This document shows positions 1 to 64,000 of a stretch of 64,000 nt of DNA, one piece after another. The stretch's first letter is position 1, and each line of letters opens with the position of its first letter. The notes beneath the pieces are model-generated. The model searched no databases, was not told the DNA's origin, and worked only from the letters and a program-made list of their open reading frames with translations. Source of the DNA: Rhodocaloribacter litoris. GTDB taxonomy: Bacteria > Bacteroidota > Rhodothermia > Rhodothermales > ISCAR-4553. Position numbers and translations under genes: made by a program. The DNA lies in contig NZ_CP076718.1 of assembly GCF_011682235.2 (NCBI RefSeq), forward strand, positions 4,123,095-4,187,094, in the 5' to 3' direction.

Positions 1-1
1 A

Positions 2-484
2 GCCCGGGAGGACGACCTGGGGCGGGCGGTGCCGGCCGGGGAAACCCTCTCGCCCGGCGCCGACAAGTTCGGCACCGTCGGAGCGGTGGCGCTCGATCAG
101 GCCGGCAACCTGGCGGCGGCCACCTCCACCGGGGGCATGGCCAACAAGCGCTTCGGCCGCGTCGGCGACGTGCCCGTCATCGGAGCGGGGACGTATGCGG
201 ACAATGCCACGTGTGCCGTCTCGGCCACCGGTCACGGCGAGTACTTCATCCGGGGCGTCGTCGCCCACGACATCGCCGCCATGATGGCCTACGGCGGCGC
301 AACGCTGGAGACGGCGGCCCGGACGGTCATCATGGAAAAGCTTACCGCGATGGGTGGAACCGGCGGGGTCATTGCCCTGGACCGGCAGGGCAACGTCGCC
401 ATGCCGTTCAACACCGAAGGCATGTACCGCGGCCACATCGACGCCGCCGGGAACGTGACCATCGGGATCTACGGTACGGACTGA
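2..484 (+). CDS. Isoaspartyl peptidase/L-asparaginase (Ntn hydrolase), C-terminal part
   Basis: The 5' end is cut by the window edge; 160 codons are visible. The family is made as a precursor that cleaves itself, freeing an N-terminal Thr that hydrolyses isoaspartyl dipeptides or asparagine. The visible part begins just before the cleavage site: FGTVGAVALD, with the nucleophile Thr at 74-76, followed by the family pattern AAATSTGG and GRVGDVPVIGAG, then the GHGE segment and a late TGGVIALD strand. It is therefore mostly the beta subunit. Exact substrate (isoaspartyl peptide, asparagine or beta-aspartyl-glycan) cannot be read from this part. The frame is open from base 2, so no start is assigned. 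Confidence 0.9.
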   Translation, partial: AREDDLGRAVPAGETLSPGADKFGTVGAVALDQAGNLAAATSTGGMANKRFGRVGDVPVIGAGTYADNATCAVSATGHGEYFIRGVVAHDIAAMMAYGGATLETAARTVIMEKLTAMGGTGGVIALDRQGNVAMPFNTEGMYRGHIDAAGNVTIGIYGTD

Positions 485-617
485 ACGATCATCACGCCGC
501 GTTTGCCGTGCTCCGGCTTCTCAAGCTGAGACGGCACCGCTTTTGTAGGGCACCGGGGACCGCACGGCGACCTCGCCCGTGCGAAGCTAAAGTACAACCC
601 GTCAGCAGGGGGGCGTG

Positions 618-812
618 ATGATACCGGTGGCCGTGATCATTGACGAACGGTGGTCCGTGGAGATGGAACTGACCGAGGACGAGTACTGTGCCCTGGTGGA
701 AGTGACACAGCGTGGTCCCCGGATACGCCCGGAGGTCCGGATGACGATCGAAGAGGAAGACGCCGTGCCCCGGGTGATCACCGGCGATCGATGCCGGCTC
801 GTGCTGCGCTGA
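618..812 (+). CDS. Small hypothetical protein (64 aa)
   Basis: Short reading frame starting at ATG 618 behind the purine stretch AGGGGGG at 607-613. A GTG at 615 is an alternative in-frame start. The protein is acidic and predicted mostly strand/helix (EMELTEDEYCALVEV near residue 15), with no signal peptide or membrane segment. No family recognised. It lies 130 bases after the isoaspartyl peptidase and faces a minus-strand small membrane protein across a 9-base gap. Existence is supported only by the ribosome site and coding-like composition. Confidence 0.5.
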   Translation: MIPVAVIIDERWSVEMELTEDEYCALVEVTQRGPRIRPEVRMTIEEEDAVPRVITGDRCRLVLR

Positions 813-821
813 GCCGCCGGC

Positions 822-1076
822 TCAGCGCGGGATGCGCGGGTGACGGGCCGGCGTGGTCAGACGACGATGGGCCACCGCCTCGCGGTCGGGAGCCGCGGGG
901 CGCAGCCGGTCATGGCGCCGCGGCGTCTGGGGCGACACGGGCAGCGGAGGACCGGGATCCGGCGGCGGGGGCTGGTCGTCTGCATCGTCGTCGTCGCTCT
1001 GGCGCATCATCTTGATGGCGTAGAGCCCGACCAGAAACGGAAAAGCACCGATGAGCAGGACTACGATCTCGAACAT
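822..1076 (-). CDS. Small membrane protein with one TM helix and a proline-rich tail (84 aa)
   Basis: I start this at the ATG at 1074-1076; the frame stays open further upstream but that part does not look coding. Residues 1-20 (MFEIVVLLIGAFPFLVGLYA) form a clear membrane helix. An acidic linker (SDDDDADD) and a Pro/Arg-rich tail follow. The pattern suggests a membrane-anchored small protein of unknown role. It is divergent from the GNAT gene at 1224, with a 147-base shared upstream region. No strong ribosome site is visible, so existence and start are moderately sure only. Confidence 0.45.
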   Translation of the reverse strand: MFEIVVLLIGAFPFLVGLYAIKMMRQSDDDDADDQPPPPDPGPPLPVSPQTPRRHDRLRPAAPDREAVAHRRLTTPARHPRIPR

Positions 1077-1223
1077 GACGACATCCCGGTAGGCGTGGCG
1101 AAGAACGGATGGGAGCGACGACGCATCACGCAAAGGTATCTCTGTCTTTACAATGGTTTCATGAATAACGGTTCCCGTGGAAAAGGGCAAGTAAAAAATC
1201 GTTTCCCGGCAATGGAGGGTACG

Positions 1224-1700
1224 ATGCAAAACGCACACGACATGGCCATCGCACCGGCGCGGCCGGAGGAGGCCGGAGCCATGGAGGCGCTGGTGGCCGC
1301 GCAGGGGTTGCCCTCCGAAGGATTGACGGCGTGCCTGGAGACGGCCCTCGTGGCGCGGGCGAGCGGTCAGGTCGTCGGTACGGCGGCGCTGGAACTTTAC
1401 GACGGAGGGGCTCTTTTACGCTCGGTCGCGGTGGCAGCGGCCTACCGGGGGCGGGGACTGGGGCGCCGGCTCACCGGGGCGGCCCTGGCGCTGGCCCGGC
1501 AGCACGGTGCCCGGCACGTCTACCTGCTGACGACGACGGCACCGGACTTCTTCGCCCGCCAGGGCTTTCGTCCCATCGAGCGGGCCGCCGTCCCGCCGTC
1601 GGTCCGGGCTTCGGCGGAGTTTGTACACCTGTGCCCGGCCTCGGCCATCGTGATGACCTTCGACCTGTCCCACCTTTCATCTTCGGAGAACGATGCCTAA
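1224..1700 (+). CDS. GNAT-family N-acetyltransferase (ArsN2-like)
   Basis: A 158-residue acetyltransferase that should transfer acetyl from acetyl-CoA to an amine. Motif A of the GNAT fold is visible as VAVAAAYRGRGLGRRLTGAA (about residues 67-86), the pyrophosphate-binding loop being RGRGLG. The later block LLTTTAPDFFARQGFRPIER resembles the arsenic-resistance N-acetyltransferase (ArsN2) group, but small GNATs are hard to assign and no ars genes are near. The start is the ATG at 1224, with GGAGGG ending four bases upstream; the longer open frame upstream overlaps a minus-strand gene and is not used. It overlaps the next gene by 8 bases, so the two are probably co-translated. Confidence 0.8.
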   Translation: MQNAHDMAIAPARPEEAGAMEALVAAQGLPSEGLTACLETALVARASGQVVGTAALELYDGGALLRSVAVAAAYRGRGLGRRLTGAALALARQHGARHVYLLTTTAPDFFARQGFRPIERAAVPPSVRASAEFVHLCPASAIVMTFDLSHLSSSENDA

Positions 1701-2979
1701 ACAGGGTAGCGCCAGACGCCAGAGACGGGAAAAACGGGTGCGCCGCGCCCAGGTGCCGCCGCTGCGGACAGGCCCGCTCTGGGGAACGCTGGGGCTGGCC
1801 GTCTTTGGCGGAGCCCTGGCCCTCTATGCCACCGGCCTGACGTTCGAGATCGCCCGGCAGGGGGTGATCGACCCCAGCGGCTGCTCGCTCAACGACTTCA
1901 TCAACTGCGACGTCGCGCATGCTTCCAGCTATGCCTTTTTCCTCGGAGTGCCGGTAGCCTGGTGGGGTTTCCTCTTCTACCTGTGGACGGCGCTGGCCGC
2001 CCTCTATGCCACCCGGACCCAGAACCGGGAGGCAGCCACCGGCGCCGTGGCCCTGACCTGGCTGCTGAGCCTGGGTGCCGTGCTGTTCTCCGCCTACAAG
2101 GCCTGGCATCTCGTCAACCTGGGTGTGCTCTGCCTGGTGTGTGTGGGCATGTACGCCGCCAACCTGGGCATCGCGGTGCTGTTGCCGCCGGCCATCAACC
2201 TCTCCTACCGGAACCTCGGGGCGTTCCTGGTGAACTACGCGCGCGGCCTTGCCGGGCAGGAGGCCGCGCTGGATTTCGACCCGAAGCCGGCACGCTACGG
2301 CCTGCTCCTCGCCGCCCTGTTCGGGCTCGGCTTCGTCGGTATTCAGGGGTATAACGACGGCACACCGGGACGATCGGACGTGGACGTGCAACAGGCCGTC
2401 TCCCTGCACTTCCGGCAGCCCCCGGTCGACATTCCCGTGCCCGCCGATGCCCCCGTATGGGGGAACCCCGCGGCTCCCATACGGATCGTCGAGTTCGCCG
2501 ACTTCCAGTGCCCGGCCTGCCGCGAGTCGGCCTTTCACCTGCGCGGGACCCTCTACGAATTCCGCGACGACGTGGCCCTCTATTTCATGCATTACCCGCT
2601 CGACCGGACCATCAATGAGCGGCTTCAGCGTCAGGTGCACGTGCAGGCGGGTCCGGCCGCGCGGGCTGCCGTCTGCGCCGCCCAGTTCGGCGACTTCTGG
2701 GGATACCACGACGAACTCTTCCGGAATCAGACGATCCTCGGCGAACGTCTCTATCTCGGCCTGGCCGAACAACAGGGCTGGGATACGGAAGCCTTCGCGG
2801 CCTGCCTGAACGGCGAAGCCGCGCTGGAGCGCGTCCGCCGCGACGTGACGGCCGGCACCGCCATCGGCGTCTCCGCCACCCCGTCGATCTATGTCAACGG
2901 ACGGCGTGTGGCCCTCTGGCGCAACAGCGACGTGATCCGGGCCGTGATCCGGGAAGAGTTGAAACGCCTCGGTTCCTGA
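1693..2979 (+). CDS. VKOR-DsbA fusion protein, disulfide bond formation
   Basis: A 428-residue membrane oxidoreductase joining a vitamin K epoxide reductase (VKOR) domain to a thioredoxin-fold DsbA-like domain. The VKOR part (about 28-165) has several membrane helices, the loop cysteines C64 and C72 and the active-site CLVC at 147-150. After another helix near 203-220 the exported domain starts, with thioredoxin motif CPAC at 273-276 and the cis-Pro region SATPSIYVNG near 395. In this family the VKOR domain reoxidises the attached thioredoxin using quinone, giving a self-contained system for making disulfides in exported proteins. The start overlaps the acetyltransferase; the stop shares one base with the next start. 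Confidence 0.92.
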   Translation: MPKQGSARRQRREKRVRRAQVPPLRTGPLWGTLGLAVFGGALALYATGLTFEIARQGVIDPSGCSLNDFINCDVAHASSYAFFLGVPVAWWGFLFYLWTALAALYATRTQNREAATGAVALTWLLSLGAVLFSAYKAWHLVNLGVLCLVCVGMYAANLGIAVLLPPAINLSYRNLGAFLVNYARGLAGQEAALDFDPKPARYGLLLAALFGLGFVGIQGYNDGTPGRSDVDVQQAVSLHFRQPPVDIPVPADAPVWGNPAAPIRIVEFADFQCPACRESAFHLRGTLYEFRDDVALYFMHYPLDRTINERLQRQVHVQAGPAARAAVCAAQFGDFWGYHDELFRNQTILGERLYLGLAEQQGWDTEAFAACLNGEAALERVRRDVTAGTAIGVSATPSIYVNGRRVALWRNSDVIRAVIREELKRLGS

Positions 2980-3503
2980 TGCCGGTACTGAACATCGAGA
3001 TCAAGGCCCGTTCCGCCGCCCACGAGGCGATCCGTGCGCGGCTGGCCGAAGACGGCGCCCGCTTCGTCGGCGAGGACCACCAGGTCGACACCTACTTCGA
3101 CGTGCCGCGCGGGCGGCTGAAACTGCGGGAGGGAACCATCGAGAACGCCCTCATCTTCTACGACCGCGCCGACGAGGCCGGTCCGAAACGCTCGGACATC
3201 TGGCTCTACCGCGCCGCCCCGGACCCGGCCCTCAAGGCCCTCCTCACGGCGGCCCTCGGCGTCCGCGTGGTGGTGGACAAGCGCCGCGAGATCTATTTCA
3301 TCGACAACGTCAAGTTTCACCTGGACCGGGTCGAGGGGCTGGGCACGTTCGTCGAGATCGAGGCGATCGACGAGACGGGCGCCATCGGGCCCGATCGGCT
3401 GCGCGCGCAGTGCGAGTACTACCTGAGGCGCTTCGGCATCGGGCCGGACGACCTCGTTTCCGTCTCGTACAGCGACCTGCTGGAACGGCAGGCGGCCGGG
3501 TGA
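2979..3503 (+). CDS. CYTH-domain protein, class IV adenylate cyclase-like
   Basis: A 174-residue CYTH (CyaB/thiamine triphosphatase) protein. The N-terminal NIEIKAR strand is the signature that lines the triphosphate tunnel, followed by VDTYFDVPRGRLKLRE, a basic strand with KRREIYF and the late acidic strand GTFVEIEA. The family binds triphosphate substrates with divalent metal; members are class IV adenylate cyclases, thiamine triphosphatases or tripolyphosphatases, and sequence alone does not decide which. ATG 2979 shares its A with the TGA of the VKOR gene, a tight translational coupling. No signal peptide, so cytoplasmic. Confidence 0.85.
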   Translation: MPVLNIEIKARSAAHEAIRARLAEDGARFVGEDHQVDTYFDVPRGRLKLREGTIENALIFYDRADEAGPKRSDIWLYRAAPDPALKALLTAALGVRVVVDKRREIYFIDNVKFHLDRVEGLGTFVEIEAIDETGAIGPDRLRAQCEYYLRRFGIGPDDLVSVSYSDLLERQAAG

Positions 3504-3511
3504 AAAGGGAC

Positions 3512-4747
3512 CTACCAGTGCCAGAGTGCCTGAAGCGGAACGGCGTACAGGTCCGGCTCGAAACCGACGATCGCTTCCCCCTGGTAGAGGACGATACCGC
3601 GTACGAAGGTTTCCGGTCTGGCCTCGCGGAGTGCGCGTAACCCTTTCAGATCGGTATTCGAGACGCTCGAGGCGGCTTTCACCTCGAGACCAACGAGCCG
3701 TTGGCGCGCATCTTCGAGAACGAGATCGACCTCACGACCGGTTTGCAGGCGAAAATGGTAGAGCGTGGGTTTTCGTTCACTCCAGGTAATCTGTTTGCGC
3801 AGTTCCATCGCTACGAAATTTTCCAGCAGGGCGCCCTGCATGGGATGGTTGCGCAGGTCTTCCGGCTCGTACAGGCCGATCAGATGAGCCAGCAAGCCCG
3901 TATCCGAGATCAACAACTTGGGTGTTTTGACCAGGCGTTTTCCCAGGTTCGCGTGCCAGGCCGGCAGGGTCTGGATCAGAAACGTGGCTTCCAGAAGGGA
4001 CATGTACCGCCTGAGTGTCGTCAAGGGCAGGCCCGAACTGCGCGACACTTCGGCATAATTGAGCAGGCCCGTGGCACGGGCCGCGAGCAGGGCAAGCAGG
4101 TGGGGTAACTGGGTCAGTCCTTCGATATGAGCAAGGTCGCGGACATCCCGTTGAAGAATGGTGGTGAGATAGGCATTGAACCAGGCTCTACGTCGCTGGG
4201 CCGATGCACGCTGCACCACTTCGGGATACCCTCCCCGCAATACGCGGGTCCACAGGTCATCAGGTTGGGTAAGGGGCGGGACGTCGCCAGGAAGGGTACC
4301 TGAGAAAACCCGGTCGATGAAGGTTTCCCGGGTTCTTTCGAGCTCGCCTTGGGAAAATGGCCACAGCGTCAGTACCTCCATGCGCCCGGCTAGCGATTCC
4401 GAGACGTTGGGCAGGAGTAGGACATCTGCTGATCCGGTCAGCATAAAGCGTCCGGGACGACGGTTCCGGTCTATCTCGAGTTTGAGTGCGCGAAAGAGGG
4501 AAGGCACCCGCTGAACTTCATCCAGGACCACCGGGGTTTCGAGCGAACGAATGAAGCCGGAGGGATCGCTTTCGGCGGCCGCCAGAACGGTGGCGTCGTC
4601 TAAGGTCAGGTACCGTGCCGGATGGGCCTCTTCGGCGATCTGACGGGCCAGGGTACTCTTGCCGGTCTGGCGTGCTCCGTTGATGAACACGACCGGCGTA
4701 TCCGAGAGTGCCGCAAGCAGTTCAGAAGTGATGTGTCGCGGAATCAT
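3512..4747 (-). CDS. AAA-type ATPase with DUF4143 C-terminal domain
   Basis: A 411-residue ATP-binding protein of the AAA_14/DUF4143 class. Walker A is GARQTGKST (about 24-32) and the Walker B-like strand is VVLDEVQR (about 73-80); sensor-like LTGSAD follows. The C-terminal part carries the DUF4143 signature with a GREVDLVLED motif resembling a restriction-endonuclease-like fold core and a conserved LEVKAASS. The role of this common, often multi-copy family is not established; a nucleic-acid or mobile-element related role is often suspected. The start codon (4745-4747) lies inside the left arm of a 51-bp palindrome. It stands apart from the polyamine genes upstream on the same strand. Confidence 0.88.
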   Translation of the reverse strand: MIPRHITSELLAALSDTPVVFINGARQTGKSTLARQIAEEAHPARYLTLDDATVLAAAESDPSGFIRSLETPVVLDEVQRVPSLFRALKLEIDRNRRPGRFMLTGSADVLLLPNVSESLAGRMEVLTLWPFSQGELERTRETFIDRVFSGTLPGDVPPLTQPDDLWTRVLRGGYPEVVQRASAQRRRAWFNAYLTTILQRDVRDLAHIEGLTQLPHLLALLAARATGLLNYAEVSRSSGLPLTTLRRYMSLLEATFLIQTLPAWHANLGKRLVKTPKLLISDTGLLAHLIGLYEPEDLRNHPMQGALLENFVAMELRKQITWSERKPTLYHFRLQTGREVDLVLEDARQRLVGLEVKAASSVSNTDLKGLRALREARPETFVRGIVLYQGEAIVGFEPDLYAVPLQALWHW

Positions 4748-4791
4748 GGTTGAAAATTAACCACCCGGTGGATGAATTTCAACCATGATTC
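4741..4791. repeat. 51-bp interrupted palindrome over the start of the DUF4143 ATPase gene
   Basis: Outer arms of 15 bp (4741-4755 and 4777-4791; the right arm reads TTTCAACCATGATTC) are perfectly complementary. An inner CCACC-C-GGTGG (4761-4771) is also perfect and has the same centre, base 4766. The ATPase start codon is within the left arm. It lies just past the aguA stop (4804). It could be an operator for autoregulation, a bidirectional terminator or a recombination site; there is no U-tract to favour a terminator. Confidence 0.8.
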
Positions 4792-4803
4792 GGTCGATCG
4801 CGG

Positions 4804-5871
4804 CTACCGGATGGCCGGCACCTGCTGCGTCAGGCAGTGGAAAGCGCCCAGGCCCCAGACCAGCTCCCGGCAGTCGATGCCGACGACGCGCCGGCCGGGG
4901 AAGTGCCGCCCGATGATCTCGGCGGCCACGGCGTCGTTCGGGTCGTTGTAGACCGGCAGCAGGATGACCGTGTTGCCGATGTAGAAGTTGGCGTAGCTGG
5001 CCGGCAGCCGGTGCTCGCCATAGTAGACCGGTGCGGGCATCGGCAGCGTCTCGACGCAGAGCGGTCGGCCGTCGACGGTGGTCATCTCGCGGAGGCGGGC
5101 TAGGTTCTCCTGCAACGGCGCGTAGTTCTCGTCCGCGGGGTCGTCCTCCACGACGGCCAGCACGGTGTCCTCGCTGACGAACCGGGCGATGTTGTCGATG
5201 TGGCCGTCGGTGTCGTCGCCGGCGAGTTCGCCCCGAATCCAGAGGATCTTCCGTACGCCCAGGTAGTCGCGCAGGGCCTGTTCGATCTCCTCGCGGGAGC
5301 GGCCGGGGTTGCGGTTGGGGTTGAGGAGGCAGTCGGTGGTGGTGAGGAGCAGCCCGGCGCCGTTGACCTCGATGGAGCCGCCTTCGAGAATCAGGTCCAC
5401 CTCGAAGCGCGGGACGCCCAGCGCCTCGGCCATCTGGCGGGGGATGGCGTTGTCCAGGTCGAAGGGCGGGTACTTGCCGCCCCAGGCGTTGTAGCCCCAG
5501 TCGGTGGCGGCCAGCTCGCGCCGCCCGTCCCGTTCGCGGACGACGAAGATGGCGCCGTGGTCGCGGCACCAGGCGTCGTTGGTGGGGAAGCGGTGGTAGA
5601 CCACCGGCCCCTCGACCCGGCGAAGCAGGGACCGGACGTGTGCCTCATGGTCGGCGTCGAGTACGTTGATGTGGACCGTCTCGCTCCGGGCCAGCGCCTG
5701 CACCGCCGCCACCATCACCGGCTCGACGGGCTCGAAGTTGCCGGGCCAGGTGTCGCGGTTGTGGGGCCACGAGAGCCACACGCCCTGGTGCGGCTCCCAC
5801 TCGGCGGGCATCCGGTAGCCCAGGGCGGCAGGCGTCAGCACACCGGTCGCGTCGTCCGTCGGGTGTGGCAT
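4804..5871 (-). CDS. aguA: Agmatine deiminase
   Basis: Converts agmatine to N-carbamoylputrescine and ammonia, the middle step of the arginine decarboxylase route to putrescine. The family landmarks are in order: PAEWEPHQGVWLSWP near the N-terminus, NDAWCRDHG, WGYNAWGGKYPPFDLD, the EGGSIEVNG segment, GDDTDGHIDNIARF, and the C-terminal FHCLTQQ with the catalytic Cys. I start at the ATG ending at 5871 (355 aa), 10 bases past the aguB stop, which fits the family length. An in-frame ATG at 5919 would add 16 residues and overlap aguB. It follows aguB directly, so the two pathway enzymes are probably made from one mRNA. Confidence 0.94.
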   Translation of the reverse strand: MPHPTDDATGVLTPAALGYRMPAEWEPHQGVWLSWPHNRDTWPGNFEPVEPVMVAAVQALARSETVHINVLDADHEAHVRSLLRRVEGPVVYHRFPTNDAWCRDHGAIFVVRERDGRRELAATDWGYNAWGGKYPPFDLDNAIPRQMAEALGVPRFEVDLILEGGSIEVNGAGLLLTTTDCLLNPNRNPGRSREEIEQALRDYLGVRKILWIRGELAGDDTDGHIDNIARFVSEDTVLAVVEDDPADENYAPLQENLARLREMTTVDGRPLCVETLPMPAPVYYGEHRLPASYANFYIGNTVILLPVYNDPNDAVAAEIIGRHFPGRRVVGIDCRELVWGLGAFHCLTQQVPAIR

Positions 5872-5881
5872 GGGCGGTGCG

Positions 5882-6784
5882 TCAGGCCGGGTCGATGAAG
5901 CGGCGGGTGAGGTCGGCATAGGCGTCGATGCGGCGATCGCGGAGGAAGGGCCAGCCGGTGCGGGCCTGCTCCATGCGGCCGAGCTCGAGCGGGCAGACGA
6001 TCACGGCTTCCTCGTCGACCGGGGCGCGGGCGAGCACCTGCCCGTCCGGGCCGGCCACGAAGCTCTGCCCCCAGAACTCGATGCCCTTGCCGGGATCGCC
6101 GGCACCCGGCTCCGGCTCGAAGCCCGTCCGGTTGACGGCCACCACGAAGCAGCCGTTGGCCACGGCATGGGCCCGCTGGGCCAGTTCCCAGGCCTCGTGC
6201 TGGGCTTTCCCGTATGCTGCCTTCTCCTCGGGGTGCCACCCGATGGCGGTGGGGTAGAACAGGATGTCGGCGCCCTGCAAAGCGGTCAGTCGGGCCGCCT
6301 CGGGGTACCACTGGTCCCAGCAGACGAGCACGCCCAGGTTAGCCTGCCGCGTCGGGAAGCTCTTGAAGCCCAGGTCACCCGGTGTGAAGTAGAACTTTTC
6401 GTAGTAGCGCGGGTCGTCCGGGATGTGCATTTTGCGGTACTTGCCCAGGTAGCCTTGCTCCCCGTCGATGACGGCGGCCGTGTTGTGGTAGAGGCCCGGG
6501 GCGCGCCGCTCGAACAGGCTTACCACCACCGTCACGCCCAGCTCGCGGGCCAGCGCCTCGAAGGCCCCGGTCGTCGGCCCCGGGACGGGTTCGGCCAGGG
6601 CGAAATGGGCGTGGTCCTCGGTCTGGCAGAAATAGCGGCTCAGGAACAGTTCGGGCAGGCAGATGACCGTAGCGCCCTGTTCGGCGGCCTCGCGGGTCAG
6701 TTCCAGGGCACGCTGGCGGTTGACGGCCGGATCCTCGGCGCAGCGCATCTGCACCAGCCCGACGTGCACGGTAGGGCTCGACAT
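5882..6784 (-). CDS. aguB: N-carbamoylputrescine amidase
   Basis: A 300-residue nitrilase-superfamily amidase that hydrolyses N-carbamoylputrescine to putrescine, CO2 and ammonia. The catalytic triad is visible: Glu45 in LPELF, Lys118 in YRKMHIPDD and Cys155 in CWDQWYPEAARL. The adjoining segments (PRYYEKFYFTPGDLGF, YPTAIGWHPEE) are those of plant and bacterial carbamoylputrescine amidases rather than general nitrilases. It is followed by aguA and preceded, 88 bases away on the same strand, by speA, so all three steps from arginine to putrescine are together. Cytoplasmic. Confidence 0.95.
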   Translation of the reverse strand: MSSPTVHVGLVQMRCAEDPAVNRQRALELTREAAEQGATVICLPELFLSRYFCQTEDHAHFALAEPVPGPTTGAFEALARELGVTVVVSLFERRAPGLYHNTAAVIDGEQGYLGKYRKMHIPDDPRYYEKFYFTPGDLGFKSFPTRQANLGVLVCWDQWYPEAARLTALQGADILFYPTAIGWHPEEKAAYGKAQHEAWELAQRAHAVANGCFVVAVNRTGFEPEPGAGDPGKGIEFWGQSFVAGPDGQVLARAPVDEEAVIVCPLELGRMEQARTGWPFLRDRRIDAYADLTRRFIDPA

Positions 6785-6872
6785 CGGCTTTTTTCAGGTT
6801 TTCACACGTGTTCTGCGCGGGCGGCGCCCCGGCTGAAGACGGCCGGATGGACGCCGTGCCGCGCTCCTGCGA

Positions 6873-8879
6873 CTACAACGACGAGGAGGGGGTGTAGTAG
6901 GTCGATCCGCTGAAGGTGGCCAGGTACTGTTCCAGCAGGCGCACGCCGGCGCGCGGCCGGATCACGCCCGCCTCCACCTTGGCACGGATCAGCGCGTTCA
7001 TGCGCCGCTCCAGGTCGTTCGGGAAGTACTGCACGAGGGCGAGCATCTGCTGCACCGTGGTGCCGGGGATCATTTTCTCGATGTAATACCCGCCGGGTTC
7101 CTCGTCGTCGGCATAGATGTGCACCTCGGTGACGCGCCCGAAGAGGTTGTGCATGTCCCCCATGATGTCCTGATAGGCTCCCATGAGAAAGAAGCCGAGG
7201 AAGTAGGGTTCGTCTTCGCGGAGGGGGTGCACGTCCAGGTAGCGTTTGTCCTCGTTGGCGGTGACGTAGCGGCTGACCTTGCCGTCGGAGTCGCACGTGA
7301 GGTCGACCAGGACGGCGCGGCGGGAGGGGGGCTCATCGAGGCGGTGCAGCGGCATGATGGGGAAGCGTTGCCCGATGGCCCAGTGATCGAGGATGGACTG
7401 GAAGACGGAGAAGTCGCACAGGTACTGGTCGACGAGGTGTTCGTCGAGGGCGAGCAGTTCGTTGGGCAGCCAGTCGGCGTCCATTTTGCGCACGCGCTCG
7501 TTGATGGTACGGCAGATGGACCAGTAGAGGCGTTCGGCCAGGGCCTTTTGTTCGATGGGGAGGTAGCCGAAGCTGAAGAGCGAATCGGCCTGCTGGCGTT
7601 TCTCGGCGGCGTCGTGGTAGGCTTCGAGGAGTTCGGCGGGGCGCATCGTGGGCGTCTCCCGAACCCACTGCCAGGTGGCGTGCAGCTCGTGGACGAGTGC
7701 GTGGTCCGTCTTGGCCGGGGTGAAGTCCGGGTCGATCTCGTTTTTGCGGTAGGCCCCCAGGGCCTCGACGACGAGCACCGAGTGGTGGGCCGTAATGGCC
7801 CGCCCGCTCTCGGAGATGATGGCCGGATGTTCCACCTGTTCGGCGTCGCAGACCTCCATGATGGAGTGGACGACGGCGTTGGCGTATTCCTGCAGGGTAT
7901 AGTTGATGCCGTCGTTGAGGCCGGCGAAGTCGGCCTCGTAGTTGACGCCGAGGCCGCCGCCGACGTCCAGGTAGCGGATGGGCACGCCGCGTTGCCGGAG
8001 CTGGGCGTAGATCTGGGCGATTTCCTTGACGGCTTTCTTGAGCGTCTGGATGTTGGCGATCTGGCTGCCCAGGTGGAAATGCAGCAGGGTGAAGGCGTCG
8101 AGGCGGTTCTGGTCGTCGAGGTGTTCCAGCAGGGTGAGCAGTTCCGGGATGGAGATGCCGAACTTGGAGAGGTCGCCGCCCGAGTCCGCCCAGCGGCCGG
8201 CGCCGGAGGTGGTCAGGCGTACCCGCACGCCGAAGCGGGGACGGATCTTGCGGGTACGGGCCAGGTGCATGAAATGCTCGAACTCGTCGTACTTCTCCAG
8301 CACCGGGATGATGTTCTTGCCGAGCTGTTGCCCGCTCAGGATGAGCTGCAACATCACCCCGTCTTTGTAGCCATTACAGATCAGGAGGGTGTCGTCGTCT
8401 TCGAGGTGGGCCAGGGCAGCCACCAGTTCGGCCTTCGAGCCGCATTCGAGCCCCATGCCGAACGGCTTGCCGGCTTCGAGGACCTCCTCGACGACCTCGT
8501 GGAGCTGGTTCACCTTGATGGGGTAGACGGCCGTGTAGCGGTTCCGATAGCCCAGTTCGGCGATGGCGTCCCGGAAGGCATGGTTGAGCTGCTGCACACG
8601 GCCCCGGAGCACGTCCTGAAACCGGATCAGCACCGGGAAGGGGACCTTCTCCTCCTTGAGATGCCGGACGACCTCATAGATGCTGATCGAGGCCGGGCCA
8701 CTCCGCTCCGGCCGGACGGCCACCTCGCCCGTTTCCCTGACGAAGAAATAGCCGTCGCCCCAGCCTTTGACGTGATAGTGTTCCTCGGCTTCCTCGGGGG
8801 TCCAGACCGGCGTCTCCTGTGCGATGGTTTCGAGGGCTTCGTCGTGGGTTGCCACGGCGTTATCCGGCGTCTCTTTCAT
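6873..8879 (-). CDS. speA: Biosynthetic arginine decarboxylase
   Basis: A 668-residue PLP enzyme that decarboxylates arginine to agmatine. It has the fold type III layout of the large SpeA family: the PLP lysine is K122 in YPIKVNQ, followed by the GLECGSKAEL segment, the HFHLGSQI strand, DVGGGLGVNY, ESGRAITAHH, and late in the protein the DLTCDSDGK motif bearing the second active-site Cys. Length matches the bacterial enzyme (about 630-670). It lies between the deoxyhypusine-synthase homologue (48-base gap upstream) and aguB (88 bases downstream), all on the minus strand, forming one polyamine operon or two closely linked ones. Confidence 0.96.
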   Translation of the reverse strand: MKETPDNAVATHDEALETIAQETPVWTPEEAEEHYHVKGWGDGYFFVRETGEVAVRPERSGPASISIYEVVRHLKEEKVPFPVLIRFQDVLRGRVQQLNHAFRDAIAELGYRNRYTAVYPIKVNQLHEVVEEVLEAGKPFGMGLECGSKAELVAALAHLEDDDTLLICNGYKDGVMLQLILSGQQLGKNIIPVLEKYDEFEHFMHLARTRKIRPRFGVRVRLTTSGAGRWADSGGDLSKFGISIPELLTLLEHLDDQNRLDAFTLLHFHLGSQIANIQTLKKAVKEIAQIYAQLRQRGVPIRYLDVGGGLGVNYEADFAGLNDGINYTLQEYANAVVHSIMEVCDAEQVEHPAIISESGRAITAHHSVLVVEALGAYRKNEIDPDFTPAKTDHALVHELHATWQWVRETPTMRPAELLEAYHDAAEKRQQADSLFSFGYLPIEQKALAERLYWSICRTINERVRKMDADWLPNELLALDEHLVDQYLCDFSVFQSILDHWAIGQRFPIMPLHRLDEPPSRRAVLVDLTCDSDGKVSRYVTANEDKRYLDVHPLREDEPYFLGFFLMGAYQDIMGDMHNLFGRVTEVHIYADDEEPGGYYIEKMIPGTTVQQMLALVQYFPNDLERRMNALIRAKVEAGVIRPRAGVRLLEQYLATFSGSTYYTPSSSL

Positions 8880-8927
8880 TCAGGCTGTTCGGGTGGCAAA
8901 GGGTGGTCGAAACACGCGGCAGACCGG

Positions 8928-9959
8928 TCAACCCCGTGCGGAGGAAGCGGCGGCGACCGGCTCTGCCCCGGTGAAGGCGTCACACTGTTCGAGCACGTAC
9001 GTGAAGATGAGCGGGGCCACGATGGTGGCATCCGACTCGATGATGAAGGACGGCGTCTCGGCCGAGAGCTTGCCCCAGGTGATCTTCTCGTTCGGCACGG
9101 CGCCCGAGTAGGAGCCGTAGCTGGTGGTGCTGTCGCTGATCTGGCAGAAGTAGCCCCAGCGCGGGATGTCCTCGATGCCGAGGTCCTGTTCCAGCATGGG
9201 GACCACGCAGATGGGGAAGTCCCCGGCGATGCCCCCGCCGATCTGGAAGAAGCCGATCGAATGCGCGGCCGCCTCGCGCCGGTACCAGTCGGCCAGCCAC
9301 ATCATGTACTCGATGCCGGTGCGGACGGTGTGCACGTTCCGCACGTCTCCTTTGAGGCAGTGGGCGGCGTAGATGTTGCCGAGCGTGGAGTCTTCCCAGC
9401 CGGGCACGACGATGGGCAGGTTCTTCTCGCAGGCAGCCACGAGCCAGCTGTCCTTCGGGTCGATCTGGTAATACTTTTCGAGCCGCCCGCTGCGGATCAG
9501 TTCATACATGAACTCGTGCGGGAAGTGGCGCTGCCCGCTGCGGTCGGCCGCCTGCCAGGCATCGAGGACGGCATGTTCGATGCGGCGGATGGCTTCTTCC
9601 TCCGGGATGCACGTGTCGGTGACGCGGTTGAGGTGGCGTTCCAGGAGGGCCTCTTCGTCGGCTTTGGTGAGGTCGCGGTAATGGGGGATGCGGACGTAGT
9701 GGTCGTGGGCGACGAGGTTGAAGAGGTCCTCTTCCAGGTTGGCGCCGGTACAGCTGATGATGTGGACGCGTTCCTGCCGGATCATGTCGGCCAGGGAGAG
9801 GCCGAGTTCGGCGGTGCTCATGGCACCGGCCAGCGAGATGAGCATTTTGCCGCCCCGGTCCAGGTGGCGGACGTAGGCTTCGGCGGCATCGACAAGGGCG
9901 GCGGCGTTGAAATGGCGGAAATGGTGGCGGAGAAAGTCGGAGAGGGTAGCTTCTTTCAT
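8928..9959 (-). CDS. Deoxyhypusine synthase-family protein (possible homospermidine synthase)
   Basis: A 343-residue NAD-binding enzyme of the deoxyhypusine synthase (DHS) fold. DHS transfers the aminobutyl group of spermidine to a lysine of eIF5A via an imine on an active-site Lys; bacteria lack eIF5A, so bacterial homologues are thought to use a free amine acceptor. Visible motifs are LAGAMSTAELG, ISCTGANLEEDLF, GGGIAGDFPI, SDSTTSYGSYSG and the catalytic-Lys strand EKITWGK (K297), so the chemistry looks intact. It starts the polyamine cluster (speA, aguB, aguA follow), which would supply putrescine. Homospermidine-type synthesis from putrescine is my inference; the true acceptor is unknown. 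Confidence 0.88.
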   Translation of the reverse strand: MKEATLSDFLRHHFRHFNAAALVDAAEAYVRHLDRGGKMLISLAGAMSTAELGLSLADMIRQERVHIISCTGANLEEDLFNLVAHDHYVRIPHYRDLTKADEEALLERHLNRVTDTCIPEEEAIRRIEHAVLDAWQAADRSGQRHFPHEFMYELIRSGRLEKYYQIDPKDSWLVAACEKNLPIVVPGWEDSTLGNIYAAHCLKGDVRNVHTVRTGIEYMMWLADWYRREAAAHSIGFFQIGGGIAGDFPICVVPMLEQDLGIEDIPRWGYFCQISDSTTSYGSYSGAVPNEKITWGKLSAETPSFIIESDATIVAPLIFTYVLEQCDAFTGAEPVAAASSARG

Positions 9960-10054
9960 CGGCTCGGTTGGGCTGGTGGGACGATACGCTTTTGAAACGG
10001 GCAGGCCGGGTGCGGGGTCCGCCGTTTCAGCGTTTCGTCACCAGAGCGGGTGGG

Positions 10055-10528
10055 TTAGTCGTCGTCGAGGTCGTCGTCGGTGTCGGAAAAGACGTCGTGG
10101 GCGCGGGTGCCGTGACGGTGGGGTTTGTCTTTTCGGGAGCGCATGGCAAGGCCGTCGTCCCGGAAGCGGCGCGGGGCGCGGGGCCGGTCGTCGTCGAGCA
10201 GGCTGCGGCGGAAGCGGGATTCGAGGGCCAGCTCGTCCTCATCCTCCCAGTCCTCGTCGTCGTCTTCCCAGTCTTCTTCGTCGTCCCAGTCTTCTTCGTC
10301 GTCTTCCCAGTCTTCTTCGTCGTCCCAGTCCTCGTCGTCGTCTTCCCAGTCTTCTTCGTCGTCCCAGTCCTCGTCGTCCCAGTCCTCCTCATCGTTGCTG
10401 AGGCGTGCATCGGCCAGGGCCAGCGGGAAGGCGGCGGGGTGTGCCGGAATGCTTTCGAAGGGGAAGGTGAAGAGCCCGGCTACGGGCAGGGACGTACCGG
10501 CGGTACGCGCTTCAAAGAGGCGTTTCAT
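10055..10528 (-). CDS. Highly acidic Asp/Glu/Trp-repeat protein (157 aa)
   Basis: The start is the ATG at 10526-10528, preceded by GGAAAG on the minus strand. The first 45 residues are ordinary and lack a clear signal peptide. Residues 46-99 consist only of Asp, Glu and Trp (46 acidic, 8 Trp) in a 13-residue period, WDDEEDWEDDDED, repeated about three times with flanking partial copies. The tail is basic and polar (RRFRDDGLAMRSRKDKPHRH) and ends again in an acidic run. No family recognised. It is 95 bases upstream of the DHS homologue on the same strand; a role in binding polyamines or metal cations is only a guess. The opposite strand reads as a Ser/Gln repeat, which I consider the shadow. 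Confidence 0.6.
   Translation of the reverse strand: MKRLFEARTAGTSLPVAGLFTFPFESIPAHPAAFPLALADARLSNDEEDWDDEDWDDEEDWEDDDEDWDDEEDWEDDEEDWDDEEDWEDDDEDWEDEDELALESRFRRSLLDDDRPRAPRRFRDDGLAMRSRKDKPHRHGTRAHDVFSDTDDDLDDD
10232..10393 (-). repeat. 39-bp tandem repeats coding for WDDEEDWEDDDED
   Basis: This tract encodes residues 46-99 of the acidic protein. The unit is 39 bp (13 codons), with three near-identical copies and degenerate ends, built from GAN/GAR codons with one TGG every 6-7 codons. Such low-complexity DNA is prone to copy-number change, so length may vary between strains. Confidence 0.75.
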
Positions 10529-10883
10529 GGCTCTTTCCGTGGTTGTCGGGTGGAAACGGGCGAAGAAAAAGTAGAATACGCTCGGGAAATAAAACAACGT
10601 CCGGGGTCGAAAAAGACCGAAAAAGGGGAAGCTGATTGCCGGAGCGCTCTTCCGTCGAGGGAAAAGGCGGCAAACACGGAAGCGGCCCGTCCGGCCGGGG
10701 CTAGCGAGGGCCGGGAAGGGCAGGTCGGGATGGTTTTACACGGCGGAGACAGCGGTGTGGAAAAGGAAAACGCCTGCGTCCAGGGGGGTGACGCCAAACG
10801 TAGCGGCTGAAACAGCCATTTGTCTCACAGGTTTCCGGCGAATCCTTGGCCGGATTGTGAAATTGATGCGTGTCGTTGAGGGA
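10529..10883. other. 355-base gene-free stretch between the acidic-repeat gene and the PAS gene
   Basis: It should hold the promoter of the acidic-repeat gene (minus strand; an A/T-rich patch lies at 10567-10602) and the 3' end region of the PAS gene. I see no convincing sigma-70 pair, no U-tracted terminator and no plausible small ORF. A short AATCC...GGATT inverted repeat sits near 10840-10855. Confidence 0.4.
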
Positions 10884-11288
10884 CTACGTCAGTTCCCGGA
10901 GGTTCAACAGGATGATCTCTTCCGGGGTGTCGAGCAGGTTCAGGGCGTGGACCCGGTACCAGTTCCAGGTTTGTCGTCCCGTGCGCAGGCGCAGCATCCA
11001 GGCGGCCTTTTCCTTACCGTAGCAGACCATGTCGGCCACGTCACGCATGACCGGGTACAGGTTGCCGGGATGAATGTGGGAAAAGAAAGAGGTGCCGAGC
11101 GGCGTTTCGGTGCGGTATTCGAGCAGGTTGAGCGCGGTCGGGGTCAGATGCCGGATGGTGCTCCGGGCATCGAGCGCGATGAGGGGTAGCAGGGGGTTCA
11201 ATCGTTCCTGGAAGCGCTTCCTGTCCGGGGCAAAATTTTTTTTCCCGGCCTCGTCTCGAAAGGTGTTCGGAGAAAGGGTCTCTTTCAT
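10884..11288 (-). CDS. PAS-domain protein (134 aa)
   Basis: Start taken at the ATG at 11286-11288 (MKETLSPNTF); the frame is open further upstream but that part is non-coding in character. Residues about 35-130 read as a single PAS fold: LIALDARSTIRHLTPTALNLLEY is the typical first strand and helix, GTSFFSHIHPGN matches the PAS middle, and the end LRLRTGRQTWNWYRVHALNLLD supplies the last strands. There is no attached kinase, GGDEF or HTH, so it is a stand-alone sensor or a partner subunit; ligand unknown. Cytoplasmic. It is divergent from the BtuF-like gene, with a 218-base region between them. Confidence 0.65.
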   Translation of the reverse strand: MKETLSPNTFRDEAGKKNFAPDRKRFQERLNPLLPLIALDARSTIRHLTPTALNLLEYRTETPLGTSFFSHIHPGNLYPVMRDVADMVCYGKEKAAWMLRLRTGRQTWNWYRVHALNLLDTPEEIILLNLRELT

Positions 11289-11506
11289 GGGAAGGGGGAC
11301 TTTGGCAGATACAGGGGTTTCGTTCGTCACACGGGTTTCTGGTCGTGTCGGGAGCACGCACCTACAAGATGCAGGTTGGGAGGACGGGATGCAAGTATCC
11401 CGGATCACGTTATCGTCACGAATGTCGGTCGTTTCAAGCGGGATCGCAGCGGGCGTTGCGACGTTTCTCCGCACGACGCCGTCACGCGGATGTTCCCCGG
11501 CTCGTC

Positions 11507-12457
11507 ATGCGCATCGTTTCCCTGCTTCCCGCTGCCACGGAGTGGGTCGCGGCCTTCGGCGCCACGGAGGCCCTTGTGGGCCGCTCCCATGCCTGCGACT
11601 TCCCGCCGCGGGTGCGGAGCCTCCCCGCTGTCACGCGCTCCCGCGTGGCGGAAGGCGGCGACACCCGGGCCATCGACGATGCCGTGCGGGCGACGCTGGC
11701 GGCAGGGCTGAGCCTCTACGAGGTGGACCTCGGCGCCCTGCGCGCGCTCCGGCCCGACGTGGTGCTCACGCAGGCGCAGTGCGCTGTCTGTGCGGTGGAT
11801 CTGTCCGGGCTCGAAGCACTGCTGGCCGGCTGGGCGGGCACCCGCCCCCGCCTCTTTTCGATGGCGCCGATGACCTTTCGCGCCGTGCTGCAGGAGGCCC
11901 TGCACCTGGCCCGCCTCCTGGACCGGCTGCCGCAGGCCATGGCGGTGCTGGGGGCGGGCGAGCGACGCCTCCGGCGCCTCCGCGACCGGCTGGGCCTCCC
12001 GCGCGAGGCCGACCCGGCGACGCTGCCCACCGTCGCGTGCATCGAGTGGATGGAGCCGCTCATGACCGCCGGCCACTGGATGCCCGGCCTGGTGGAGCAC
12101 GCCGGCGGCCGCGCCGTACTGGCCGGGGCGGGGAAGCCGTCGCCCGTCGTGGACTGGGAAGCCCTCCGGGCGACCGACCCGGACGTGATCGCCGTCATGC
12201 CGTGCGGCTTCTCGCTCGAACAGACCCGCCGCGACCTGCATCTGCTCACCGAACGGCCGGGCTGGGGCGACCTCCGCGCCGTCCGCACCGGGCGCGTCGT
12301 CCTCTTTGACGGCAACGCCTACTTCAACCGGCCCGGCCCCCGCCTCTACCGTGCCGCCGAGCTGCTGGCCGCGGCCCTCTACCCGGACCGCATCCCGCCG
12401 GATGAGCTCGGCGTGGCGCCCTGGGAGATGGCCCCGCTTGCCCACATCCCGACCTGA
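11507..12457 (+). CDS. BtuF/FhuD-like helical-backbone substrate-binding protein without signal peptide
   Basis: A 316-residue protein of the cobalamin/siderophore ABC binding-protein fold. It begins MRIVSLLPAATEWVAAFGA, the usual first strand of the mature BtuF domain, and continues with GRSHACDFP, LRALRPDVVLTQ and LFSMAPMTF, then the second lobe with CIEWMEPLMTAGHWMPGLVEHAGG. Because the domain begins at residue 1, no export signal is present at the ATG at 11507, and no transporter genes are adjacent. It may be a cytoplasmic cobalamin-binding protein, or be exported by an unnoticed start upstream. Such orphan proteins are known in Bacteroidota relatives; ligand unproven. Confidence 0.8.
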   Translation: MRIVSLLPAATEWVAAFGATEALVGRSHACDFPPRVRSLPAVTRSRVAEGGDTRAIDDAVRATLAAGLSLYEVDLGALRALRPDVVLTQAQCAVCAVDLSGLEALLAGWAGTRPRLFSMAPMTFRAVLQEALHLARLLDRLPQAMAVLGAGERRLRRLRDRLGLPREADPATLPTVACIEWMEPLMTAGHWMPGLVEHAGGRAVLAGAGKPSPVVDWEALRATDPDVIAVMPCGFSLEQTRRDLHLLTERPGWGDLRAVRTGRVVLFDGNAYFNRPGPRLYRAAELLAAALYPDRIPPDELGVAPWEMAPLAHIPT

Positions 12458-12518
12458 CGCCTTCGTCCAACGTTCCACAACGCGACCCGATCCTGCCCTC
12501 GAAACGAACCGGCGTACC

Positions 12519-13154
12519 ATGGACCTGACTGTCGAACCCTATCCGAACCTCGACCTTTTCGCCTTCATCACCGTGTTTCCGCGCCCGCTGGGGGAGCTGC
12601 CCTCGCCGCCGTGGCTGGTGGCGCTGCTGGACGCTGATGCCGACGCTCCTCTAACACGTGATGAGACGGTGCGGGCCGCCGTCCGCGACCTGCTCCGCCA
12701 CCGGGGGTACAAGCCCACCGGGCGCGGCAAGCCGGCCTCGGAGTACCTGGTGCGGGCGGCCGGGGAGGGCCACCTGGGCAGTATCAACGTGGCGGTCGAT
12801 ACCTGCAATGTGGTGTCGCTGCACAGCGGGCTGCCCGTCAGCGTCGTCGACCTCGACCGCGCCATGCCGCCCTTCCGCGTGGCGCCCGGTGGCGACGACG
12901 ACGCCTATGTGTTCAACGCGGCCGGCCAGGAGATCCGCGTGGGCGGCCTGCTGTGCCTCCACGACGCCGAAGGGCCGTGCGCCAACCCGGTCAAGGACGC
13001 CCAGCGCACCAAGACGCACGACGGCACGCGGCGCACGCTCACCCTGGTCTGGGGCACCGATGTGCTCGACGCCCGCACCGCCCGGGCCACCGCCTGGTAC
13101 CGCGACCTCCTCGCCCGCCTCGGCGCCACCACCGAGGTTGTCTACCCGGCATGA
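12519..13154 (+). CDS. B3/B4 tRNA-binding domain protein
   Basis: A 211-residue stand-alone B3/B4 domain, the module that in phenylalanyl-tRNA synthetase beta contributes to editing. Residues about 60-200 carry it: EYLVRAAGEGHLGSINVAVDTCNVVSLHSGLPVSVVDLDRA, then GLLCLHDAEGPCANPVKDAQRTKTH. Stand-alone versions are considered possible trans-editing or tRNA/amino-acid binding proteins, but the function is not settled. The start is the ATG at 12519; upstream sequence in the same frame belongs to a shadow of the preceding gene. The stop lies 65 bases before the S46 peptidase start, separated by a short heptad-repeat array. Confidence 0.75.
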   Translation: MDLTVEPYPNLDLFAFITVFPRPLGELPSPPWLVALLDADADAPLTRDETVRAAVRDLLRHRGYKPTGRGKPASEYLVRAAGEGHLGSINVAVDTCNVVSLHSGLPVSVVDLDRAMPPFRVAPGGDDDAYVFNAAGQEIRVGGLLCLHDAEGPCANPVKDAQRTKTHDGTRRTLTLVWGTDVLDARTARATAWYRDLLARLGATTEVVYPA

Positions 13155-13178
13155 AAACCCGAAATTCTACCCGACCCA

Positions 13179-13206
13179 TCCAAACGTTCAACGCGAAACG
13201 TGTAAC
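13179..13206 (-). repeat. Heptanucleotide repeat array, 4 units
   Basis: On the minus strand the units are GTTACAC, GTTTCGC, GTTGAAC and GTTTGGA, with GTT recurring exactly every seven bases. It belongs to the same GTTNNNN family as the large array downstream of the S46 peptidase and sits in the short gap just upstream of that gene. Confidence 0.75.
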
Positions 13207-13219
13207 GCGCCCAGGCCCC

Positions 13220-15370
13220 ATGACCCTCTCCCGCAAGCTGCTCGTCCTCCTGCTCCTGACGCCGGCCCTGCATGCTGCCGGCGCTCAGCCCGTGGCCGAC
13301 CCCGATCCGACGAAGGCCGGGCCGTACGACAACGGCAAGATGTGGACGTTCGAGTACCCCCCGCTCGACTACCTGGCCGAGACGTACGACTTCCACCCGG
13401 ACGACGCCTGGTTCGAGCGGGCGCGGATGAGCGCCCTCCGCATCCCCGGCTGCTCGGCCTCGTTCGTCTCCCCCAACGGGCTGGTGGTCACCAACCACCA
13501 CTGCGTGCGCGGGCGGGTCTCGCAGGTGAGCCGACCCGGCGAGAACCTGCTGGACAACGGCTTCATCGCCACCACGCTCGCGGAGGAACGGCCCATCCCC
13601 GGCTACTATGCCGACCAGCTCATCGCCATCGAAGACGTGACGGAAGAGGTCGACGCCGCGCTCGAAGCCGCCCAGACCGACGCCGAGCGGGCCGCCGCCC
13701 GCGAGGAGGTCTTTGCCGCCATCACCGAGCGCCTGAAGGAGGCCCACGGGGGGGACGACATCGAGGTGCAGATCATCCCTCTGTACAACGGCGGCCGCCA
13801 TTCGGCCTACGTTTTCCGTCGCTACCGGGACGTGCGCCTGGTGGCGGCCCCCGAGCTGCAGCTGGGCTTCTTCGGGGGCGAATGGGACAACTTCACGTAC
13901 CCGCGCCACGCGCTCGACTTCGCCTTCCTCCGCATCTACGACGAGGACGGCGAACCCCTCCAGACCGACCACTACTTCACCTGGAGCCGGCGGGGCGTGG
14001 AGGAGGGCAACCTGATCTTTGTCATCGGCAACCCCGGCTCCACGAGCCGCCACGCCACGGTTGCCCAGCTCGAGTTTTTCCGGGACGTGCTGGTGCCCCA
14101 CACCCTCGGCTTCCTCGACCGCCGCCTGGCCGCCTACCGTGCTTTCTTCGAAGAGGACCCCGAGGCGGGCGAGGCCATCGACATTCGCAACACCATTTTC
14201 TCGATCTCGAACAGCCAGAAGGCCTACGCGGGCCGCCTCGACGCGCTCAACGACCCGGTGATCCTGGCCCGCCGTGCCGACGCCGAGCGGCAGTTCCGCC
14301 AGGCCATCGAGGCCGACTCCAGCCTGCGGGCCCGGTATGCCGGCCTGTTCGACGAGATGGAGGCCATCCAGGCGGAGAAGAAGGCCATGGCGGCCGAGTA
14401 CGGCGCGTTCCGGCTGCTGGAGAGCCGCTTCTCCTCGGCGACGATCCGGCGGGCGGTGGCGGCCTACCGCTACCTGACGGCCCGGACCGAAGGCGCCAAC
14501 CCCGAACGGGGGGCGAAGCTGGAGGAGGCCCTGCTGGGGGTGCCCGACCTGCCGGCGGGGCTGGAGCGGCGGCTGCTCGCCGCCCGGCTGGAAGAGTGGC
14601 GGCGGTACCTGGGCGCGGACGACCCGCTCGTGCAGCAGGCCCTGGGCGGCCGGACGCCGGCGGAGGCCGCCGACGCGCTGCTGGCCGCCTCGACGCTCGC
14701 CTCGGCCGAAGCCACCCGGCAGGCCGTCGAGGCGGGCACGCTGTCCATGGACGACCCGGCCCTGGCGCTGGCGGCCCTCCTGGTGCCCCGCTACGAGGCG
14801 TTCGAGCGGGCCTTCAACGGGCTCTCCGCGCGGGAGAACGCCCTGGCCGCCGCCCTCGGGCGCGCCCGCTTCGCCGTCTACGGCACCTCCGTCCCGCCCG
14901 ACGCCACCTTCTCGCCCCGCTTCACCGACGGCATCGTGAAGGGCTACCCGTACAACGGCACCGAGGCCCCGCCGTACACTACCTTCTACGGGATGTACGA
15001 CCTGCACTACGCCCACGGGCCCGGCACCGACTGGGACCTGCCCGCGCGCTGGCTCAACCCGCCCGATGCCTTCAACCGCGCTACCCCGCTCAACTTCGTC
15101 TCCACCGCCGACACCATCGGCGGCAACTCGGGTTCGCCCGCCGTCACGCCCGACCTGGAGATCGTCGGGCTCAACTTCGACCGCAACATCGAAGGGCTCT
15201 CGCGGGACTACATCTACCTGCCCGAGCGCGGCCGCAACATCATGGTGGACGTGCGCGCCATCCGCGAAGCGCTCGACGTGGTCTACGACGCCGACCGCAT
15301 CGTGCTCGAACTGACCACCGGCCACCTGGCCGAAACCGAAGCCGAGGCGGATGCCTTCCTCCGGCAGTGA
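13220..15370 (+). CDS. S46-family dipeptidyl-peptidase (DPP11-like)
   Basis: A 716-residue secreted serine peptidase that removes dipeptides from oligopeptide N-termini in the periplasm. The signal peptide is residues 1-22 (MTLSRKLLVLLLLTPALHAA). The catalytic His region is NHHCVRG (about 92-98) and the catalytic Ser is in TIGGNSGSP near residue 640. S46 enzymes divide by the residue after the conserved FD: here FDRN carries Arg, as in DPP11, which prefers Asp/Glu at P1, while DPP7 has Gly. So acidic specificity is predicted. ATG 13220 is chosen because the signal peptide starts there; ATG 13151 overlaps the preceding stop and would put a non-hydrophobic extension in front. Heptad-repeat arrays lie on both sides. 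Confidence 0.92.
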   Translation: MTLSRKLLVLLLLTPALHAAGAQPVADPDPTKAGPYDNGKMWTFEYPPLDYLAETYDFHPDDAWFERARMSALRIPGCSASFVSPNGLVVTNHHCVRGRVSQVSRPGENLLDNGFIATTLAEERPIPGYYADQLIAIEDVTEEVDAALEAAQTDAERAAAREEVFAAITERLKEAHGGDDIEVQIIPLYNGGRHSAYVFRRYRDVRLVAAPELQLGFFGGEWDNFTYPRHALDFAFLRIYDEDGEPLQTDHYFTWSRRGVEEGNLIFVIGNPGSTSRHATVAQLEFFRDVLVPHTLGFLDRRLAAYRAFFEEDPEAGEAIDIRNTIFSISNSQKAYAGRLDALNDPVILARRADAERQFRQAIEADSSLRARYAGLFDEMEAIQAEKKAMAAEYGAFRLLESRFSSATIRRAVAAYRYLTARTEGANPERGAKLEEALLGVPDLPAGLERRLLAARLEEWRRYLGADDPLVQQALGGRTPAEAADALLAASTLASAEATRQAVEAGTLSMDDPALALAALLVPRYEAFERAFNGLSARENALAAALGRARFAVYGTSVPPDATFSPRFTDGIVKGYPYNGTEAPPYTTFYGMYDLHYAHGPGTDWDLPARWLNPPDAFNRATPLNFVSTADTIGGNSGSPAVTPDLEIVGLNFDRNIEGLSRDYIYLPERGRNIMVDVRAIREALDVVYDADRIVLELTTGHLAETEAEADAFLRQ

Positions 15371-15373
15371 GGC

Positions 15374-15457
15374 GTTTCGGGTTCCACGTTTCAGGTTGAA
15401 CGTTCCACGTTTCAGGTTGAACGTTTCAGGTTTCAGGTTGAATGTTTCACGTTGAGG
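15374..15457 (+). repeat. Heptanucleotide repeat array, 12 units (direct arm)
   Basis: Twelve consecutive 7-base units each begin with GTT: four GTTTCAG, two GTTGAAC, two GTTCCAC and four variants. A 21-base super-unit GTTCCAC-GTTTCAG-GTTGAAC occurs twice in succession (15381-15422). It starts three bases after the peptidase stop codon. Confidence 0.9.
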
Positions 15458-15459
15458 AC

Positions 15460-15522
15460 CATAAACGTGCAACGTGGAACGCACAACGTGCAACGTGGAA
15501 CGCGCAACGCGCAACGTTAAAC
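15460..15522 (-). repeat. Heptanucleotide repeat array, 9 units (inverted arm)
   Basis: Nine consecutive units of the same GTTNNNN family on the opposite strand (GTTGCAC, GTTCCAC and GTTGCGC twice each, plus variants). Only two bases separate it from the direct array, so the pair forms an imperfect inverted repeat of about 150 bases able to fold as a long hairpin. It ends 16 bases before the amidase start. Confidence 0.9.
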
Positions 15523-15538
15523 GTTATCGGATTGCCCC

Positions 15539-17158
15539 ATGAAGCGACGTGACTTCCTGCAGGTGAGCGCCCTCGGCGGCGCCGTGGCCCTCACCGGCCT
15601 GCCCGGCTGTGTTCCGCCCGCAAAGGACGAGCAGGCCGACGCGCCACCCGCCGTTCCCCCCTTCGAGCTGGAGGAAAAGACGATTGCCGAGCTGCAGGAG
15701 GGGATGACCTCCGGCGCCTATACGGCGCGTCGCCTGGCCGAACGCTACCTGGAGCGCATCGAGGCCGTCGACCGGGGTGGGCCGGGGGTGAACGCCATCA
15801 TCGAGGTGAACCCCGACGCGCTTGCTATTGCCGAGGCGCTCGACCGGGAGCGGGCCGAGGGGCGGGTGCGCGGGCCGCTGCACGGCATCCCGGTGGTGCT
15901 CAAGGACAACATCGACACGGCGGACCGGATGCACACCACCGCCGGCTCGCTGGCCCTGGCGGGGTCCATCCCGTCGCAGGATGCCTTCGTGGCGCAGCGG
16001 CTGCGCGAGGCCGGCGCCGTCATCCTGGCGAAAGCCAACCTGAGCGAGTGGGCCAACTTCCGCTCGACGCGCTCGTCGAGCGGGTGGAGTGGGCGCGGCG
16101 GGCAGACGCGCAACCCCTATATCCTCGACCGCAACCCCTGCGGCTCCAGCTCGGGCTCGGCGGCCGCCGTGTCGGCCAACCTGTGCGCCGTGGCCGTGGG
16201 CACCGAGACGGACGGCTCCGTGGTGTGCCCCTCGTCGGCGTGCGGCGTCGTCGGCATCAAGCCGACGCTGGGGCTCGTCAGCCGGTCCGGCATCATTCCC
16301 ATCGCCCACAGCCAGGACACCGCCGGGCCGATGGCCCGCACCGTCACCGACGCGGCCCTGCTGCTGGGCGTCCTCGCCGGCGTCGACCCCCGCGACCCGG
16401 CCACCGAGGGCAGCCAGGCCCACCCGGACTACACCCGCTTCCTCGACCCCGACGGGCTGCGCGGCGCCCGCATCGGGGTGGCGCGCACCTTCTTCGGCTT
16501 CCACGACCGCGTCGACGCCCTCATGGAGGAAGCCCTCGCGGTGATGCGGGACGCCGGCGCGGAACTCATCGACGAGGTCAGCCTCCCGCCCCGGCGCGAG
16601 TACGGGCAGGCCGAGTATGAGGTGCTCCTCTACGAGTTCAAGAACGACCTCAATGCCTACCTGGCCGCGCTTCCGCCGGGCGACGGCCCCCGCACGCTGG
16701 ACGACCTGATCGCCTTCAACGAGGCCCATGCCGAGGAAGAGCTGAAGTACTTCGGCCAGGAGATCTTCCTCGCCGCCCGGGAGAAGGGGCCGCTCACCGA
16801 CCAGGCCTACCTCGACGCGCGGGCACTGTGCCTGCAAAAGACGCGCGAGGAGGGCATCGACCGGGCGTTCCGGGAGCACAACCTGGATGCCCTCGTGGCC
16901 CCCACCGGCGGCCCGGCCTGGCCCATCGACCTGATCAACGGCGACCACTTTGGCGGGGGCAGTTCGTCGCCTGCCGCCGTCTCCGGCTACCCGAACGTCA
17001 CCGTGCCCGCCGGCTACGTTTTCGGCCTGCCGGTAGGCATCTCGTTCTTCGGCACCGCCTACAGTGAGCCTACGCTCCTGCGGCTGGCCTATGCCTTCGA
17101 GCAGGCGACCCGCGTGCGCCAGGCCCCCACATTCCTCCCCACATTGCCGATGACGTGA
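15539..17158 (+). CDS. Exported amidase-signature family lipoprotein
   Basis: A 539-residue amidase of the Ser-cisSer-Lys class, which hydrolyses carboxamides. The catalytic Lys is K122 in VVLKDNIDT, the Gly/Ser loop CGSSSGS is at 201-207 and the nucleophile region GTETDGSV at 221-228. The N-terminus MKRRDFLQVSALGG is a twin-arginine-like signal followed by a lipobox LPGC with Cys24, so the enzyme is probably exported folded and lipid-anchored. Family members include aryl-acylamidases, peptide amidases and GatA-like enzymes; no GatB/C is nearby, so a tRNA role is unlikely. Substrate unknown. It lies downstream of the S46 peptidase but across the large heptad array. Confidence 0.9.
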   Translation: MKRRDFLQVSALGGAVALTGLPGCVPPAKDEQADAPPAVPPFELEEKTIAELQEGMTSGAYTARRLAERYLERIEAVDRGGPGVNAIIEVNPDALAIAEALDRERAEGRVRGPLHGIPVVLKDNIDTADRMHTTAGSLALAGSIPSQDAFVAQRLREAGAVILAKANLSEWANFRSTRSSSGWSGRGGQTRNPYILDRNPCGSSSGSAAAVSANLCAVAVGTETDGSVVCPSSACGVVGIKPTLGLVSRSGIIPIAHSQDTAGPMARTVTDAALLLGVLAGVDPRDPATEGSQAHPDYTRFLDPDGLRGARIGVARTFFGFHDRVDALMEEALAVMRDAGAELIDEVSLPPRREYGQAEYEVLLYEFKNDLNAYLAALPPGDGPRTLDDLIAFNEAHAEEELKYFGQEIFLAAREKGPLTDQAYLDARALCLQKTREEGIDRAFREHNLDALVAPTGGPAWPIDLINGDHFGGGSSSPAAVSGYPNVTVPAGYVFGLPVGISFFGTAYSEPTLLRLAYAFEQATRVRQAPTFLPTLPMT

Positions 17159-17172
17159 GCGGACCGGCGCCC

Positions 17173-17397
17173 TCACGGCTCCTCGTCCGGTTCGTACTGG
17201 AAGACCTCTTCGAGGGGCACGCCGAAGACGCGGGCGATGCGGAAGGCCAGCTCCAGCGAGGGCGAGTACTTGGCGGCCTCGATGGCATGGATCGTCTGCC
17301 GCGTCACGCCGACGCGGTCGGCCAGCTCCTGCTGGGTCATCTCCCCCGCCATGAAGCGCAGCGTACGGATGTTGTTGCGAACAGGGCAGCGTCCCAT
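17173..17397 (-). CDS. Xre/Cro-CI-type transcriptional regulator (74 aa)
   Basis: A single helix-turn-helix protein: residues about 8-65, with [50 protein letters not shown], nearly filling the protein (quoted in full it is the standard Xre HTH; the recognition helix is TRQTIHAIE). Its start overlaps the stop of the upstream membrane-protein gene by one base (TGATG), so the two are co-expressed. Small Xre regulators paired with a DERDERI-type membrane protein are a common arrangement. It probably binds the twin TTTAC-N5-GTAAA sites upstream of the operon (inference). Confidence 0.88.
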
Positions 17398-17843
17398 CAG
17401 ATTCCCCGGCGGTAGAAGTACACCTGCGTGCCGTACCTGGTGAGGCTGGCCGCGAAGAGCATCAGGAGCAGGAGGTGAAAGACGAGGAAGGGCCGGGCGA
17501 GGAAGACGGGTTCGCCGGCGGCCTGCGAGAGCACGTCGCTCACGAACACGTGTACCAGCAGGGCGGCCGAGGCGCTCATGAAGACCCAGTAGGCGTTGCG
17601 GTACCCCTTCGCTGCGATGCGCTCGTCCCGCTCGTCTTTCTCCACGGATCCGGCCCGGCGGCTCAACTCCAGCACCACCTCGATCAATACGGCGATTCCG
17701 ATGACCTTGAGGAAGAGGCTCGAAAGGGCCTCGGCCTGGCGCTCCATGCCCTCGGGCAGTCCCCAGAACATCAGCAGATAGAACCCCAGCAGGCCCAGGT
17801 CCATCGCCAGCGAGGACCAGGCATAGATCTCTTGTTTCGACAT
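17397..17843 (-). CDS. Four-helix membrane protein (DUF2178-like), partner of Xre regulator
   Basis: A 148-residue inner-membrane protein started at the ATG at 17841-17843. Four hydrophobic segments are visible, near residues 10-27, 38-58, 85-105 and 119-138, and a charged loop [18 protein letters not shown] between the second and third. That loop is the hallmark of DUF2178-type proteins that sit beside small Xre regulators. The function of the pair is not known; the partner may sense something at the membrane. The upstream region has two palindromes at 17883-17917. Confidence 0.75.
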
Positions 17844-17882
17844 AGCGCTTTTCCGGTGGATGAGCGGAAATGTGCTTCGTAC

Positions 17883-17917
17883 TTTACGTGGTGTAAAGAA
17901 TAAGTTACACGAAGTAA
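17883..17917. promoter_or_regulatory. Twin palindromic operator candidates
   Basis: Two 15-bp sites with the same design lie 21 bp apart centre to centre, about two helical turns: TTTAC-GTGGT-GTAAA at 17883-17897 and TTAC-ACGAA-GTAA at 17905-17917. They fall in the divergent region between the membrane protein/Xre operon and the gene at 17996. Autoregulation by the Xre protein is the simplest reading. Confidence 0.6.
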
Positions 17918-17956
17918 AAAAATTTTCCCTGAATGAACAGGGGAGCGTCGGATGCT

Positions 17957-17964
17957 TACCTTTG
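17957..17964 (+). promoter_or_regulatory. TAnnTTTG promoter element candidate
   Basis: TACCTTTG fits the Bacteroidota-type -7 consensus TAnnTTTG exactly and lies 32 bases before the start at 17996. I do not see a clear -33 TTG at the expected distance. Confidence 0.4.
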
Positions 17965-17995
17965 AGGGCGGGGCCTGTCAAATACGGAGGGAGCC

Positions 17996-18937
17996 ATGGA
18001 GGCGAGAACGTGTTTCCTGACCGGGCAGCCTGCGACGATCGAGCGGCAGGGCGAGCGATTCGTCGTCACGTCGGAGCCCTGTGGCACCTACGAGGTTTCG
18101 GCATCCCTGGCGGTGGCAGAATGGGAGCGGTATGGAGACCGGCTGTACATCCTGGCGGCCGTCGCACGGCAGTGGGCCGAGCGGGGGGAGCGGCTGGTGT
18201 TGCAGGCCGGCAACCTCGACGCCGTGCTGGCATCCGTGGTGCCGCCCGCCGGACCGCTGGAGCAGATCGACCTGCTCTTGCAGCACGTCGTCCGTCATTC
18301 CCGGCAGGGAGGTGAGGAAGTTCCGCTGCCGTTCGCGCGGGATTTCACCCTCGTCTTTGCACGCGACGCGACGGCCTTTCGCTGGCTCATCAACAAGGCG
18401 ATCGGCCTCGGCTATCTCGAAGGCACCGGCCGGGCAACCGGCTTTGATGCCGCCCTGACGCTGAAGGGCTGGCAGCGCGTCGATGAACTGCGCAGGACCG
18501 GGCGGGATTCGGAACAGGCCTTCGTCGCGATGTGGTTCGATGCGTCGATGATGGAGGCCTGGGCGCATGGGATCCGGCCGGCGCTGGAGGACACCGGCTG
18601 GAAGCCGATCCGCATCGACACGGTGGCGCACAATGAAAAGATCGACGACCGCATCGTCGCCGAGCTCCGGCGGAGCGGGCTGCTCGTGGCCGATTTCACC
18701 GGGCACCGGGGCGGGGTCTACTTCGAGGCCGGTCTGGCGATGGGGCTGGGGCTGCCCGTGATCTGGACCTGCCGGGTGGACCACCTGAACGGGCTGCATT
18801 TCGACACACGCCAGTACAACCACATCGTATGGCACGAGGCCGCCGACCTGCGGGAGCGGCTCCGCCTGCGCATCGAGGCCACGAACCTGGCCCGTGCGTC
18901 GCACCGCCGGGAAGGGGTTCAGGCCGGGCCGGGGTAG
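17996..18937 (+). CDS. Protein with C-terminal nucleoside 2-deoxyribosyltransferase/TIR-like domain
   Basis: A 313-residue soluble protein started at ATG 17996 behind GGAGGG. The N-terminal half (1-165) begins with a CxxTG motif (CFLTGQP) and is otherwise unrecognised. The C-terminal half (about 172-295) begins SEQAFVAMWFD and contains DDRIVAELRRSGLLVADFTG and GGVYFEAGLAMGLGLPVIW. The GxYFEAG...GLPV pattern, with Glu244, resembles nucleoside deoxyribosyltransferases and the related TIR/SLOG-like nucleotide-processing domains, some of which act as effectors in bacterial immunity. Whether it cleaves a nucleotide, and any defence role, is inference. It is divergent from the Xre operon and overlaps the M50 protease gene by 19 bases tail to tail. 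Confidence 0.7.
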   Translation: MEARTCFLTGQPATIERQGERFVVTSEPCGTYEVSASLAVAEWERYGDRLYILAAVARQWAERGERLVLQAGNLDAVLASVVPPAGPLEQIDLLLQHVVRHSRQGGEEVPLPFARDFTLVFARDATAFRWLINKAIGLGYLEGTGRATGFDAALTLKGWQRVDELRRTGRDSEQAFVAMWFDASMMEAWAHGIRPALEDTGWKPIRIDTVAHNEKIDDRIVAELRRSGLLVADFTGHRGGVYFEAGLAMGLGLPVIWTCRVDHLNGLHFDTRQYNHIVWHEAADLRERLRLRIEATNLARASHRREGVQAGPG

Positions 18938-19638
18938 CCGTAGCCGGTGCGTTCCGTTTCGGCGACGGCGCGGACTTCCTGCCGTGCACCGAGAAAGACG
19001 AATAGCCCGATGAAGACGAGCACCGGGTTGAAGTCGAGCAGGCCGGCCAGGCCGAAGAGGATGGCCATCGCCTGGCCGATCCAGGCTGCGATCCGGGTGG
19101 CGCGGTGATAGGGCAGCCGGGCGGCCAGCCACGCACGGAGGACACGTCCCCCGTCCATCGGAAAAGCCGGCAGCAGGTTGAACCCCGCCAGCAGGAGGTT
19201 GACCCACATGAGCATGCCGGGGATCGTCGTGCGCGGCGGCAACAGTGCGTCGATGGAGAGCGGCCGGCCGGTGAGCAGGTTGAACACGAAGAAGCCGGCC
19301 GCCAGTCCCAGGTTGACGGCCGGCCCGGCCACGGCGATCCAGAACTCGTGCGCCGGCACGCGCGGGATCCGTTCGAGCCGGGCCACCCCGCCGATGGGGT
19401 ACATCGTGATGTCGCGCGTGCCGATACCGAAATGCCGGGCCGCCAGCGCATGCCCCAGCTCGTGCAGGAGGACGCATCCGAACACGACGGCGATGAGCAG
19501 CACCCCGGCCAGCGCCGCTCCGAGCGAGACCCCGCGCCACAGGTAATAGAGGAACAGCCCGAAGAACATCACCACCGTCGTCCAGTGGACGAAGATGTTG
19601 ATGCGGGTCACGGTGCCGAGGTGATAGAAAGGCTTCAT
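18919..19638 (-). CDS. M50 (site-2 protease) family metalloprotease
   Basis: A 239-residue intramembrane zinc protease. HELGH (about 56-60) lies in the second hydrophobic segment and the third ligand motif NLLPAFPMDGGR is near 154-165; five to six membrane helices are visible. The early block GTVTRINIFVHWT is typical of this subfamily. The family cleaves membrane-bound anti-sigma factors or signal-peptide remnants; there is no CBS or PDZ domain here to narrow the role. ATG 19638 (MKPFYHLG) is preferred; ATG 19665 would add nine residues (MRRFAARPP). Its 3' end overlaps the convergent gene by 19 bases. Confidence 0.9.
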   Translation of the reverse strand: MKPFYHLGTVTRINIFVHWTTVVMFFGLFLYYLWRGVSLGAALAGVLLIAVVFGCVLLHELGHALAARHFGIGTRDITMYPIGGVARLERIPRVPAHEFWIAVAGPAVNLGLAAGFFVFNLLTGRPLSIDALLPPRTTIPGMLMWVNLLLAGFNLLPAFPMDGGRVLRAWLAARLPYHRATRIAAWIGQAMAILFGLAGLLDFNPVLVFIGLFVFLGARQEVRAVAETERTGYGYPGPA

Positions 19639-19669
19639 CGGAGGCCGGGCGGCGAAGCGACGCATCGCC

Positions 19670-19677
19670 TATCTTTG
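19670..19677 (+). promoter_or_regulatory. TAnnTTTG promoter element candidate
   Basis: TATCTTTG matches the Bacteroidota -7 consensus exactly. It would direct a plus-strand transcript with a leader of about 200 bases into the gene at 19888. TATCTTTC variants occur at 53774-53781 and 55396-55403, also upstream of plus-strand genes. Confidence 0.35.
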
Positions 19678-19887
19678 CGTGCCGGTGACGGAAAGGTTGC
19701 ATGCCCGCGGGCATGGGCGCACGTCGGGACGCATGACGCGCCCGGCCGCCCGGGTGTTTGAGGGCAGGCAACGCTCGTTGCCGGGGCACGGCGACCCGAA
19801 GGCCGGCCGGGCCCCCGGAGAAGCCGTACGGTTCAACCTGACCGGCGTTTCGAAGCGCCGGCGTAATCCGCACGAGATCCTTCTGAC

Positions 19888-20361
19888 GTGCGCCCACCCG
19901 AGTTCATCCTGATCGACCTGGCGCTGGGCATGGTCCTGGCGCTGTTCACCCTCCGTACCGTTCGGCGGTACGGGCAGCGGCGCGAGCGGCGGTTCTTCGC
20001 GGTGGCGCTGGGGGTGGCGGCTTTTCTCTATGTGGTTTTCGCGATGCGGGGGGGCGGGCCGAGCTGGATCGGGATCGAAACGGCCGGGCTGGTCGCGTTC
20101 GGGTTGCTGGCCTGGCGCGGGGCGTCGCCGCGCCGGGAGCCGGCACGGGGGGCGTGCTGGCTCGCCGCCGGCTGGCTGCTTCACGTCGGATGGGACGTGG
20201 GGCTGCACGCCACCGGCGCCACCCCCTTCGTGCCGCCTTTCTACCCGATGCTGTGTGTTGCGTACGACCTGATCGTGGCCGCCTACCTGCTCACCCGGCG
20301 CCGGGCCTGGGCCGTGCCGGCTCCCGCCTCCCGGCGGGCGGAAGACGGTGCGGAAGGATGA
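19888..20361 (+). CDS. Small multi-pass membrane protein (DUF6010-like)
   Basis: A 157-residue protein with a GTG start at 19888. Four hydrophobic segments are visible (about 7-20, 35-52, 63-75 and 88-100 with a last one near 118-135). The segment HVGWDVGLHATG followed by VPPFYPMLCVAYDLIVAAYL resembles the DUF6010 group of uncharacterised membrane proteins. No catalytic residues can be named. It converges on the glycosidase gene at 20381 across a 19-base gap. Confidence 0.65.
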   Translation: MRPPEFILIDLALGMVLALFTLRTVRRYGQRRERRFFAVALGVAAFLYVVFAMRGGGPSWIGIETAGLVAFGLLAWRGASPRREPARGACWLAAGWLLHVGWDVGLHATGATPFVPPFYPMLCVAYDLIVAAYLLTRRRAWAVPAPASRRAEDGAEG

Positions 20362-20380
20362 CGTGCCGGGCCGTCCGGCA

Positions 20381-22657
20381 TCAGGGTAGGCGCCAGATCA
20401 GGGCCTCGTCGATGTGCGGCTCGACGTGCCGGTACCGCTCGGTCAGTTCGATCTTGCGGCGGAGCAGCTCGCCGAAGTTCTCACCGTAGATGAAGCTCGT
20501 CTCCCCGACGTCCGAGACCAGCATGAACTCGGTGTCGCTCTGCTCCCAGAGCGCCAGCAGGCGACGGGTGCTTTCGAGCTCGAGGTCGATCATGTGGTCC
20601 AGGTAGGCGCGATGCCGCGCGCGCTCGTCCCCGGAGGCCGCCCGGCGGTAGCCGTAGACGCCGGCGACCCAGGCGCAGGTGTTGCGTTGCGTGGTGGCCC
20701 AGCACCGGAGGGCGCGGGTGCGGTCGCGCAGGTCCACGAACACCGCGCGGGCTTCCGGGGCGGTGATCGTGTTGCAGTGTTCTTCCAGTCGTTCGAGTGC
20801 CGCATCGAGGCGTGGCAGGGCGTTCCGGTCGAACTGCCCGGCCATGCGCCGCCCGCTCTCTTCGTTGATCAACTCGAAGAGCACGTCCCGCCCCAGGTCG
20901 TTGATGTTCGGGTTGTTGGCCGTGCTGACCATGAAGCGCTCGTAGTACTGCCGGTCTTCCGCCGGGACGGCCTCCAGGTTGGGAACGAAGGGGCGTACCC
21001 ACGTGCGCAGCCACACGAACCCGAAGTGGCTGTAGAGGGGGACGACGGGAAAGTAGCGAAGGGCATCCTCGACGGCGTCCCAGGCCGCGACCAGGGCTCC
21101 GGCGTGGGACGCGCCGGCCCAGCGCTCCGCCAGCGCCGTCAGGACGGCCTCCACCGGGCGCTCGGGGGTGAACTGGGCGGCCCGGATAATCCCGGGGTGG
21201 GGCCAGTAGGGCGTCTTTTCCAGGTGCAGCAGGCCGCCGTAGGCACTTACGGCCCGGAAGCCGGTTTCCCGCAGGGCGCGGAGCTTCTCGTGGAGCAGGC
21301 GGGGATACGGGATGCCCAGGAGCGGTTCCAGGTTAAAGGAGGAACTGACCGAATAGGTCATCTTCGGTTCGATGCCGCGGGCCCGGTGTTCGGCCAGCAG
21401 CTCCTTCTCCCGTGGGTCGAAGGTGGTGTGGAAGAGGGAGCCGGCCAGTCCCCGCTGTTCCGGATAGTTCGGGTGATGGTAGGGGAGGTCGTAGCCGCGC
21501 ACGAGCAGCGAGGGGGCTTCCAGACCGAGGCCGTCGCCCATGCCGGCGAGCAGGTGGTCGTGCTCCACCTTGAAGGGTTCGATCCGGAGCAGCACCTCGA
21601 AGCCGGGATTGATTTCGGCGGCCGTGTCGCGCATGAGGCGCAGCCAGCGGAGGGCGCTTTCGGCAGCGGCCCGGGCGATCTGGTCGTGGTCGCGCCACTC
21701 CCGGATCAGGTAGGGCCCCCCGTTGCGGCCCACGTACAGCGAGGCGGTGTGTTCGAAGCCGGCCCCGCTGTCGTTGGTCCAGACGGAGAGGTAGTCCAGG
21801 TCGGGCACGGCTTCCATCAGGCTGCGCATCAGGTGCCGGTAGTGCTCGCGGGCGAGGGGGTGGTCCTGCGCCAGGGTATACCGCGGCAGGTGGGACCGGA
21901 AGGGATGGTCGACCCGGGCGCCCCGGAGGGTCGGGTACCGCTGGAAGAAATGCTCCGGCAGGGTGCGCGGTTCGAAGCAGAGCAGGCCGGGTTTCAGGCC
22001 ATATTTTCTGCCGAGCGCCGCCAGGCGACGGACGCGGTTCAGGTTGGCCTGCAGGTAGGCCGCCGGGTAGAGGCCCCGCGTCAGCGGGCTGTCGACGAAA
22101 TGATTCAGGCCGGGGCAGTAGGTGTAGAAGGGAGGGTAAAATTCGGTCGGGACGCCGGGTTCGAACGGGATGTGGAAGGCCAGCCCGTTCACTTCGAGGT
22201 GGGTGAAGCCCGCGCGGGCCAGGTGTTCGATATAGGCTTCCGGATCGAACCGGCGGGTGGTGCGGGCCACCTGCGTCAGGATACTGTCGAAGAGCGGCCG
22301 GTGGAAGGAGAAGGCGGGTTCGATGAGCAAGCCCCGGGCGAGGCGGTCGGCGGCGTGCGGGAGGAGGTCGTCGGCGAGGAGGTGGACCAGGGCGTAGAGC
22401 AGGGCGGGGGAGGAGGCGGACAGCGTCCCGCCGCGGTCGTCGAGGCGGGCCCACATCCAGGCGGGGGCGTCCGGGGGCGGCGCCGGGGTGAGGGACCAGG
22501 GGCCGCCGGCGACGTCCAGGTTGAGGCCGGGTCCGGGTTCGTCGCGGGCCTCGGCGGGAGGGAGGCCCAGCCGCCGGCTGAGGGTGATGGCCGCGGTGGC
22601 GACAGCGGGGGGGGCGCCGGCCGGGTAGGCCGGCGGCAGGGAGGAAAAAGTGCGCAT
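20381..22657 (-). CDS. Putative glycoside hydrolase with GH20/GH67-like N-terminal domain and TIM barrel (758 aa)
   Basis: A large cytoplasmic-looking protein (no signal peptide). Residues about 40-110 resemble the small beta/alpha domain in front of GH20 and GH67 enzymes (LSASSPALLYALVHLLADDLL). A TIM-barrel-like region follows: DPEAYIEHLARAGFTHLEVNG, YGLKPGLLCFEPR, DLDYLSVWTNDSGAGF, INPGFEVLLRIEPF and MTYSVSSSF. The C-terminal third is helical. Acidic residues at strand ends (SVWTNDSG, RIEPF) could be catalytic, but I cannot place it in a numbered family. It begins just upstream of the IclR gene on the opposite strand and has a TGAAA-N5-TTTNN site next to its likely -10 (CATAAT, 22675-22680), so it is probably IclR-controlled. 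Confidence 0.65.
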   Translation of the reverse strand: MRTFSSLPPAYPAGAPPAVATAAITLSRRLGLPPAEARDEPGPGLNLDVAGGPWSLTPAPPPDAPAWMWARLDDRGGTLSASSPALLYALVHLLADDLLPHAADRLARGLLIEPAFSFHRPLFDSILTQVARTTRRFDPEAYIEHLARAGFTHLEVNGLAFHIPFEPGVPTEFYPPFYTYCPGLNHFVDSPLTRGLYPAAYLQANLNRVRRLAALGRKYGLKPGLLCFEPRTLPEHFFQRYPTLRGARVDHPFRSHLPRYTLAQDHPLAREHYRHLMRSLMEAVPDLDYLSVWTNDSGAGFEHTASLYVGRNGGPYLIREWRDHDQIARAAAESALRWLRLMRDTAAEINPGFEVLLRIEPFKVEHDHLLAGMGDGLGLEAPSLLVRGYDLPYHHPNYPEQRGLAGSLFHTTFDPREKELLAEHRARGIEPKMTYSVSSSFNLEPLLGIPYPRLLHEKLRALRETGFRAVSAYGGLLHLEKTPYWPHPGIIRAAQFTPERPVEAVLTALAERWAGASHAGALVAAWDAVEDALRYFPVVPLYSHFGFVWLRTWVRPFVPNLEAVPAEDRQYYERFMVSTANNPNINDLGRDVLFELINEESGRRMAGQFDRNALPRLDAALERLEEHCNTITAPEARAVFVDLRDRTRALRCWATTQRNTCAWVAGVYGYRRAASGDERARHRAYLDHMIDLELESTRRLLALWEQSDTEFMLVSDVGETSFIYGENFGELLRRKIELTERYRHVEPHIDEALIWRLP

Positions 22658-22680
22658 GGAGGGTCCGGTTGTTTATTATG

Positions 22681-22695
22681 TGAAACGTCGTTTTT
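22681..22695. promoter_or_regulatory. IclR operator candidate 1 (upstream of glycosidase at 20381)
   Basis: TGAAACGTCGTTTTT is a degenerate member of the 15-bp TGAAA-N5-TTTCA palindrome. On the minus strand it abuts the CATAAT hexamer at 22675-22680, 24 bases before the glycosidase start codon. Confidence 0.45.
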
Positions 22696-22705
22696 AAATT
22701 TGATC

Positions 22706-22725
22706 GAGGGGAAATCCCTCTTTTT
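22706..22725 (+). terminator. Intrinsic-terminator-like hairpin in the iclR upstream region
   Basis: GAGGG-GAAAT-CCCTC followed by five T is a compact stem with a U-tract on the plus strand. No plus-strand gene ends here (the neighbour at 20361 stops over 2 kb away and the glycosidase is on the other strand), so it may be insulation or an attenuator of read-through toward iclR. Confidence 0.45.
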
Positions 22726-22781
22726 GCCCCTGAAAAGGGCGATTTGGGGTCGGATGGCAGGGGCGTGCCCGAAAAAGGCCC

Positions 22782-22810
22782 TTGACATCTTCATGTAAAA
22801 TATTTAAATC
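22782..22810 (+). promoter_or_regulatory. Candidate iclR promoter
   Basis: A perfect TTGACA (22782-22787) is followed after 17 bases by TAAATC (22805-22810), ten bases before the ATG at 22820. The -35 is convincing, the -10 only moderate; the leader would be nearly absent. Confidence 0.45.
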
Positions 22811-22819
22811 ATACACGAA

Positions 22820-23626
22820 ATGAAACACCATTTCACATTTGAAACAGAAAATCGCTACCTCGTCCCCTCGGTCGAGCGAGCGGTACAGGTGCTGGGCCTG
22901 CTGGCACGGGAGCCCCGGGGCATGGTGCTGGCCGACCTGGCACGCGAGACGGGTATCCCGAAGAGCACCCTCTTTCGCATCCTCGTGACGCTGCGCAAAC
23001 ATCACTGTGTGACGCTCGATCCGGAGAGCCAGGCCTACCGCCTGGGTTCGTACCTGTTCGAGCTGGGCAACAAGTTTGCGGAGCAGAGTGATCTGTTCCG
23101 GGTGGCGACGCGCTACATGCAGTCGCTGGCGGAGGAGTGTGGCGAGACGGTGTTTCTGAGCAAGCTGGAGGACGGCGAGGTTGTGTACCTCCGGCGGATG
23201 GACAGCCCGAAGTCGATCGCCGTGGTGAAGAAGCTGCAGTCCCGGGTGCCGGTGCACTGTACGGCCACCGGGGTGGCGTTGCTGGCCTGGTTGCCCCGGG
23301 AGGAGGTGGAGGAGATCCTGGACCGGCACGGGATGGAGGCTTACAACGAGGCCACGCTGACGGATCGCGACCTGTTCATGCACCGGTTGGAAGAGGTGCG
23401 CCGGCGGCAGTATGCCGTCGTCGACGGGGAATACAACCGGGAGCTGCTCTGCGTCTCGGCGCCGGTGTGGGATCACAGCCAGCGGCCGTGCGCGGCGTTG
23501 ACGGTGGCGATCCTGTCTTCCCAGGTGACGGACGAAAGCCGGGTAGCCCGCGTCGGGGAGGCAGTGCGCCGGGCGGCGCGCCAGCTCTCACGCGAGCTCG
23601 GAGGGCGAGAACCCGTGCCTGCCTGA
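22820..23626 (+). CDS. IclR-family transcriptional regulator
   Basis: A 268-residue regulator. The winged HTH is near 15-75 (VERAVQVLGLLAREP, LADLARETGIPKSTLFRILVTL) and the effector-binding IclR domain covers about 85-260, including SRVPVHCTATGVALLAW and the VSAPVWDHSQRPCAALTVA core. IclR proteins mostly control sugar, uronate or aromatic catabolism and respond to a pathway metabolite. It is divergent from the glycosidase at 20381 and stands at the head of the long plus-strand cluster starting at 23742. TGAAA-N5-TTTCA sites at its own start and before both flanking glycosidase units suggest it is the local regulator (inference). Confidence 0.92.
   Translation: MKHHFTFETENRYLVPSVERAVQVLGLLAREPRGMVLADLARETGIPKSTLFRILVTLRKHHCVTLDPESQAYRLGSYLFELGNKFAEQSDLFRVATRYMQSLAEECGETVFLSKLEDGEVVYLRRMDSPKSIAVVKKLQSRVPVHCTATGVALLAWLPREEVEEILDRHGMEAYNEATLTDRDLFMHRLEEVRRRQYAVVDGEYNRELLCVSAPVWDHSQRPCAALTVAILSSQVTDESRVARVGEAVRRAARQLSRELGGREPVPA
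22821..22835. promoter_or_regulatory. IclR operator candidate 2 (over the iclR start)
   Basis: TGAAACACCATTTCA matches TGAAA-N5-TTTCA and begins at the second base of the iclR start codon. The next 9 bases continue the alternation (TTTCA-CATT-TGAAA at 22831-22844). Binding here would block iclR transcription or translation start, giving autoregulation. Confidence 0.5.
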
Positions 23627-23741
23627 GGAAAAGGCCCTGCGCGAGCGGCCGGGGGGCCGTTTGAGCACGGCGCTTCTTTCCGGGCGGGCTTCCCTCCATA
23701 GAAAACCTTCCTGCATCCACCAAACGAGTAGAGGCTTTCTC

Positions 23742-26696
23742 ATGAAAGGAACACCCGCCTGGAAAGGCCTCCGGTATCTGCTGGCGCTCCTGTTGATGGG
23801 AGCGCTTCCGCCGGTAGCGCATGCACAGAGTGGCAAGCTGGCCGGTCGTGTGACCGATGCGGCGACCGGCGATCCGATTCCGGGGGCCACGGTCGTCCTG
23901 CTGGAGACCGGGCAGGGCACCGCCACCGACGTCGATGGCAACTACGTCCTCATCGGGATCGCGCCGGGCGCCTACACGGTGCGCTTCTCCTTCATCGGGT
24001 ATGCCACCCGCATCGTGGAGAATGTGCGCATCACCTCGAACCGTACCGTCACGCTGGATGTGGGGCTGACCCAGGAGGTCATCCAGGGCGAGGAGGTGGT
24101 CATCGAGGCGGTGCGCCCGGTGGTGGATCAGAACCAGACCAATTCGCGGGCGCTCGTCACCGGTGAGGAGATCGCCCGCCTGCCCGTGACGCGCCTCGAA
24201 GACGTCATCGCCCGCACGGCCAACGCCTATGACGGCTTCATCCGGGGCAGCCGGCGCTTCGAAACCCGCACGCTCGTCGAAGGCATCGACGTGACGGACG
24301 CCTTCTACACGCTCTCGAGCGGCACCAACTACGTCGGCGCCACCTACAGCAACGCCAACAAGGCCGACCGGACCGACCCGAGCATCCTTTCGCTCAACCC
24401 GGAGGGTGTCGAGGAGGTGACGGTCAACGCCGGAGCCACCAACGCGCAGTATGCCTCGGGGTCCGGCGGCGTCGTCGCCGTCACGCTGGCCGAAGGGCGC
24501 GGGCCGATCCGCGGCTCGTTCTCGGCACGGATCGCCCCTTCCATCCCCCGGCCCGGCCCCGATTCGCTCGACTTCTATCACGACGGCGACGTGTACCTGG
24601 CCGAGCGGGAGCTCGTCGAGGATCCACTCAAGAAAGCCCTCTATACCTGGACACCCGACAAGTACCAGGTGGGCGACCGGCCCGAGTATGACCTGCGCTT
24701 CAGCCTGGGCGGCTCGCTCACCGACCGGTGGACGTTCAGCACGACGGGGCAGTTCTTCCAGACCAACGGGTATCTGCCCAACTACTTCCGCAAACGAATC
24801 AACGGGCAGCTCAAGTCGACCTACCGCCTCTCCGACCGCACGAGCCTCACCGCCATCGGGCTCTTCGAAGACAAGGGGCTCTGGGGCGGCTGGAATAACA
24901 CGGACTACATGGAGTTCTGGCGGTTCTACCTCGAAGGCGTCTCCCAGCAGGACGGCGGCAGCTACGTCGGCTCGCTGCGCCTGCGGCACGTGCTCTCGCC
25001 CACCGCCTACCTGACCGTGCAGGTCTACCGCACCTACGACCGCACCCGCTACGGCTACGTCGACGACGACGGCGACGGCTTCCAGGAGATCGGGGAAGAC
25101 GGCGACTTCCTGGACTTCACCGATCCGGCGGTGGTCGAGAAGTACATCAGCACGAGCGCCACACGGGACGAGGCCAACAACCCGAAGATGTTCGTCGACA
25201 TCGTCACGGACAACTTCAGCGAAACGGGCATCAACCTGCCCAACGGCACGCGGTATCGCCTGGCGCGTCCGGCCCCGTTCTACGAGGATGCCGAGAGCGT
25301 CACGAATGCCGTCAAGGTGGACGTGGCCAGCCAGGTCACCCTCAACCACTTCGTGCAGGCCGGCCTGGAGTTCAAGCAGCGGTCGTTCGACTACATGCAC
25401 GTCGAGGGTCTGCCCGGGCCGGGGGCGATCCTCAACGACGCCGAGGAGCCGTTCCGGATCGACTACTGGGACCGCAAGCCGTGGGAGCTTTCCCTGTATG
25501 CGTCGGACCGCATGGAGTACGCCGGCCTGATCATCAACGTGGGCGCCCGGCTCACCTTTGCCGACCGCGACATGGAGAAGATCGAGAACCACTTCTATCC
25601 GTTCGTCCGAGATACGGTCGATTTCCGCGGCAAGACGGTGGCGCGCAACTTCGTCCGGCGCGGGGAGGCGGTGCCCGTCGACGTGCTGTTCAACCCGAGC
25701 ATCGGCGTCTCGCACCCGATCGGGGAGACGGCGTCGATGTATTTCTCCTATTCGCGCTCGCAGCAGCTCTTCCCCTTCAACACGCTCTACCAGCACTACG
25801 GCGGTATCCACACCACCAGCCAGTTCTTCAACCTGGTCGATCCGGAGATGGACCCGATCACGTCGAACAACTACGAGCTGGGGGTGCAGTGGGAGTTCGC
25901 GCCGGGCTGGGGGGTGGACGTGAACGCGTACGCCCGGAGCATCGACAACTACGGCACGCTCACGATGACGGCGTTCAACTTCACGCCCGAAGGGGAGCCG
26001 ACGATCCAGGGTTTCAGCCAGTACACCTACGTCACGAACACCGGCTATGCGGATGCGCGGGGCATCGAGCTGGTGCTGCGCCGCGCCCCGCTGCGCCTGG
26101 CCGAAGAGGTGACGCTGGGATTGACGGCTTCCTACACCTTCTCTTCGGTCGAGCAGTCGCGCGTCACCGGGCAGAACCTGCGTGAGTTCCGCTACGATCC
26201 CGAGACGGGCGAAACCCAGATTCCCTTCGAGGACGCGAAGGATTTCCAGAACTTCGCCATCAACGTGCAGGGCGGCTCGACGATCACGGGCGGCTACGAC
26301 CGTCGCCACCGGTTCATCCTGCGCGGCGTGGCCGGGTTGCCCGCCGGCCTTTCCGCCGGCCTCATCGGCACGCTGGAGAGCGGCTTCCAGTATCCGAAAG
26401 CCATCGGCGCCGACCCGCGCGACCGGGAGCTGCTCACGGCGCCGGCCAACTACCGCATCGACCTGCGCCTGGAGAAGGACTTCCGCTTCACGAACCGGCT
26501 GGGCCTGGACCTCTTCCTCGACGTGACCAACCTGACCAACCGGCAGAACGTGGTCGCCTACGAGGACAACACCCCGACGGGCCCCGTCATCTTCCAGGAG
26601 ACCGGGGTGCCCGGCACCCGCCTCATCCGCGACGACGGGGTCGCGCTCTACGGCCCGGCTCGTACGATCTACTTCGGTTCCCGGCTGCGCTTCTAG
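23742..26696 (+). CDS. TonB-dependent receptor (Oar-like) with CarboxypepD_reg domain
   Basis: A 984-residue outer-membrane receptor. Signal peptide 1-28 (ends VAHAQ), then a carboxypeptidase-regulatory-like beta-sandwich (about 31-115: GKLAGRVTDAATGDPIPGATV), a plug domain (about 120-240, with GVEEVTVNAGATNAQYASGSGG) and a long 22-strand barrel ending in the aromatic GSRLRF. Such receptors import large substrates with energy from TonB/ExbBD. The start at 23742 is the ATG in front of the signal peptide; GAGTAGAGG lies upstream. It opens the plus-strand cluster and is followed by a T9SS-sorted protein and a PorV/PorQ-type protein, so uptake of a cluster-specific ligand is likely (inference). 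Confidence 0.92.
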   Translation: MKGTPAWKGLRYLLALLLMGALPPVAHAQSGKLAGRVTDAATGDPIPGATVVLLETGQGTATDVDGNYVLIGIAPGAYTVRFSFIGYATRIVENVRITSNRTVTLDVGLTQEVIQGEEVVIEAVRPVVDQNQTNSRALVTGEEIARLPVTRLEDVIARTANAYDGFIRGSRRFETRTLVEGIDVTDAFYTLSSGTNYVGATYSNANKADRTDPSILSLNPEGVEEVTVNAGATNAQYASGSGGVVAVTLAEGRGPIRGSFSARIAPSIPRPGPDSLDFYHDGDVYLAERELVEDPLKKALYTWTPDKYQVGDRPEYDLRFSLGGSLTDRWTFSTTGQFFQTNGYLPNYFRKRINGQLKSTYRLSDRTSLTAIGLFEDKGLWGGWNNTDYMEFWRFYLEGVSQQDGGSYVGSLRLRHVLSPTAYLTVQVYRTYDRTRYGYVDDDGDGFQEIGEDGDFLDFTDPAVVEKYISTSATRDEANNPKMFVDIVTDNFSETGINLPNGTRYRLARPAPFYEDAESVTNAVKVDVASQVTLNHFVQAGLEFKQRSFDYMHVEGLPGPGAILNDAEEPFRIDYWDRKPWELSLYASDRMEYAGLIINVGARLTFADRDMEKIENHFYPFVRDTVDFRGKTVARNFVRRGEAVPVDVLFNPSIGVSHPIGETASMYFSYSRSQQLFPFNTLYQHYGGIHTTSQFFNLVDPEMDPITSNNYELGVQWEFAPGWGVDVNAYARSIDNYGTLTMTAFNFTPEGEPTIQGFSQYTYVTNTGYADARGIELVLRRAPLRLAEEVTLGLTASYTFSSVEQSRVTGQNLREFRYDPETGETQIPFEDAKDFQNFAINVQGGSTITGGYDRRHRFILRGVAGLPAGLSAGLIGTLESGFQYPKAIGADPRDRELLTAPANYRIDLRLEKDFRFTNRLGLDLFLDVTNLTNRQNVVAYEDNTPTGPVIFQETGVPGTRLIRDDGVALYGPARTIYFGSRLRF

Positions 26697-26780
26697 CCGC
26701 CCCGGACGTGCAGGGTCGTCTGGCGCGGCCCGGCGTCCGGTTTCGCGCACGTGCTCTTTTCAACTGGCAAGGATAGGACC

Positions 26781-29387
26781 ATGCAACGTATGAAACGAAT
26801 TCAGCGCCTGGCCGGCCTGCTGGGCCTCTGCCTGGCCCTGGTGGGGCCGGTGCAGGCCCAGAAACGGGACGTCCCCTCGTCCCTGTTCAAGACGGCGTCC
26901 CGGCCCACCGTCCCCGGTGACGGCTACATGGTCGCCGGGGATTTCTGGAACACGATCAAGCCCATGAACACCGCCACCGACAACGGCGTCGAGGATCCGA
27001 ACCGGGACCGCGGGGCGCTGCACTGGATCACCCTGGGCCCCGACGGCACCAACTGGCTCGAACCCAACGGCGTCTGGCCCGGCGGCTACGACCTGACGAG
27101 CAACTGGCGGGACGGCACCCGGCTCGTCTTCCCCGTCTTCGAGGCCGACGGCTGGCCCACGCCCATCCTCCGGGCCGACGACGCCACGCCCGACGACCGG
27201 TACATGTTCGCCTACTACACGCCGAACGTGCCCGGTGCCGGCGACCCGGCCCGCAACTACCGGCGCGAGGCCCGCTTCACCGACGAGACGCGCACCCACC
27301 TCGTCTATGAAGCCGGCTGGCCCACCACGGCCGGCATCGACTTCAAGCTCCGCGCCCACCAGTACACGATCAACGAGCAGAACCTGAACGACTTCGTCGT
27401 GCTCGAGATCTCGATGACGAACACGGGCGTCGTGGACGCCAACGGGGACGGCACACCCGAGCTGACCGGGCACGCCATCGACGCCGTGGCGGCGGCCGCC
27501 TGGATGATCCCGTCCATCTCGGTGCGCATCACCCAGACGGCCGGGCGCTCGAACCGCTTCGGCGCCGGGCGTACGATGGGGTACCTGGTGCCGGCCGTCG
27601 CGGACGATCCCCCCATGTTCGTCTGGTACGCCAACGTTCCGCCCTCGCGGACCGACGGCCGGACCACGCCCGCGCCGGGCACCCGCCTCATCGGCGTCAA
27701 CGACGGCGCCATCCTCGAAGGCTATACCGACGTCTGGAACGCCGTGATGTGGCTGGGGGCCAAGCAGGGCGCCATCGACGACAACAACCTGGCGGCCCTG
27801 GCGGGCGCGCCGGACAAGCGCACCCTCTTCGGCACGCATCCCGTCGGCGTCGGGGGTGAGGCCGGCTGGTATACCTCCGCCACGAACCAGGACCCCAGCC
27901 TGTTCAACCTGAACCGGGCGGACCTGGCCTTCTATTCCGCCACGGCCACCTGGTATGCCGATTACGGCAAACGCACCACGTTCGACAACAGCAACCGGGC
28001 GCCGAACCCGAACCTGTTCTCCGGCGGCACCCCCGGGGACGTGACCACCTTCGGGCAGGCGGCGCCGGGCGTGCGTCCCGACGGCGACTATAAGCACGCC
28101 AGCGTGGACGTCAGTCCCACCGCCATCGAACAGCCCATCTGGGAGGATCGCCTCAACCCGCAGGCGGCTTCGGGCAACTTCTACGGGGGAACGGGCTTCA
28201 CGCAGGAGTACACCTTCGGGCAGGACGTCAACCACGGCGTGGGACCCTTTGCCCTGGAGGTCGGGGAATCCATGACGCTCGTCTTCGTCATGACGGGCGG
28301 CTTCCGCTGGGAGGGCGTCGCCGACGCAGCGAAGGCGGCCCGGTGGGCCTGGGAGCGCGGCTGGAACGTGCGGGACGCGCTGCCCGTGCCGCCGGCCCCC
28401 GACATCCGCGTGGAGAGCACGACGAACGGCACCGCCCGCATCCGCTGGACCGACGTCTCCGGCATCGACCCGGACGTCGACGGCTACAAGATCTGGCGGG
28501 CCGCCCAGTTCCAGCGTGAGAGCTGGTTCCCGAGCCAGGAGGAAGGCGCCAACGGCTTTGCCCTCGTCGACAACTACCACCGGCTCCATGAGCCCGGCGG
28601 CAGCATCAAGCAGTTCGCTGATGCCGGCAACCCCTACTTCGACGCCTTTGCCGAGTTCGCCGGCGACACGCAGAACTTCTACCAGCCGGCCGAGTGGGGA
28701 CCCTACCAGCTCATCGCGAAGATTCCGGTCAGCGAGGTGTCCCAGTACAACGACGCCACGGGCGGGTACGACTACAGCTATGAGGACACCGAGGCCATCA
28801 CCGGCTTCACCTACTGGTACTACGTCTCCGCCTACAAGGAGGGGAGCTTCACCGGACCGCTCGGCCCCGTGCCCGTCGGGCATATCGAGTCGTCCAACTT
28901 CAACCGGAACGGGCGTAACAGCCGCGACGTGCCGGACGGCCAGATCGGCCTCTTTGCGCCCTGGATCGACACCTACCCGTTCGCCATCCGGGCGGCCGAC
29001 TATCCGGCACCCGGCACGCAGAACAGCAAGAACATCGGAGGGCCGTTCACGGTGACGCCCCCCGTGGCCCCGGTCGACCGCGTGGCGCAGCTCATCACGG
29101 TGACGCCCAACCCCTACAAGATCACCGGCCTCAACGACGAGCGCGACAACCCGTCGAGCCACAGCATCGACTTCCTCAACCTGCCCGAATCCTACACCCT
29201 GACCATCCTGGACGTCTCCGGGCAGATCATCTTCCAGACGACCGTGGAGGGCGCCACCGACGGCAAGTACACCTGGGACATGTTCTCCAAGGACGGCGTG
29301 GAGGTCGCCAGCGGCCTCTACATCTACCATGTCTCGTACGACAACGGCAACCGCGAGGCCGTCGGTCACTTTGCCATCCTCCGCTAG
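26781..29387 (+). CDS. Secreted T9SS-sorted protein with fibronectin type III region (868 aa)
   Basis: Signal peptide 1-26 (LVGPVQAQ). The long middle region has no recognised catalytic domain. A fibronectin-III-like segment lies near 545-590 (PAPDIRVESTTNGTARIRWTDVSG) and the C-terminal 95 residues are a FlgD-like/type A T9SS sorting domain: VTPNPYKI, YTLTILDVSGQIIF, GKYTWDMFSKDGVEVASGLYIYHV and final GHFAILR. It should be exported by the type 9 system and attached to the surface or released. Genes of this type regularly accompany Oar-like receptors in this phylum; it may bind the receptor's ligand. ATG 26781 follows AAGGATAGGA. Confidence 0.88.
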   Translation: MQRMKRIQRLAGLLGLCLALVGPVQAQKRDVPSSLFKTASRPTVPGDGYMVAGDFWNTIKPMNTATDNGVEDPNRDRGALHWITLGPDGTNWLEPNGVWPGGYDLTSNWRDGTRLVFPVFEADGWPTPILRADDATPDDRYMFAYYTPNVPGAGDPARNYRREARFTDETRTHLVYEAGWPTTAGIDFKLRAHQYTINEQNLNDFVVLEISMTNTGVVDANGDGTPELTGHAIDAVAAAAWMIPSISVRITQTAGRSNRFGAGRTMGYLVPAVADDPPMFVWYANVPPSRTDGRTTPAPGTRLIGVNDGAILEGYTDVWNAVMWLGAKQGAIDDNNLAALAGAPDKRTLFGTHPVGVGGEAGWYTSATNQDPSLFNLNRADLAFYSATATWYADYGKRTTFDNSNRAPNPNLFSGGTPGDVTTFGQAAPGVRPDGDYKHASVDVSPTAIEQPIWEDRLNPQAASGNFYGGTGFTQEYTFGQDVNHGVGPFALEVGESMTLVFVMTGGFRWEGVADAAKAARWAWERGWNVRDALPVPPAPDIRVESTTNGTARIRWTDVSGIDPDVDGYKIWRAAQFQRESWFPSQEEGANGFALVDNYHRLHEPGGSIKQFADAGNPYFDAFAEFAGDTQNFYQPAEWGPYQLIAKIPVSEVSQYNDATGGYDYSYEDTEAITGFTYWYYVSAYKEGSFTGPLGPVPVGHIESSNFNRNGRNSRDVPDGQIGLFAPWIDTYPFAIRAADYPAPGTQNSKNIGGPFTVTPPVAPVDRVAQLITVTPNPYKITGLNDERDNPSSHSIDFLNLPESYTLTILDVSGQIIFQTTVEGATDGKYTWDMFSKDGVEVASGLYIYHVSYDNGNREAVGHFAILR

Positions 29388-29422
29388 CTCCTGCCTTCAC
29401 GATGAGACGCATGAGGTCCGCC

Positions 29423-30430
29423 ATGAAACGAATCCTCTTTCTGAGCATCCTGCTGGCCGCCCTGGTCGTCTTGCCGGCCGAGGCGCAGCGCAAGGCCGGG
29501 CGTACCGGCGCCGCCTTCCTCGAGGTGGGGATCGGGGCCCGCGAGGTGGCCCTCGGCTCGGCGGCGACGGCCCTGACGGGGGACGCCGGGCAGATCTTCT
29601 GGAACCCCGCCGGAACCGCCCTCCACGGCGACCGGCGCGGCAGTGTCAGCTTCTCCTACGTCGACTGGATCGCCGACATCGAAGCCGGGGCGCTGGCGGC
29701 CGGGTACAACACCGCCTACGGCACCCTCACCCTGGGCGTGCAGTATTTCGGGCTGACGGACATCCCGGCCAACCGGCAGAACGGGTACACCGACCCCATC
29801 CTGCAGGAACTCGTGACCGACACGGAGACCGCGCCCACGTACAACTACACCGACCTGGCCGTCAGCCTCTCCTACGCCCGGTACGTGATCGACCGGCTGA
29901 GCCTGGGGGCGACGGTCAAGTACATCAGCGAGCGCATCGACGGCGTCGGTGCCTCGGCCCTGGCCTTCGACTTCGGTTCGGTCTATCACGTCGGCGTGGC
30001 CGGCTGGCAGCTGGCCGCCCGGCTGAGCAACCTGGGCACCGACCTGTCCTTCTATAACCAGGACAACCCGCTCCCGCTGACGTTCTCCATCGGCTCGACG
30101 ATCTACCCCGTCAACCGGGAGCAGATGCGCCTGATGCTGGCCGTCGACGCCACCAAGCCGCTCGATTCGCAGCAGCTCGTCTATGGCGGGGCCGAGCTGT
30201 CCTTCTACGACCTGCTGTTCCTCCGGGCCGGCTACCGCTTCAACTATGCCGGGGCCGAAGACGACGGCACCAGCACCCGCGACCCCGTCAAAACCTCGAT
30301 CGAAGGCGTCTCGCTCGGGGCCGGCCTCCAGTATGCCCTGGGGGACTACGCCCTCGGCCTCGACTACGCCTTCACGCAGATGGACCTCCTGGACAACGTC
30401 CATCGCTTCACCCTGCGCATCGGGATGTGA
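29423..30430 (+). CDS. PorV/PorQ-family outer-membrane protein
   Basis: A 335-residue beta-barrel protein of the PorV/PorQ (UPF0164) group. Signal peptide 1-22 (MKRILFLSILLAALVVLPAEAQ). The conserved first strands GAAFLEVGIGAREVALGSAATALTGDAGQIFWNPAGTA are the family signature (split here: AREVALGSAATALTGD, FWNPAGTA). PorV shuttles T9SS cargo and PorQ helps attach it; this copy, next to a T9SS-sorted protein, probably serves that cargo. ATG 29423 is used, after GAGG; the ATG at 29402 would add seven residues in front of the signal peptide. Ends 74 bases before the next gene. Confidence 0.88.
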   Translation: MKRILFLSILLAALVVLPAEAQRKAGRTGAAFLEVGIGAREVALGSAATALTGDAGQIFWNPAGTALHGDRRGSVSFSYVDWIADIEAGALAAGYNTAYGTLTLGVQYFGLTDIPANRQNGYTDPILQELVTDTETAPTYNYTDLAVSLSYARYVIDRLSLGATVKYISERIDGVGASALAFDFGSVYHVGVAGWQLAARLSNLGTDLSFYNQDNPLPLTFSIGSTIYPVNREQMRLMLAVDATKPLDSQQLVYGGAELSFYDLLFLRAGYRFNYAGAEDDGTSTRDPVKTSIEGVSLGAGLQYALGDYALGLDYAFTQMDLLDNVHRFTLRIGM

Positions 30431-30503
30431 CGGCCGCCGCGCCGGTCGGAGCGGGCGCGCGGCCCGCCGGACCCCCCGTTTCCTCAACCCGCCTGACGGA
30501 AGC

Positions 30504-32081
30504 TTGCTGACCGTAGAAACGTCTTCGGGCCGATGGGGCCCCTTCTGTGAACAGATCGCCGCGTTTCTGGCCGCCGACGTCATCACCCTGGCCGTCGACG
30601 GCCAGGCGGTGCGCGGGTACCGGAGCCCCGACTCACCGGCGCTCTGGATCCGCGACCACTCGGACATCCTCCGGGCCGGGCGCTATTTCACGGACGACGT
30701 GCAGAGCGCCGTGGACGCTTTCGCCCGGCAGCAGGCCCGCAACGGCCGCCTCTTCGACTTCGTCACGACCCGTCCGATGGGCGGGCGGGAGAACTGGGAG
30801 ACGTGGGTGCGGGTACCCGTCGAGGCCGACGTCGAGTACCGGTTCGTGAAGGCGGCCTTCCTGGCCTGGCAGGCCTCGGGAGATGACGACTGGATCGCCC
30901 GGCTTCTGCCCGCGCTCGACCGGGCGCTCGTCTACACCACGACCCACCCCTGGCGGTGGGACGCGCACCACGGCCTGGTCAAGCGGCCCTATACCATCGA
31001 CACCTGGGACTTCGACTTCACGGCCGGGCGCCACCCCTGGCTCAACTTCCAGATCACCGACGAGACGTTCTGGGGCATCATGCACGGCGACAACAGCGGC
31101 CTCTACGAGGCGGCCCTGCTGCTGGCCCGGCTCTACGACCACATCGGGGCCGGGGAGCGCGCCGCGGCCTGGCGGGCGCGGGCCGACGCGGTGCGGGCGC
31201 AGGCCAACCGGCTGCTGTTCAACGGCCGTTTCTACACCCACTTCTACCGGCTCGGGCCGGTGCCGGACCCCGGCGTCGACGAGGCCGAGCAGCTGAGCCT
31301 GAGCAACCCCATGGCGATCAACCGGGGCCTGGCCGATCACGCCATCGCCGTGTCCATCCTGCGGGAGTACCGGCGGCGGCGGGAGGCCGGAAGCGCCTTC
31401 GCCGAATGGTTCAGCATCGACCCGCCCTTTCCGGCCGGCACCTTCGGGGACGAGCGCCTCGTGCCGGGGGCCTATTGCAACGGCGGCATCATGCCGCTCG
31501 TGGGCGGCGAGCTGGCCCGGGCCGCCTTCGAGCACGGCTTCGAGCGCTACGGGGTCGAGACCCTCGAGCAGTACCGCGCGATGATCGCCGCGCAGCAGGC
31601 CACCTACCTCTGGTACTTCCCGGACGGCACGCCCTCCTCTGTCGAGACCAGCACCAGCCCCGAAGCGACGGCCACCGACGGCTGGGGGGCCTCGGCGATG
31701 CTCTGGGCGTTCGTGGAAGGGCTGTGCGGGGTGGTGGACCGGGCGCACTCGTTCCGGCGGGTGCGGCTGGCGCCGCGCTGGGTGGCCGCCGGCGAGCGGC
31801 GGGCGGCCGTGCAGGTCGGCTATCCGGCCGGGGGCGGAACCTTCGGCTATCGTTTCGAACACGACCCGGAGGCCCGCACGATCCGCCTGGAGATCGCCTC
31901 GAGCGGGGCCGAGGTCAGCCTGCACCTGCTGCTGCCGCCGGGCCGGAGGCCGGTGGCGGCCCGGTGGGACGGGGCGGACGTGCCCTTCACGGTGGAGCGG
32001 GTGGAGGAAAGCACCTATGCCGCGATGCAGCGAGCGGTTACCGGGAGCGCAAGTGTGGAGGTGACGTATGCCGGCGCTTAG
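30504..32081 (+). CDS. Putative (alpha/alpha)6 six-hairpin glycosidase (525 aa)
   Basis: A soluble protein with no signal peptide. The sequence pattern is that of six-hairpin glycosidases (amylo-1,6-glucosidase, GH63/GH78-type relatives): YRSPDSPALWIRDHSDILRAGRYF, WDFDFTAGRHPWLNFQITDETFWGIMHGDNSGLYEAALLLARLYDHIG (key residues D, W, E), then GAYCNGGIMPLVGGELARAAFEHG and WGASAMLWAFVEGLCGVV, ending in a small beta-domain. Family number cannot be assigned. There is no in-frame ATG near the coding start; the best start is TTG 30504 after ACGGAAG, so the N-terminus is uncertain. It overlaps the ABC permease gene by 14 bases. Confidence 0.7.
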   Translation: MLTVETSSGRWGPFCEQIAAFLAADVITLAVDGQAVRGYRSPDSPALWIRDHSDILRAGRYFTDDVQSAVDAFARQQARNGRLFDFVTTRPMGGRENWETWVRVPVEADVEYRFVKAAFLAWQASGDDDWIARLLPALDRALVYTTTHPWRWDAHHGLVKRPYTIDTWDFDFTAGRHPWLNFQITDETFWGIMHGDNSGLYEAALLLARLYDHIGAGERAAAWRARADAVRAQANRLLFNGRFYTHFYRLGPVPDPGVDEAEQLSLSNPMAINRGLADHAIAVSILREYRRRREAGSAFAEWFSIDPPFPAGTFGDERLVPGAYCNGGIMPLVGGELARAAFEHGFERYGVETLEQYRAMIAAQQATYLWYFPDGTPSSVETSTSPEATATDGWGASAMLWAFVEGLCGVVDRAHSFRRVRLAPRWVAAGERRAAVQVGYPAGGGTFGYRFEHDPEARTIRLEIASSGAEVSLHLLLPPGRRPVAARWDGADVPFTVERVEESTYAAMQRAVTGSASVEVTYAGA

Positions 32082-32952
32082 CATCGGGGGGCGAGCGGGA
32101 CGAGGCGAGGTGCGAGCCGCGTACGTGCTGCTCCTGCCCACACTCGTCTTTTTCCTCGTTTTCCAGTACTACCCGATCCTCAAGAGCATCGCCCTGAGTT
32201 TCTTCGACTACGGGCTGTTGCGCCGGCACACGCCGTTCATCGGGCTGGAGAACTACGTGCGGCAGTTCCAGGACCCGCTCTTTCTCTCGGCGCTGGGCAA
32301 CACGTTGCTCTTCGTGGCCGGCTGCGTGGTGGCCGGCGTGGTGCTGGCGCTGGTGCTGGCCGTGATGGTCGAGGGCACCGGCCGATGGGCGCGGTTCTAC
32401 CGGACGCTCTACTTCATCCCCGTCGTCACCTCGCTCATGGCCACGGCGATGATCTGGCGGTGGCTCTATGCCTCGAACGGGCTGATCAACTACCTGTTGA
32501 CGTTTGCCGGTCTGCCGCCGCAGGGCTGGTTGCTCGACGAGCACCTGGCGCTGCCGGCCCTGATGGCGCTGACGGTGTGGAAAAACCTGGGGTTCGACAT
32601 GGTTCTGTTCGCGGCGGCGTTGCAGAGCATCCCGGCCGAGTACTATGAGGTGTCGCGTCTGGAAGGGGCCACGCCCTGGCAGACGTTTCGCCTGGTGACG
32701 TTGCCGTCGTTGCGTCCCATCGTGGTGCTCGTCAGCATCACGGCGGTCATCCGGTCCTTCCAGGTGTTCACCATCGTGCTGGCGATGACCCAGGGGGGGC
32801 CGGTGAATGCCACCCGCACCATCGTCTATCATATCTACGAGCAGGGGATCCAGTATGACGAGATGGGTTATGCCTCGGCGGCGGCGGTCGTCCTGCTCGT
32901 GCTCATTGCCGGCATGACCTACGTACAGATGCGGTTGGACCGCGAGCGGTGA
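32068..32952 (+). CDS. Carbohydrate ABC transporter permease (MalF/UgpA type)
   Basis: A 294-residue inner-membrane permease with six helices. The EAA loop that contacts the ATPase is clear: EYYEVSRLEGATPWQTFRLVTLPSLRP (key residues E, G, P), near 190-215. The N-terminal PTLVFFLVFQYYPILKSIALSF block is typical of CUT1-family sugar importers. It pairs with the permease at 34253 and the binding lipoprotein at 35149. The gene overlaps the preceding glycosidase by 14 bases. A PLP aminotransferase gene is inserted between the two permease genes. No ATPase gene is in the cluster, so a shared MsmX/UgpC-like ATPase elsewhere must serve it. Confidence 0.93.
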   Translation: MPALSIGGRAGRGEVRAAYVLLLPTLVFFLVFQYYPILKSIALSFFDYGLLRRHTPFIGLENYVRQFQDPLFLSALGNTLLFVAGCVVAGVVLALVLAVMVEGTGRWARFYRTLYFIPVVTSLMATAMIWRWLYASNGLINYLLTFAGLPPQGWLLDEHLALPALMALTVWKNLGFDMVLFAAALQSIPAEYYEVSRLEGATPWQTFRLVTLPSLRPIVVLVSITAVIRSFQVFTIVLAMTQGGPVNATRTIVYHIYEQGIQYDEMGYASAAAVVLLVLIAGMTYVQMRLDRER

Positions 32953-32960
32953 GAAACGTC

Positions 32961-34235
32961 ATGAAGCAGTCACGCAGGCATTTCGTCTCGAGTCTCGGGC
33001 GAGCGGCGCTGGGGGCCGGTCTGGCCGGAGCGATCCGGCCGGGGCGGGAGCCGGCCCCCCCGCTGCCCGGGTTCGACGACCCGGATTTCTGGCGCGTGGT
33101 GCGCCTGCAGTACCCGCTGACGTTCGAGCGCGTTTACCTCAACACCGGCGGGCTGGGGCCGGCGCCGTATGCCGTGCTGGCGGCCGTCGAGCAGACCACC
33201 CGGTCGCTGCAGGCGCTGTCGGAGACCGGGCACCACCTGATCGAGGAGACGCGCCCGGCGGTGGCAGCCTTCCTGGGTGCCGATCCGGACGAGATCGCCT
33301 TCACCCGCAATGCCACCGAAGGCAACGCGACCGTCGCCATGGGGCTCGACCTGCGGCCCGGCGACGAGGTCATTTTCGAGTCGCACGCGCACCCGGGCGG
33401 GTCCTTTCCGTGGATGGCCCGGCAGAAAGAGCAGGGCATCCGCGTGCGCCTCTTCGAGCCGGACCCGACGAGCGCCGCGGGCAACCTGGAGCGCATCGCC
33501 GCCCTGATCACCCCGCGCACGCGCGTCATCCAGGTGAGCCACGTCACCGCGCCGACGGGCATTCGCTTTCCGGTCGAGGACATCGCCCGCCTGGCGCGGG
33601 AGCGGGGCCTGTGGTTCCACATCGACGGGGCACAGGCGGCCGGCATGATCCCCGTCGACCTGCATGCCATCGGGTGCGACTCCTTCGCCACGAGCGGGCA
33701 CAAGTGGATGGGCGGGCCGCACGGCACGGGCGTGCTCTACGTCCGCCGGGACCGGCTCGACGCCGTGCGCCCCACCGAGACGGGCGCCTACGGCGACGAC
33801 GGCGACGTCCACCTGCCGGACCGCTTCGGGTACCACGCTTCGGCCCGCCGGTACGAGGTGGGCACGCGCGATGCGGCTTCGGTGGTGGGGCTCGGGGCCG
33901 CGGTGCGGTTCCTCGAAACCATCGGGATGGCGCGCGTGGCCGAACGGGCCCGCACCCTGGCCCGTACCCTGCAGGCCCGCCTCCGTGCCCTCCCGGGCGT
34001 GACGATCCTCACCCCGGCGTCGGACGACCTGGCCGCTGCCATGACGACGATCCGGGTCGAGGGTGTGCCGTACCGCGACCTCTACCGCTATCTGCTCCAG
34101 GAGCACGGCCTGCGCTGCCGGATCGTCAGCGAGCGGGGGCTCGACGCCCTCCGCATCTCCACCCATATCTTCAACCAGGAAGACGAGTGCGAGCGGGTCG
34201 CCGAGGCCGTCCGTCGTGCCCGGGACCTGCGCTGA
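32961..34235 (+). CDS. Tat-exported class V aminotransferase-like PLP enzyme
   Basis: A 424-residue fold-type-I PLP protein of the isopenicillin-N-epimerase/cysteine-desulfurase branch. The N-terminus MKQSRRHFVSSLGRAALGAG is a Tat signal (SRRHF). The catalytic motifs are intact: FTRNATEGNATVAMGL for phosphate contact, HIDGAQAAG for the Asp that holds the PLP ring nitrogen and SGHKWMGGP with the Schiff-base Lys, about 250. The enzyme would act in the periplasm on an amino compound, which is unusual between two sugar permease genes. Reaction (epimerase, lyase or transaminase) cannot be told. ATG 32961 is preferred to the GTG at 32949, eight bases after the permease stop. Confidence 0.87.
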   Translation: MKQSRRHFVSSLGRAALGAGLAGAIRPGREPAPPLPGFDDPDFWRVVRLQYPLTFERVYLNTGGLGPAPYAVLAAVEQTTRSLQALSETGHHLIEETRPAVAAFLGADPDEIAFTRNATEGNATVAMGLDLRPGDEVIFESHAHPGGSFPWMARQKEQGIRVRLFEPDPTSAAGNLERIAALITPRTRVIQVSHVTAPTGIRFPVEDIARLARERGLWFHIDGAQAAGMIPVDLHAIGCDSFATSGHKWMGGPHGTGVLYVRRDRLDAVRPTETGAYGDDGDVHLPDRFGYHASARRYEVGTRDAASVVGLGAAVRFLETIGMARVAERARTLARTLQARLRALPGVTILTPASDDLAAAMTTIRVEGVPYRDLYRYLLQEHGLRCRIVSERGLDALRISTHIFNQEDECERVAEAVRRARDLR

Positions 34236-34252
34236 TCCGGAGGAAGCCCGCC

Positions 34253-35152
34253 ATGTACCAGCCGCCTGCGACGAGGACCGGAGCCTGGAGGGGGCGCCTC
34301 CGCCTGCCCGCACCGGGGCGGGTCGGGGTGCACCTCGTGCTGCTCCTCGGCGCCGCGGTGATGGTCGGGCCGCTCGTCTGGATGGTGCTCACCTCGCTCA
34401 AGACCCCCGCCGACGCCGAGGCCTTCTTCAATACGCCACGTCGCCTCATGGCCTTCCTCCGGGCGCTCTGGCCCGACCCCCTGACCTGGGACAACTACCG
34501 GGCCGTCTTCACCGAGCGGCCCCTGTTGCGCTACTTCCTCAACAGCGCCATCTACACCGGCCTGCGCATGGTGCCGGCCCTCTTCTTCTGCTCCCTGGCC
34601 GGCTTCCTCTTCGCCAAGATGAAGTTTCCCGGCCGGGACGGCCTCTTCGGGGCCATCCTTCTGACGATGATGATCCCCTTCCAGGTCAAGATGCTCGTGC
34701 TCTACGAGATGATGGTCGATTTCGGCTGGGTGGACACGTACTGGGCGGTCGTGGTCGTGGGGCTGATGGAGCCGTTCGGCATCTTCCTGTTCCGGCAGAC
34801 GATCAAGGACATCCCGGACGCCCTGCTCGACGCCGCCCGCATCGACGGGTGCGGACCGCTGCGAATCTACTTTCAGGTGGTGCTCCCGCTCATTCGTCCG
34901 GCCCTGGCCGCCTACGCCATCTTCCTGTTCATGTGGTCCTGGAGCGACTTCCTCTGGCCGCTCATCGTGATCAACACCGAGACGCTCAAGCCCGTCGAGG
35001 TGGGCATCCTGAGCTTCTCCGACATCAACAATCCGGACTACGTGAAGATGATGGCGGCCGCGACGGTGGCCGTGGCGCCGATCATCGTCTTCTTTCTCTT
35101 CATGCAGCGGCAGTTCATCCAGGGCATCACCATGACGGGTATCAAGGGATGA
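34253..35152 (+). CDS. Carbohydrate ABC transporter permease (MalG/UgpE type)
   Basis: A 299-residue permease with six helices, second half of the sugar importer. The EAA-type loop DIPDALLDAARIDGCGPLRIYFQVVLPLIRP lies near 192-220 (key residues D, A, G, P). The end MQRQFIQGITMTGIKG is the standard C-terminus of this family. ATG 34253 has GGAGG upstream (34239-34243). The stop overlaps the start of the binding-protein gene (ATGA, 35149-35152), a coupling typical of transporter operons. Confidence 0.94.
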   Translation: MYQPPATRTGAWRGRLRLPAPGRVGVHLVLLLGAAVMVGPLVWMVLTSLKTPADAEAFFNTPRRLMAFLRALWPDPLTWDNYRAVFTERPLLRYFLNSAIYTGLRMVPALFFCSLAGFLFAKMKFPGRDGLFGAILLTMMIPFQVKMLVLYEMMVDFGWVDTYWAVVVVGLMEPFGIFLFRQTIKDIPDALLDAARIDGCGPLRIYFQVVLPLIRPALAAYAIFLFMWSWSDFLWPLIVINTETLKPVEVGILSFSDINNPDYVKMMAAATVAVAPIIVFFLFMQRQFIQGITMTGIKG

Positions 35153-36462
35153 AGCGCCTTCGGACCCCCATACGATCCGCCGTGCTGTGGCTGCTGCCGG
35201 TGCTGCTGGTGGCGACCGGCATGGGGTGTGGTGCCGCGTCGCAGGAGCCGGCTTCCGACGGTCGCATCCCCGTACGTGTCTTCGTCCTGCTCATCAGCAC
35301 GTCGCAGGTCGCCTTCTACCGGTGGGCCGAGCAGGCTTTCGAGGCGGCCCATCCGGAGGTGGACGTGCGCATCGAGCAGTTCCCGGGCAGTTCGCTGAAG
35401 GATTTCGAGATCAAGCTGCGCCTGCGGTTTGCCAGCGGGCAGGCGCCCGACCTGTTCCACGTCAACACGAACGTGGGGGCCGAGCTGGCGGCGCTGGGGC
35501 TGCTGGCGCCCGCCCCGCCCGACGTGGTGGCCCTGGTCGACACGAACAGCGTCAACGAGATGGCCCGCACCGCGGCCCGGTTCGACGGGACGTACTACGG
35601 TGTCGTGAGCGACGTGGTCTGGACCGCCCTCTACTACAACCGCACGCACTTCCGGGAAGCGGGCCTCGATCCGGACCGCCCGCCCCGCACCTGGGACGAG
35701 CTGCTGGAGATGGCCGACCGCCTCACCGTGCGCCGTCCCGACGGGACGCCCGTGCGTGCGGGGCTGTCGCTGCGCAAGACGGGGTTCAAGGCCGGCACGG
35801 CCGAGAAGTGGTTGACGTTCCTCTACAGCGCCGGCGGTCGCGCCTTCGACGAGAACGGCACGCGCACCCTCATCAACAGCCCCGCCGGACGGGCCGCGCT
35901 CGACTTCTACGCCGAGGTCCTCTTCCGGCGCCGCATCGACGACGTGGCCCTCGAAGGCGATCAGCAGGGATTCGGGCAGGGACGGGTGTCCATGTTCATC
36001 CGCGAACCCCACGTCATCGGGTGGCTGAAGCAGAACTACCCGGACCTGGACTTCGGTGTGGCGCCGATCCCGCGGCGGGACACCTCGCTCAGCAGCGGCG
36101 GGGCCTACATGTTCGCCGTCAGCCGGGACAGCCCGCACCCGGACGCGGCCTGGCGCTTTGCCCGCTTCCTGATGAGCGACTCGGTGTATGTACGCTATGC
36201 AGCAGGCGGGAGCGTGGTGCCGGCTCTCCGCTCGGTGGCCCGCCGCCCCGCCTACACTGGCGACCCGCGCTGGCGGGTGTTCCTGGAGCAGCCGGCCCGG
36301 CTCTCCGGGGGCTTTCCCCGTGCCGGCCGGGCGCTCGACATCCTCGGCGCCTACATCGAACAGTTCTGCTACGGCCGCCTGGAGGCCGGCGAGATGCTGC
36401 GCCTGGCCGAGCGGGACATGAACGCCGTGCTGGCTCCGAACCGGCGGCGGGACCCTTCATAA
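35149..36462 (+). CDS. Sugar ABC transporter substrate-binding lipoprotein
   Basis: A 437-residue extracytoplasmic binding protein. The signal ends in a lipobox TGMGC with Cys27, so it should be lipid-anchored in the periplasm. The mature part follows the CUT1 family: VRVFVLLISTSQVAFYRWAEQAFEAAHPEVDVRIEQFPGSS, GQAPDLFHVN, YYGVVSDVVWTALYYNRTHFREAGLDP, and PPRTWDELLEMADRL (split; key positions are typical). Late SSGGAYMFAVSRDSPHPDAAWRF agrees. It delivers a mono- or oligosaccharide to the two permeases encoded just upstream; ligand unknown, but the neighbours point to a uronate-containing or methylated sugar. Confidence 0.94.
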   Translation: MKRLRTPIRSAVLWLLPVLLVATGMGCGAASQEPASDGRIPVRVFVLLISTSQVAFYRWAEQAFEAAHPEVDVRIEQFPGSSLKDFEIKLRLRFASGQAPDLFHVNTNVGAELAALGLLAPAPPDVVALVDTNSVNEMARTAARFDGTYYGVVSDVVWTALYYNRTHFREAGLDPDRPPRTWDELLEMADRLTVRRPDGTPVRAGLSLRKTGFKAGTAEKWLTFLYSAGGRAFDENGTRTLINSPAGRAALDFYAEVLFRRRIDDVALEGDQQGFGQGRVSMFIREPHVIGWLKQNYPDLDFGVAPIPRRDTSLSSGGAYMFAVSRDSPHPDAAWRFARFLMSDSVYVRYAAGGSVVPALRSVARRPAYTGDPRWRVFLEQPARLSGGFPRAGRALDILGAYIEQFCYGRLEAGEMLRLAERDMNAVLAPNRRRDPS

Positions 36463-36474
36463 CCGGACGAGACG

Positions 36475-37323
36475 ATGCGTGACACGATCCCGGAACTGGG
36501 CATCATCACCGACGAGGTAGCCCCCGAGGTGGAAGAGGCGCTGGCGACGGCCATGGACTGGGGCCTGCGCCGGTTCGAACTGCGGGAAGGGCGCACGGGT
36601 CGTTTCCCGGCCTTCACGCCGGGGGAGGTGCGGGCCGTCGAGGCGGCCCGGGCGGCCGGGGCGCAGATCACCGCGGTCTCGCCCGGCCTGTTCAAAGGGG
36701 TGGTCTCGGACAAGGCCCGCCTGCGCCGCGAGCTGGACGACGTGCTGCCCCGTGCCATCGAACTGGCCCGGCGGTTCGAGGTGCCGGTGCTCATCGCCTT
36801 CGGCTTCCAGCGGTACCGGGGCGAACTGCCCTCGGGCCGCATGCGGGCGATGCAGGCCTTCGAGCGGGCGGCCCGGCAGGTCGCCGAGGCGGGTATGGTG
36901 CTGGCCCTCGAGAACGAGCCGGACTTCTGGATCGACCGCCCGGCCGAGGCGGCGGCGATGCTCGACGAGATCGGCCATCCCGCCCTCCGCCTCAACTGGG
37001 ACCCGGCCAACCTGCACTGGGGGGGACAGGTGCCCACCCGTGCCGATTTCCTGGCGGTGCGCCCCTACCTGGCGGGCGTGCACGTGAAGGACTATTACCC
37101 GGCGCGGCCCGAGGCTCCCTGGTTGCCGGTAGGTGAGGGGACGACCCCGTGGGACGAGATCCTCCCGTGGCTCGTCCACGAGACGGACCTGCCCCATCTG
37201 ACGATCGAGACCCATTGCACCCCGCTCCGTGTCTGTTCGGAGCGGGCCCTGGCGAACCTGCGGCGCCTCCTCGCGGCGTGCATCCGCGGCGAGGTCGCCC
37301 GAGACCCGGAGGACGGACGATGA
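36475..37323 (+). CDS. Sugar phosphate isomerase/epimerase (xylose isomerase-like TIM barrel)
   Basis: A 282-residue AP-endonuclease-2-like TIM barrel. It shows the metal-site strands in order: LALENEPDFWID, LRLNWDPANLHWGG, GVHVKDYYP and LTIETHC, supplying Glu, Asp, His and Glu ligands for a divalent metal. Related enzymes isomerise or epimerise ketoses and cyclitols (for example inosose or hydroxypyruvate routes). It is followed by a Gfo/Idh/MocA oxidoreductase with a 4-base ATGA overlap; this enzyme pair is typical of oxidise-epimerise-reduce handling of sugars or inositols. A second such pair is at 43504/44437. Confidence 0.88.
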   Translation: MRDTIPELGIITDEVAPEVEEALATAMDWGLRRFELREGRTGRFPAFTPGEVRAVEAARAAGAQITAVSPGLFKGVVSDKARLRRELDDVLPRAIELARRFEVPVLIAFGFQRYRGELPSGRMRAMQAFERAARQVAEAGMVLALENEPDFWIDRPAEAAAMLDEIGHPALRLNWDPANLHWGGQVPTRADFLAVRPYLAGVHVKDYYPARPEAPWLPVGEGTTPWDEILPWLVHETDLPHLTIETHCTPLRVCSERALANLRRLLAACIRGEVARDPEDGR

Positions 37324-38351
37324 CGACCCCCCCTGAACAGGCCGAACCCGTACGCCTGGCCATGGCCGGGCTGGGCGGGCACGGGCGGACGATCCAGCAG
37401 GCGGTGGCCTCCGTGCCGGCGCTGCGCGTGGTCGCCGTCTACGATCCCGACGCCGCCGAGGCCCGGGCGGCCGCCGCCCGGTTCGGGTGTGCCGTGGCTC
37501 CGTCCTACGAGGCGCTGCTCGCCCGCGACGACGTCGAGGCCGTGGTCCTCGTGACGCCGAACCACCTGCACCGTCCCCAGGCCGAGGCGGCCCTGGCCGC
37601 CGGATACGACGTGTTCGTCGAGAAGCCGCTGGCGAACACCGTGGCGGACGGGCGAGCGATGGTGCGGGCGGCCGAGGCGACCGGCCGGGTGCTGATGGTC
37701 GGGCACAACATGCGCCGGGGGCGCCCCGCCCGCCGGGCCCGGGCGTTGCTGGCGAGCGGGGCCCTGGGGCGTGTGGCCAGCATCGAGGTGCACTTCTCTT
37801 CCGACACGGCGCAGCGCCTGCCGGCCGGTTCGTGGCGGCTGCACCCGGGCACGTGCCCGCTCCTGCCCATGATGCAGCTCGGCATCCACGGCGTCGACCT
37901 GGTGCACTACCTGGCGGGGCGCGTCGAGACGGTGCAGGCCCGGGCCGCCGCGCTGACGACCGGCCCGCCCGTCGTGGACCACGTGGCCGCGCTGCTGGGG
38001 TTGCCGGACGGGGCCACGGCCACCCTCGTGTCGAACTACTGCACGCCGGTGCGTTTTGCCTGGCACGTCGCCGCCACGGAGGGCAGCCTGGCCGGCACGC
38101 CCCACACGCTCACCGTGACCGACCGCTCGGGGGCCGTCCTCGAGACGCTCGACGCCGGCGACGATCCCTACGGTTCCTACGTCGACCAGATGGCGGCCTT
38201 TGCCCGGGCCGTCCGCACGCGGCAGCGGCCCGAGACCGACGGCTATGCCGGCCTGCAGGCGCTGGCGGTCGTCGAGGCCGTCGAAGCCAGCCTGGCCCGT
38301 CAGGCTGCCGTCCCGGTGCCCGTCTACGCTCCCGACCGCCATCCAGCCTGA
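37320..38351 (+). CDS. Gfo/Idh/MocA-family oxidoreductase
   Basis: A 343-residue NAD(P)-dependent sugar dehydrogenase. The N-terminal Rossmann fold has a relaxed dinucleotide motif, GLGGHG (about 18-23), and the family signature VFVEKPLANTVADG with the EKP Lys near 98-100. A central LGIHGVDLVHYLAG contains the HxxD pair expected near the active site. The family oxidises or reduces hydroxyls of sugars, cyclitols and glycosides. The start at 37320 overlaps the isomerase stop by four bases (ATGA). Substrate unknown. Confidence 0.9.
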   Translation: MTTPPEQAEPVRLAMAGLGGHGRTIQQAVASVPALRVVAVYDPDAAEARAAAARFGCAVAPSYEALLARDDVEAVVLVTPNHLHRPQAEAALAAGYDVFVEKPLANTVADGRAMVRAAEATGRVLMVGHNMRRGRPARRARALLASGALGRVASIEVHFSSDTAQRLPAGSWRLHPGTCPLLPMMQLGIHGVDLVHYLAGRVETVQARAAALTTGPPVVDHVAALLGLPDGATATLVSNYCTPVRFAWHVAATEGSLAGTPHTLTVTDRSGAVLETLDAGDDPYGSYVDQMAAFARAVRTRQRPETDGYAGLQALAVVEAVEASLARQAAVPVPVYAPDRHPA

Positions 38352-38359
38352 GATACGCG

Positions 38360-40222
38360 ATGCCGATCTGCCGACTACTGGTCCTGATGATGGGATGCGG
38401 GCTGCTCCTGCCTCCCGCCACGGCCCGGGCCCGCCAGGCGACGCCGGGCGACCTCGACCGCGCCTTCCAGGCCCGCCGCGATTCCCTCATCACGTACTTC
38501 GCCACCCGCATCCCCGATGACGACCTGAGCCGCGGCGGCTACCTCGACGTCGCCGCCCGCCTCTATCGCGGCACCTGCGGCACCTGGTGCGTGGCCCGCC
38601 TCGACTCGCTCATGGCCCATCCCCGGGGCGACATGTTCTGGATGTACCCCTTCGTCACGGTCATGTACAACGACCGGGGCACGCTGCCCGAAGCCACCCG
38701 CCGCCGCATGCGGGACCTCTGGCGCACCTACACGCCCTACCGCGGCGACACCGAGAACCACTGGGCGCTCTACTACACGGCGCTCTACCTGGCCGCTCAG
38801 CAGTATCCGGGCGAACCCGGCTCGTCCTGGTTTACCGGCAAGAGCTCGGAGGAAAACATGGCGGAGGCGCGGGACTACCTGATCGCCTGGATGGACCTGA
38901 CGACCCGCCGCGGCCAGGGCGAATACGATTCGCCCCACTACCTGCGCGTCTATCTCACGCCGATGGCCCTGCTCTATGCCTACGCCGAAGAACCGGCCAT
39001 GCGGCAGCGCGCCCGCATGATGCTCGACTACCTGCTGGCCGACTTCGCCGCGGAGAGCCTGGACGGCCTCTCGGGAGGGGCCCACAGCCGCATCTACGAG
39101 CGCGAGGTGATCCGCCCCTTCCGGGCACCCGGCGCCGCCCCGACGGCCTGGCTCCTCTTCGGCAACACCCCGTTCCAGCCCACCGGCGAGACGCTGATTC
39201 TGGCCCTGAGCGGCTATCGCCCTCCGCCCATCCTGCACTACATCGCCACCGACCGGCGGGCGCCCTATGTCCACCGCGAGCTCAAGCGCACGCGCCACCG
39301 CATCCGCTACAGCAGGGAACGCAACGCGCCGGTCTACAAATACACGTACGTGCGGCCCGAGTACGTCCTCGGCTCGACACAGGGCGGCCTCCTTCAGCCC
39401 ATCCAGCAACAGACCTGGAGCCTGATCTGGCGCACCGACGACCCCGAAGAGGCCCGCAACACCCTGTTTTCCCTCCATCCCTACTCGTCTCCGGTCGAGC
39501 TGGGGATGTACTTCGCCGAGTTGCAGGAGTTCGTCACCGAGATCGTCGTGCGCTCGAAGAAAGAGTACGATTCGCCGGACAAGCTCACCGGCGGCTCGCC
39601 CTATGAGCAGGTTTTCCAGCACGAGGATGCCCTCATCGCCCTCTACGACATCCCACCCGGCACGCGCTTCCCGCACGTCAACGCCTTCTTTTCGGACGAG
39701 CTGCGTGACCTGAAGGAGGACCGTTCCGGCTGGATCTTCGCCCGGGGCGGAGAGGCCCTGATCGCCTACTACCCGCTGGCACCCTACCGCTGGGAGGAGC
39801 AGCCCGACGCCTGGGACGAGAACCGGAAGCACCGGCGGCTGGTGAGCCCGCATCTGAAGAACGGCGCTGTCGTGCAGGTGGCTCCGGCTTCGGCCTACGC
39901 CTCCATGGAGGCGTTCCGGGCGGCGGTGCGGGCGCTGCCGCTGGACGTCTCCACCCGCCCCGTGCCGTCGGTCCGCTTCACCACGCTCGGCGGGGCCACC
40001 ATGGAGCTCACCTATGGCGAGACGCCCCGTCTGAACGGCACCCCGGTGGATTATGCCGCCTGGCCCCTTTACGACGGCCCGTTCCTGCAGGCCGCACCGG
40101 AGAGCCGCCGGCTCGAGATGCGCTACGGCGCGCTGCGTCGCCTGCTCGACTTCAACACCCTCACGATCCGCGAGTGGGTCGAGACCCCTTCCGACAACCG
40201 GCAAGACCCCGGCACGCCATGA
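38360..40222 (+). CDS. Secreted protein of unknown function, helical-toroid-like (620 aa)
   Basis: Signal peptide about 1-23 (MPICRLLVLMMGCGLLLPPATA). The N-terminal half is rich in paired helices with aromatic and charged loops (TENHWALYYTALYLAAQQYPG, GQGEYDSPHYLRVYLTPMALLYAY, LDYLLADFAAESLDGLSGGAHSRIYE, each given in part). This arrangement, with a conserved-looking EYDSPHY and GGAHSR, recalls alpha/alpha-toroid polysaccharide lyases and glycosidases. The C-terminal part (from about 400) is beta-rich, as in lyases with a beta-sandwich. A lyase would fit the GH88-type gene nearby, but this assignment is a guess. It overlaps the next gene by 4 bases (ATGA). Confidence 0.6.
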   Translation: MPICRLLVLMMGCGLLLPPATARARQATPGDLDRAFQARRDSLITYFATRIPDDDLSRGGYLDVAARLYRGTCGTWCVARLDSLMAHPRGDMFWMYPFVTVMYNDRGTLPEATRRRMRDLWRTYTPYRGDTENHWALYYTALYLAAQQYPGEPGSSWFTGKSSEENMAEARDYLIAWMDLTTRRGQGEYDSPHYLRVYLTPMALLYAYAEEPAMRQRARMMLDYLLADFAAESLDGLSGGAHSRIYEREVIRPFRAPGAAPTAWLLFGNTPFQPTGETLILALSGYRPPPILHYIATDRRAPYVHRELKRTRHRIRYSRERNAPVYKYTYVRPEYVLGSTQGGLLQPIQQQTWSLIWRTDDPEEARNTLFSLHPYSSPVELGMYFAELQEFVTEIVVRSKKEYDSPDKLTGGSPYEQVFQHEDALIALYDIPPGTRFPHVNAFFSDELRDLKEDRSGWIFARGGEALIAYYPLAPYRWEEQPDAWDENRKHRRLVSPHLKNGAVVQVAPASAYASMEAFRAAVRALPLDVSTRPVPSVRFTTLGGATMELTYGETPRLNGTPVDYAAWPLYDGPFLQAAPESRRLEMRYGALRRLLDFNTLTIREWVETPSDNRQDPGTP

Positions 40223-41241
40223 GACGAATGCACCTTCTTCCGGTCGGGCTCCTGTTGTTGCTCGGTGTGCCTCCGCGCGGGGCCGTGGCCCAGGCGGACG
40301 CCGGCCCGGCGATCCTCTACGGCGGCTTTATCCCGTCGAAAGGCTACGTCGTCGGCAGTAGCCTGGACGAGAGCGGCCTCATCCGGCGCGAGCCGGACGG
40401 ACGCTGGGTGCACCTGGGACACAACAACCCGCGCGTCAATGCCGTCGCCGCCGTGCCCGGCCGGCCGGACACGCTCTTCGTGGCCGCCGGCAACGGCGTG
40501 TTGCGCACCTTCGACGGCGGTCGTTCCTGGCGCATCGTCACCGACTGGCGCATGACCGAGGTGCAGGATGTGGCCGTGGACGCCCACGCCCCCGGCTTCG
40601 TCTATGCCGGCACCGCCTACGGCGTCTGGCGCTCGACGGACGGCGGGGACACCTGGGAGGAAGCCAGCGTGGGCATCCCGCCGGGCAAGACGTACACCGA
40701 GACCGTGGAGGTGGACCGTACGACCGCCTACCGCGTCCTGGCCGGGACCGACGACGGCGTCTACGTCTCGGAGGACGGCGGCCGGACGTGGCTGCGCGCC
40801 GGCCTGCCCGGCGTGGAGGTGCTCGACCTCCAGCAGAGCCGCACCGCGCCGGACGTCTGGCTCGCCGCCACCTACCGGCACGGCCTCCACCGCTCCACCG
40901 ACGGCGGGCGGACCTGGCACCCCGTGGCCCCGGCCTGGGCCGCACACAGCATCCACGGCGTCGCCATCGACCCCCACGACGCCCGGCGTATGGCCGCCGC
41001 CGGATGGGACACCGGCGTCCTCGTCTCCGTCGACGGCGGGCGGACCTGGGAACGGCGCGGCGACACCCTGCCCGTCGACGACTTCTACGAGATCGTCTTC
41101 GACGCCAACGTGCCCGGCCGGCTGCTGGCCGCTACCGTCGAGGAGGGACTCTTTGCCTCGGACGACCTGGGCCGTACCTGGACGCTGCTGGGCCTCGAAG
41201 GCGCGCTGATCTTCGACCTTACGTTCGTCTATCCCCGATGA
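40219..41241 (+). CDS. Secreted BNR/VPS10-like beta-propeller protein
   Basis: A 340-residue exported propeller. Signal peptide 1-24 (MRRMHLLPVGLLLLLGVPPRGAVA). Six to seven blades follow, each bearing an Asp-box-like motif: STDGGDTW, SEDGGRTW, STDGGRTW, SVDGGRTW and SDDLGRTW are all visible, along with FDGGRSW. These occur in sialidase-type, Ycf48-like and VPS10-like propellers. With no catalytic Arg triad evident, a binding or scaffold role is more likely than a sialidase. Start 40219 overlaps the previous stop by four bases, so it is coupled to the putative lyase-like protein, perhaps as its partner. Confidence 0.75.
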   Translation: MRRMHLLPVGLLLLLGVPPRGAVAQADAGPAILYGGFIPSKGYVVGSSLDESGLIRREPDGRWVHLGHNNPRVNAVAAVPGRPDTLFVAAGNGVLRTFDGGRSWRIVTDWRMTEVQDVAVDAHAPGFVYAGTAYGVWRSTDGGDTWEEASVGIPPGKTYTETVEVDRTTAYRVLAGTDDGVYVSEDGGRTWLRAGLPGVEVLDLQQSRTAPDVWLAATYRHGLHRSTDGGRTWHPVAPAWAAHSIHGVAIDPHDARRMAAAGWDTGVLVSVDGGRTWERRGDTLPVDDFYEIVFDANVPGRLLAATVEEGLFASDDLGRTWTLLGLEGALIFDLTFVYPR

Positions 41242-42074
41242 ATTCGCTCACCGAACCACGAACCGCCATGAGCACGACCACCGCCACCACCCTCTTCCAG
41301 CGACCCTATGACGTCACCGACGAGCAGGTTGCCTTCTTCCGGGCCAACGGGTACGTGCGCTTCGACGGGGTGCTCTCCCCCGAGGAGGTCGAGGCGCTGC
41401 GGGCCGCGCTCGAACGCGCCCTCGCCGCCAAGAAAGCCTTCACCCGCGACCTGGCCGGGGGCGGCGACCGGATCGTCCAGATGCTCAACCTGTGGGAGCA
41501 CGACGACGTCTTCCGCGCCTATTCGACCAGCCCGCGCCTGGCCCGCATGGCCGCCCGTCTTACCGGCAGCGAGACCATCCACCTCTTTCACGACCAGGCC
41601 CTCATCAAGCCGCCCGGCCCGAGCGCACCCTCGCCCTGGCACCAGGATCAGCCCTACTGGCCCTCGAAAGAGCCGGGCATGATTTCCTGCTGGATGGCCC
41701 TCGACGACGTCACCATCGACCGGGGGGCCATGCAGTTCATCCCCGGCTCGCATCGCTGGGGCGAGTTCGCGCCCGTCTCATTCGCCGGCGACGGCCCCGG
41801 GCTCTACGACATGATCTCGGACGAGCAGCGGGCGCAGTGGACCCCCGTGCCCGTCGAGCTGAAAGCGGGGGACTGCACCTGGCACCATGGCCTCACGTTC
41901 CATTACACCCGCCCCAACACCACCGACCGGACGCGCCGCGCCGTCGTGACGATCTATATTCCCGACGGCATCACCTACGCCGCCGACGAGAAGATGGAAC
42001 ACCCGCTCTCGCCGACGATCACCAGCCGCAAGGGCGAGCCGCTGCGGGGCACGAAGTTCCTCCGGCTCCTGTGA
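41238..42074 (+). CDS. Phytanoyl-CoA dioxygenase (PhyH)-family oxygenase
   Basis: A 278-residue Fe(II)/2-oxoglutarate oxygenase. The double-stranded beta-helix has the iron motif HxD in SPWHQDQPYW (about 134-143) and the distal His in WHHGLTFHYTRPN; the 2-oxoglutarate Arg should be in TRRAVVTIY. The first helix block DEQVAFFRANGYVRFDGVLSPEEVEALR is the usual PhyH start. The family hydroxylates lipids, sugars' side chains and small metabolites. I use ATG 41238, which overlaps the previous stop as ATGA; ATG 41268 (ten residues shorter) is equally possible. Cytoplasmic; the substrate is probably a pathway intermediate. Confidence 0.85.
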   Translation: MNSLTEPRTAMSTTTATTLFQRPYDVTDEQVAFFRANGYVRFDGVLSPEEVEALRAALERALAAKKAFTRDLAGGGDRIVQMLNLWEHDDVFRAYSTSPRLARMAARLTGSETIHLFHDQALIKPPGPSAPSPWHQDQPYWPSKEPGMISCWMALDDVTIDRGAMQFIPGSHRWGEFAPVSFAGDGPGLYDMISDEQRAQWTPVPVELKAGDCTWHHGLTFHYTRPNTTDRTRRAVVTIYIPDGITYAADEKMEHPLSPTITSRKGEPLRGTKFLRLL

Positions 42075-42075
42075 C

Positions 42076-42091
42076 GCGGCCGGGTGGCCGC
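42076..42091. other. Short GC hairpin after the PhyH gene
   Basis: GCGGCC-GGGT-GGCCGC is a perfect 6-bp stem with a 4-base loop starting just after the PhyH stop codon. No U-tract follows, so it is more likely an RNA-processing or stability element than a terminator. Confidence 0.4.
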
Positions 42092-42132
42092 ACCGATCCG
42101 TTTCACGCATCCATTCAACCCGGAAAGACCAC

Positions 42133-43500
42133 GTGATCGACCTCAACCACCGGCTCACGCCGGCGTCCCTGTTGCCGCGGATCGAGCGGATGTGGGACGT
42201 CTCGGCGGCCAAGCTGCGGGCGCTCGATCGAGATTTCGACCCGTCGCAGGGGGCGCCCGTCTACACCGTCGAGGGACGCTATACGACCCGCGGGTGGACC
42301 GACTGGACCGAGGGCTTCCAGTACGGCTCGGCCCTGCTGCAGTTCGATGCCACCGGAGAGGAAGCCTTTCTGGAGATGGGGCGGCGGCCGACGCGGGCCC
42401 GCATGGCCGCGCACGTCACCCATACCGGCGTGCACGACCACGGCTTCAACAACGTCAGCACCTACGGGGCCTTGCGCCGCCTGATGAACGAGGGGCGGAT
42501 TCCGGAGAACCCCTGGGAGCGGGCCTTCTACGAGCTGGCGCTGAAAGCCTCCGGCGCCGTGCAGGCCGCCCGCTGGACGGCGCTGCCGGACGGCTACGGC
42601 TACGTCTATTCCTTCAACGGTCCCCACTCGCTCTTCGCGGACACCATCCGCTCGATGCGGGTGCTGGCGCTGGCACACCGCCTGGGGCACGTCCTGATGG
42701 GGGAGAACGACACCCGCATCTCGTTGCTGGCACGCTTGGCGCGGCACCTGCGCACGACGGCCCGCTTCAACGTCTATTACGGCCGGGGACGCGACGGCTA
42801 CGACGTCCGGGGGCGCGTGGCCCACGAGAGCATCTTCAACCTGAACGACGGCCGCTACCGGTGCCCGAGCACGCAGCAGGGCTATTCGCCCTTCACGACG
42901 TGGACGCGCGGGCTGGCCTGGGTCATGCTCGGCTTCGCCGAACAGCTCGAGTTCCTGGACACGTTGCCGGCGGAGGAGGACCTGCCGGGCGGGCGGGACG
43001 ACTTCGAAGCGATGATGCGCGAGGCCGCCCGGGCGACGTGCGACTTCTACCTGGAGCACACCCCGTCCTGCGGCGTGCCGTACTGGGACACCGGGGCGCC
43101 GGGGCTGGTACACCTGGGAGATTACCGGAGCCGCCCGGCCGACCCGTTCAACCCGTACGAGCCGGTGGACAGCTCCGCCGCCGCCATCGCCGCGCAGGGA
43201 CTGCTGCGCTTCGGCCGGTACCTCGACGGCCACGGGGAGGACGGCGCGCGGTACCGGGCCGCCGGCCTCCGCGTGCTCGACACCCTGCTGGACGCACCCT
43301 ACCTGAGCACCGATCCCGCACACCACGGGCTGCTGCTGCATGCCGTCTACCACTGGCCCAACCGGTGGGATCACGTGCCGCCCGGCCGGCAGGTCGCCTG
43401 TGGTGAGGCCACCCTGTGGGGCGACTACCACCTGCGCGAGGTCGCCCTCTACGTGCAACGCCTGGCCCGCCAGGAACCCTACTACACGTTCTTCGGATAA
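42133..43500 (+). CDS. GH88-type unsaturated glucuronyl hydrolase
   Basis: A 455-residue (alpha/alpha)6 enzyme that removes the 4,5-unsaturated uronic acid left by polysaccharide lyases. Family marks are in order: TTRGWTDWTEGFQYG, HDHGF (Asp102, matching the first catalytic Asp of known enzymes), FADTIRSM (Asp170, the second), GYSPFTTWTRGLAWVMLGFAEQ, DSSAAAIAAQGLLRFG and ATLWGDYHLREV. No signal peptide, so the unsaturated oligomer is cleaved after import, as usual. The start is GTG 42133 after GGAAAG. This gene is the best clue to the cluster's substrate: a uronate-containing glycan depolymerised by a lyase. Confidence 0.87.
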   Translation: MIDLNHRLTPASLLPRIERMWDVSAAKLRALDRDFDPSQGAPVYTVEGRYTTRGWTDWTEGFQYGSALLQFDATGEEAFLEMGRRPTRARMAAHVTHTGVHDHGFNNVSTYGALRRLMNEGRIPENPWERAFYELALKASGAVQAARWTALPDGYGYVYSFNGPHSLFADTIRSMRVLALAHRLGHVLMGENDTRISLLARLARHLRTTARFNVYYGRGRDGYDVRGRVAHESIFNLNDGRYRCPSTQQGYSPFTTWTRGLAWVMLGFAEQLEFLDTLPAEEDLPGGRDDFEAMMREAARATCDFYLEHTPSCGVPYWDTGAPGLVHLGDYRSRPADPFNPYEPVDSSAAAIAAQGLLRFGRYLDGHGEDGARYRAAGLRVLDTLLDAPYLSTDPAHHGLLLHAVYHWPNRWDHVPPGRQVACGEATLWGDYHLREVALYVQRLARQEPYYTFFG

Positions 43501-43503
43501 CCC

Positions 43504-44403
43504 ATGCCCCGAACGCGAGCAACTCCGGCGGGCACGCCCGACGGCCGGCCGGGCACCCACGAGGCGGAGCGGCTGCTGCCTCCGCCGCGCGACCTCTCGC
43601 GCCTCTGCATCCACACCGTCACGACGCGGCCGTGGAGCCTGCCCGAAGCGGCGGCGGCCTACGAGCGTGCCGGCATCCCCGCCATCACGGTCTGGCGCGA
43701 GGCCGTCGCCGGGCACGGGCCGGCCGAGGCGCACCGCATCATCGCCGACCACGGCCTGACCATCGTCTCCTACGTGCGGGGCGGCTTCTTCGCGGCACCG
43801 ACGGCCGCCGCCCGGCGTGCCGCCGTCGACGAAAACCTGCGCATCATCGACGAGGCAGCGGCGCTGGGTGCCCCGCTCGTCGTGCTCGTCTGCGGCGCCG
43901 TGCCAGGCCAGCTCCTGGAGACCTCCCGCGCCCAGATCCGGGACGGGCTGGAACGCATCCTGCCCTACGCCGAGGCCGCCGGGGTGCGCCTCGGCATCGA
44001 GGCCCTCCACCCGGTCTATGCCGACAGCCGCTCCGCCATCAACACCCTCCGCCAGGCCAACGACCTCGCCGACGACCTGGACAGCCCCGCGCTGGGCGTC
44101 GTCGTGGACGTCTATCACCTCTGGTGGGACCCCGACCTGCGCGACGAGATCGAGCGCAGCGGCCGGAACGGTCGCCTCTTCGCCTTCCATATCTGCGACT
44201 GGAAAACCCCGACCGAACACCTGCTCCTGGACCGGGGGCTGATGGGGGAGGGATGCATTCCCCTCCGGCGTATCCGCACCTGGGTCGAGGCCGCCGGCTT
44301 CGACGGCTACCGCGAGGTCGAAATCTTCTCGGAAAGCTACTGGCGCGAGGACCAACACGACTTTCTGGAAAAGATCAAGCATGCCTACCTGACGCATGCC
44401 TGA
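43504..44403 (+). CDS. Sugar phosphate isomerase/epimerase (TIM barrel), second copy
   Basis: A 299-residue xylose-isomerase-like barrel, distinct from the one at 36475. Metal-site strands are LGIEALHPVYAD (Glu), LGVVVDVYHLWWDPD (Asp and His), FAFHICDWK (His) and REVEIFSE (Glu). Residues 1-30 look like an unconserved extension, so a later start is possible. It begins four bases after the GH88-type gene and is followed by a Gfo/Idh/MocA oxidoreductase, repeating the isomerase-oxidoreductase pairing seen at 36475/37320. Likely handles the uronate or keto-sugar released by the hydrolase. Confidence 0.87.
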   Translation: MPRTRATPAGTPDGRPGTHEAERLLPPPRDLSRLCIHTVTTRPWSLPEAAAAYERAGIPAITVWREAVAGHGPAEAHRIIADHGLTIVSYVRGGFFAAPTAAARRAAVDENLRIIDEAAALGAPLVVLVCGAVPGQLLETSRAQIRDGLERILPYAEAAGVRLGIEALHPVYADSRSAINTLRQANDLADDLDSPALGVVVDVYHLWWDPDLRDEIERSGRNGRLFAFHICDWKTPTEHLLLDRGLMGEGCIPLRRIRTWVEAAGFDGYREVEIFSESYWREDQHDFLEKIKHAYLTHA

Positions 44404-44436
44404 CCGTAACCGACACCCTAACGCACCCACGACGAC

Positions 44437-45633
44437 ATGAACGAGATCGACCAGACGGCCCCCTCCGTCCGTGAAGGCACCCCGACCATCCACCGGGTGG
44501 GTATCGTGATGAACGGCGTCACCGGGCGGATGGGGACGAACCAGCACCTGCTTCGCTCCATCAAAGCCATTCGGGACCAGGGGGGGATCCGCCTCAGCGA
44601 CGAGGAGATCATCCTGCCCGAACCGCTGCTTGTAGGGCGCAACCCGGTCAAGCTGGCACGGCTGGCCGCCGCCTCCGGTTTCGACAAGTGGACGACGGAC
44701 GTCGAGGCGGCCCTGGCCGACCCGGCCTACGAGGTGTATTTCGACGCACAGACCACCGACCGGCGGGCCGTGTGGGTGCGGCGGGCCATCGAGGCCGGCA
44801 AGCACGTCTACTGCGAGAAGCCCACGGCGCTGACCACGGAAGAGGCGCTGGACCTCTACCGGGCCGCCCGCGAGGCCGGCGTCAAGCACGGCGTCGTGCA
44901 GGACAAGCTCTGGCTGCCCGGCCTGATGAAGCTCCGCGCGCTGCGGGAGACGGGCTTCTTCGGCCGCATCCTCTCCGTGCGGGGGGAATTCGGCTACTGG
45001 GTCTTCGAGGGGGACGTCGTCCCGCCCCAGCGCCCTTCGTGGAACTACCGCAAGGAGGACGGCGGAGGGATCATCCTGGACATGCTCTGTCACTGGCGTT
45101 ACGTGCTGGACAACCTCTTCGGGCCGGTGCGGGCCGTCTCGTGCCTGGGGGCCACCCACATCCCGCGCCGGTGGGACGAACACGGCCGCCCGTACGACGT
45201 CACCGCCGACGACAGCGCCTATGCCACGTTCGAACTCGAAGGGGGGATCGTCGCCCACTTCAACGCCTCCTGGTGCGTGCGCGTCCGCCGGGACGACCTG
45301 CTCACGTTACAGGTCGACGGCACCCGTGGGTCCGCGGTGGCCGGGCTGCGCCGCTGCTGGACGCAGGCCTACGGCAACACCCCGCGGCCGGTCTGGAACC
45401 CCGACGTCCCCCAGCCCATCGACTTTTTCGACGGCTGGCTGGAGGTGCCCGACCAGCAGGCCTATGACAACGCCTTCAAGGCCCAGTGGGAGCTCTTCCT
45501 CCGGCACGTGGTCCGGGACGAGCCGTTCCCCTATGACCTGCTCGAAGGGGCCAGGGGGGTGCAGCTGGCCGAGCTGGGCCTGGCCTCCTGGCAGCGGCGG
45601 GCCTGGATCGACGTGCCTCCGCTGACGTCGTGA
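44437..45633 (+). CDS. Gfo/Idh/MocA-family oxidoreductase, second copy
   Basis: A 398-residue NAD(P)-dependent oxidoreductase. The dinucleotide fold starts at GIVMNGVTGRMG (about 23-34), an unusual glycine motif with an extended loop. The family signature is HVYCEKPTALTTEE with the EKP Lys near 128, and ILDMLCHWRYVLDNLFG holds the catalytic-region His. The longer insert RLSDEEIILPEPLLVGRNP is unlike the copy at 37320, so the two have different substrates. It lies between the second isomerase and a short-chain dehydrogenase; both would give a chain of redox steps on one sugar. Confidence 0.9.
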   Translation: MNEIDQTAPSVREGTPTIHRVGIVMNGVTGRMGTNQHLLRSIKAIRDQGGIRLSDEEIILPEPLLVGRNPVKLARLAAASGFDKWTTDVEAALADPAYEVYFDAQTTDRRAVWVRRAIEAGKHVYCEKPTALTTEEALDLYRAAREAGVKHGVVQDKLWLPGLMKLRALRETGFFGRILSVRGEFGYWVFEGDVVPPQRPSWNYRKEDGGGIILDMLCHWRYVLDNLFGPVRAVSCLGATHIPRRWDEHGRPYDVTADDSAYATFELEGGIVAHFNASWCVRVRRDDLLTLQVDGTRGSAVAGLRRCWTQAYGNTPRPVWNPDVPQPIDFFDGWLEVPDQQAYDNAFKAQWELFLRHVVRDEPFPYDLLEGARGVQLAELGLASWQRRAWIDVPPLTS

Positions 45634-45681
45634 CCCCACGTACCCGGCGTGTGTGCGCCGCATCCCATCGAACAGACGCCT

Positions 45682-46449
45682 ATGAAGCCACTGGCCCTGA
45701 TCACCGGGGGAGCCTCCGGCATCGGCCTGGGGATCTCCGAAGCGCTGGCCGCCGAGGGGTACGACCTGCTCGTGTGCGGCCGCCGCGCCGAAGCCCGCGT
45801 CGCCGCCGCCCTCGACCGGCTGCGGGCCGCGGGCGCCCACGTCACCTACGTCTCGGCCGACATGGGGACGGCCGGCGGGCGGCAGGCCGTCATGGAGGCG
45901 GCCCGCGCCCAGGGACGGCTGCACGTGCTGGTCAACAACGCCGGTATGGCCCCGCCCGAACGCCGCGACCTGCTCGACGCCTCCGAGGAAAGCTTCGACC
46001 GGGTCCTGGACGTGAACCTCAAGGGCCCGTACTTCCTCACCCAGGCCGTCGCCCGGTGGATGATCGCACAGCGGCAGGCCGATGCCGGCTACCGGGCCGC
46101 CATCATCAACATCGGATCGGTCTCGGCCACGATGGCCTCGGTCGAGCGGGGCGAGTACTGCCTTTCGAAGGCGGGGCTGGCCATGGCCACCCGGCTGTGG
46201 GCCGTCCGGCTGGGGCCCTACGGCATTCCCGTCTACGAGGTGCGGCCCGGCATCATCCGCAGCGACATGACCGCCGGCGTGCAGGAGAAATACGACCGCC
46301 TCATCGCCGACGGGCTGCTCGTACAGGCCCGCTGGGGAGAGCCGGAGGACGTCGGCCGCGCCGTGGCCATGCTCGTCCGCGGCGATCTGCCGTACTCGAC
46401 CGGCCAGGTCATCATGGTCGACGGCGGGCTCCATCTGGAGCGGCTCTGA
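45682..46449 (+). CDS. Short-chain dehydrogenase/reductase (3-ketoacyl-ACP reductase-like)
   Basis: A 255-residue classical SDR. The cofactor motif is TGGASGIGLGI (about 8-18), then NNAG (about 90-93), catalytic Ser in NIGSVSA and Tyr-x3-Lys in YCLSKAG near 158-164. The C-terminal GQVIMVDGG is standard. Start ATG 45682 begins the Rossmann strand immediately (MKPLALITGG); the upstream open frame is discarded. FabG-like in sequence, but in this position it is more likely a sugar or uronate dehydrogenase than a fatty acid enzyme (inference). Confidence 0.9.
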   Translation: MKPLALITGGASGIGLGISEALAAEGYDLLVCGRRAEARVAAALDRLRAAGAHVTYVSADMGTAGGRQAVMEAARAQGRLHVLVNNAGMAPPERRDLLDASEESFDRVLDVNLKGPYFLTQAVARWMIAQRQADAGYRAAIINIGSVSATMASVERGEYCLSKAGLAMATRLWAVRLGPYGIPVYEVRPGIIRSDMTAGVQEKYDRLIADGLLVQARWGEPEDVGRAVAMLVRGDLPYSTGQVIMVDGGLHLERL

Positions 46450-46521
46450 CCCCCACACGAACGGGACAGGTCAACCCCGGAAGCTGTTCTCTCCAACCCC
46501 TCAACCCAAACCCCTACAGCC

Positions 46522-47556
46522 ATGCAGTTGAGCGAAGACATGCCGTTTCGGGCGATGCGCAAGACGTGGCAGCCGGTGGGGCTGTCGCGCGACCTTCCGG
46601 TGGGGCAGGTGTTGCGCTACACCTTGCTCGACGAAGAACTGGCCGTGGCCCGGTTCGAGGACGGCCTGCTGGCGACCCGCGACGCTTGCCCGCACAAAGG
46701 GATGCGCCTGAGCTGCGCCTACATGGAGCGCGGCGAGCTGGTCTGTGCCTACCACGGCTGGCGCTTCGCACGGGACGGGCGCTGCACCGGCGTGCCCTCG
46801 TTGCCCGACCCGCCCCGCCACCTCCTCGACCGGGCGTCGCTGGACACCTTCGCCGTGCGGGAACGCTACGGCATCATCTGGGTCCGCCTCGACGACGAGG
46901 AAGCGGCTCCCCTGCCCGACATTCCCGAGTTCGAAGGACACGACGGCTGGCAGTACCTCGTGGCCGAACCCATGCCGTTCCGGTGCGGATTCCGGCGAGA
47001 AATCGAAAACTACCTGGACATGACCCACTTCGCCTTCGCGCACCGGACCACCCTCGGGGCCGCCGCCGACACGGTCCTGCCCGAGCTGAAGATTACCCGG
47101 CTGGCGGACGGCTTCCAGATGGAAGCCCCGTTCCCGGCCGTGCGGACGCCCGGCGTCACCCCCTCGAAGCTCCAGCGTGCCCACTTCCGTCGCCAGCGCT
47201 GCTACCTGCCCAACTTCACCACCATCCGGCAGACCTTCGAGGACGGGGACGAGCGGATGCTCGTGCACATCCCCAGCCCGAACACCCGCGAAACGTGCAC
47301 CGTCTTCTGGGCACTGGCCCAGCCGGAAGGCTTCCGGGGGCCGAGGCTCGAAGAACAGCTCGCCTTCTCGACGAAAGTGCTGGAGGAGGATCGCTACATG
47401 TGCGAGAACCAGGTGCCGCGCGAAGTGCCGATCAACCCCGCGCGGGGTGGATGGGGGGTGCTCGTGGCCCCCGGCGACACGCTCGCCAACACGTTTCAGA
47501 AAGCCTTCCGGCGCTTCGTGCTCGAGGCCCTTGCGGAAGAGGAAGCCGCCGCCTGA
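46522..47556 (+). CDS. Rieske [2Fe-2S] non-heme iron oxygenase (alpha subunit type)
   Basis: A 344-residue oxygenase. The Rieske cluster ligands are C56, H58 (CPHKG) and C75, H78 (CAYHGW). The mononuclear iron site in the C-terminal domain is NYLDMTHFAFAHR, with D166, H169 and H174, and the bridging Asp/Asn. Size matches O-demethylase/monooxygenase-type enzymes (vanillate demethylase, caffeine N-demethylases) more than ring dioxygenases. No reductase or ferredoxin gene is nearby, so electrons must come from an unlinked partner. Directly followed by a MetE-like gene; removal and transfer of a methyl group is an attractive joint role (inference). Confidence 0.9.
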   Translation: MQLSEDMPFRAMRKTWQPVGLSRDLPVGQVLRYTLLDEELAVARFEDGLLATRDACPHKGMRLSCAYMERGELVCAYHGWRFARDGRCTGVPSLPDPPRHLLDRASLDTFAVRERYGIIWVRLDDEEAAPLPDIPEFEGHDGWQYLVAEPMPFRCGFRREIENYLDMTHFAFAHRTTLGAAADTVLPELKITRLADGFQMEAPFPAVRTPGVTPSKLQRAHFRRQRCYLPNFTTIRQTFEDGDERMLVHIPSPNTRETCTVFWALAQPEGFRGPRLEEQLAFSTKVLEEDRYMCENQVPREVPINPARGGWGVLVAPGDTLANTFQKAFRRFVLEALAEEEAAA

Positions 47557-47597
47557 GATGTACCGACCCCTGAACTTCCGTCCCGGACGCGAACACC

Positions 47598-48647
47598 ATG
47601 ACCCCCGAGACCGCCCCTTCCCGCCTGCCCGGACAGACCTTGCCCCGCGAGCCGGAGATCCTGACGACCACGGTCGGGTCCTACAGCCCCATCCCCTGGG
47701 TGCAGGCCTGGCCGGGCGAGCAGACGATCCTGGATGCCACGGCCGTGGTCATCGGCACCCAGCGCCGGGCCGGGATCGACCTGCCCACCGACGGCGAGCT
47801 CTACCGGTTCGACCCCGACCATCCGGACACGAACGGGATGATCGACTATTTCGTCCGCCGCCTCGGCGGGATCGAGACGGCCGTGGGACGCACCGACGCA
47901 GCGGCGTTTCGCGCCCGGAGCGAGATGGCCTTCCGGCGCAAGCCGGCCGGGGTGGTCCGCGGCCCGCTGCACGAGGGCACGCTGGACCTGCAGGCGGCCT
48001 GTGCCCGCTCCGCCTCCGTCGCCGGCGGTCCCTTCAAGTTCACGCTGACGAGCCCTTTCATGCTCGCCCGCACCCTGCTCGACCACCACTACGGCGATTT
48101 CGAGCGGCTCACGCTGGCGCTGGCGGACGTGCTGGCCGAGCAGGTGGCCGGCCTGCCCTGTGCCTGCGTGCAGGTGGATGAGGCCAACGTGCCGGGCAGC
48201 CCCGACATGGCCCCGCTGGCCGCCGAGGCCATCAACCGGGTGCTCCGCCGCGTGGAGGTCGAGCGCGCCGTGCACCTGTGTTTCGGCAACTATGGCGGGC
48301 AGACGATCCAGCGGGGCCGGTGGAAGGCGCTGACGGATTTCCTCAACAGCCTCGCGTGTGACCACCTGGTGCTGGAACTGGCGCACCGCCCCGCGGACGA
48401 CCTGGCCGCGCTGGCGGACATCGACGCGCGGATCACACTCGGCGTCGGCGTCATCGACGTCAAGGTCAACCACGTGGAGACGCCCGACGAGGTCGCCGCC
48501 CGCATCGAGCAGGCCGTGCAGGCCGCCGGTCCCGAGCGCATCCGGTGGGTCCATCCGGACTGTGGCTTCTGGATGCTCCACCGCTCCGTCGTCGACCGCA
48601 AGATCGAGGCCCTCGTAGCCGGCCGCGACCTGTTCCTGGGCCGCTGA
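47598..48647 (+). CDS. Cobalamin-independent methionine synthase C-terminal-like (MetE/UROD-fold) protein
   Basis: A 349-residue barrel related to the C-terminal catalytic domain of MetE. Visible marks are ILTTTVGSYS near the start, the FKFTLTSPFMLART strand, VQVDEANVPG and VHPDCGFWML, where the zinc ligands would be His/Cys with a further Cys; HLCFGNYGG supplies His and Cys. The zinc site looks plausible, so methyl or thiol chemistry is expected. The N-terminal folate half of full-length MetE is absent, as in archaeal-type and MetE-like alkyltransferases. Last gene of the plus-strand cluster, 42 bases after the Rieske gene; it faces the minus-strand glycosidase, with stops 25 bases apart. 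Confidence 0.83.
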   Translation: MTPETAPSRLPGQTLPREPEILTTTVGSYSPIPWVQAWPGEQTILDATAVVIGTQRRAGIDLPTDGELYRFDPDHPDTNGMIDYFVRRLGGIETAVGRTDAAAFRARSEMAFRRKPAGVVRGPLHEGTLDLQAACARSASVAGGPFKFTLTSPFMLARTLLDHHYGDFERLTLALADVLAEQVAGLPCACVQVDEANVPGSPDMAPLAAEAINRVLRRVEVERAVHLCFGNYGGQTIQRGRWKALTDFLNSLACDHLVLELAHRPADDLAALADIDARITLGVGVIDVKVNHVETPDEVAARIEQAVQAAGPERIRWVHPDCGFWMLHRSVVDRKIEALVAGRDLFLGR

Positions 48648-48671
48648 ATCCGGCCCGCCCGCTTTTTCCGG

Positions 48672-51128
48672 CTACCGGCCCGGATCGGGTGAGGGGGCGA
48701 AGTCCCGGCCGAAGACGTCCAGGGCGACGGCGAGGATGCCGAACTGGTCGGTGAGAAGGCCTTCATAGCCGCAGGGCCGGTCGTCCCAGTACCGCCAGTC
48801 GCGGCCGCTGCGGCAGCCGCCGAAGACGGCCGCGTCGGCCAGCCCGGCGCACAGGCGCCGGAGCAGGGTCTCGGCCTCCTGCCGCATCCCGACCCGGTAG
48901 AGGGCGCCGACGAAGTGGCGGCTCTGCGCGTGGGTGCGCCCGCCGTTCTGGTAGAAGCCGAACGGATAGCCATGCATGATGCCGGCCAGGTCGTCGTCGG
49001 GGATGGGCCAGAGGTTGCCGGGCAGGCCCAGGTAGGCGTCGGGCAGGTTCCGGCGCCGGGCTTCTTTCCAGAGGCGCCGGATGACGTCGCGGGCCAGGTC
49101 GTCGTCGAGGAGGCCGGCGCAGACGGCGGCACCGTTGGGGGGGAGGAAGGCGTAGTCGTGCAGGCGGTCCTCACGGCAGCGCCAGCCGGCGAGCCAGCCC
49201 GTGGCCTCGTTGTAGAAGGCCGGGGCGAAGTGCGCGCGCAGGCGGGCCGCCCACGCCTCGAGCCCCTCGGCTTCTTCGGCGGCCCCCAGGCGGGGGAGGA
49301 GGCCGGCCAGCCGCACGAGGGCGGGGTAGAGCAGGGCATTGGTGAAGGCGTCCTTCCACCCGAAGGAGACCACGTCGAACCAGCAGGTGCTCCACTGGCC
49401 GGTGCCGCTCACGCCGGTACGGTAGGGGCTCTCGACCAGCCCGTCGCCGTCGAGGTCGCGGGCCCGCATGGCGTCGAGTTGCTGTCGGATGGGCTCCCGG
49501 TAGCATGCCACCCAGGCCGGGGTGCCGGCGGCTTCGAGGAAGTCGGCCAGGCCCAGCAGGCAGGCGGCGCCGGTCATCAGGTATTCGTCTTCGGCGGCGT
49601 GGCCGGCGTAGCCGAGGTAGCCGCTCGTGTAGCCGGGGCCTCCGTCGAGCCAGCGTTCGAGCGAATAGCGCACCAGTTCCATGGCCGGGAAGCCGGGGAG
49701 CAGGCTCCCGGCCCGCCGGGCGATGGCGGACCAGTTGTCCATGCAGATGGGACAGTGGATGGAGGCACCGTTGTTGCTCAGTGTGGCGGTGTCGGGGCGG
49801 AACGTGAAGGCGGTGAGTGTGCAGCGGCGGATGGCCCGGACGACCTCGGCGGGGGCGTCGTCGCGCAACGGGAGCCCGGGCTCGTCGCCGGTGCCGGCGG
49901 TGTCCCGGACGGGGAAGGCGTCCGAGAAGTGCCAGGTGAGGCGGCTGTGGAAGCGGCCCGCCGGCAGGAGGTAGTCCCCCTCCGGCCGGGGGACTTCGCC
50001 CAGCTTCAGCTCGAGCGTCGTCATGTCGAGCGGGCGGAAAGCGTCGCTGCGCAGGAGGACCTCGTCGCCGGAGGCTTCGAGCAGGAAGCTGCCGTGCCCG
50101 GGGAAGTGGAGCCAGGCGGGCAGGTCGAGCAGGCCCGTTTCGCCCGAGCGCACCAGGCGCCCAATGGCATGGGCCGGCGTGACCGTGCAGTCGAGGCCCA
50201 GCATCCAGGCACACGATCGCCAGGCCCGGAGGGGGCGTTCGCCGTGGCGCTCGGCCTCGAGCACGAGCCGGTCCGGCCAGACCTCCCAGGCCAGCCGGTA
50301 GTGTTGCCCGCTCGTGCCCAGCGTCAGCTCGTAGACGACCCGGTTCCCGTCGACCGTGGTGGTGCCCGTGACGTGGTTGCGCAGGGCCGGCTGGACGACC
50401 GGCGCCGACCCCACCGGGTGGAGTTGCGGTCCCTGGAAGAAAAGGCCGGGATTGTGGCGGAGCACGTCGGCCCGCCGTTCCGGGGCACCCGGGGCCAGCC
50501 GGGCAAGACCGGCACGGTTCAGGCAGAAGGCGACGTCGAAGTGGGCGGAGCGGAAGCGGAGGGCGCCGTCCGTGCGTTCGGACGAAAGGCCGGCGGGCAG
50601 CGGCGTCGTCGTGCGGGCCGGGGCGGGTTGCAGCAACTGCTCACCCGGCGGGGCCAGGGGTTCGAGCAGTTCGCCCTCCAGCATCAGGCCCCCGGCCGCC
50701 AGGTTCCACGACGGCCACCACCCGTCGATGGCGCACCGGCGGATCTCGATGAGGGCGGCCCGTGCCTCGATGCTTCCCAGGTCGTACCACGCCGGCGCCG
50801 CGTCCGTCGCGGCGGGCAGGTCGCGCTCGTCGCGGTGGACGCGCCACGCCGTCCCGTCCCATACGAGCACGCGAAAGGCTGTCACACGGTCCAGGTCGAC
50901 GTGGCTGCCGCACTTGTGGTGGCCGGGTGCGGTGCGGAGGCCCAGCCGGTGCAGGCGTGCCGGCGCATGGAGCGGGACGGCCCGGGCATGGATGATGCGT
51001 CGTGCCGGCGCCCCCGCCTCGCCGGGCAGGCGTTCGGTCCAGAGGGCGCGCCCGAAGGCGAAGGGCTGATGGCCCGCCGTGTCGCCCATCGGGGGTTCAT
51101 GATCGCGCAGTGCGAGCAGGTCGGTCAT
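48672..51128 (-). CDS. Putative six-hairpin glycosidase with N-terminal beta-sandwich (818 aa)
   Basis: No signal peptide. The first ~400 residues are beta-rich, and include a discoidin-like stretch (HKCGSHVDLDRVTAFRVLVWDGTAWR). The C-terminal ~400 residues are paired helices: AIRRCTLTAFTFRPD, GYTSGYLGYAGHAAEDEYLMTGAACLLGLADFLEAA (key residues G, E), then WFDVVSFGWKDAFTNALLYPALVRLAGLL and YPFGFYQNGGRTHAQSRHFVGALYRVG. This is the amylo-1,6-glucosidase/GH94-like layout, but I cannot assign a family. It is 43 bases downstream of the glycosidase at 51172 on the same strand and is surely co-transcribed with it. The gene is distinct from the shorter six-hairpin protein at 30504. Confidence 0.68.
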   Translation of the reverse strand: MTDLLALRDHEPPMGDTAGHQPFAFGRALWTERLPGEAGAPARRIIHARAVPLHAPARLHRLGLRTAPGHHKCGSHVDLDRVTAFRVLVWDGTAWRVHRDERDLPAATDAAPAWYDLGSIEARAALIEIRRCAIDGWWPSWNLAAGGLMLEGELLEPLAPPGEQLLQPAPARTTTPLPAGLSSERTDGALRFRSAHFDVAFCLNRAGLARLAPGAPERRADVLRHNPGLFFQGPQLHPVGSAPVVQPALRNHVTGTTTVDGNRVVYELTLGTSGQHYRLAWEVWPDRLVLEAERHGERPLRAWRSCAWMLGLDCTVTPAHAIGRLVRSGETGLLDLPAWLHFPGHGSFLLEASGDEVLLRSDAFRPLDMTTLELKLGEVPRPEGDYLLPAGRFHSRLTWHFSDAFPVRDTAGTGDEPGLPLRDDAPAEVVRAIRRCTLTAFTFRPDTATLSNNGASIHCPICMDNWSAIARRAGSLLPGFPAMELVRYSLERWLDGGPGYTSGYLGYAGHAAEDEYLMTGAACLLGLADFLEAAGTPAWVACYREPIRQQLDAMRARDLDGDGLVESPYRTGVSGTGQWSTCWFDVVSFGWKDAFTNALLYPALVRLAGLLPRLGAAEEAEGLEAWAARLRAHFAPAFYNEATGWLAGWRCREDRLHDYAFLPPNGAAVCAGLLDDDLARDVIRRLWKEARRRNLPDAYLGLPGNLWPIPDDDLAGIMHGYPFGFYQNGGRTHAQSRHFVGALYRVGMRQEAETLLRRLCAGLADAAVFGGCRSGRDWRYWDDRPCGYEGLLTDQFGILAVALDVFGRDFAPSPDPGR

Positions 51129-51171
51129 GAAGTCGAAGGGGTTCGGTGTTCGTGGGGAGGGGTAGGCCCGG

Positions 51172-53493
51172 CTAAGCCGTGGCGTGGAACAGGCGGACTT
51201 CGCCGAAGTCGAGGTGGGCGGTGTGGGTAGTACGGGCCGGTCCGCCCTCCTCGGGCTGCATGGGGAGGGGCAGGGTGAGCGTGTGCGTCCCCGTCTCGGT
51301 GGCGACGAGCATCGCGGTGCTCCGTGTGGCGGCGACGATGGCCGGGCGGTCGGTCCACAGCGCGGCGCCGGCCTCGGCCGCCAGGCGGCGGAGGAGCTCG
51401 ACGGGCAGCGGCGCCGTGCCGGCGTAGACGGAGGTCCAGCCGTCCATCACACGCCGGGCAAGGGCCGGGCGGCGGGGCGTCGTCCACCGGCCCAGGACTT
51501 CGATGTCGTCCCCGGTGACGGCGAAACGGGGATGGTAGTAGGCCGGGCTCATCACCCCGAAGCGCCGGGGCGTGTCGTCCTCCCGTCCCATCTCGATCAG
51601 CAGGGGGCCGGGGTCGTCGAGCACCTGGAAGGTGAAGCCTGTCAGGCGGGCCATCTGCTCCGGGTCGGGGCCGCCGGGGCCGAGGAGGCCGGGGGCATAG
51701 TACCAGACCACGGTGGTACCGGAGCCCGCCAGCATCGCCCGCAGCCGGTCCACCTCATCCGGCGCCAGGAGGAAGGCGTTGGGCACGAGCACGAGGCGGT
51801 AGCGGCGCAGGTCCTCCGGCGTCAGGTCGAAACGGTAGAGGAGGTCGACCGGTGCGCCCAGCCGGTTGAGGGGACGGGCCTGGGCGTTGAGGAACCAGTG
51901 GTTGAAGAAGTCCGAGTAGCGGATCCCCTGGCCGGGCCACGGGCGGGCCGCAAGCCAGTGTTCGGTGGCGAAGAAGCTCTCCGTGTCGCCGGCGAGGGCG
52001 ATCTCGGCCACCGGCGAGAGGTCGAGGCGTGACCGCGTGTGGAACCGGTGCACCACCTCCCGGACGGTCTCGATGATGGGGCCATCCCCGTACCAGCCAG
52101 CCGGCACGTCGTAGTGCGGTCCGAAGTCGTAGAGCCAGCCGCCGGTGCCCTCGGCAAAGGCCCGGCCCAGGTCCCGGCGGAGGATGCGGCGGGTGCCCGT
52201 TTTCGTCTCGTGGCCGGAGCCGCCGATGCCGGGCCAGCTTTTGCCGGTGTCGAGGTAGGTGCTGGGGTCGATCTCGGAGATGAAGAGCTTGCCGCGCCGG
52301 TGGAGGGAGGCGAGCATCACGCGGAAGGCCCCGTCCCCGGCGACCCCCCGTGCCCGTCCGAGCCAGTTGCCGGCGCCGTCATAGAGGTCGCTCTCCCAGC
52401 GTTCGGCGTCCGGGTCGTTGGTCGACTGGTAGGTGTAGGGACAGGCCAGCAGGTCGATGTGGGGGCTGTCCAGGACGGCCCGGGGCCTCAGGTGGCCGCT
52501 TTCCTGGATGCGGGGTACCTCCATCAGATAGGCGAAGAACGTGCCGCAGAGCACCCGCCCGCCCATGGCCTCTTTGACGGCGGCGGCCAGGTCGGCCACC
52601 AGACGGGCGCGGACCTCGTGGAAGCGGCGGTAGAAGTCGATCACGGCGGCCTCGCGGGCCGGATCGCGCAGGAGCCCGTAGCAGGTGTAGAGCCGCTCGC
52701 GCGGTGAGGGGAGCGGACCGGCCGCCCGCGCCATCGGCGTGCTGTAGTCGGGCAGCCAGTCGGCGCCCGGCACGTTCCACTCCTCCGTGCGCCCGTGGAC
52801 GAAGAAGTAGCCCATCATCCGGCTTACGAGCGGGCTGGCCTCGATGAAGCGGACGAAAGCGTGCAGCAGCGCCGTGGTGTCCCGCTTCCAGGTTTCCGAG
52901 GCATACGAAGCCTCCCAGGCTTCCCCGTAGAAGTTGGTGAAGTGGTGGTCGCCTTCGGCCAGGGGGAGGTTCCGCTTGCGGATGACGTCATAGAATCGCT
53001 CGTCGTAGTCGAGGCCGTAGGTGGCGGTTTCGTCCGGGTGGGCTTCTTTCCACCAGATCGGGGTCTGGAGCTGGAGCCGGGGAAAGAAGAAGGCGTCAGG
53101 GTGGCGCTCGAGCAGGCGGGCCAGGTAGGCTTCGAGGCGGGTGAAGTCGTACCGGCCGGGGCCGGTCCAGGCGGAGGCGAGGCCGAGCTGGGGCTGGAGC
53201 AGCCGGATGCCCATCTGCCGGTAGTTGTCCACCGTGGCCAGCAGCGAGGTGCTCAGCCCGAAGAGGGGGGCGGTTTCCTCGCCGTTGAGGAACAGGCGCG
53301 GGGCGCCGCGTTCGAGGCGCACCTCGGCCCGGCACGGGGGTTCGCCGCGCAGGGTGTCGAGCAGGGCCCGGGTGGCGGCATCCGGGGGTTCACCGGCGGG
53401 GCCGTCGATGTCGTCAAAGACGAGGCCGGCGGGCATGAGGGGCAGCACGCCCGCCGTCGCGCCGAGGCGATGGAGGAAGTCGCGTCGTTTCAT
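51172..53493 (-). CDS. Tat-exported glycoside hydrolase, GH42-like (773 aa)
   Basis: The N-terminus MKRRDFLHRLGATAGVLPLMP is a Tat signal. A TIM barrel follows: QMGIRLLQPQLGL, RYDFTRLEAYLARLLERHPDAFFFPRLQLQTP, VSRMMGYFFVHGRTEEW (candidate acid/base Glu), VLCGTFFAYLMEV, and KLFISEIDPSTYLD (candidate nucleophile Glu). Near 560-680 there is a glutamine-amidotransferase-like segment (YRLVLVPNAFLLAPDEVDRLRAML), as in the trimerisation domain of GH42 beta-galactosidases. Substrate is unknown. It heads the minus-strand pair with 48672; the 15-bp palindrome at 53533-53547 abuts a TATAAA at 53525-53530 upstream of the start. Confidence 0.78.
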   Translation of the reverse strand: MKRRDFLHRLGATAGVLPLMPAGLVFDDIDGPAGEPPDAATRALLDTLRGEPPCRAEVRLERGAPRLFLNGEETAPLFGLSTSLLATVDNYRQMGIRLLQPQLGLASAWTGPGRYDFTRLEAYLARLLERHPDAFFFPRLQLQTPIWWKEAHPDETATYGLDYDERFYDVIRKRNLPLAEGDHHFTNFYGEAWEASYASETWKRDTTALLHAFVRFIEASPLVSRMMGYFFVHGRTEEWNVPGADWLPDYSTPMARAAGPLPSPRERLYTCYGLLRDPAREAAVIDFYRRFHEVRARLVADLAAAVKEAMGGRVLCGTFFAYLMEVPRIQESGHLRPRAVLDSPHIDLLACPYTYQSTNDPDAERWESDLYDGAGNWLGRARGVAGDGAFRVMLASLHRRGKLFISEIDPSTYLDTGKSWPGIGGSGHETKTGTRRILRRDLGRAFAEGTGGWLYDFGPHYDVPAGWYGDGPIIETVREVVHRFHTRSRLDLSPVAEIALAGDTESFFATEHWLAARPWPGQGIRYSDFFNHWFLNAQARPLNRLGAPVDLLYRFDLTPEDLRRYRLVLVPNAFLLAPDEVDRLRAMLAGSGTTVVWYYAPGLLGPGGPDPEQMARLTGFTFQVLDDPGPLLIEMGREDDTPRRFGVMSPAYYHPRFAVTGDDIEVLGRWTTPRRPALARRVMDGWTSVYAGTAPLPVELLRRLAAEAGAALWTDRPAIVAATRSTAMLVATETGTHTLTLPLPMQPEEGGPARTTHTAHLDFGEVRLFHATA

Positions 53494-53853
53494 GGGCAGG
53501 GCAGGAGTTTCTTGATATGGTTGTTTTATATTTGAAATGACATTTCACTTATGAATTAAAAGAAGGTAATCATTCCGGGCAAGAAAGTCACAGGGGGTGG
53601 TGAAAAAGCAGCCTTTATCGGAGGTGGTGCGTGCGCCGGTCGGGTTCCGGGTCGTCTCCGGTGCGGCTTCACCCGGATGATCGGACAGGGTCGTGGGCCG
53701 GGAGGCAGAGCGATTTGTAACAGGATGCAAGAATCGTGTAGGATCGTTCAATCCGGATACCTTCAGACGGTCCTATCTTTCGACAAAATGTGGCTACCTG
53801 TCCCCTGGCGATAGGGCTTCGACTTGATCATTCCACCTCAAACCCGACCCAAC
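53494..53853. other. 360-base intergenic region with divergent promoters
   Basis: Next to the minus-strand glycosidase it holds TATAAA (53525-53530, minus) and the perfect 15-bp palindrome at 53533-53547. On the other side it holds TATCTTTC (53774-53781, plus), a Bacteroidota-like -7 element before the NTF2-like gene. Between them I see A/T-rich then GC-rich sequence with no convincing gene. Confidence 0.5.
53533..53547. promoter_or_regulatory. IclR operator candidate 3 (upstream of the GH42-like operon)
   Basis: TGAAATGACATTTCA is a perfect 7+1+7 palindrome and the best copy of the TGAAA-N5-TTTCA motif. It lies two bases upstream of the TATAAA hexamer (minus strand), the same relation as candidate 1 to its CATAAT. 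Confidence 0.6.
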
Positions 53854-54318
53854 GTGCTTGCACGCTTGAAACCGCTCCGCATCCTCGTCCTGCTCCTGAT
53901 CCTCGCCCCGTCGAGTGCTCTTGCTCAGGCGACCGGCGTGGAACAGACCCTCCGGGATCTCTCCGCCACGAAATGGCAATGGATGGCCGATCAGAACGTG
54001 GATGATCTGGCCACCCTTTTTCATGACCAGTCCAAATTCGTCCACATGAGCGGCACCTGGGGCAAGGTGCGCGAGCTCGACATCATCCGAAGCGGCAGCA
54101 TCCACTACAAACACGCAGACGTCCACGACGTGGCGGTGGAGATCGTCGGCGATACGGCCCTGCTCTGGAGTCGCATCACCCTGCAGGCGGTGGTCCGGGG
54201 CAACGAGGTGTCCAACGAGTTCACCGTCACCGAGGTCTACAAAGCGATAGAGGGGGACTGGAAACTGCTGGCCCTGACCTTCAGCAGCGTACGCGACGAA
54301 CATCGCATCGAGCATTGA
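53854..54318 (+). CDS. Secreted NTF2-like (DUF4440-type) protein
   Basis: A 154-residue exported protein. Residues 1-25 are a signal peptide (LKPLRILVLLLILAPSSALAQ). The rest is a cone-shaped NTF2/SnoaL fold: LRDLSATKWQWMADQNVDDLATLFHDQSKFVHMSG, then strands ADVHDVAVEIVGDTALLWSRITL and VTEVYKAIEGDWKLLALTFSS. The family includes steroid isomerases and many uncharacterised small-molecule binding proteins; catalysis cannot be assigned. The start is uncertain: GTG 53854 gives a good signal peptide, while TTG 53824 would add ten residues. Expressed singly or with the aldo/keto reductase 72 bases downstream. Confidence 0.8.
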   Translation: MLARLKPLRILVLLLILAPSSALAQATGVEQTLRDLSATKWQWMADQNVDDLATLFHDQSKFVHMSGTWGKVRELDIIRSGSIHYKHADVHDVAVEIVGDTALLWSRITLQAVVRGNEVSNEFTVTEVYKAIEGDWKLLALTFSSVRDEHRIEH

Positions 54319-55392
<1,074 letters not shown>

Positions 55393-55452
55393 GCCTATCT
55401 TTCAGGTACAAAACGGAAACCACAGCCCCATCCAAACTACTGGAGGTACCCG

Positions 55453-56700
55453 ATGAAACCCCTGTCGCTGCTGCTTCTCGTCGCGTCGGTGCTGGTCGCC
55501 GGCTGCACGCAACCCGAATCGTCGCCCGGCGCCACGCAGGCGGCGGCGTGCGAACCGCTGGAGACGGCCCCGCGGGAAGCGCCCGGTCGTGAGCCCGCCT
55601 TCCCGGGGCAGACCCGCGCCTGTGGCGTCACCTCGGACGTCGCCTTCGATGTGGTTGTGCTGACCACGGCCCTCGAGCGCCCGTGGGCCGTCGAGCCGCT
55701 CCCCGACGGCGCGCTGCTGGTCACCGAAAAGCCCGGCCGGATGCGGGTCGTCTCGGCCGGCGGCGAGGTCGGCCCGCCCCTCGCCGGGGTCCCCGCCGTG
55801 GACGACCGGGGCCAGGGCGGCCTGCTCGACGTGGCCCTGAGCCCGGACTTCGCCACGGACCGCACCATCTTCTGGAGCTATACCGAGCCGCGGGAGGGCG
55901 GCAACGGCACCAGCATCGCACGCGGCGTCCTCTCGGCGGACCGCCGGCGCCTGGAGAACGTGCGCGTCATCCTGCGGACGCAGCCGACCTATGACAACAA
56001 CTTCCACTATGGCTCACGCATCGTCTTTGCCGGGGACGGGACGTTGTTCGTTACCGTCGGCGAGCGCGCGGACACCCTCATGCGCATTCACGCCCAGCGG
56101 CTCGACGGCCACCTCGGCAAGGTGCTGCGCATCCGGCCGGACGGCTCGCCGGCGCCGGACAACCCGTTCGTCGGCCGGGAGGACGCCCTTCCCGAGATCT
56201 GGTCCTACGGCCACCGCAACCCCCAGGCCGCGGCCCTCGATGCACAGGGGCGGCTCTGGGTCATCGAGCACGGCCCCCGCGGCGGCGACGAGCTGAACCT
56301 GGCAGAGAAAGGGAAGAACTACGGCTGGCCGCTGATCACCTACGGCATCGACTACCGGGGCGGCCCGATCACGTATGCCGGCGGTCCGGCCGAGGGCGCC
56401 GGGACGCAGGGCGAGGGGCTCGAGCAGCCGGTGTACTTCTGGGACCCGGTGATCGCCCCGTCGGGCGCGCAGTTCTACGACGGCGCGGCGTTCCCGGCGT
56501 GGCAGGGCAGCCTGTTCATCGGCGCGCTGCGCGCAATGCGGCTCGTGCGGCTCGTCATCGAAGACGACCGGGTCACCGGCGAGGAGCACCTGCTCACGGA
56601 CCGGAACCAGCGCATCCGCGACGTGCGGCAGGGCCCCGACGGGATGCTGTACCTCGTCACCGACGAAGGCCAGCTGTTGAAGCTCACACCGCGCGGTTGA
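55453..56700 (+). CDS. PQQ-dependent soluble aldose sugar dehydrogenase (Asd-type) lipoprotein
   Basis: A 415-residue six-bladed propeller of the soluble glucose/sorbosone dehydrogenase family. Lipobox VAGC with Cys18 shows it is lipid-anchored and periplasmic. Core marks: LERPWAVEPLPDGALLVTEKPGRM, GQGGLLDVALSPDF, the HYGSRIVFAGDGTLFVTVGER strand with the catalytic-type His, SYGHRNPQAAALDAQGRLWVIEHGPRGGDELN (PQQ and calcium site region) and the closing GPDGMLYLVTDE. It oxidises aldose sugars with PQQ and passes electrons to the respiratory chain. GGAGG at 55441-55445 precedes the ATG. Followed after 29 bases by an SMP-30-like lactonase gene, a sensible next step. Confidence 0.92.
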   Translation: MKPLSLLLLVASVLVAGCTQPESSPGATQAAACEPLETAPREAPGREPAFPGQTRACGVTSDVAFDVVVLTTALERPWAVEPLPDGALLVTEKPGRMRVVSAGGEVGPPLAGVPAVDDRGQGGLLDVALSPDFATDRTIFWSYTEPREGGNGTSIARGVLSADRRRLENVRVILRTQPTYDNNFHYGSRIVFAGDGTLFVTVGERADTLMRIHAQRLDGHLGKVLRIRPDGSPAPDNPFVGREDALPEIWSYGHRNPQAAALDAQGRLWVIEHGPRGGDELNLAEKGKNYGWPLITYGIDYRGGPITYAGGPAEGAGTQGEGLEQPVYFWDPVIAPSGAQFYDGAAFPAWQGSLFIGALRAMRLVRLVIEDDRVTGEEHLLTDRNQRIRDVRQGPDGMLYLVTDEGQLLKLTPRG

Positions 56701-56729
56701 TTCTCCGGCACCATCCAGCGAGGCAATCC

Positions 56730-57758
56730 ATGAAACGCATCCTCTCACTTTTTCTCCTGGCCGTCTGCGGGACCGGCATGCCCGGCCCGGCCCTGGCCCA
56801 GGAACCACCCGATACGCGGCCCTACTACGTCGGCAACCCGCTGGGCCTGCCCGTCGTCCCGGACCCCGGCGGCACCTTCGCCCCCATCTCGCCCCACGTC
56901 CGGGTCTACGGGGCCATCTACTGGGCCGAGAGCTGCACCTACGACGCGGAGCGGGGCGTGCTCGTGGTGCCCAACCGCGGCGTGCCGCAGCGCGTCCAGG
57001 CCAATGACGCCTGGGTGTCCCTCATCAACCACGACGGGTCGGTGCATACGGCCCGGTGGATCGGCGTGCAGGGCCCGGACGAACGGGCGCGCCTGACGCC
57101 GCCGCTCGTGCTGAACGATCCCCTGGGCAGCGAGATCGCCGGGGGCGTGCTCTATATGGCCGACCGGGATGGCGGCACGGGCCCGGACGATCCCAGCGTC
57201 GCCGTCATCCGGCGGTTCGACCTCCGCACGGGCATGCCGGCTGGCGACGTTCGCATCGAAGGCTCTCCCTGGATCAACGACCTGGCCGTCGCTCCCGACG
57301 GGACGGTCTACGCCACCCAGACGGGCGACTTCGGTGACGACCCCGACCCTGCGACGTGGCGCGTCTGGAAGGTCTCGCCGGACGGCACGGCGTCGGTCTT
57401 TGCCCAGGGGCCGCCGCTCCGCATGCCCAACGGCATCGCCTTCGACCCCGAGGGCCATCTCGTCGTCGTCAACTTCGGCAACGCCGACGTGCTGACCTTT
57501 GCGCCGGACGGCCGGCTGGTCCGTACGGAGCAGGCCGCCCAGCCCGGCGGCGACGGGCTCGTGATCCTGCCGGACGGGACGAAGTACGTGAGCAGCGTCC
57601 GGCACGGCGGCGTCTCGCGCATCCGCCCGGGCGAGGCGGCCGAACTCATCGCCGAGAACATCCCGAGTGCCGCATCGATGTGCTACGACGCCGGCGCCCA
57701 CCAACTGGTCATCCCCATGAACCCGAACAACGGCCTCGCCTTCGTTCCCCTCGATTGA
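56730..57758 (+). CDS. Secreted SMP-30/gluconolactonase-like beta-propeller
   Basis: A 342-residue exported protein, signal peptide 1-23 (ends GPALAQ). The body is a six-bladed propeller of the SMP-30/gluconolactonase or NHL type: VLNDPLGSEIAGGVLYMADRD, GSPWINDLAVAPDGTVYATQTG, RMPNGIAFDPEGHLVVVNFGNADVL and GDGLVILPDGTKYVSS. The NDLAVAPDG and PNGIAFDPEG repeats carry the metal-binding Asn/Asp residues of lactonases. Directly after the PQQ sugar dehydrogenase, hydrolysis of the aldonolactone it makes is the natural role (inference). Start ATG 56730 follows GAGG. Confidence 0.85.
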   Translation: MKRILSLFLLAVCGTGMPGPALAQEPPDTRPYYVGNPLGLPVVPDPGGTFAPISPHVRVYGAIYWAESCTYDAERGVLVVPNRGVPQRVQANDAWVSLINHDGSVHTARWIGVQGPDERARLTPPLVLNDPLGSEIAGGVLYMADRDGGTGPDDPSVAVIRRFDLRTGMPAGDVRIEGSPWINDLAVAPDGTVYATQTGDFGDDPDPATWRVWKVSPDGTASVFAQGPPLRMPNGIAFDPEGHLVVVNFGNADVLTFAPDGRLVRTEQAAQPGGDGLVILPDGTKYVSSVRHGGVSRIRPGEAAELIAENIPSAASMCYDAGAHQLVIPMNPNNGLAFVPLD

Positions 57759-57819
57759 GGCGATCCTGTGCAAGAGCGGGGAAGCATCGAGGCGGATGGG
57801 GAAAAAAGGAGGGACGGGC

Positions 57820-57848
57820 TTGACAGCGGCGGGGACGTGTCTTATTAT
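57820..57848 (+). promoter_or_regulatory. Strong sigma-70-like promoter of the LacI gene
   Basis: TTGACA (57820-57825), 17-base spacer, TATTAT (57843-57848). The -10 overlaps the first operator, so a bound repressor would exclude RNA polymerase. The start codon is about 145 bases downstream, leaving a long leader. Confidence 0.75.
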
Positions 57849-57862
57849 GGAAACGTTTCCAT
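57847..57862. promoter_or_regulatory. LacI-family operator 1
   Basis: ATGGAAACGTTTCCAT is a perfect 16-bp palindrome with the central CG typical of LacI-family sites, overlapping the -10 hexamer. Confidence 0.85.
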
Positions 57863-57882
57863 CCGGCGCATGGGATCGGGAA

Positions 57883-57902
57883 GATTCCACGTGTATGGAA
57901 TC
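57883..57902. promoter_or_regulatory. Inverted repeat between the two operators
   Basis: GATTCCA-N6-TGGAATC has 7-bp arms and lies 38 bp from the centre of operator 1. It resembles an expanded operator half-site pair, but could be a site for another protein. Confidence 0.4.
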
Positions 57903-57951
57903 GGGCGGTGGGTACGATCCGGGAGGAGCCTTCTTTTTTTATCGTGCGAAG

Positions 57952-57965
57952 TGGAAACGTTTCCA
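57952..57965. promoter_or_regulatory. LacI-family operator 2
   Basis: TGGAAACGTTTCCA, identical to the core of operator 1, 104 bp away centre to centre (about ten helical turns) and 28 bases before the LacI start codon. Suited to DNA looping. Confidence 0.85.
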
Positions 57966-57993
57966 TTCAGGTTGAGCCGTCGGCGTTTTGACG

Positions 57994-59007
57994 ATGAGCG
58001 TAACCATCAAAGATGTGGCGCGTGAGGCCGGCGTGGCCGTTTCGACCGTGTCGCGCATGCTCAACAACAGCGGGCCGGTCAGTCCCGAGGCGCGGCAGCG
58101 GATCGAGGCGGCCGCCCGGCGGCTGGGCTATGTGCCCAACGCCACCGCGCGCAGCCTCATCACCAGCAAGACCCACACGCTCGGCATCCTGCTGCCGGAT
58201 CTCTTCGGGGAATTCTATTCGGAAGTGCTGCGGGGGCTGGATCAGACGGCCCGCCAGCATGCCTACCACATCCTCGTCTCCAGCTCGCACAACGAGCGGC
58301 GCGACATCGAGGCGGCGCTGCTGGCGATGAACGGGCGGGTGGACGGCCTCGTGGTGATGGCACCGGCCGTCGACCGGCGGGCGCTGCGGGACAACCTGCC
58401 GGCGCGGCTCCCGGTGGTGCTGCTCAACTGCCACGTCGATGCCAGCGGCTTCGACACCATCCGCCTCGACAACGAGGGGGGGGCCCGCGCGCTGGTGGAA
58501 CACCTGATCGCACACGGCCATCGCCACATCGCCATGATCACGGGCGGGGCGGGTAACATCGACGCGGAGGAACGGCTCGGCGGCTACCGGGCTGCGCTCG
58601 AGGCGGCCGGCCTGCCCGTCGACCCCGGCCTGATCGTCGAGGGCGACTTCACGCAGGCGGCCGGCTACCGGGCCATGCAGGCGCTGCTGGCGCGGACGCC
58701 CCGTCCGACGGCCCTCTTCGCTGCCAACGACGCGATGGCCATCGGGGCCATGGGGGCGCTCCGGGAGGCCGGTCTCCGTGTGCCGGAGGACGTAGCCGTC
58801 GGCGGCTTCGACGACATCCCCATGGCGCCGTACCTGAACCCCCCGCTGACCTCGGTGCATGTGCCCATCAGCGAGCTGGGCGCGCTGGCCATGCAGCGCC
58901 TCATCGACCGTATCGAGAACGAACATCCACCGGAACCCCGGGAGGAGGTGATCCCGACACGCCTTGTTGTGCGGGCGTCATCCGGCGGTCCCGTCGTCTC
59001 CGGTTAA
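57994..59007 (+). CDS. LacI-family transcriptional regulator
   Basis: A 337-residue repressor. HTH and hinge at the N-terminus: VTIKDVAREAGVAVSTVSRMLN (3-24), RLGYVPNATARSL near 46-58. The ligand domain follows with TLGILLPDLFGEFYSEVLRGL, GLVVMAPAV, a GHRHIAMITGGAGN strand and the closing VPEDVAVGGFDDIPMAPYLNPPLTSV. It should bind a sugar and release the two operators at 57847-57965. ATG 57994 is used; TTG 57988 is unlikely. Gene order (LacI, T9SS CBM9-like protein, TonB receptor) implies control of a small uptake locus that continues past the window. Confidence 0.94.
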   Translation: MSVTIKDVAREAGVAVSTVSRMLNNSGPVSPEARQRIEAAARRLGYVPNATARSLITSKTHTLGILLPDLFGEFYSEVLRGLDQTARQHAYHILVSSSHNERRDIEAALLAMNGRVDGLVVMAPAVDRRALRDNLPARLPVVLLNCHVDASGFDTIRLDNEGGARALVEHLIAHGHRHIAMITGGAGNIDAEERLGGYRAALEAAGLPVDPGLIVEGDFTQAAGYRAMQALLARTPRPTALFAANDAMAIGAMGALREAGLRVPEDVAVGGFDDIPMAPYLNPPLTSVHVPISELGALAMQRLIDRIENEHPPEPREEVIPTRLVVRASSGGPVVSG

Positions 59008-59034
59008 CCGATCACCAAGAAGGAGGATAAGGCC

Positions 59035-61032
59035 ATGAAACGAATCGCTACCATGTGCACGCTCGGCGTGTTGCTGGTTGGCCTCACCGTGCCGTTCGTG
59101 GCGGCGCAGCCCGTCCGCAACGGCGTCGACGTCATCTGGGCCCGCGACGTTGCCGGCGCCACCATGACGCTCGACGGGCAACTCGCGGAGCCGGAATGGG
59201 CGCTGGCGGAAAAGATCGAACTGAAATGGAACAACCCGCCCGGCGGCAAGCCCGGAAGCGGCCAGAAGATCGAGGGCAACCCGCAGATCGCCGAGCCGCT
59301 CGACGGCAACGACGGGACCCTCTATCTGCTCCGTGATGGCAACGTGCTCTGGATGGGGCTCGACGTGCGGGACAAGTCGATCGGCGGCGGGCGCGCCCTG
59401 CAGGCCGGAAACTGGTTCTTCGACGGCTTCATCATGGCGATGACCGACCGGAGCGAGCGCGGCCTGATCAACTACGATGATCCGAACAACTTCGTCACAA
59501 ACCCGGCCGAATTCATCTATGGCTGGTGGCTCCCGGCCGATACGCTCGAGGGGGGCCTGCCGGTGCCGGACATTGGGCCGCGCTTCTTCGGCAACTACGG
59601 GGTAGGCTTCAACGACAAGCGCGATGCCGAGCGCACGCCCGAAAAGGAGGCGGTGTTGAACTGGGCCTACTCGATCGACGGCGTCTCGAACGACGATACG
59701 CACGGGGACGACGTGGGCTACGTGTTCGAGGTGACGATCGACCTCGGCCTGCTGGGGTACGACTTCTCCCGGCCCGGCGGGGACAAGGTGCCTTTCAGCT
59801 TCGCCCTGCAGGATGCCGACTACAACTGGCCGTTCGACGAGAACAAGTTCTGGGTCTCCCGGGTGTGGTTCCAGAACCAGTGGGCCAACAATTTCAACGA
59901 GGGCGCGGCCTACATCCTCGGTGCCTCCGACGTGACGGTGAACTCGGGGGCGGCGCCGGACGTGACCGAGCCGGAGTTTCATATCCCCACGGCGGGTGCG
60001 CTGGGAGCCCCGACGCTCGACGGCAGCCTGGACGAGGCCGTCTGGCAGACGGCCGAACCCATCTTCTACATGCAGTACCAGGCCCCGCCCGAGGTGATGG
60101 ACATGAACCCGGGTGCGATCGCGCCCTATTACCAGATGTGGTTCCGCCCGGACATCAACGGGGACGGCAACGCCGCGCTGGTCGTTGACCCGTCGCTGGC
60201 CCAGGTGAAGATGTTCTTCGAGGGGAACACCCTGTACATCGGCGTCGACGTGGCGGACCAGGCCGTCAGCGGCTTCTCCTCGGAGGGTGGCCGGGACGGC
60301 ATCCGGTTCACGATGCGTCATTACGCGGAAACGGATGCGGAGGGGACCCTCACCAGCCGCCAGATCGACGTCTACATCGACTCGTCGGGCGTGGCGCAGT
60401 TCGCCCTGGATGCCCTCACGATCAACAGCGAAAACCCGGGGGCCATCCAGGCCATGGCGCACCTGAAGGGCGCTTCCACCGTGGCCGACCCGACGGACAT
60501 CGACGAGGGGTATCAGCTGGAGATCGCCATCGACCTGACGGCGGCCCTCGGGTATCCGGACGGCCTGGGCGACGGCCGGCTCTGGCTCTCGGTGAACTTC
60601 TTCGACGGGGACTTTCTCGAAAACCCGGCCGACAGCTATGCGACGCGCACCTGGATTTCGGGTGAACGGGCCGAGGGAGGCAGCATCTACGGGTATCTGA
60701 ACGCGGCTTCGGCCGTCGCCGTCGAGGACGAGCCGGCCGGGGTACCGGAGCGGATCACGCTGCTGGGCAACTTCCCGAACCCGTTCCATGCGACGACCAC
60801 GCTCCGTTACGCGCTCCCCCGGGCCGGGGAGGTGACGGTGCAGGTCTTCGACGTGCTCGGGCGGCAGGTGGCACAGCTCAAGCCCGGCCGCCAGGGCGCC
60901 GGCACGCAGGCGCTCGCCTTCGACGCTGCCGGCTTTGCCTCGGGCATCTACTTCTACCGCGTGCAGGTGGCCGAGGCCGCCGGAGGGCAGGTGCTCTCCA
61001 GCAGCACGGGCCGCATGGTGCTGCTGAAGTGA
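59035..61032 (+). CDS. Secreted T9SS-sorted protein with two CBM9-like domains
   Basis: A 665-residue exported protein, signal peptide 1-24 (VPFVAAQ). Two CBM9-like carbohydrate-binding or cytochrome-like beta domains are visible, about 38-300 (MTLDGQLAEPEWALAEKIEL start) and about 325-555 (PTLDGSLDEAVWQTAEPIFY start); both begin with the DGxLxExxW motif typical of the family. The C-terminal ~85 residues are a T9SS type A sorting domain (LLGNFPNPFHATTTLRYALP, VQVFDVLGRQVAQL, GFASGIYFYRVQV). GGAGG precedes ATG 59035. A surface glycan-binding or glycan-active protein for the receptor downstream is likely. Confidence 0.88.
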   Translation: MKRIATMCTLGVLLVGLTVPFVAAQPVRNGVDVIWARDVAGATMTLDGQLAEPEWALAEKIELKWNNPPGGKPGSGQKIEGNPQIAEPLDGNDGTLYLLRDGNVLWMGLDVRDKSIGGGRALQAGNWFFDGFIMAMTDRSERGLINYDDPNNFVTNPAEFIYGWWLPADTLEGGLPVPDIGPRFFGNYGVGFNDKRDAERTPEKEAVLNWAYSIDGVSNDDTHGDDVGYVFEVTIDLGLLGYDFSRPGGDKVPFSFALQDADYNWPFDENKFWVSRVWFQNQWANNFNEGAAYILGASDVTVNSGAAPDVTEPEFHIPTAGALGAPTLDGSLDEAVWQTAEPIFYMQYQAPPEVMDMNPGAIAPYYQMWFRPDINGDGNAALVVDPSLAQVKMFFEGNTLYIGVDVADQAVSGFSSEGGRDGIRFTMRHYAETDAEGTLTSRQIDVYIDSSGVAQFALDALTINSENPGAIQAMAHLKGASTVADPTDIDEGYQLEIAIDLTAALGYPDGLGDGRLWLSVNFFDGDFLENPADSYATRTWISGERAEGGSIYGYLNAASAVAVEDEPAGVPERITLLGNFPNPFHATTTLRYALPRAGEVTVQVFDVLGRQVAQLKPGRQGAGTQALAFDAAGFASGIYFYRVQVAEAAGGQVLSSSTGRMVLLK

Positions 61033-61043
61033 GTCAAGGATCC

Positions 61044-61125
61044 ATGAGCGATGGTCGATGGTCAATGGCCGGTGCGGGTGCGGATTTTCGCCCTGTCACG
61101 GGCCATTGACCGTCGCCCGTCGACC
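61044..61125. repeat. Inverted heptad-repeat hairpin before the second TonB receptor
   Basis: Left arm: ATGAGCG, ATGGTCG, ATGGTCA, ATGGCCG at exact 7-base steps (61044-61071). Right arm (61101-61125) repeats the pattern on the minus strand. The core GGTCAATGGCC (61060-61070) and GGCCATTGACC (61101-61111) are perfect complements; over 22 bases 19 match, with two of the three others G-T wobbles in RNA. Confidence 0.8.
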
Positions 61126-61140
61126 CGCAAAAAGAAAATC

Positions 61141-63888
61141 ATGGCGAAGCGAGGGCGTTTCGGACGCGTGAGACGTCCGTTCATCGGGCTGCTTTTCGTG
61201 CTGTGTGGGACCATGGCGGGCAGTGCGTGGGCGCAGACCGGCAAGCTGGCCGGGCGTATCACCGACGAGCGGGGCGATCCCGTCGTCGGGGCGACGGTCC
61301 TGATCGTCGATACCGGGCTCGGGACGGCGGCGGACCTGAACGGGGACTATGCCGTCATCCGCATCCCGCCGGGCACCTACAGCGTGCGCTTCAGCAGCGT
61401 CGGCTATCAGACCCAGATCGTCGAAGGGGTGCTCATCACCTCGAACAACACCACCACGCTCGACGTGACCCTCCGCGAGGAGGTCATCCAGGGCGAGGAG
61501 GTGGTCGTCACGGCCGAGCGGCCCCTCGTCGATGTGTCCCTGACCAGCTCGATCCAGACGCTGACGCGGGAGGACATCGACGTGTTGCCCGTGCAGCAGC
61601 TCGACGAGATCGTCAACCTGCAGGCGGGCGTCGTGGACGGCCACTTCCGGGGCGGCCGCCTGGGCGAGGTACAGTACCAGGTGGACGGCGTCTCGGTCAA
61701 CAACCCCTTCAACAATGCCTCGACGCTCACGCTGGACCGCTCCGTGCTACAGGAGGTGCAGGTCATCAGCGGCACCTTCGACGCCGAGTACGGGCAGGCC
61801 CTCAGCGGCGTCGTCAACGCCGTCCTCCGCAGCGGCGACGAAGACCGCTACGAGTTCTCCGCCGAGGTCTTCATGGGGGATTACGTCAGCCCCGGCAACG
61901 ACTCGACGGTCATCGTGGACCGCTTCGAAGGGCCGATGACCGTGGCCCTCTTCCCCCATATCGACGACATCGACCCGGCCACGCGGCAGAACTACCAGGC
62001 CAGCCTGAGCGGGCCGCTGCCGCTCGCCCCGCGCACGACGTTCCTCCTGAGCGGCCAGCGCTTCGTGGACCTGGGGCACCTGATGGGCGAGCGCCGCTTC
62101 CGGCCCACCGACCGGAACGACTTCGAGCAGCGCGTCTTCAACCCCACCGGGGACGGTGCCATCGTCCCGATGGACTTCGACAAGCAATGGTCCTGGCTGG
62201 GCAAGCTCACCAACCGCTCGATCCCCAACGTGCAGCTCAGCTACCAGGCCGTCGGCAACTACATCGAACGGCAGAACTACAACCACGCCTTCCGTTTCAA
62301 CCCCGACGGGCAGAAGACCGCGAAACAGTTTTCCATCGTCCACGGGCTGGACTGGACGCACACCCTCAGCGACCGCCTGTTCTACGAGCTGAGCCTGCGC
62401 CAGAACTACTTCGACTACAAGGACATGAAGTACGAGGATCTCGGGACGATCCCGGAGGATGCCGGCAAGCAGTTCCCGTTGCCCGAGGATTCCCCGTACC
62501 GGGCACCCGGCCCGCCGCGCGGCGACGCCAACTACGAAGAGGGCGCCATCGTGCAGGGGGTGGACCTGGGCCGGTTCGTCCAGCGGACGAACGCGCTCGT
62601 GTTCAAGGGGACCGTCACCAGCCAGGCCACGAAGACGCATCTGCTCAAGGCGGGCGTCGAACTCCAGCGGGCGCGGCTCTCCTTCGGCACCCCCGGCCGC
62701 GTCGACCAGGTCGTCGTGGACGGTATCCAGCAGCTTGGCGTCGTCCGCGACACGCTCGGGGCCGAGGTGAACCACTACGAGCCCGTCAGCGGCGCCGCGT
62801 TCATTCAGGACCGCATCGAGTGGCGCGACCTGCGCGTGCGCGTCGGCCTCCGCCTCGAGTACTTCGATGCCAACGCCACCATCCCGAGCGACCTGCAGAA
62901 CCCGGCCAACAGCATCGACGGGGCGCCGCCGTCGCTGCCAAAGCCGACCTCCGTCAAGCTGGCGCTCGCGCCCCGGCTGGGCATCTCGTTCCCGATCCTC
63001 GACCGGGCCTCGGTCTTCTTCTCCTACGGGCACTTCTACCAGATGCCCGGCCTCGGCCAGATCTTCTCGAACGCCGACTACTCCGTGCTCGAGGACCTGC
63101 AGGCCGGCGCCGTCGACTACGGCGTGATGGGCAATCCGGACCTCAAGCCCGAGTTCACGGCGCAGTATGAGTTCGGCTTCAAGTCCGAGTTGACGCCGTT
63201 CCTGGGGCTGGACCTGAGCCTGTTCTACAAGGACATCCGGGATCTGCTCGGCGTCGAGTTCGTGCAGACCTACACGGCCGCCGAATATGCGCGGCTGACC
63301 AACGTCGACTTCGGCGGGGTGCGCGGCTTCACGCTGGCGCTCGACCAGCGCGGGCCGGGGCCGCTGAGCACCTCGATCGACTACACGCTCCAGGTGGCCA
63401 CCGGCAACAGCAGCGACCCGCGCGAGACGGCCAACCGCGCCGCCGCCGGCGAGGACCCGCGCCCCCGGCAGGTGCCCTTCAACTGGGACCAGCGTCATAC
63501 CCTCAACGGCACGCTCATCTGGTACCAGCCGGATAACTTCGCCGTCACGGCCATCGTCCGCTATGCCAGCGGCCAGCCCTACACGCCCACCATCAGCACC
63601 GGCTTCGGGGCCGAGCTCGAAGCCAACTCCGGGCGCAAGCCCGACTACGTCACCGTCGACCTCCGGGCGGAGAAGTTCTTCCGCGTCGGCGCCGTCAACT
63701 GGACCGCCTTCGTCCGGGTCTTCAACCTGTTCGACCAGCACTTTGCCAACGGCTTCGTGTATGCGGACACGGGCAGCCCGTTCTTCACCCTGAACCCGGC
63801 GCAGCAGCGCAACCCGAACCCCGCCCGGTTGAACCCGCCCCGGCGCGTCGAGATCGGAATCTCGTTGCGCGGTGTCGTGCCCCGGTAA
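61141..63888 (+). CDS. TonB-dependent receptor with CarboxypepD_reg domain (second copy)
   Basis: A 915-residue outer-membrane receptor. Signal region 1-32 ends in GSAWAQ. The regulatory-like beta-sandwich is about 34-120 (GKLAGRITDERGDPVVGATV), followed by a plug with RPLVDVSLTSSIQTLTREDIDVLPVQQLDEIV and a long barrel ending RRVEIGISLRGVVPR. It shares the opening GEEVV...RP pattern with the receptor at 23742, so they are paralogues. The plug motif QVDGVSVNNPFNN is conserved. ATG 61141 is taken because the signal peptide begins there; the upstream open frame is the heptad repeat. Controlled with the CBM9-like gene by the LacI regulator (inference). Confidence 0.92.
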   Translation: MAKRGRFGRVRRPFIGLLFVLCGTMAGSAWAQTGKLAGRITDERGDPVVGATVLIVDTGLGTAADLNGDYAVIRIPPGTYSVRFSSVGYQTQIVEGVLITSNNTTTLDVTLREEVIQGEEVVVTAERPLVDVSLTSSIQTLTREDIDVLPVQQLDEIVNLQAGVVDGHFRGGRLGEVQYQVDGVSVNNPFNNASTLTLDRSVLQEVQVISGTFDAEYGQALSGVVNAVLRSGDEDRYEFSAEVFMGDYVSPGNDSTVIVDRFEGPMTVALFPHIDDIDPATRQNYQASLSGPLPLAPRTTFLLSGQRFVDLGHLMGERRFRPTDRNDFEQRVFNPTGDGAIVPMDFDKQWSWLGKLTNRSIPNVQLSYQAVGNYIERQNYNHAFRFNPDGQKTAKQFSIVHGLDWTHTLSDRLFYELSLRQNYFDYKDMKYEDLGTIPEDAGKQFPLPEDSPYRAPGPPRGDANYEEGAIVQGVDLGRFVQRTNALVFKGTVTSQATKTHLLKAGVELQRARLSFGTPGRVDQVVVDGIQQLGVVRDTLGAEVNHYEPVSGAAFIQDRIEWRDLRVRVGLRLEYFDANATIPSDLQNPANSIDGAPPSLPKPTSVKLALAPRLGISFPILDRASVFFSYGHFYQMPGLGQIFSNADYSVLEDLQAGAVDYGVMGNPDLKPEFTAQYEFGFKSELTPFLGLDLSLFYKDIRDLLGVEFVQTYTAAEYARLTNVDFGGVRGFTLALDQRGPGPLSTSIDYTLQVATGNSSDPRETANRAAAGEDPRPRQVPFNWDQRHTLNGTLIWYQPDNFAVTAIVRYASGQPYTPTISTGFGAELEANSGRKPDYVTVDLRAEKFFRVGAVNWTAFVRVFNLFDQHFANGFVYADTGSPFFTLNPAQQRNPNPARLNPPRRVEIGISLRGVVPR

Positions 63889-63904
63889 AGGGCCTGGTCT
63901 GGAG

Positions 63905-63932
63905 GGCGGCCGGGTTTCGCTCCCGGACCGCC
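63905..63932. terminator. GC-rich hairpin after the TonB receptor
   Basis: GGCGG-CCGGG, loop TTTCGCT, CCCGG-a-CCGCC: ten base pairs with one bulge, 16 bases after the receptor stop. No U-tract follows, so it may be a 3'-end stabiliser or attenuator before the next gene rather than an intrinsic terminator. Confidence 0.45.
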
Positions 63933-63991
63933 GATAACCGGTCATCAGAACGTTCCACCGACCACCACCCCTTGTTCGATAGAGAAGCGAG

Positions 63992-64000
63992 ATGAAGCGC
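63992..64000 (+). CDS. Start of next gene (3 codons, MKR)
   Basis: ATG 63992 reads MKR at the window edge and follows GAGAAGCGAG, a possible ribosome site. MKR is the beginning of many signal peptides in this window. Nothing more can be said. Confidence 0.4.

Follow-up and report, generated by a model that had tools for sequence, protein, structure and literature searches.

What are the tandem GTTNNNN heptads that lie on both sides of a peptidase S46 gene in Rhodocaloribacter litoris, and does this locus stand alone in carrying them? In the window, by which we mean the whole stretch of 64,000 nucleotides that was analysed, the S46 gene (13220–15370, + strand; Pfam PF10459, E 7.3e–177) lies between the arrays and outside the repeat, and is followed by an amidase gene (15539–17158, + strand; Pfam PF01425, E 2e–98). 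The spacer from the S46 stop codon to the amidase start codon (15371–15538) consists almost entirely of two opposed heptad arms. Its left arm, of 12 units (15374–15457, + strand), begins 3 bp past the stop codon and points away from S46; its right arm, of nine units (15460–15522, – strand), has its outer end 16 bp ahead of the start codon of the amidase gene, from which it points away. The two are separated by the dinucleotide AC, and the left one contains a 21-bp super-unit, GTTCCAC-GTTTCAG-GTTGAAC, in two tandem copies (15381–15401 and 15402–15422, + strand). Direct reading of the window thus bears out the 12 + 9 opposed units two bases apart and the duplicated super-unit (15381–15422) of the original prediction. 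It also bears out the predicted four-unit run upstream, whose strand had been left unstated: GTTACAC GTTTCGC GTTGAAC GTTTGGA stands on the – strand (13179–13206) in the spacer between a B3/4-like gene and the S46 gene (13155–13219), with its outer end 13 bp ahead of the start codon of the S46 gene, and points away from that gene. Elsewhere in the window (10055–10528, – strand) there is a predicted protein in which acidic DEDWDDEE blocks, containing tryptophan, recur.

Dinucleotide Markov versions of the window never gave a GTT heptad run of more than three units. We also scanned 464 kb, made up of the window and 400 kb of own genome taken without selection, for trinucleotide runs of at least six copies at any period that is not a multiple of 3, with no motif assumed. 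Only periods 7 and 14 were returned, and every such run was GTT/AAC or the overlapping CGT/ACG. Together these results rule out a chance origin. Across the own genome (G000; 4,502,320 bp, one contig), the six-unit GTT pattern has 74 matches versus 7 for the reversed control and the four-unit pattern 174 versus 38, the number of arrays being smaller since matches overlap inside an array. Six-unit runs occur in 18 of 60 genomes of the order and in 104 of 247 genomes of the phylum. Runs of at least 12 units are found in many phyla, although many of these are simple repeats of almost uniform units, whose GTT just reflects the search pattern. The suggestion of a one-off duplication, with the phase absent elsewhere, is therefore ruled out by the pattern across genome and phylum. 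A literature search for Rhodothermales tandem repeats found no account of them. The commonest units in the own arrays are led by GTTGCAC, GTTGAAC, GTTTCGG and GTTCCAC. A second heptad vocabulary, ATTGCNN, was noticed near gene edges in three spacers (G000:C1 813317–813441, 610672–610905 and 1861345–1861466), also pointing away from the gene.

The arrays follow a rule of placement, which was read against gene calls from a codon-usage script, rather than the official annotation, with predicted gene starts and in regions largely picked for carrying arrays. All 48 mapped own arrays of at least four units are intergenic, as are 89 arrays versus 4 coding ones in five relatives. Among own arrays of at least three units the 5' GTT end is nearer the gene than the 3' end in 60 of 69 (60:9, P about 2e–10), and in seven relatives 97 of 118 arrays (97:21, P about 7e–13) point away from the nearest gene edge; the ratio is 60 versus 27 in 117 named loci across many phyla. 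Most own arrays of at least four units (40/48) begin within 20 bp of a gene edge, starts and stops alike, and 6 of 32 stop-edge arms in G000 begin inside the stop codon region. In convergent spacers the arms beside stop codons show the same polarity with no start codon involved, which rules out start-codon selection as its sole cause.

Pairing, too, is directly observed, and it belongs to the spacer. When one edge of a spacer carries an arm, so does its opposite edge in 62 of 132 cases, far more often than the opposite edge of the gene does (10 of 140; pooled, P about 3e–14). One count gives partners across the spacer for 24 of 51 arms. A typical array spacer therefore reads gene, GTT> ... <AAC, gene. 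A cassette bracketing the S46 gene is ruled out, because arms are paired per spacer and not per gene. Array-bearing spacers cluster, 22 of 40 having another no more than 3.5 kb away where about 8% would be expected to, in regions that were partly picked for arrays. Divergent spacers are under-represented (1/40 of array spacers versus 72/442, P 0.012), a scarcity that could reflect function or avoidance of promoters. Four array spacers (G000:C1 448990–449316, 1392519–1392717, 1399429–1399631 and 1609101–1609485, the last with two copies) also hold a second dispersed repeat, gtagccgc...ttcacgggtgcgctc...cccgggctaaagcccgcggctac, between or beside the arms. In another relative, G009, post-stop arrays (L236 5986–6130 and L240 4890–5127) can come after an inverted repeat rich in A+T, GCAAACATATAAATC...GATTTATTTGTTTGC, the right half of which merges into the first GTTTGCT unit.

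We favour, with a probability of roughly 0.58, the reading that the arrays of the window belong, as one copy, to a genome-wide family of fast-turning, mostly non-adaptive, two-armed, satellite-like spacer inserts. Each insert would pair two tandem runs of opposite orientation, made of short units (7 bp in this case) with a lineage-specific, GTT-based vocabulary, filling the intergenic space, and GTT would read inward from each spacer edge, that is, away from each gene. Slipped-strand mispairing, or unequal recombination of repeats that are in phase, would change the length. A step of 7 bp would be acceptable only where it disrupts no reading frame, and the arrays may stay outside genes because 7 breaks the frame. 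The vocabulary shared within a genome would come from copying between loci, and the hairpin, with any effect on mRNA, would be a by-product of an insert that is probably mostly non-adaptive. Some of the evidence counts against this reading. Slippage alone predicts neither polarity nor convergent pairing, and the two together need something more: a two-ended insert, an extension of ends, or an unrecognised selective rule. The scarcity in divergent spacers speaks against it as well, and so does a relative, G031, whose arms enclose a centre that hardly varies in length (about 29–30 bp), more like a discrete element.

Comparison of relatives shows how quickly these spacers change. In two sister species (G023 and G013) that are about 93% identical, arrays with closely similar flanks differ by 35 bp (5 × 7) and by 77 bp (11 × 7), the opposite arm being unchanged in the latter case. 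These whole-heptad changes bear out the idea of an expanding repeat and fit unit-step change by slippage or unequal recombination. Among nine array spacers compared between the two, three have an array in one species only and others have altered units. Substitutions in the core and variable positions (26/133 versus 45/175) do not discriminate, and purifying selection on GTT is unsupported by the sister-species counts, and the constancy of GTT within arrays is partly a consequence of the search pattern. Whole spacers are replaced, too. The ribosomal-protein operon of G031 has array spacers measuring 93, 84 and 73 bp, whose counterparts in G010 measure 11, 11 and 27 bp, genes of the two being about 87% identical. 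Orthologous spacers often carry opposed 7-bp-periodic arms of other vocabularies, which were read by eye as TTGGCTN, RCGARTG and GATTNNN. A motif-free measure agrees, with lag-7 identity, plus lags 14 and 21, prominent in the spacers of seven relatives; it is weaker in the unselected spacers of the own genome (z 5.1, equal to lag 5), and none was seen in a small sample of 3.7 kb of E. coli spacers.

The extra 46–82 bp in spacers that measure 11–27 bp in a relative would also be expected of a mobile repeat, a possibility that the original prediction had raised. A non-autonomous element of MITE or REPIN type, with heptad terminal inverted repeats, might insert into spacers and have its arms diversified afterwards by slippage. 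It would account for the two-ended symmetry of each spacer, the vocabulary shared within each genome, the near-constant centre in G031 (total roughly 63–93 bp) and the weak resemblance that G031 spacers bear to unlinked sites of G010 and G022. However, the MITE-like centre, with a weak motif, is seen in G031 only; the own genome shows no conserved or common interior, the order and number of units differ between arms, single arms are common, and unit length itself shifts between genera. No target-site duplication was seen in G023/G013, and the spacers of the other relatives are too diverged to show one. REP and REPIN elements, with their RAYT transposases, resemble the arrays in being intergenic, arranged as inverted pairs and grouped in lineage-specific families, but no fixed palindromic REP core was noticed here and the arms are 7- or 8-bp periodic. 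We rank the mobile element next after the fast-turning insert, as a tentative alternative.

Opposed arms can fold. For the window spacer the computed z is –4.9 as RNA and –5.8 as DNA, and two-armed spacers fold better on average than array-free ones (mean z –1.7 versus –0.4 in G000; –4.0 versus –1.0 in G009). The strong hairpin that had been suggested is thus there as a physical property, but its arms are not adapted to each other. In both G000 and G031, arms swapped between spacers fold equally well, and in-register complementarity between the arms of one spacer is no better than between spacers, so that the arms pair because they share a vocabulary and the hairpin looks like a by-product. 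The same result rules out, for these two genomes, that one arm is an exact inverted duplicate of the other; arms within one spacer share units somewhat above expectation (p 0.002 in G000). Selection for a regulatory role in cis, as intercistronic hairpins, as unstructured AAC leaders before start codons or as arrays for a heptad-reading protein, would agree with this foldability, with the adjacency of arrays to start and stop codons, with the paucity of divergent spacers and with the translational regulation that MacGregor proposed for TAACTGA repeats (PMC4679880). We nevertheless consider it rather unlikely, given the rapid turnover and replacement between sister species, the lack of co-adaptation between arms in G000 and G031, the variety of gene neighbourhoods and the identical polarity beside stop codons of convergent spacers. 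The suggestion of a protein-binding array found no support.

Two more specific structures were also sought. The canonical G-quadruplex pattern was matched by none of the arrays in the own genome (0/48), in G009 (0/41) or in G031 (0/25), and by neither window spacer; in G020 it was matched by 8 of 25. Canonical quadruplex arrays are therefore ruled out for the own genome, and the quadruplex cannot be a general cause of the layout because no own-genome array fits it. A short GC stem with a U tract, as in an intrinsic terminator, was not found: the sole match in the spacer is weak, on the – strand and inside the right arm, and the 2.6-kb region has three terminator-like matches against a shuffle mean of 1.4.

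The length of the unit is itself subject to change. In G001, a genus of the same family, the S46–amidase gene order is kept and the spacer has no heptads. There are no 7-bp arrays in 109 kb of this genome, but there are 8-bp arrays with diversified units such as GTTAAAAC, GTTTGAAC and GTTGGAAC. These are intergenic in 13 of 13 cases, polarised 12 to 1 and mostly two-armed; arrays of GTTNNNNN units at L339 4079–4154, L340 3042–3128, L341 1813–1938, L342 6243–6332 and L343 9538–9602 have the same polarity and two-armed layout as the 7-bp arrays. The closest relative thus keeps the core and the layout but builds its arrays from 8-bp units. In a period-8 control on 60 genomes the remaining matches were near-uniform repeats or tetranucleotide runs, save for a few mixed-unit matches in G009. 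A dispersed repeat of another kind, cgtcatcccgagcg...cgaagggg...gagggatct, occupies S46-adjacent spacers in G001 and G010 (L176 around 1440; L188 downstream of the S46 gene).

A change from 7 to 8 bp with the core retained would be natural if an enzyme extended both 3' ends at breaks in spacers with GTT-headed repeats, in the manner of a telomere, and the ends were then joined into opposed arms. On both sides the GTT strand would then be the one that grows at its 3' end, arms would share vocabulary and not order, and arrays could begin in the stop codon region, as the 6 of 32 stop-edge arms in G000 do. Against this, no enzyme or template was identified, the centre in G031 is of near-constant length, and the copy-number changes observed are interior to the array; we regard such end addition as very improbable.

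Much of this layout has precedents. In many bacteria, heptamers have been reported to outnumber all other long simple repeats, for which the polymerase footprint and G-quadruplexes were proposed as reasons. Rehm et al. (2015) described heptamer repeats in Xanthomonas, with the unit GGGAATC, and in Nostoc PCC 7120, with the unit GGGGA(C/T)T, linked them to quadruplexes, and found them closer to the 5' ORF whatever its orientation, overlapping stop codons and rare between divergent genes; in Xanthomonas about 90% are intergenic and convergent pairs stand on opposite strands (PMC4692102). Polarity and pairing are thus already on record, and the claim that an inverted layout sets the present arrays apart from known heptamer repeats fails. 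The present arrays have the same layout (an intergenic tandem 7-nt unit, proximity to the 5' ORF, convergent pairs as in Xanthomonas, rarity between divergent genes) and share stop-codon overlap and length variation between relatives. However, the unit of Rehm et al. is one nearly fixed, G-rich and quadruplex-capable sequence, while here GTT is joined to diversified other bases, G-tracts capable of a quadruplex are lacking in the own arrays (0/48), lineages have several vocabularies and the sister genus has 8-bp units.

MacGregor (2015) described TAACTGA direct repeats in marine Beggiatoaceae, Cyanobacteria and some Bacteroidetes (PMC4679880). On the opposite strand TAACTGA amounts to the heptad GTTATCA; the AAC strand is in sense just upstream of starts and one set is reversed after a stop, the same polarity as here, and some related genomes have shorter, repeat-free spacers, also as here (PMC4679880). 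That system has one fixed unit, two-armed spacers are not given as a rule in it, and its repeats are read as sites of a translational regulator (PMC4679880), in which it differs from ours. TAACTGA (= GTTATCA) is absent from the common units of the own arrays; GTTATCA is present in a Parabeggiatoa locus from the same pattern search. The P6b stems of the cyanobacterial trnL intron in Nostoc offer a further likeness, with heptanucleotide classes TDNGATT and NNTGAGT, degenerate 7-nt motifs that pair into a stem-loop, seven-nucleotide indels and whole-region swaps of repeat class, but there it is one locus inside a group I intron and here many spacers (PMC4476775). Mrazek et al. (2007), as cited in later work (PMC4679880, PMC4692102), described a heptanucleotide class of long simple sequence repeats and proposed slippage, and the description as cited there includes neither polarity nor pairing. 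The likeness to the short tandemly repeated repetitive sequences (STRR) of cyanobacteria is one of form only.

The arrays are a rapidly evolving and, in all probability, largely non-functional variant of the heptamer repeats described in Xanthomonas, Nostoc and Beggiatoa. New here are the diversified, non-quadruplex units, the changing vocabularies in orthologous spacers, the exact heptad steps between sister species and the switch from 7 to 8 bp within one family. Here the same polarised two-armed layout is found although the own genome has no array capable of a quadruplex, vocabularies are replaceable and the sister genus has 8-bp units, which speaks against the polymerase footprint and the G-quadruplex alike as general causes. 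The results also suggest that spacers inside core operons, the ribosomal-protein operon included, can be rewritten fast. Sister species about 93% identical that differ by exact 7-bp steps provide a defined system for testing the origin and direction of these repeats. It is a long shot that trans-acting machinery writes the spacers, adding to DNA ends, or to the edges of spacers, short GTT-headed repeats whose length and vocabulary are lineage-specific; if true, it would jointly explain the polarity, the opposed arms, the vocabulary shared within each genome and the switch from 7 to 8 bp, in which core and layout persist, between two genera of one family.
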